Source of the DNA: Bacillota bacterium
GTDB taxonomy: Bacteria > Bacillota_C > Negativicutes > Sporomusales > Sporomusaceae
DNA length: 11,221 bases
Reading direction: 5' to 3'
Assembly (NCBI GenBank): GCA_023441125.1
Contig: JAEZQV010000479.1
Coordinates: 1-11,221, forward strand
Shown here: positions 1 through 11,221 of the stretch, one piece after another
Layout of the letters: the number at the start of each line of letters is the position of its first letter
Numbering within the stretch: position 1 is the first letter of the stretch
Position numbers and translations under genes: made by a program
Notes under the pieces: generated by a model
Database searches by the model: none
Told to the model about the DNA's origin: nothing
Seen by the model: only the letters and a program-made list of their open reading frames with translations

Positions 1-2019
1 TACGCGGTAGAGCATAAACTTTCCCGCCTGGGTGTGCAGCTTTGTTACTGCCAGGCTGATACGCTGGTGACGAAAACCTTTAAAAAAATATATTCCGCCG
101 CAGAACTGGCCGGGTTCTTTACCGGCTTACTAAGCCAATATGCCTTGTGGGCCGAGCGGCTTGGCGCTTGGACAGAAACCCGGGATAGTTCCGCGCAACT
201 GGTCGAATTCCCCTTTGGCTCTTTCCGGCAGGGACAGCGCCAACTGGCAGTGGCTGTGTATCAGACGCTGACCAAAGGGGGCAAACTGTTTGCCCAGGCG
301 CCTACCGGCACCGGCAAAACCATGGCCACGCTGTTTCCGGCCATTAAAGCAATGGGACTGGGATATGTGGACAAGATTTTTTTCCTGACGGCGAAAACAG
401 TAACCCGGCAACTGGCGGAAGAAGCCTTTGCCCGGCTGCGCCGGACCGGGCTGCGCTGTAAAACGCTGACGCTGACCGCCAAAGAAAAAATATGTTTTCA
501 GCCGGAAGCGGCCTGCACGCCGGAGGAGTGTGCCTATGCCAAAGGCTATTATGACCGGATTAATCCGGCCCTGAGCGACTGCTGGCAGCTGGAGGCCTAT
601 ACCCGGGACGTTGTGGAAGCGTACGCCCGCCGGCATACCGTCTGTCCATTTGAATTGTCGCTGGATTTAGCGCTATGGGCTGACGCCGTAATCTGTGACT
701 ACAACTATGTATTTGATCCGCGGGTGTATCTAAAACGCTTCTTCGCCGAAAATAACGGCCACTACAGTTTCCTCGTAGACGAGGCGCACAATCTTGTCGA
801 CCGGGCCCGGGACATGTTCTCGGCGGAGCTAAACAAGCAGGCCTTTCTGGACATTAAGCAGGCGGTAAAAACCGAGCTGCCCAAACTGGCCAAAGCTGCC
901 GGCAAGATCAACACCTTGCTGGGCAAGGCGGGCAAGCTGTGTGCGGAGCCGGCCGCCGGCCAGCCGGGGTATTGCGTGCGTCAGGAACCGTTAAGCGATC
1001 TTAATCCCTTACTGCGAAAATTCGCCGAGCTGGCGGAGAAATGGCTGGCGGAAAACAAGCCGGCCGCCTTCCGCGACGACCTTTTAACCGTTTACTTCCA
1101 GATCAACGCCTTTCTGCGTACCGGCGAAATGTACGACAAGCGCTATGTCACCTATCTGCAGAAAGTCGACAAAGACGTTAAACTCAAACTGTTTTGCGTC
1201 AATCCGGCCGAGTTGCTGCGGCAGGCTTTAGAACGGGGGAAAGCCACGGTTTTCTTTTCGGCCACACTGACGCCGCTGGCTTATTTTACGGAAGTTTTAG
1301 GCGGCGGGGCGGCAGACGGGCAACTGGTGGTGGCCTCTCCCTTTGATCCGGCCAATCTGGCACTCTTGGTAGCCGATACTATCAGTACAACCTATAAGCT
1401 GCGGGAGAAAACATATGACCGGGTTGTGGACAGCATTGGCGCCGCCGTTACCGCCCGGGCCGGGAATTATTTGGTGTTTTTGCCCTCTTACCGGTACCTG
1501 GAGGAGGTCTATCAACGCTTTTGCCGGCTGAATCTCCCGCTACGGATTATTCGCCAGCAAGGTGATATGGACGAAACGCAGCGGGCCGATTTTCTCGGGC
1601 AGTTTGCCGGCGATAACCGGGATACGCTGGTTGGCTTTGCCGTCTTAGGCGGGGTATTTGGTGAAGGCATTGACCTGACCGGTGAGCGGCTGGTCGGGGC
1701 TGTAATTGTCGGTGTCGGTTTGCCGATGGTCTGTCTGGAAAGGGAGATCATCAAAACCTGGTTTGACGCCGATAATGAGCTGGGCTTTGAATACGCCTAC
1801 GTTTATCCGGGGATGAACAAAGTGCTGCAGGCGGCCGGCCGCGTCATCCGCACCGAGCAGGACCGGGGCTTGGTGCTCCTGATTGACGAACGGTTTTCCC
1901 AGACCCGCTACCGGCGCTTGTTTCCCAAGGAATGGCGCGGGGCCAGCAAGGTAAAGGATACCGGGACGATTGCCGCCAAGGCTCAGCGGTTCTGGCAGGG
2001 GCCGGTGAAGAATTGCTGA
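1..2019 (+). CDS. ATP-dependent DNA helicase, XPD/DinG-like (COG1199 type), 5' truncated by window edge
   Basis: Superfamily 2 iron-sulfur DNA helicase, expected to unwind DNA 5'-3' in repair or recombination (family knowledge). Frame 1 is open to the left edge: the 11 codons before the GTG at 34 continue the family-like sequence, so that GTG is probably internal and the true start lies upstream. Counting from the first codon of the window (672 residues remain): Walker A APTGTGKT at 100-107, four candidate 4Fe-4S cysteines at 165, 172, 177 and 215 between motifs I and II, DEAH at 260-263, SATL (motif III) at 420-423, GEGIDL (motif V) at 554-559 and QAAGRVIRT (motif VI) at 610-618. All core motifs are intact. 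Full-length relatives, as I recall, run somewhat under 800 aa and carry a nuclease-like N-terminal domain; residues 1 to about 70 would be the end of it. Helicase class is sure; the exact subfamily and the nuclease domain are inferred. Confidence 0.93.
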   Translation, partial: YAVEHKLSRLGVQLCYCQADTLVTKTFKKIYSAAELAGFFTGLLSQYALWAERLGAWTETRDSSAQLVEFPFGSFRQGQRQLAVAVYQTLTKGGKLFAQAPTGTGKTMATLFPAIKAMGLGYVDKIFFLTAKTVTRQLAEEAFARLRRTGLRCKTLTLTAKEKICFQPEAACTPEECAYAKGYYDRINPALSDCWQLEAYTRDVVEAYARRHTVCPFELSLDLALWADAVICDYNYVFDPRVYLKRFFAENNGHYSFLVDEAHNLVDRARDMFSAELNKQAFLDIKQAVKTELPKLAKAAGKINTLLGKAGKLCAEPAAGQPGYCVRQEPLSDLNPLLRKFAELAEKWLAENKPAAFRDDLLTVYFQINAFLRTGEMYDKRYVTYLQKVDKDVKLKLFCVNPAELLRQALERGKATVFFSATLTPLAYFTEVLGGGAADGQLVVASPFDPANLALLVADTISTTYKLREKTYDRVVDSIGAAVTARAGNYLVFLPSYRYLEEVYQRFCRLNLPLRIIRQQGDMDETQRADFLGQFAGDNRDTLVGFAVLGGVFGEGIDLTGERLVGAVIVGVGLPMVCLEREIIKTWFDADNELGFEYAYVYPGMNKVLQAAGRVIRTEQDRGLVLLIDERFSQTRYRRLFPKEWRGASKVKDTGTIAAKAQRFWQGPVKNC

Positions 2020-2022
2020 CAC

Positions 2023-2068
2023 CAGCGAGTAGCCAGCGGCTGATTGTACAGGCGCTGGCTACTCGCTG
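2023..2068 (+). terminator. Perfect 16-bp inverted repeat after the helicase gene, no U-tract
   Basis: Arms 2023-2038 (CAGCGAGTAGCCAGCG) and 2053-2068 are exact reverse complements. After a G-G mismatch three more inner pairs form (CTG 2040-2042 with CAG 2049-2051 region), leaving a six-base loop. It begins four bases after the helicase stop, which suggests a 3'-end structure. The downstream bases contain no run of T, so it is not a classical intrinsic terminator; it may stabilise the mRNA 3' end or be a repeat element. Confidence 0.5.
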
Positions 2069-2259
2069 CCGATTACTGGTAACCGGCATTATTACAAGGC
2101 CCGGCCGGCCATGCAGTTCACCGGCGCCGGCTTGACATCACGATAGCCTTTTTCTCAGCATGGAGCCAAGTATTTTGTTGCTCATTTATCCATACCATAA
2201 ACATAACCCCGCCAATTGGCTTGGACAAAGCTGAGACAATGAAATTCCAAAAGAGGAAT

Positions 2260-2287
2260 TTGCTGGTAAAAAGCAGAACGGTATAAT
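2260..2287 (+). promoter_or_regulatory. Putative sigma-A promoter for the 2327 gene
   Basis: A perfect -10 hexamer TATAAT at 2282-2287 follows a weak -35 (TTGCTG, 2260-2265) at 16 bp. Transcription would begin near 2294, giving a leader of roughly 33 nt that contains the ribosome binding site GAGGTG at 2315-2320. The AAATTCC/GGAATTT dyad at 2242-2261 overlaps the upstream edge of the -35, a position suited to a regulator. The -10 match is strong, the -35 poor. Confidence 0.5.
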
Positions 2288-2326
2288 GACGACAATTTGA
2301 TAATAATCAATAGTGAGGTGCTGATT

Positions 2327-3106
2327 ATGCAATTAGAGCGGGCTTTCCTCGTAGTAACTCCTTATGAATCCAGAAGGCTAATCGCCAAAGCGGTTGTCGA
2401 GCTGCCGGAAATCAAGACGGCGCTGGCCGACGGCTGGATTGTTGTGGCTACCGGGAGCACCAACGGCTATGTTGCCGAGGAGCTTCTCGGCGCTCCCCTC
2501 ATTAAGGAAAATTTCATATCGGGGCATATTACCCAGGGTGAGACCTGGAATACCCCGGATAATCCCGATTTTATTTTCCCGATAGTACTGCACAGGGGCG
2601 TACGCCAGAATATGCGGGCCGAAGAGGCGCTGGAGCAATTTTCCGCCCGGGATGTCTTTATCAAAGGGGCCAATGCTGTTGACGGCCAGGGACATGCCGC
2701 GGTGTTTATGGCTCATCAGGCCGGCGGCACGATCGGTGCAGCCTTAGGCACTCTCTATGCCCGCGGGGCCCGGCTGGTAGTGCCGGTGGGACTGGAAAAA
2801 ATGACTGCCAGCGTGACCGCGGCCGCAAAACATAGCGGCAACCGCAGCTATGCCTATTCGACAGGCAGCCCGGTGGGCATGATGCCGCTGGTGAATGCGC
2901 TGGTAGTAACGGAAATTCAGGCCTTGGGCCATCTGTTCGGTGTACAGGCCTACCACCTGGGTTCAGGCGGTATTGCCGGCGCGGAAGGCGCGGTTATCCT
3001 GGCTATAGAAGGCGAAGAGGAGAACGTTAAACAAGCCTTTGCGTTTGTCCAGACCATCAAGGGGGAACAGCCCCTGGGGCGCCCGCACGGTACTCCGAAA
3101 CAGTAG
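2327..3106 (+). CDS. Conserved protein of unknown function (259 aa), possible NagB/RpiA-like fold
   Basis: I do not recognise a named family. Start chosen at ATG 2327: GAGGTG ends six bases upstream, whereas the in-frame TTG at 2297 has no ribosome binding site and lies almost at the promoter start. The product appears soluble and Gly-rich, with no signal peptide. Notable segments are ATGSTNGYVAEELLG (41-55), DVFIKGANAVD (109-119), a Gly-rich GGTIGAALG (133-141), RGARLVVPVGLEK (146-158) and a C-terminal LGSGGIAGAEGAV (211-223). The ATGSTN segment after a hydrophobic strand recalls the GTGST loop of ribose-5-phosphate isomerase A and other NagB/RpiA/CoA-transferase-like proteins, and the GANAVD stretch recalls similar folds. 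This is inference only. It is transcribed alone, between its own promoter and a 3' hairpin. Confidence is high for the gene and low for function. Confidence 0.85.
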   Translation: MQLERAFLVVTPYESRRLIAKAVVELPEIKTALADGWIVVATGSTNGYVAEELLGAPLIKENFISGHITQGETWNTPDNPDFIFPIVLHRGVRQNMRAEEALEQFSARDVFIKGANAVDGQGHAAVFMAHQAGGTIGAALGTLYARGARLVVPVGLEKMTASVTAAAKHSGNRSYAYSTGSPVGMMPLVNALVVTEIQALGHLFGVQAYHLGSGGIAGAEGAVILAIEGEEENVKQAFAFVQTIKGEQPLGRPHGTPKQ

Positions 3107-3144
3107 CCCTATTACCCTGTACGGAAAAATTAACAACGGTCCGA

Positions 3145-3190
3145 ACAACAAGCTGAAGGGGCTGCTACCGGCCTGCCTTCAGCTTGTTGT
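3145..3190 (+). terminator. Perfect 15-bp inverted repeat after the 2327 gene
   Basis: Arms 3145-3159 (ACAACAAGCTGAAGG) and 3176-3190 (CCTTCAGCTTGTTGT) are exact reverse complements around a 16-nt loop. It lies 38 nt after the stop of the 2327 gene and ends 75 nt before the rubrerythrin ATG, where it should separate the two transcripts. The base run that follows on this strand is A (3202-3210), not T, so a classical U-tract is missing and termination efficiency is uncertain. Confidence 0.5.
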
Positions 3191-3265
3191 GTATTGTCCG
3201 CAAAAAAAAATCCAATACTAGCGGGGGAAACACTGTTCTCACTTTAATAATTCAGGAGGCACGAA

Positions 3266-3808
3266 ATGAAAAAATTTGTGTGTACAGTTTGCGGCTATGT
3301 GCATGAAGGCGAGGAAGCGCCGGCTAAATGTCCTGTCTGTAAGGCCGGCAAAGATAAATTTAAGGAAATGACCGGCGCTCTGGCCTGGGCGGATGAACAC
3401 CGCATCGGCATTGCCAAAGGCCTCTCCCCTGAGATTATGGATGGTTTGCGGGCCAACTTTATGGGCGAATGCACCGAAGTCGGCATGTATCTGGCCATGT
3501 CGCGCCAGGCGGACCGGCAGGGGTATCCCGAGGTGGCCGAGGCATATAAACGAATTGCCTTTGAGGAAGCCGAACATGCCGCCAAATTTGCCGAGATTCT
3601 CGGCGAGGTGGTGGCGGCCGATACCAAGGCTAATTTAAGCGCCCGGGTGGAAGCCGAGTATGGCGCCTGTGAAGGGAAAAAGAAGCTGGCTGTCCTGGCT
3701 AAAGAGAATAATCTGGACGCCATTCATGACACGGTGCATGAAATGTGTAAGGATGAAGCCCGCCATGGCTGTGCATTCAAAGGCCTGCTGGACAGATATT
3801 TTAAATAA
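3266..3808 (+). CDS. rbr: Reverse rubrerythrin (rubredoxin domain N-terminal, diiron ferritin-like domain C-terminal)
   Basis: Cytoplasmic non-haem iron peroxidase that reduces hydrogen peroxide with electrons from NAD(P)H via redox partners in anaerobes (family knowledge). It has 180 aa. Residues 1-35 form a rubredoxin-like iron centre with Cys6, Cys9, Cys22 and Cys25 (CTVCGY and CPVC). Residues about 55-180 form a four-helix ferritin-like domain; candidate diiron ligands are Glu68/Glu71, Glu101 and His104 (ExxH), Glu129/Glu131, and Glu164 and His167 (second ExxH). Domain order is inverted relative to classical rubrerythrin, where rubredoxin is C-terminal. AGGAGG at 3254-3259 sits six bases before the ATG. 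It is followed after 14 nt by the DUF1540 gene, and both precede one terminator, so they are probably cotranscribed. No convincing promoter or PerR box was seen in 3191-3265. Confidence 0.93.
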
Positions 3809-3822
3809 GGAGTGAAGTTTAA

Positions 3823-4143
3823 ATGGCAAAAATAGCTTGTGAAGTAACGAATTGTTCGCATAATAAAAGCGGCGAATGCTATGCAAACTGTATTGATATT
3901 GTGGGCAGTTCCGCCCGAGAAAACTTTGATACCGCCTGCGGCGCCTTTTTGAACAAACTGCATTATTCCGAACTGACTAACAATGTGCTGAGCGAGGGGT
4001 CCTGCGATTGTCTGAAATGCAGCGTGGAAACCTGTACATATAACAACAATAAGCTGTGCACGCTGGAGCATATTCAAGTTACCGGTCCGCAGGCCGAGTA
4101 TCACACCCAGACGGCCTGCGCCAGCTTTGAACCGCAACAATAA
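3823..4143 (+). CDS. Tandem DUF1540 Cys-rich protein
   Basis: Small (106 aa) cytoplasmic protein with two DUF1540-type modules; function unknown, metal binding inferred. The core cysteines of module 1 (6, 11, 19, 39) and module 2 (66, 71, 79, 99) have identical spacing: C-x4-C-x7-C-x19-C. Each module also carries an H/Y-N pair after the second Cys (HN 13-14, YN 73-74) and a T-x-C-x-x-F ending (TACGAF and TACASF). Extra cysteines at 23, 61 and 63 fall outside the two motifs. AAGGAG begins one base before the end of the rubrerythrin stop codon and is eight bases or so from ATG 3823. The 14-nt gap and shared terminator make it the second gene of a rubrerythrin operon, suggesting a role in peroxide or metal stress. 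Confidence 0.9.
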   Translation: MAKIACEVTNCSHNKSGECYANCIDIVGSSARENFDTACGAFLNKLHYSELTNNVLSEGSCDCLKCSVETCTYNNNKLCTLEHIQVTGPQAEYHTQTACASFEPQQ

Positions 4144-4163
4144 AAGAGTGGTGTTACCGAGGA

Positions 4164-4206
4164 AAAGCTAAGGGAGATACCTGCAATGGGGGTCTCCCTT
4201 AACTTT
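4164..4206 (+). terminator. Terminator of the rubrerythrin/DUF1540 operon
   Basis: Nine perfect pairs TAAGGGAGA (4169-4177) / TCTCCCTTA (4193-4201), with two further C-G pairs near the loop and AAAG (4164-4167) / CTTT (4203-4206) outside a single mismatch. T-rich bases follow (CTTTGCCTTTC). It starts about 20 nt after the DUF1540 stop, so position and shape fit an intrinsic terminator with an imperfect U-tract. Confidence 0.65.
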
Positions 4207-4240
4207 GCCTTTCAATAAAATGAGGCTCTATAAGGAAACA

Positions 4241-4319
4241 TTGCCTGAAAAGTTAAAATAAGCCTATTACTGGACAAAAAAGTAGGATGATCAAAAAAGG
4301 AGTAACGCTACTGTTTTTT
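4241..4319 (+). promoter_or_regulatory. Weak putative promoter and short T-rich hairpin upstream of the sigma-54 activator
   Basis: TTGCCT (4241-4246) and TATTAC (4265-4270) are spaced by 18 bp and could form a poor sigma-A promoter. Just downstream, AGTA (4301-4304) / TACT (4309-4312) forms a small stem flanked by an A-run (4293-4298) and a T-run (4314-4319), which resembles a weak terminator or attenuator. No other promoter-like pair was convincing in 4207-4386. Low confidence throughout. Confidence 0.25.
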
Positions 4320-4386
4320 GAATTTTTAATAATATAGCTAGCTGTTTTTGCCGGGTAATCGGATAAGGTGCCGGAGGGATTGTGTC

Positions 4387-5844
4387 ATGCCGGGAAATTT
4401 CATTGCTGTCTGTGGTTTGCCGGACAATACGGATTTGGTGTTGGAAGCTTTGCCTTGTGGTATCGGCATTATTGATGAGCAGGGCTGTATTATCTATGCA
4501 AATTCAGCGTATGCCAAGCTTACCAATCAGCCGCGGGCGCAAATATACGGACAAAATGTAGCCCGAACCTTACCGGGCGGCAGCAGCATTCACGAACTTT
4601 GTGCCGGACAAAAGACATTTCACTATAACTGCCTGACGCCGGCGGGGGCAATTGTGTCGGCGGATATTGTACCTTTGGCGCTAGGGTGCGCTTTTGGCCG
4701 GGCAGTGCTCATTGTGGCCGACGACCAGGAATTAAAAACAGTAAAGGAACAGTTACAATGGGCAACTGCCAAGGTTGAACATCTGGAGCAAAAGTTAAAA
4801 AAGGTGACAGAATCCGGTTGGCATGTGGGACGGATGCGGATTGAATCGCCGGAAGATAAGCTGATCCGTTCTTTGAAGCCAGGCAGAGCATTTGAAAGAA
4901 TTATCGGTATGAGTCCCAGGATTCTGGAGTTGCTTGCTGTGGCCGACAAAGCGGCCAAGGTGCAATCGACAGTGCTGCTTACCGGTAAAAGCGGTACCGG
5001 CAAAGAATTGGTTGCCGAAGGCATTCATCGGGCCAGTTCCCGGGCGCCGGCGCCGTTTGTCCGTATCAACTGCGCCGCCATCCCGGAGACATTGCTGGAG
5101 AGCGAACTGTTCGGGCACGAAAGAGGCGCCTTTACCGGGGCTGTGAAACGGAAGACGGGGAAGTTTGAACAGGCCGACCAGGGAACTCTATTTCTGGATG
5201 AGATTGGCGAAATGGCGCCCAGCATGCAGACCAAGCTGTTGCGGGTAGTGCAAAACGGCTGCTTGGAACGGATTGGCGGCGAGGAAACCATCCGGGTGGA
5301 TGTAAGGATTATTGCCGCAACCAACCGCAATATCGAGAAGATGGTTCAGGCCGGTCAGTTCCGGGAGGACCTGTACTACCGTTTGAACGTAATTCCGCTG
5401 CATTTACCGCCGCTCAAAGAACGCAAGGAGGATATTCCCCTGCTGGTGAACCATTTTTTGAAGAAATTTAGTCTGGCATTTGGCAAGCCGGTTCAGGGAA
5501 TTAAGAAAGCAGCCATGGATGCGCTGGTATGTTACGACTGGCCGGGCAATGTCCGGGAACTGCAAAATATTATGGAAAGAATGGTGGCCTTGACGGATGG
5601 CACCTGCCTCGAATTGGAGGATGTACCGGCCTGCTGCTACAGCCGGGAGCCATATACGAACGAACCGGACACTCTCTATGGAGCCATCATTCAGGGCGAG
5701 CTGTTTTCGCTGGCTGAATATGAGAAACATATCATTAAAGCGGCTCTGGCCAAACATGGCAGTTATACTGCCGCCGGCAAAGCGCTGGGAATTACTCACA
5801 AGACAGTAGCGGCTAAGGCCCAAAAATACGGTATTGATAAATAA
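4387..5844 (+). CDS. Sigma-54-dependent transcriptional activator (PAS - AAA+ - Fis-type HTH)
   Basis: Bacterial enhancer-binding protein that remodels sigma-54 RNA polymerase by ATP hydrolysis. Start at ATG 4387 (485 aa), eight bases after GGAGGG; the in-frame TTG at 4348 lacks a binding site. An N-terminal PAS-like sensor spans about 12-112, with the typical GIGIID and IIYANSAYAKLT segments. A probable coiled coil lies at about 114-141. The AAA+ core has Walker A GKSGTGKE (200-207), the sigma-54-contacting GAFTGA loop (247-252), Walker B LFLDEI (268-273), and an arginine-finger segment REDLYYR (326-332). The Fis-type helix-turn-helix is at about 446-482. There is no receiver domain, so it is probably a one-component sensor acting through PAS; the ligand is unknown. 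A consensus sigma-54 promoter lies 227 bp downstream in the same direction, making the 6191 membrane gene its likely target. Confidence 0.95.
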   Translation: MPGNFIAVCGLPDNTDLVLEALPCGIGIIDEQGCIIYANSAYAKLTNQPRAQIYGQNVARTLPGGSSIHELCAGQKTFHYNCLTPAGAIVSADIVPLALGCAFGRAVLIVADDQELKTVKEQLQWATAKVEHLEQKLKKVTESGWHVGRMRIESPEDKLIRSLKPGRAFERIIGMSPRILELLAVADKAAKVQSTVLLTGKSGTGKELVAEGIHRASSRAPAPFVRINCAAIPETLLESELFGHERGAFTGAVKRKTGKFEQADQGTLFLDEIGEMAPSMQTKLLRVVQNGCLERIGGEETIRVDVRIIAATNRNIEKMVQAGQFREDLYYRLNVIPLHLPPLKERKEDIPLLVNHFLKKFSLAFGKPVQGIKKAAMDALVCYDWPGNVRELQNIMERMVALTDGTCLELEDVPACCYSREPYTNEPDTLYGAIIQGELFSLAEYEKHIIKAALAKHGSYTAAGKALGITHKTVAAKAQKYGIDK

Positions 5845-5876
5845 AGCCCGCAACAATAAATGGTTGCGGGCTTTAT
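5841..5876 (+). terminator. Rho-independent terminator of the activator gene, containing its stop codon
   Basis: A perfect 14-bp stem: ATAAAGCCCGCAAC (5841-5854) and its exact reverse complement (5863-5876) around an 8-nt loop. The TAA stop (5842-5844) lies inside the left arm. The right arm ends in CTTTAT and a TTTT follows at 5881-5884. It should stop read-through from the activator gene into the sigma-54-controlled gene. Confidence 0.8.
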
Positions 5877-5922
5877 GCCGTTTTCGGCGTTTTCTGCGTG
5901 AACGGACAGTAAGCGGGCCGGA

Positions 5923-5934
5923 TTACGGCCGTAA
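5923..5934. promoter_or_regulatory. 12-bp palindrome, candidate upstream activating sequence
   Basis: TTACGGCCGTAA is a perfect palindrome centred about 170 bp before the expected start of the sigma-54 transcript. Its half-site recurs as CCGTAAC at 5929-5935 and 5972-5978, 43 bp (about four helical turns) apart, and as GTTACG at 6104-6109. Enhancer-binding proteins of this class bind dyads roughly 80-200 bp upstream. Assignment to this activator is inference. Confidence 0.45.
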
Positions 5935-5958
5935 CGGTCAAGCTGCTGCCTGGGCAGT

Positions 5959-5993
5959 GGGTAAAAAGTCTCCGTAACAGGGAATTTTTACCC
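5959..5993. promoter_or_regulatory. Imperfect dyad/hairpin, second enhancer candidate
   Basis: GGGTAAAAA (5959-5967) and TTTTTACCC (5985-5993) are exact reverse complements. After a G-A mismatch a further four pairs (including one G-T) leave a 7-nt loop CGTAACA that carries the recurring CGTAAC half-site. Its centre is about 120 bp upstream of the expected transcription start. No T-run follows, so a terminator role is unlikely. Confidence 0.4.
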
Positions 5994-6070
5994 GGTATCC
6001 TGACAGATAATGCGGCGGTGCCGCCGCCGGGCAGGCCTGTAATTACTGCCCCGGCGATGCTTTGGCAGGA

Positions 6071-6087
6071 TTGGCACAGGATTTGCG
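6071..6087 (+). promoter_or_regulatory. Sigma-54 (RpoN) -24/-12 promoter
   Basis: TTGGCACAGGATTTGCG matches the consensus TGGCAC-N5-TTGC: TGGCAC at 6072-6077, TTGC at 6083-6086, with GG (6073-6074) and GC (6085-6086) separated by the required 10 bases. The start is expected near 6098, giving a leader of about 93 nt before the ATG at 6191. The gene directly upstream encodes a sigma-54 activator, which independently supports this call. Confidence 0.88.
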
Positions 6088-6118
6088 ATAAGTAAGGGCG
6101 GGGGTTACGACTGCTAAG

Positions 6119-6127
6119 AAAGGAGGT
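6119..6127 (+). promoter_or_regulatory. Strong Shine-Dalgarno sequence with no start codon behind it
   Basis: AAAGGAGGT is a full anti-16S match inside the sigma-54 transcript leader, yet no ATG, GTG or TTG lies at normal spacing. The nearest is a GTG at 6150 that would encode only three residues before TGA. It could be a relic, a ribosome standby or pausing site, or part of a leader structure. Confidence 0.5.
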
Positions 6128-6190
6128 ACTTTAAAGCGACAATAGCGGGGTGATCACCTGAGGTTTATAAGAACAGAGGGGGCCGGGTAT

Positions 6191-6961
6191 ATGATTACAA
6201 TCGTTGATGTGGCAGTAGCTTGCGGCAGCGGTGTTTTGGCAGCCTCTATCGGTGCGCTGGGGGCGTTTATAATGTGTGGCGTCCTGGTGGTTGCCAATAT
6301 GCCGGACTTGGCATTCGGACTCTATTTCGGACCGCATGTTTCTTTTGCCGCCGGCGTGGGCGCAGCGGCGTACGCCGGCAGAAAAGGTTTGATCGCCGGC
6401 AATAATATCGCTGTGCCGCTTATTAAGTTCAATGACAGTATGATTTTACTGGTAGGCGGTTTATTCGGAGTTGGCGGTCTGCTGGTACAAAAATTCCTGG
6501 CCGGAATGGGAACTCCTACCGATACGGTGGCTTTGACAGTAGGGCTTTCCGGTATTGTCTCCCGGTTATTGTTCGGCGACCGGAAGATATTTGCCGCCTA
6601 TTCCGTTCCGGCCGCAAACCAGCTCTTTTCACTGATTTTACTCGGATTGGGCGTCGGCCTGCTGGCTGCTTATGCCGGACTGGCAACCCAAAATGTTGCC
6701 CTTGGCTTTGGCATTGCCGCGATTACCCTTATTCTGCCGCTATTTACCGGTGTGGGACCGGCTACGCATCATGTGGCTCTCCCGGCCGCTGTGGCGGCGA
6801 ATGCCACCGGTAATATATGGCTGGGCGCGCTGTTCGGGGTGCTGGGGGCGGTACTTGGCGATTTTATTGGTCAGACAATGAACAAAGGCAACACGCACAT
6901 TGACCCGCCGGCTATTGTTATTGCCATATTAACAACCGTGGTCGTATTATTCTGGCGATAG
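6191..6961 (+). CDS. Polytopic inner-membrane protein of unrecognised family, sigma-54-controlled
   Basis: Very hydrophobic 256-aa protein with about seven to nine predicted membrane spans by eye (for example about 8-36, 49-62, 84-103, 112-128, 140-162, 168-188, 195-205, 209-228, 239-255). GAGGGGG (6176-6182) lies eight bases before the ATG. I do not recognise the family; a small permease or channel is plausible. Candidate functional sites are a Gly-Pro-His segment (GPHVSF, 47-52), GTPTDTVAL (107-115) and GPATHHVAL (189-197), whose resemblance hints at an internal repeat, and Gly-Asp pairs at 129-130 and 223-224. Paired membrane histidines (193-194) could bind a metal or substrate. It is the only gene between the sigma-54 promoter and a bidirectional terminator, so the upstream activator probably exists to control it. 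Gene call strong; function unknown. Confidence 0.87.
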   Translation: MITIVDVAVACGSGVLAASIGALGAFIMCGVLVVANMPDLAFGLYFGPHVSFAAGVGAAAYAGRKGLIAGNNIAVPLIKFNDSMILLVGGLFGVGGLLVQKFLAGMGTPTDTVALTVGLSGIVSRLLFGDRKIFAAYSVPAANQLFSLILLGLGVGLLAAYAGLATQNVALGFGIAAITLILPLFTGVGPATHHVALPAAVAANATGNIWLGALFGVLGAVLGDFIGQTMNKGNTHIDPPAIVIAILTTVVVLFWR

Positions 6962-6986
6962 CGGGGCAAGATTCCCGGTTTAGCCG

Positions 6987-7027
6987 GCAAACAAAATGGC
7001 CGCCCACTCGGCGGTCATTTTGTTTGC
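6987..7027. terminator. Bidirectional terminator between convergent genes
   Basis: Arms 6987-7004 and 7010-7027 form an 18-bp stem with a single G-T pair and a 5-nt loop. The GC core is GGCCGCC / GGCGGTC, and the outer stem is A-rich on the left (AAACAAAA) and T-rich on the right (TTTTGTTT), so it supplies a U-tract in either direction. It lies 25 nt past the membrane gene's stop and 15 nt past the end of the convergent exonuclease gene. Confidence 0.85.
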
Positions 7028-7042
7028 GTCCAGCCATGGGGG

Positions 7043-7795
7043 CTAGAAAATCTCCAGGCCTACCGGACAATGGTCGCTGCCCATAATTTGAGAATAGATG
7101 AGGGCATCTTTTACCGCTGCACGCAGCCGGTTGGAAACAATGAAATAGTCAATACGCCAGCCGATATTCCTGGCTCTGGCATTCATCATATAAGACCACC
7201 AGGTATAGGCATGCTCCTGGTCAGGATACAAAAAGCGGAAGGAATCGGTGTAGCCGGCTGCAAGCAGTACGGTCATCTTACCCCGCTCCTCCTCGGTAAA
7301 GCCGGCATTCTTCCGGTTGCTGGCGGGGTTTTTGATGTCTATTTCCTGATGGGCCACATTCAGGTCACCGCACAGGATGACCGGTTTTGTCTGATCAAGC
7401 CGGGCCAGATAGTTTCTAAAGTCATCTTCCCACTGGCTGCGGTAATTCAGGCGGGTAAGCCCGCGCTGGGAATTGGGGGTGTACACATTTACCAGGTAAA
7501 ACTGGTCATATTCCAGGGTAATGATGCGGCCTTCCTGATCGTGGGCCGCGATATTCATACCGTAGCAAACAGACAGGGGTTTTATTCTGGTAAAAACAGC
7601 CGTACCGGAATACCCTTTTTTTATGGCGCTGTTCCAGTATTGTTCATATCCGTCCAGCACCAGTTCGGACTGCTCTGGCTGCATTTTGGTTTCCTGTACA
7701 CAGAAGATATCGGCCTGCACACTGTGGAAAAAATCGGCAAAGCCCTTGGTAAGGCAAGCTCTCAGCCCGTTTACATTCCATGAAATTAATCGCAT
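7043..7795 (-). CDS. xth: Exodeoxyribonuclease III (AP endonuclease, ExoA/Xth)
   Basis: DNA base-excision repair enzyme: cleaves 5' of abasic sites and removes 3' blocks and 3'-terminal nucleotides with Mg2+. The product is 250 aa, normal for the family. Conserved residues of the exonuclease/endonuclease/phosphatase fold are all present: Asn7 (SWNVNG), Glu35 (QETK), Tyr105 (YTPNS), Asp144 and Asn146 (GDLNV), Asp216 (GWRIDYF), and Asp241-His242 (GSDHCPV). On the minus strand AGAGGGG lies about five bases before the ATG, supporting the start. It runs divergently from the flavoprotein gene and convergently with the membrane gene, and appears monocistronic. An intact, ordinary copy. Confidence 0.96.
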   Translation of the reverse strand: MRLISWNVNGLRACLTKGFADFFHSVQADIFCVQETKMQPEQSELVLDGYEQYWNSAIKKGYSGTAVFTRIKPLSVCYGMNIAAHDQEGRIITLEYDQFYLVNVYTPNSQRGLTRLNYRSQWEDDFRNYLARLDQTKPVILCGDLNVAHQEIDIKNPASNRKNAGFTEEERGKMTVLLAAGYTDSFRFLYPDQEHAYTWWSYMMNARARNIGWRIDYFIVSNRLRAAVKDALIYSQIMGSDHCPVGLEIF

Positions 7796-7816
7796 AATGC
7801 CCCTCTTTCTGGTTAA

Positions 7817-7841
7817 AAATCTGTAGCTATGCTATAGATTT
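7817..7841. promoter_or_regulatory. 11-bp dyad just upstream of exonuclease III
   Basis: AAATCTGTAGC (7817-7827) and GCTATAGATTT (7831-7841) are reverse complements apart from one G-T, around TAT. The centre lies 34 bp before the exonuclease start codon, where the promoter should be, so it may be an operator; alternatively it would form a hairpin in the leader. Confidence 0.4.
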
Positions 7842-7948
7842 CGGCATATGCGGGGCGGTGTCCTGCCTGGCTGCCGGTTATTTGGCCGGACAAGTTGGAC
7901 AGCGGCCGGAAAGTTCGGTAAAAAAACGATCAGCCAGCAGGAATTTCC

Positions 7949-7982
7949 ACTTTCTTGGATAATAAATATTAATAAAGAAAGT
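7949..7982. promoter_or_regulatory. AT-rich dyad upstream of the flavoprotein gene, possible promoter/operator
   Basis: ACTTTCTT (7949-7956) and AAGAAAGT (7975-7982) are exact reverse complements around an AT-rich centre (7957-7974). A weak pair TTTCCA (7944-7949) and TATTAA (7967-7972) at 17 bp would place the dyad over the promoter. The flavoprotein gene starts 29 nt after the dyad. The dyad is certain; the promoter call is weak. Confidence 0.4.
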
Positions 7983-8011
7983 TACTTTAACAGCTGAGGG
8001 GAGGATTTGCC

Positions 8012-9454
8012 ATGTATGATGTTTGCATTATTGGCGCCGGGGTAGTCGGGATGAACATTGCCAGACAACTGTCACGGTACAAGCTGCAAGTCTGTGTGCT
8101 CGAAAAAAATCAGGATGTAAGCTGTGGCTGTTCTAAAGCCAACAGCGGCATTGTCCACGGCGGTTATTCGGACGAGCCGGGAACCCTGAAAGCCGAGTTG
8201 TGCGTCAAGGGCAACCGGATGTATGAGCAGCTCAATAAAGAGTTAAACTTTGGCTATAGACAGACGGGTTCGCTGGTATTGGCTTTCAGTGCGGAAGAAA
8301 TCCATACCCTGCATACGCTTGCCGAATATGGCCGTCACAACGGCGTCGAAGGGCTGGCGGTAATTTCCGGTGAACAGGCGCGGGCGATGGAGCCCTATTT
8401 AAGCAGTGAAGTGGAAGCGGCTTTGTATTGTCCCAACGCCGGGGTCACTTCCCCTTATGAGTTTGTCGTGGCGCTGGCGGAAAATGCCGTTGCCAACGGA
8501 GTGACGCTTAAGCTTGGCAGTGAAGTTACCAAAATTCAGACCGGTGATGCCGGTTTCACGGTTTCCACCAGTCAGGGCGAAAGCCTGACGGCCCGTTATG
8601 TGATCAACGCGGCCGGTATCCATAGCGACCGTGTCGCCCAACTGGCCGGTATTCATGATTACCGCATTACTCCCCGGCGCGGCCAGTACGTGGTGCTGGA
8701 CAAGGAACAGAACTACCTGGTGAAGTCGGTAATTTTCCAGGTTCCGACCAAGCTGGGAAAAGGGATTCTGGTAACCACCACTTACCACGGTAACCTGATG
8801 ATCGGGCCTAATGCCGAGGAGATTGAAGACAAAGAAAATGTGAGCACCGACGATAAAACCCTGGAGTATATTGTGCAGACGGCGCGCAAATCGGTGCCGG
8901 GCTTTACCATGAAAAAGGCGCTCAAATCATTTGCCGGCAACAGACCGGTAGCCAACCGGAAGGACTGGGTTATTGAAGAAAGCAGCGTAAAACGGTTTAT
9001 TAATCTGGTGGGAATTGATTCGCCGGGACTGACCTCTTCGCCGGCCATCGCCTTAAAAGTGATCGGTATTTTGCAGGCCGCCGGGCTGGTACTGGAGCCC
9101 AAGACGGCCTTCGAGCCATACCGCAAGCCTGTTATCCGGCCGAAGGGTGCCGACTTTGACGGCGATAGTAATGCTCCTGAGCCCGAGCGGCATATCATCT
9201 GCCGCTGTGAACAGGTGACCGAGGCTGAAATCATCGACTGTATGCAGCGGGGGATTCCTGTAACCTCGCTGGCGGCCGTAAGCCGGCGTACCCGGGCCGG
9301 AATGGGGAGCTGCCAGGGCGCTTTCTGCGGACCGAGAGTCCGGCAGCTTCTTGCCCGTGAACTTAATATCCCGCCGGTGGAAGTAGGCGACCGGGACGAG
9401 CCGTCTTCCACCTTAGCGCAGCGCGCCAAACGCATGGATATGCTCAAAATGTGA
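8012..9454 (+). CDS. FAD-dependent oxidoreductase, GlpA/LhgO-like, with C-terminal BFD-type [2Fe-2S] domain
   Basis: Flavoprotein dehydrogenase related to anaerobic glycerol-3-phosphate dehydrogenase subunit A and L-2-hydroxyglutarate oxidases; the substrate cannot be set from sequence. It has 480 aa. The dinucleotide-binding GAGVVG (8-13) opens a DAO-type FAD domain with the typical NSGIVHGGY segment (about 47-55). The C-terminal 85 residues form a BFD-like [2Fe-2S] domain with Cys397, Cys399 (CRC), Cys434 and Cys439 (CQGAFC). GGGGAGG sits seven bases before the ATG. In many Firmicutes such a gene is followed by a second FAD/NAD-dependent oxidoreductase and a DUF1667 protein; neither is here, so its redox partner must be elsewhere. 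Divergent from exonuclease III; the downstream phosphoesterase gene is 110 nt away. Confidence 0.9.
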   Translation: MYDVCIIGAGVVGMNIARQLSRYKLQVCVLEKNQDVSCGCSKANSGIVHGGYSDEPGTLKAELCVKGNRMYEQLNKELNFGYRQTGSLVLAFSAEEIHTLHTLAEYGRHNGVEGLAVISGEQARAMEPYLSSEVEAALYCPNAGVTSPYEFVVALAENAVANGVTLKLGSEVTKIQTGDAGFTVSTSQGESLTARYVINAAGIHSDRVAQLAGIHDYRITPRRGQYVVLDKEQNYLVKSVIFQVPTKLGKGILVTTTYHGNLMIGPNAEEIEDKENVSTDDKTLEYIVQTARKSVPGFTMKKALKSFAGNRPVANRKDWVIEESSVKRFINLVGIDSPGLTSSPAIALKVIGILQAAGLVLEPKTAFEPYRKPVIRPKGADFDGDSNAPEPERHIICRCEQVTEAEIIDCMQRGIPVTSLAAVSRRTRAGMGSCQGAFCGPRVRQLLARELNIPPVEVGDRDEPSSTLAQRAKRMDMLKM

Positions 9455-9492
9455 GATGCTGTGACTATAGGCGATCCATGAATCTTTAGCTG

Positions 9493-9520
9493 CAGGCTGC
9501 CGGCAGGGCCTGTCAGCCTG
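9493..9520 (+). terminator. Small inverted repeat between flavoprotein and phosphoesterase genes
   Basis: CAGGCTG (9493-9499) and CAGCCTG (9514-9520) pair around a 14-nt loop and are followed by TATATAAAG, not a T-run. An adjoining 12-bp palindrome ATAAAGCTTTAT covers 9524-9535. Either a weak terminator or a regulatory site before the phosphoesterase gene. Confidence 0.35.
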
Positions 9521-9564
9521 TATATAAAGCTTTATTGGCTACTATCTAGTTAGGAGGCATAAGG

Positions 9565-10842
9565 ATGCCCACCCACAATTTGTTGCCTGGTCAAAACCAT
9601 AAAGTGTACTGGGGGGCCGTCAGCTTGGTTGTTGGCGGCCTTTTGGCCTATGTACTGCTGCTGTATCCGGGTACGGCCGTACTTCCCCGTTATCTTACCC
9701 TGACCTGGACGGATGAGCCTGCGACCACGCAGACAATAACCTGGCAGGCCGGCGCCCTGCTTACGGGCGGACAGCAAGTGGAGTATTGGGAGCAGACTGC
9801 CGACGGAGTTTTGTCCGGGCCGGGACAGATTGTCAGAGCGAAACGGGAAACGCTGCGCACCAACCGGGGGCAACTGGCCGTTTATTCCGCCAGACTGACC
9901 GGGCTAAAGCCCGGCACACGCTATATTTACCGGGTGGGAAACGGTTTTATTCAAAGCCGGCCACACAGTTTTGTCACCGCCGCAGCAGATGCAGAGCGAT
10001 TTAAGTTCTTGCTGTTCGGCGACTCGCAGGGCAGCAAGTATGATGATTGGCAGGCCACTTTGACCGGAGCCCGGCAGGCTCAGCCCGACGCCGCTTTTAT
10101 GGTTCACGCCGGTGATCTGGTGGATGTGGGGCTGGATTATGGGCAATGGCAGGACTGGTTCAGCGCCGGTGCAGGCATTATCGACAGCGTTCCGGTTATG
10201 CCGGTGATGGGCAACCATGAGACCTACACGCCGGACTGGCAGATAGCCAGGCCGGAATATTATGCGGGGCTGTTTAAACTGCCGGCCAACGGCCCGCAGG
10301 CGCTTACCGGCAAAGTGTATTCTTTTGATTATGGTCAGGTGCACTTTAGCGTTCTCGACAGCCAGGTGCAGGAAGAACGGGAGTTTATTCCCGACATACT
10401 AACGCTGCAGCAGACCTGGCTGGAGCAGGACCTGCGCGCCACGGCTAAGAAGTGGAAACTGGTCTTTATTCACCGCCCGCTTTATCATAACCGGCCTTCG
10501 CCGGGGGATGAGGATCTGCAGGCTGCCTTTGCTCCCATCCTTGACCAATATCATGTTGACGCCGTTTTCGCCGGGCATGACCACATCTATGCCCGGTCTT
10601 ATCCTATCCGGGGCGGGGTGTGGAACAACAGCCAGGCGGGGCAGGGGACCGTGTATATTACGACCGGCCGCAGCGGCGTCAGGACCTTTGCCCGGGCCGT
10701 GGCCAAGGACTGGGACGCGGTATATTACAATCCCCTGGACCAGCCGGTCTACCTGACCGTGGCGGTTGCTCCGGCCAGTTTGACGGTGCGCGCTTTTAAG
10801 CAAAACGGCGACAGCATTGATGTCTGGCGCCTAACCAAGTAA
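9565..10842 (+). CDS. Membrane-anchored metallophosphoesterase, purple-acid-phosphatase-like
   Basis: Predicted phosphomonoesterase or phosphodiesterase acting outside the cytoplasm; substrate unknown. It has 425 aa. A membrane span at about 15-35 acts as signal anchor. A fibronectin-like purple acid phosphatase N-terminal domain spans about 40-138. The calcineurin-type catalytic domain spans about 145-350, with metal ligands Asp153 (GDSQ), Asp184 (GDLVD), Asn217-His218 (GNHET), His303 (FIHRP), and His338 and His340 (GHDH). The Tyr of the purple acid phosphatase GDxxY motif is Asp187 here, so the enzyme should lack the Fe(III)-tyrosinate of true purple enzymes. A beta-rich tail closes the protein (about 393-425). 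GGAGG is seven bases before the ATG. No phosphate-regulon neighbour is present. Confidence 0.9.
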   Translation: MPTHNLLPGQNHKVYWGAVSLVVGGLLAYVLLLYPGTAVLPRYLTLTWTDEPATTQTITWQAGALLTGGQQVEYWEQTADGVLSGPGQIVRAKRETLRTNRGQLAVYSARLTGLKPGTRYIYRVGNGFIQSRPHSFVTAAADAERFKFLLFGDSQGSKYDDWQATLTGARQAQPDAAFMVHAGDLVDVGLDYGQWQDWFSAGAGIIDSVPVMPVMGNHETYTPDWQIARPEYYAGLFKLPANGPQALTGKVYSFDYGQVHFSVLDSQVQEEREFIPDILTLQQTWLEQDLRATAKKWKLVFIHRPLYHNRPSPGDEDLQAAFAPILDQYHVDAVFAGHDHIYARSYPIRGGVWNNSQAGQGTVYITTGRSGVRTFARAVAKDWDAVYYNPLDQPVYLTVAVAPASLTVRAFKQNGDSIDVWRLTK

Positions 10843-10868
10843 TTGCCGCCGTGGCGCCTGTTTGTTTG

Positions 10869-10889
10869 CGGCCCGCTGATTTCGGGCCG
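10869..10889 (+). terminator. Short GC-rich hairpin after the phosphoesterase gene
   Basis: CGGCCCG (10869-10875) and CGGGCCG (10883-10889) pair perfectly around a 7-nt loop, 27 nt after the stop codon. No T-run follows. Position fits a 3'-end structure; termination is unproven. Confidence 0.4.
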
Positions 10890-10944
10890 GACAGAAAAGA
10901 CAGCGCTGCCTCTATGAGCAGAGCTAGCGCTATTGCTATAACCC

Positions 10945-10976
10945 AACCTATGGTATGCAATAAGATACTATAGGTT
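10945..10976. promoter_or_regulatory. 12-bp dyad upstream of the chemoreceptor promoter
   Basis: AACCTATGGTAT (10945-10956) and ATACTATAGGTT (10965-10976) are reverse complements with one G-T, around an 8-nt loop. It ends 14 bp before the proposed -35, a typical activator-binding position. A terminator role is less likely because the following bases are not T-rich. Confidence 0.4.
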
Positions 10977-10990
10977 AAATAAGTGCCTAC

Positions 10991-11019
10991 TTGCCACTAG
11001 GTATTCCGTTATTTATTAT
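10991..11019 (+). promoter_or_regulatory. Putative sigma-A promoter for the chemoreceptor gene
   Basis: TTGCCA (10991-10996) and TATTAT (11014-11019) each match consensus at five of six positions with an ideal 17-bp spacer. The start would be near 11026, leaving a leader of about 57 nt. A 7-bp dyad TATTTAT / ATAAATA (11010-11016, 11021-11027) covers the -10 and start site. No sigma-28 (flagellar) TAAA-N15-GCCGATAA pattern was found. Confidence 0.5.
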
Positions 11020-11082
11020 TATAAATAGCCGGCTTGGCTGGAATAAATTGCATTCCGTCTATGCGAAAGGACGTGTACAACT

Positions 11083-11221
11083 ATGAAAATAACCAACATC
11101 CACACCCGCCTGTTACTGCTGCTACTGCCTTGCTTTTTAATTGCCTTTGGCCTGTTAGCCGGCGTTAGCTATTATTTGTCCTCCCAGGCTCTCTCCCAAT
11201 CCCTGGACGAAACGGCGCAGG
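11083..11221 (+). CDS. Methyl-accepting chemotaxis protein, N-terminal fragment cut by window edge
   Basis: Only 46 codons are visible. They start at ATG 11083, 11 bases after AAAGGA. A short basic cytoplasmic stretch (KITNIHTR) leads into a membrane span at about 10-31, then SYYLSSQALSQSLDETAQ, which resembles the first residues of the extracellular sensor region in chemoreceptors of Negativicutes and clostridia, commonly a dCache type. Such proteins relay ligand binding to CheA/CheW. Sensor kinases can share this N-terminal layout, so the assignment rests on pattern recognition of a short fragment. Confidence 0.6.
   Translation, partial: MKITNIHTRLLLLLLPCFLIAFGLLAGVSYYLSSQALSQSLDETAQ

What the first reader, a model, noticed from the sequence alone, without database searches (positions are those of the whole stretch)
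4387..6961. Self-contained sigma-54 module: PAS activator, enhancer-like region, consensus promoter and one orphan membrane protein
Seen: an enhancer-binding protein with intact GAFTGA, Walker and Fis motifs, a 14-bp terminator, a -24/-12 promoter with exact GG-N10-GC spacing, and then a single multi-span membrane gene ending at a strong terminator. Inference: the activator is dedicated to this membrane protein, so a cytoplasmic signal read by PAS switches on an uncharacterised transporter or channel. A regulated gene that costs its own activator suggests a conditional substrate, but no metabolic neighbour identifies it.
Basis: partly seen in the sequence, partly recalled or inferred. Interest (0 to 1): 0.7.

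Follow-up and report, generated by a model that had tools for sequence, protein, structure and literature searches.

The report
Activator-controlled candidate polyol uptake channel
A bacterial gene for a membrane protein of unknown function, placed behind its own activator, probably makes a channel that lets glycerol or a similar small alcohol into the cell; the same family sits beside glycerol kinase in most of the salt-loving archaea examined, where the usual uptake protein is mostly missing.

Summary
The anatomy is real: an intact PAS-AAA+-Fis sigma-54 activator (4387-5844), a near-consensus -24/-12 promoter (6072-6087) and one 256-aa membrane gene (6191-6961). The reading of it as an uncharacterised orphan without metabolic neighbours does not hold.

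The membrane protein belongs to DUF7973. Its relatives mostly lack this activator (0 of 80 loci) but share a theme: 27 of 80 loci carry microcompartment-operon markers and 17 others glycerol kinase. In Halobacteria, 100 of 103 genomes with DUF7973 carry it directly downstream of glpK; the known facilitator family (MIP/GlpF) takes that place at three other glpK genes and never shares it. In the class of Anaerospora, 21 of 50 diol-dehydratase loci have MIP nearby, 5 DUF7973, none both, 24 neither. A relative of the activator (L112) has the same layout in front of two DUF6905 membrane genes, a family NCBI names 'putative glycerol transporter subunit'; two more distant ones precede dhaK. A second activator/promoter/DUF7973 unit occurs in L097.

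Best reading: a non-aquaporin facilitator for small polyols under its own sigma-54 switch. Transport is untested. A suggestion of a glycerol role for the haloarchaeal neighbour of glpK is already in print (PMC5496347).

The parts
4387..5844 (+). PAS-AAA+-Fis sigma-54 activator (485 aa)
5842..5875 (+). inverted repeat after the activator, possible terminator (T tail weak)
5959..5993 (.). GGGTAAAAA-N17-TTTTTACCC, candidate activator-binding site about 80 nt upstream of the -24 element
   Evidence: 3% of resamples contain such a repeat
6072..6087 (+). -24/-12 sigma-54 promoter TGGCACAGGATTTGCG
6191..6961 (+). DUF7973 membrane protein (256 aa), candidate small-polyol facilitator
6987..7027 (.). 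inverted repeat between the convergent DUF7973 and xth genes, probable terminator
   Evidence: and the sequence
8012..9454 (+). GlpA-like FAD oxidoreductase with a BFD [2Fe-2S] domain, in the neighbourhood but not in the same transcript (xth on the other strand lies between)
   Evidence: under the NCBIfam cut-offs

Best explanation
The membrane protein is a facilitator (channel or uniporter) for glycerol and/or 1,2-propanediol and similar small neutral polyols, and it is not of the aquaporin (MIP/GlpF/PduF) sequence family. The upstream gene encodes a cytoplasmic PAS-sensing activator related to ones that precede a putative glycerol transporter (DUF6905) or dhaK. On its signal it binds upstream of 6072 and opens the sigma-54 promoter, so the facilitator is made when the polyol, or a metabolic state linked to it, is sensed. 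Shown: gene anatomy, promoter match, family membership, association of the family with polyol genes, and replacement of GlpF at glpK in Halobacteria. Inferred: transport, substrate, and that this activator acts at this promoter.
For: 145 Halobacteria genomes: GlpK in 118, DUF7973 in 103, both in 102; in 100 DUF7973 starts within 300 bp downstream of glpK on the same strand. MIP is in 7 and takes that place at 3 glpK genes (G399, G453 and one of two copies in G462, whose other copy has DUF7973), never together with DUF7973 (Fisher 1e-16 for co-occurrence, kinship not corrected). 80 loci: 27 with microcompartment-operon markers (shell proteins, EutN, PduO or PduL), 17 with GlpK at 40% identity or more, 2 more with a glycyl-radical enzyme, 9 more with FGGY kinase, iron alcohol dehydrogenase, DhaK, DeoC or GlpA. 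Of 10 FGGY kinases scanned, 7 pass the NCBIfam GlpK subfamily cut-off and one fragment has GlpK as best match. Class of Anaerospora: of 50 diol-dehydratase loci, 21 have MIP within 16 kb, 5 DUF7973, 0 both, 24 neither; G011 has one pdu locus of each kind. The four closest relatives whose loci were fetched (56-65%) all lie in pdu/BMC operons. Activator: in L115 a 56% relative is followed by an inverted repeat, a 19.3/20.3 sigma-54 site and two DUF6905 genes, named by NCBI 'Lin0368 family putative glycerol transporter subunit'; another relative, P0140 (61%), and a DUF6905 protein, P0243, share contig length and source (20251, lgn). L117 and L118 activators, with 14 and 13 of 16 residues of the recognition helix identical, precede a sigma-54 site and dhaK. 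In L097 an activator closest to the DhaR profile, a 19.8/20.3 site and DUF7973 stand in a row. The two halves of DUF7973 appear homologous (hhalign probability 78.5%, P 1.7e-5).
Against: No transport assay exists. 25 of 80 loci have none of the markers; 20 of the 131 neighbours listed there were scanned and were mixed, some housekeeping. 16 of 118 GlpK-bearing Halobacteria genomes lack DUF7973, and 13 of these have no MIP either, so other routes exist; PMC11962113 (passages) points to MFS transporters. 19 of 120 Halobacteria DUF7973 genes are not directly downstream of a detected glpK. In the class of Anaerospora 6 of 9 DUF7973 genomes also have MIP elsewhere, and exclusion at pdu loci alone is weak (p 0.056). 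One of four activator relatives examined (L113/L116) has no such target. The dhaK-linked activators are outside the window activator's 34-row group in the tree. The activator was found near 0 of 80 homologues. The GlpA neighbour was compared only with the fetched DUF7973 loci. A site as good as the promoter is not rare in 11 kb (7.5%).
Confidence: 0.72

Rival explanations
1. DUF7973 is not a transporter but a membrane partner or anchor for polyol enzymes, for example of glycerol kinase or glycerol-3-phosphate dehydrogenase.
For: Directly downstream of glpK in 100 of 103 Halobacteria genomes with the gene; a membrane-anchoring partner of a GlpA-like enzyme is reported in Sulfolobus (PMC11962113, abstract and passages).
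Against: It also occurs in pdu/BMC operons, in L097 and in kinase/aldolase operons without GlpA. MIP takes its exact place at 3 glpK genes. The activator's relative in L115 faces another membrane family named as a putative glycerol transporter.
Confidence: 0.12
2. DUF7973 moves a different small metabolite of these pathways (an aldehyde, acetate, acetoin or another product), as importer or exporter.
Against: The glycerol kinase pathway makes no free aldehyde or acetate directly, and the family that it replaces at glpK, MIP, carries polyols and water (established knowledge).
Confidence: 0.1
3. The activator controls a distant operon and its place before DUF7973 is incidental; DUF7973 is expressed otherwise.
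For: Most DUF7973 genes have no such activator beside them; some relatives of the activator precede dhaK instead.
Against: A near-consensus -24/-12 site and an inverted repeat at enhancer distance lie between the genes; the pair seems kept in two relatives; L115 repeats the layout with DUF6905.
Confidence: 0.1

Closest known systems
GlpF / PduF (MIP, aquaglyceroporins)
   Same: Same genomic place: directly after glpK in Halobacteria, near diol dehydratase in pdu loci
   Different: No Pfam match to MIP, no NPA motif; no confident structural match
DUF7973 (PF25928), probably including the Haloquadratum membrane protein HQ1732A beside glpK (PMC5496347)
   Same: Family label of the window protein and of the best 120 listed homologues; [quoted passage not shown]
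   Different: The window member stands alone under its own sigma-54 activator. Whether HQ1732A is DUF7973 was not checked by sequence, and the paper calls it upstream of glpK, whereas the copies counted here are downstream
DUF6905 (Lin0368 family putative glycerol transporter subunit)
   Same: Small membrane protein behind a relative of the same activator and a sigma-54 promoter (L115)
   Different: About 110 aa, in tandem copies; no sequence relation to DUF7973 was tested; the function in its name is putative
DhaR / AcoR-type sigma-54 activators
   Same: Sensory PAS, AAA+ with GAFTGA, Fis HTH; recognition helix much like that of activators preceding dhaK
   Different: No GAF or HPr domain in the window protein; far under the DhaR cut-off; apparent target is a membrane gene
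Urea transporters (UT-B) and Rh/Amt channels

Membership tests
sigma-54 activators (bEBP) | AAA+ Sigma54_activat domain with Walker A/B and GAFTGA | tested here: met
sigma-54 activators (bEBP) | Fis-type HTH at the C terminus | tested here: met
sigma-54 activators (bEBP) | activates a sigma-54 promoter in vivo | not testable with these tools
   needs transcript mapping with and without rpoN
DhaR (NCBIfam equivalog NF008485) | score over the curated cut-off of 551 bits | tested here: not met
   241.9 bits
DUF7973 (PF25928) | Pfam label on the identical public protein | tested here: met
   P0001, 100% identical over 100%; the model is absent from the library here
MIP (aquaporins, GlpF, PduF) | PF00230 match | tested here: not met
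   no Pfam family at E 0.01
MIP (aquaporins, GlpF, PduF) | NPA motif (recalled) | tested here: not met
   absent
MIP (aquaporins, GlpF, PduF) | aquaporin fold | tested here: inconclusive
   aquaporins only at E about 1 and TM about 0.2
urea transporter | UT fold | tested here: inconclusive
glycerol/polyol facilitator (function) | raises permeability to glycerol or propanediol | not testable with these tools
   genomic context only

The most novel reading that the evidence does not exclude
DUF7973 is an unrecognised class of polyol channel, unrelated to aquaglyceroporins, that is the missing glycerol facilitator of most haloarchaea and an alternative GlpF/PduF in bacterial glycerol and microcompartment operons; in this lineage it stands outside the pdu operon under a dedicated sigma-54 switch whose kin drive another putative glycerol transporter (DUF6905) or dhaK.
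Probability: 0.6. Interest if true: 0.8.

Novelty: new variant of a known kind. Interest (0 to 1): 0.65.

Why it matters
[quoted passage not shown] Here 112 of 118 GlpK-bearing Halobacteria genomes have no MIP match, while 102 have DUF7973. One family filling that gap, and standing near diol dehydratase where other genomes have MIP, would give a function to a widespread unknown family and a second solution to polyol permeation to set beside aquaglyceroporins. One deletion and one permeability assay would test it.

Tried and rejected
Pfam and NCBIfam scans of the membrane protein gave nothing; PF25928 is not in the library here, so I used alignments. Foldseek against the PDB gave no match at E 0.001; the urea transporter and Rh/Amt rows are a hint only, and families missing from that list are not excluded. 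Genome-wide exclusion of MIP by DUF7973 was rejected for the class of Anaerospora (6 of 9 have both). In one search the genomes of 40 of the 80 loci, chosen for their polyol contexts, were searched for MIP: 11 of 14 with true GlpK at the locus lack it, against 9 of 26 others (p 0.019); three further GlpK loci (L019, L039, L073) were not searched. The FGGY kinases of L033 and L068 were first counted as GlpK and removed. Gene calls in GC-rich loci were poor, so the counts quoted are tblastn counts. A shared operator with the dhaK promoters was looked for: GGTAAAA/TTTTACC pairs occur in the window and at L118 (left half inside the activator gene) but not before dhaK in L117; left open.

L115 beside the L112 activator is not an unrelated context: it holds a sigma-54 site and two DUF6905 genes. 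The dhaK-linked activators are not the nearest kin. DUF6905 is in only 1 of 28 genomes of the order of Anaerospora.

Papers: searches. Seen as passages: PMC11962113, PMC3863723 (names HVO_1542 once, as glpK), PMC5496347, PMC4207490; PMC12366361 and PMC12853182 were searched for uptake terms without a hit. No paper was read whole.

Rows dropped: five fragmentary MIP rows (G005:C51 twice, G014:C92, G012:C58, G011:C50:89363), none on a contig with a diol dehydratase locus, and two dehydratase rows under the cut-off (G062; G058:C3). The 300 genomes include G001 and G002, which were already known to carry DUF7973.
Full report
What is in the sequence. The activator, promoter and membrane gene are present as described. 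The activator runs from ATG 4387 to stop 5844 with PAS, sigma-54 AAA+ and Fis HTH domains and GKSGTGKE, GAFTGA and LFLDEIGE stretches. TGGCACAGGATTTGCG at 6072-6087 is the best sigma-54 match in the window: 19.0 of 20.3 on a recalled weighting, reached by 0.2% of resamples of the intergenic stretch and 7.5% of whole-window resamples. Upstream lies one 9-bp inverted repeat, GGGTAAAAA-N17-TTTTTACCC (5959-5993), a kind present in 3% of resamples. The membrane gene (6191-6961) gives a confident all-helical model (pLDDT 96.4).

Where the family lives. Eighty loci were fetched from genome contigs (222 relatives were confirmed and the best 80 kept). By tblastn, 27 have microcompartment-operon markers, 17 have glycerol kinase at 40% identity or more, none has both, 2 more have a glycyl-radical enzyme, 9 more have another polyol-type marker (two of these only an iron alcohol dehydrogenase) and 25 have none. 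Operons include DUF7973-glpK-glpA-(FAD reductase)-DUF1667 (L003, L004), glpP-glpK-DUF7973-glpA-(FAD reductase)-DUF1667 (L013, L024) and DUF7973-glpK (L030, L032). The window activator has no relative within the fetched flanks in any of the 80.

Halobacteria. In 145 genomes of the class of the Halonotius genome (class name recalled), MIP is in 7, DUF7973 in 103 and GlpK in 118. 102 genomes have GlpK and DUF7973, 16 GlpK alone, 1 DUF7973 alone, 26 neither. In 100 genomes DUF7973 is directly downstream of glpK on the same strand. MIP takes that place at three glpK genes, never with DUF7973 at the same one; G462 has one glpK of each kind. Against: 19 of 120 DUF7973 genes are not directly downstream of a detected glpK. 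Of the 16 GlpK-only genomes, two have MIP at glpK and one (G386) elsewhere, leaving 13 with neither. Two genomes with DUF7973 at glpK also have a MIP elsewhere (G355, G411).

Class of Anaerospora. 9 of 300 genomes have DUF7973. In five it lies 3.5-10.5 kb from diol dehydratase (G001, G002, G011, G023, G035). In one, G052, a truncated copy lies at a contig end near alcohol dehydrogenase and cobalamin-type genes; in two, G036 and G053, it ends a kinase/aldolase/dehydrogenase operon (labels by eye, except the FGGY kinase). In one, G018, it is in the L097 operon. Of 50 diol-dehydratase loci, 21 have MIP within 16 kb, 5 DUF7973, 0 both, 24 neither; within 35 kb 25, 5, 0 and 20 (hypergeometric 0.056 and 0.025). 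The closest relatives with fetched loci (56-65%) are all in the pdu group.

The activator. The window protein groups with P0121 and P0122; an 11-row sister group includes P0133. P0122 and P0133 share contig length and source with DUF7973 proteins P0003 and P0002. P0004 (73%) showed no such match among the 120 of 317 activators listed. Four relatives were examined in their genomes. L112 (56%, inside the window's 34-row group) is followed in L115 by an inverted repeat, a sigma-54 site scoring 19.3 and two DUF6905 genes; NCBI names several DUF6905 proteins 'Lin0368 family putative glycerol transporter subunit', a name that says what they are annotated as, not tested. P0140 (61%), in the same group, shares contig length and source with a DUF6905 protein, P0243. 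L113 (in L116) has neither such genes nor a strong site. L117 and L118, in a mostly HPr-bearing group outside the 34 rows, precede sigma-54 sites (18.5 and 20.3) and dhaK; their recognition helices match the window's at 14 and 13 of 16 positions. So three of four examined contexts concern glycerol or dihydroxyacetone. The window activator is far under the DhaR cut-off.

The same layout elsewhere. In L097 an activator closest to the DhaR profile (433 bits, under its cut-off of 551) is followed by TGGCACAGGAATTGCA (19.8) and a distant DUF7973, then dehydrogenases resembling butanediol/acetoin and polyol enzymes and a TPP-dependent dehydrogenase; the substrate there is inferred. In L095 a PrpR-like activator follows DUF7973, with no strong site between them.

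Neighbour in the window. The gene at 8012-9454 is GlpA-like with a BFD domain; its best NCBIfam match, a type 2 glycerol-3-phosphate oxidase, is under the cut-off (356 of 460 bits). It is 40-43% identical over about 470 residues to GlpA of DUF7973-glpK loci, but only the 80 fetched loci were compared, so this is supporting, not decisive. It is not co-transcribed.

Conclusion. The family-level case for polyol uptake is strong but circumstantial. The window member is most likely a glycerol or propanediol facilitator under a sigma-54 switch. Its protein kin are pdu-linked, while the activator's kin and the GlpA neighbour point to glycerol, so the substrate cannot be settled. [quoted passage not shown] The link to microcompartment operons, the replacement counts and the activator-controlled form did not appear in the searches made, which cover one open-access library.

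Noticed in passing
L115:6714-7705 (-) and the activator at 7740-9245 (-): A relative of the window activator faces two tandem DUF6905 genes (named putative glycerol transporter subunit by NCBI) behind a strong sigma-54 site; DUF6905 is in 1 of 28 genomes of the order.
   Followed up: partly
L096 (genome G023), DUF7973 gene at about 8134-8900: The DUF7973 reading frame is broken near its C terminus in this pdu operon (two pieces).
   Followed up: no
genome G011, contigs C46 and C71: Two pdu loci in one genome, one with two neighbouring MIP genes and one with DUF7973.
   Followed up: partly
L095:4400-6325 (-): A PrpR-like sigma-54 activator, then two large genes of transporter-like look (by eye), follow DUF7973 in a pdu locus.
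   Followed up: partly
L109 and L110: DUF7973 ends an operon with a regulator, an alcohol dehydrogenase, an FGGY kinase, a DeoC-like aldolase and a small protein that looks (recalled) like a glucitol PTS B domain.
   Followed up: no
window 2297-3106 (+): A 269-aa protein with no Pfam or NCBIfam match at E 0.01.
   Followed up: no
window 3266-4143 (+): A rubrerythrin-like gene followed by a DUF1540 gene with two matched stretches, possibly one transcript.
   Followed up: no
window 9565-10842 (+): A purple-acid-phosphatase-like metallophosphoesterase with an N-terminal hydrophobic stretch.
   Followed up: no
L029, L061, L034, L047, L078, L020, L025: DUF7973 copies without any of the polyol markers in the fetched flanks; their role is open.
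   Followed up: partly
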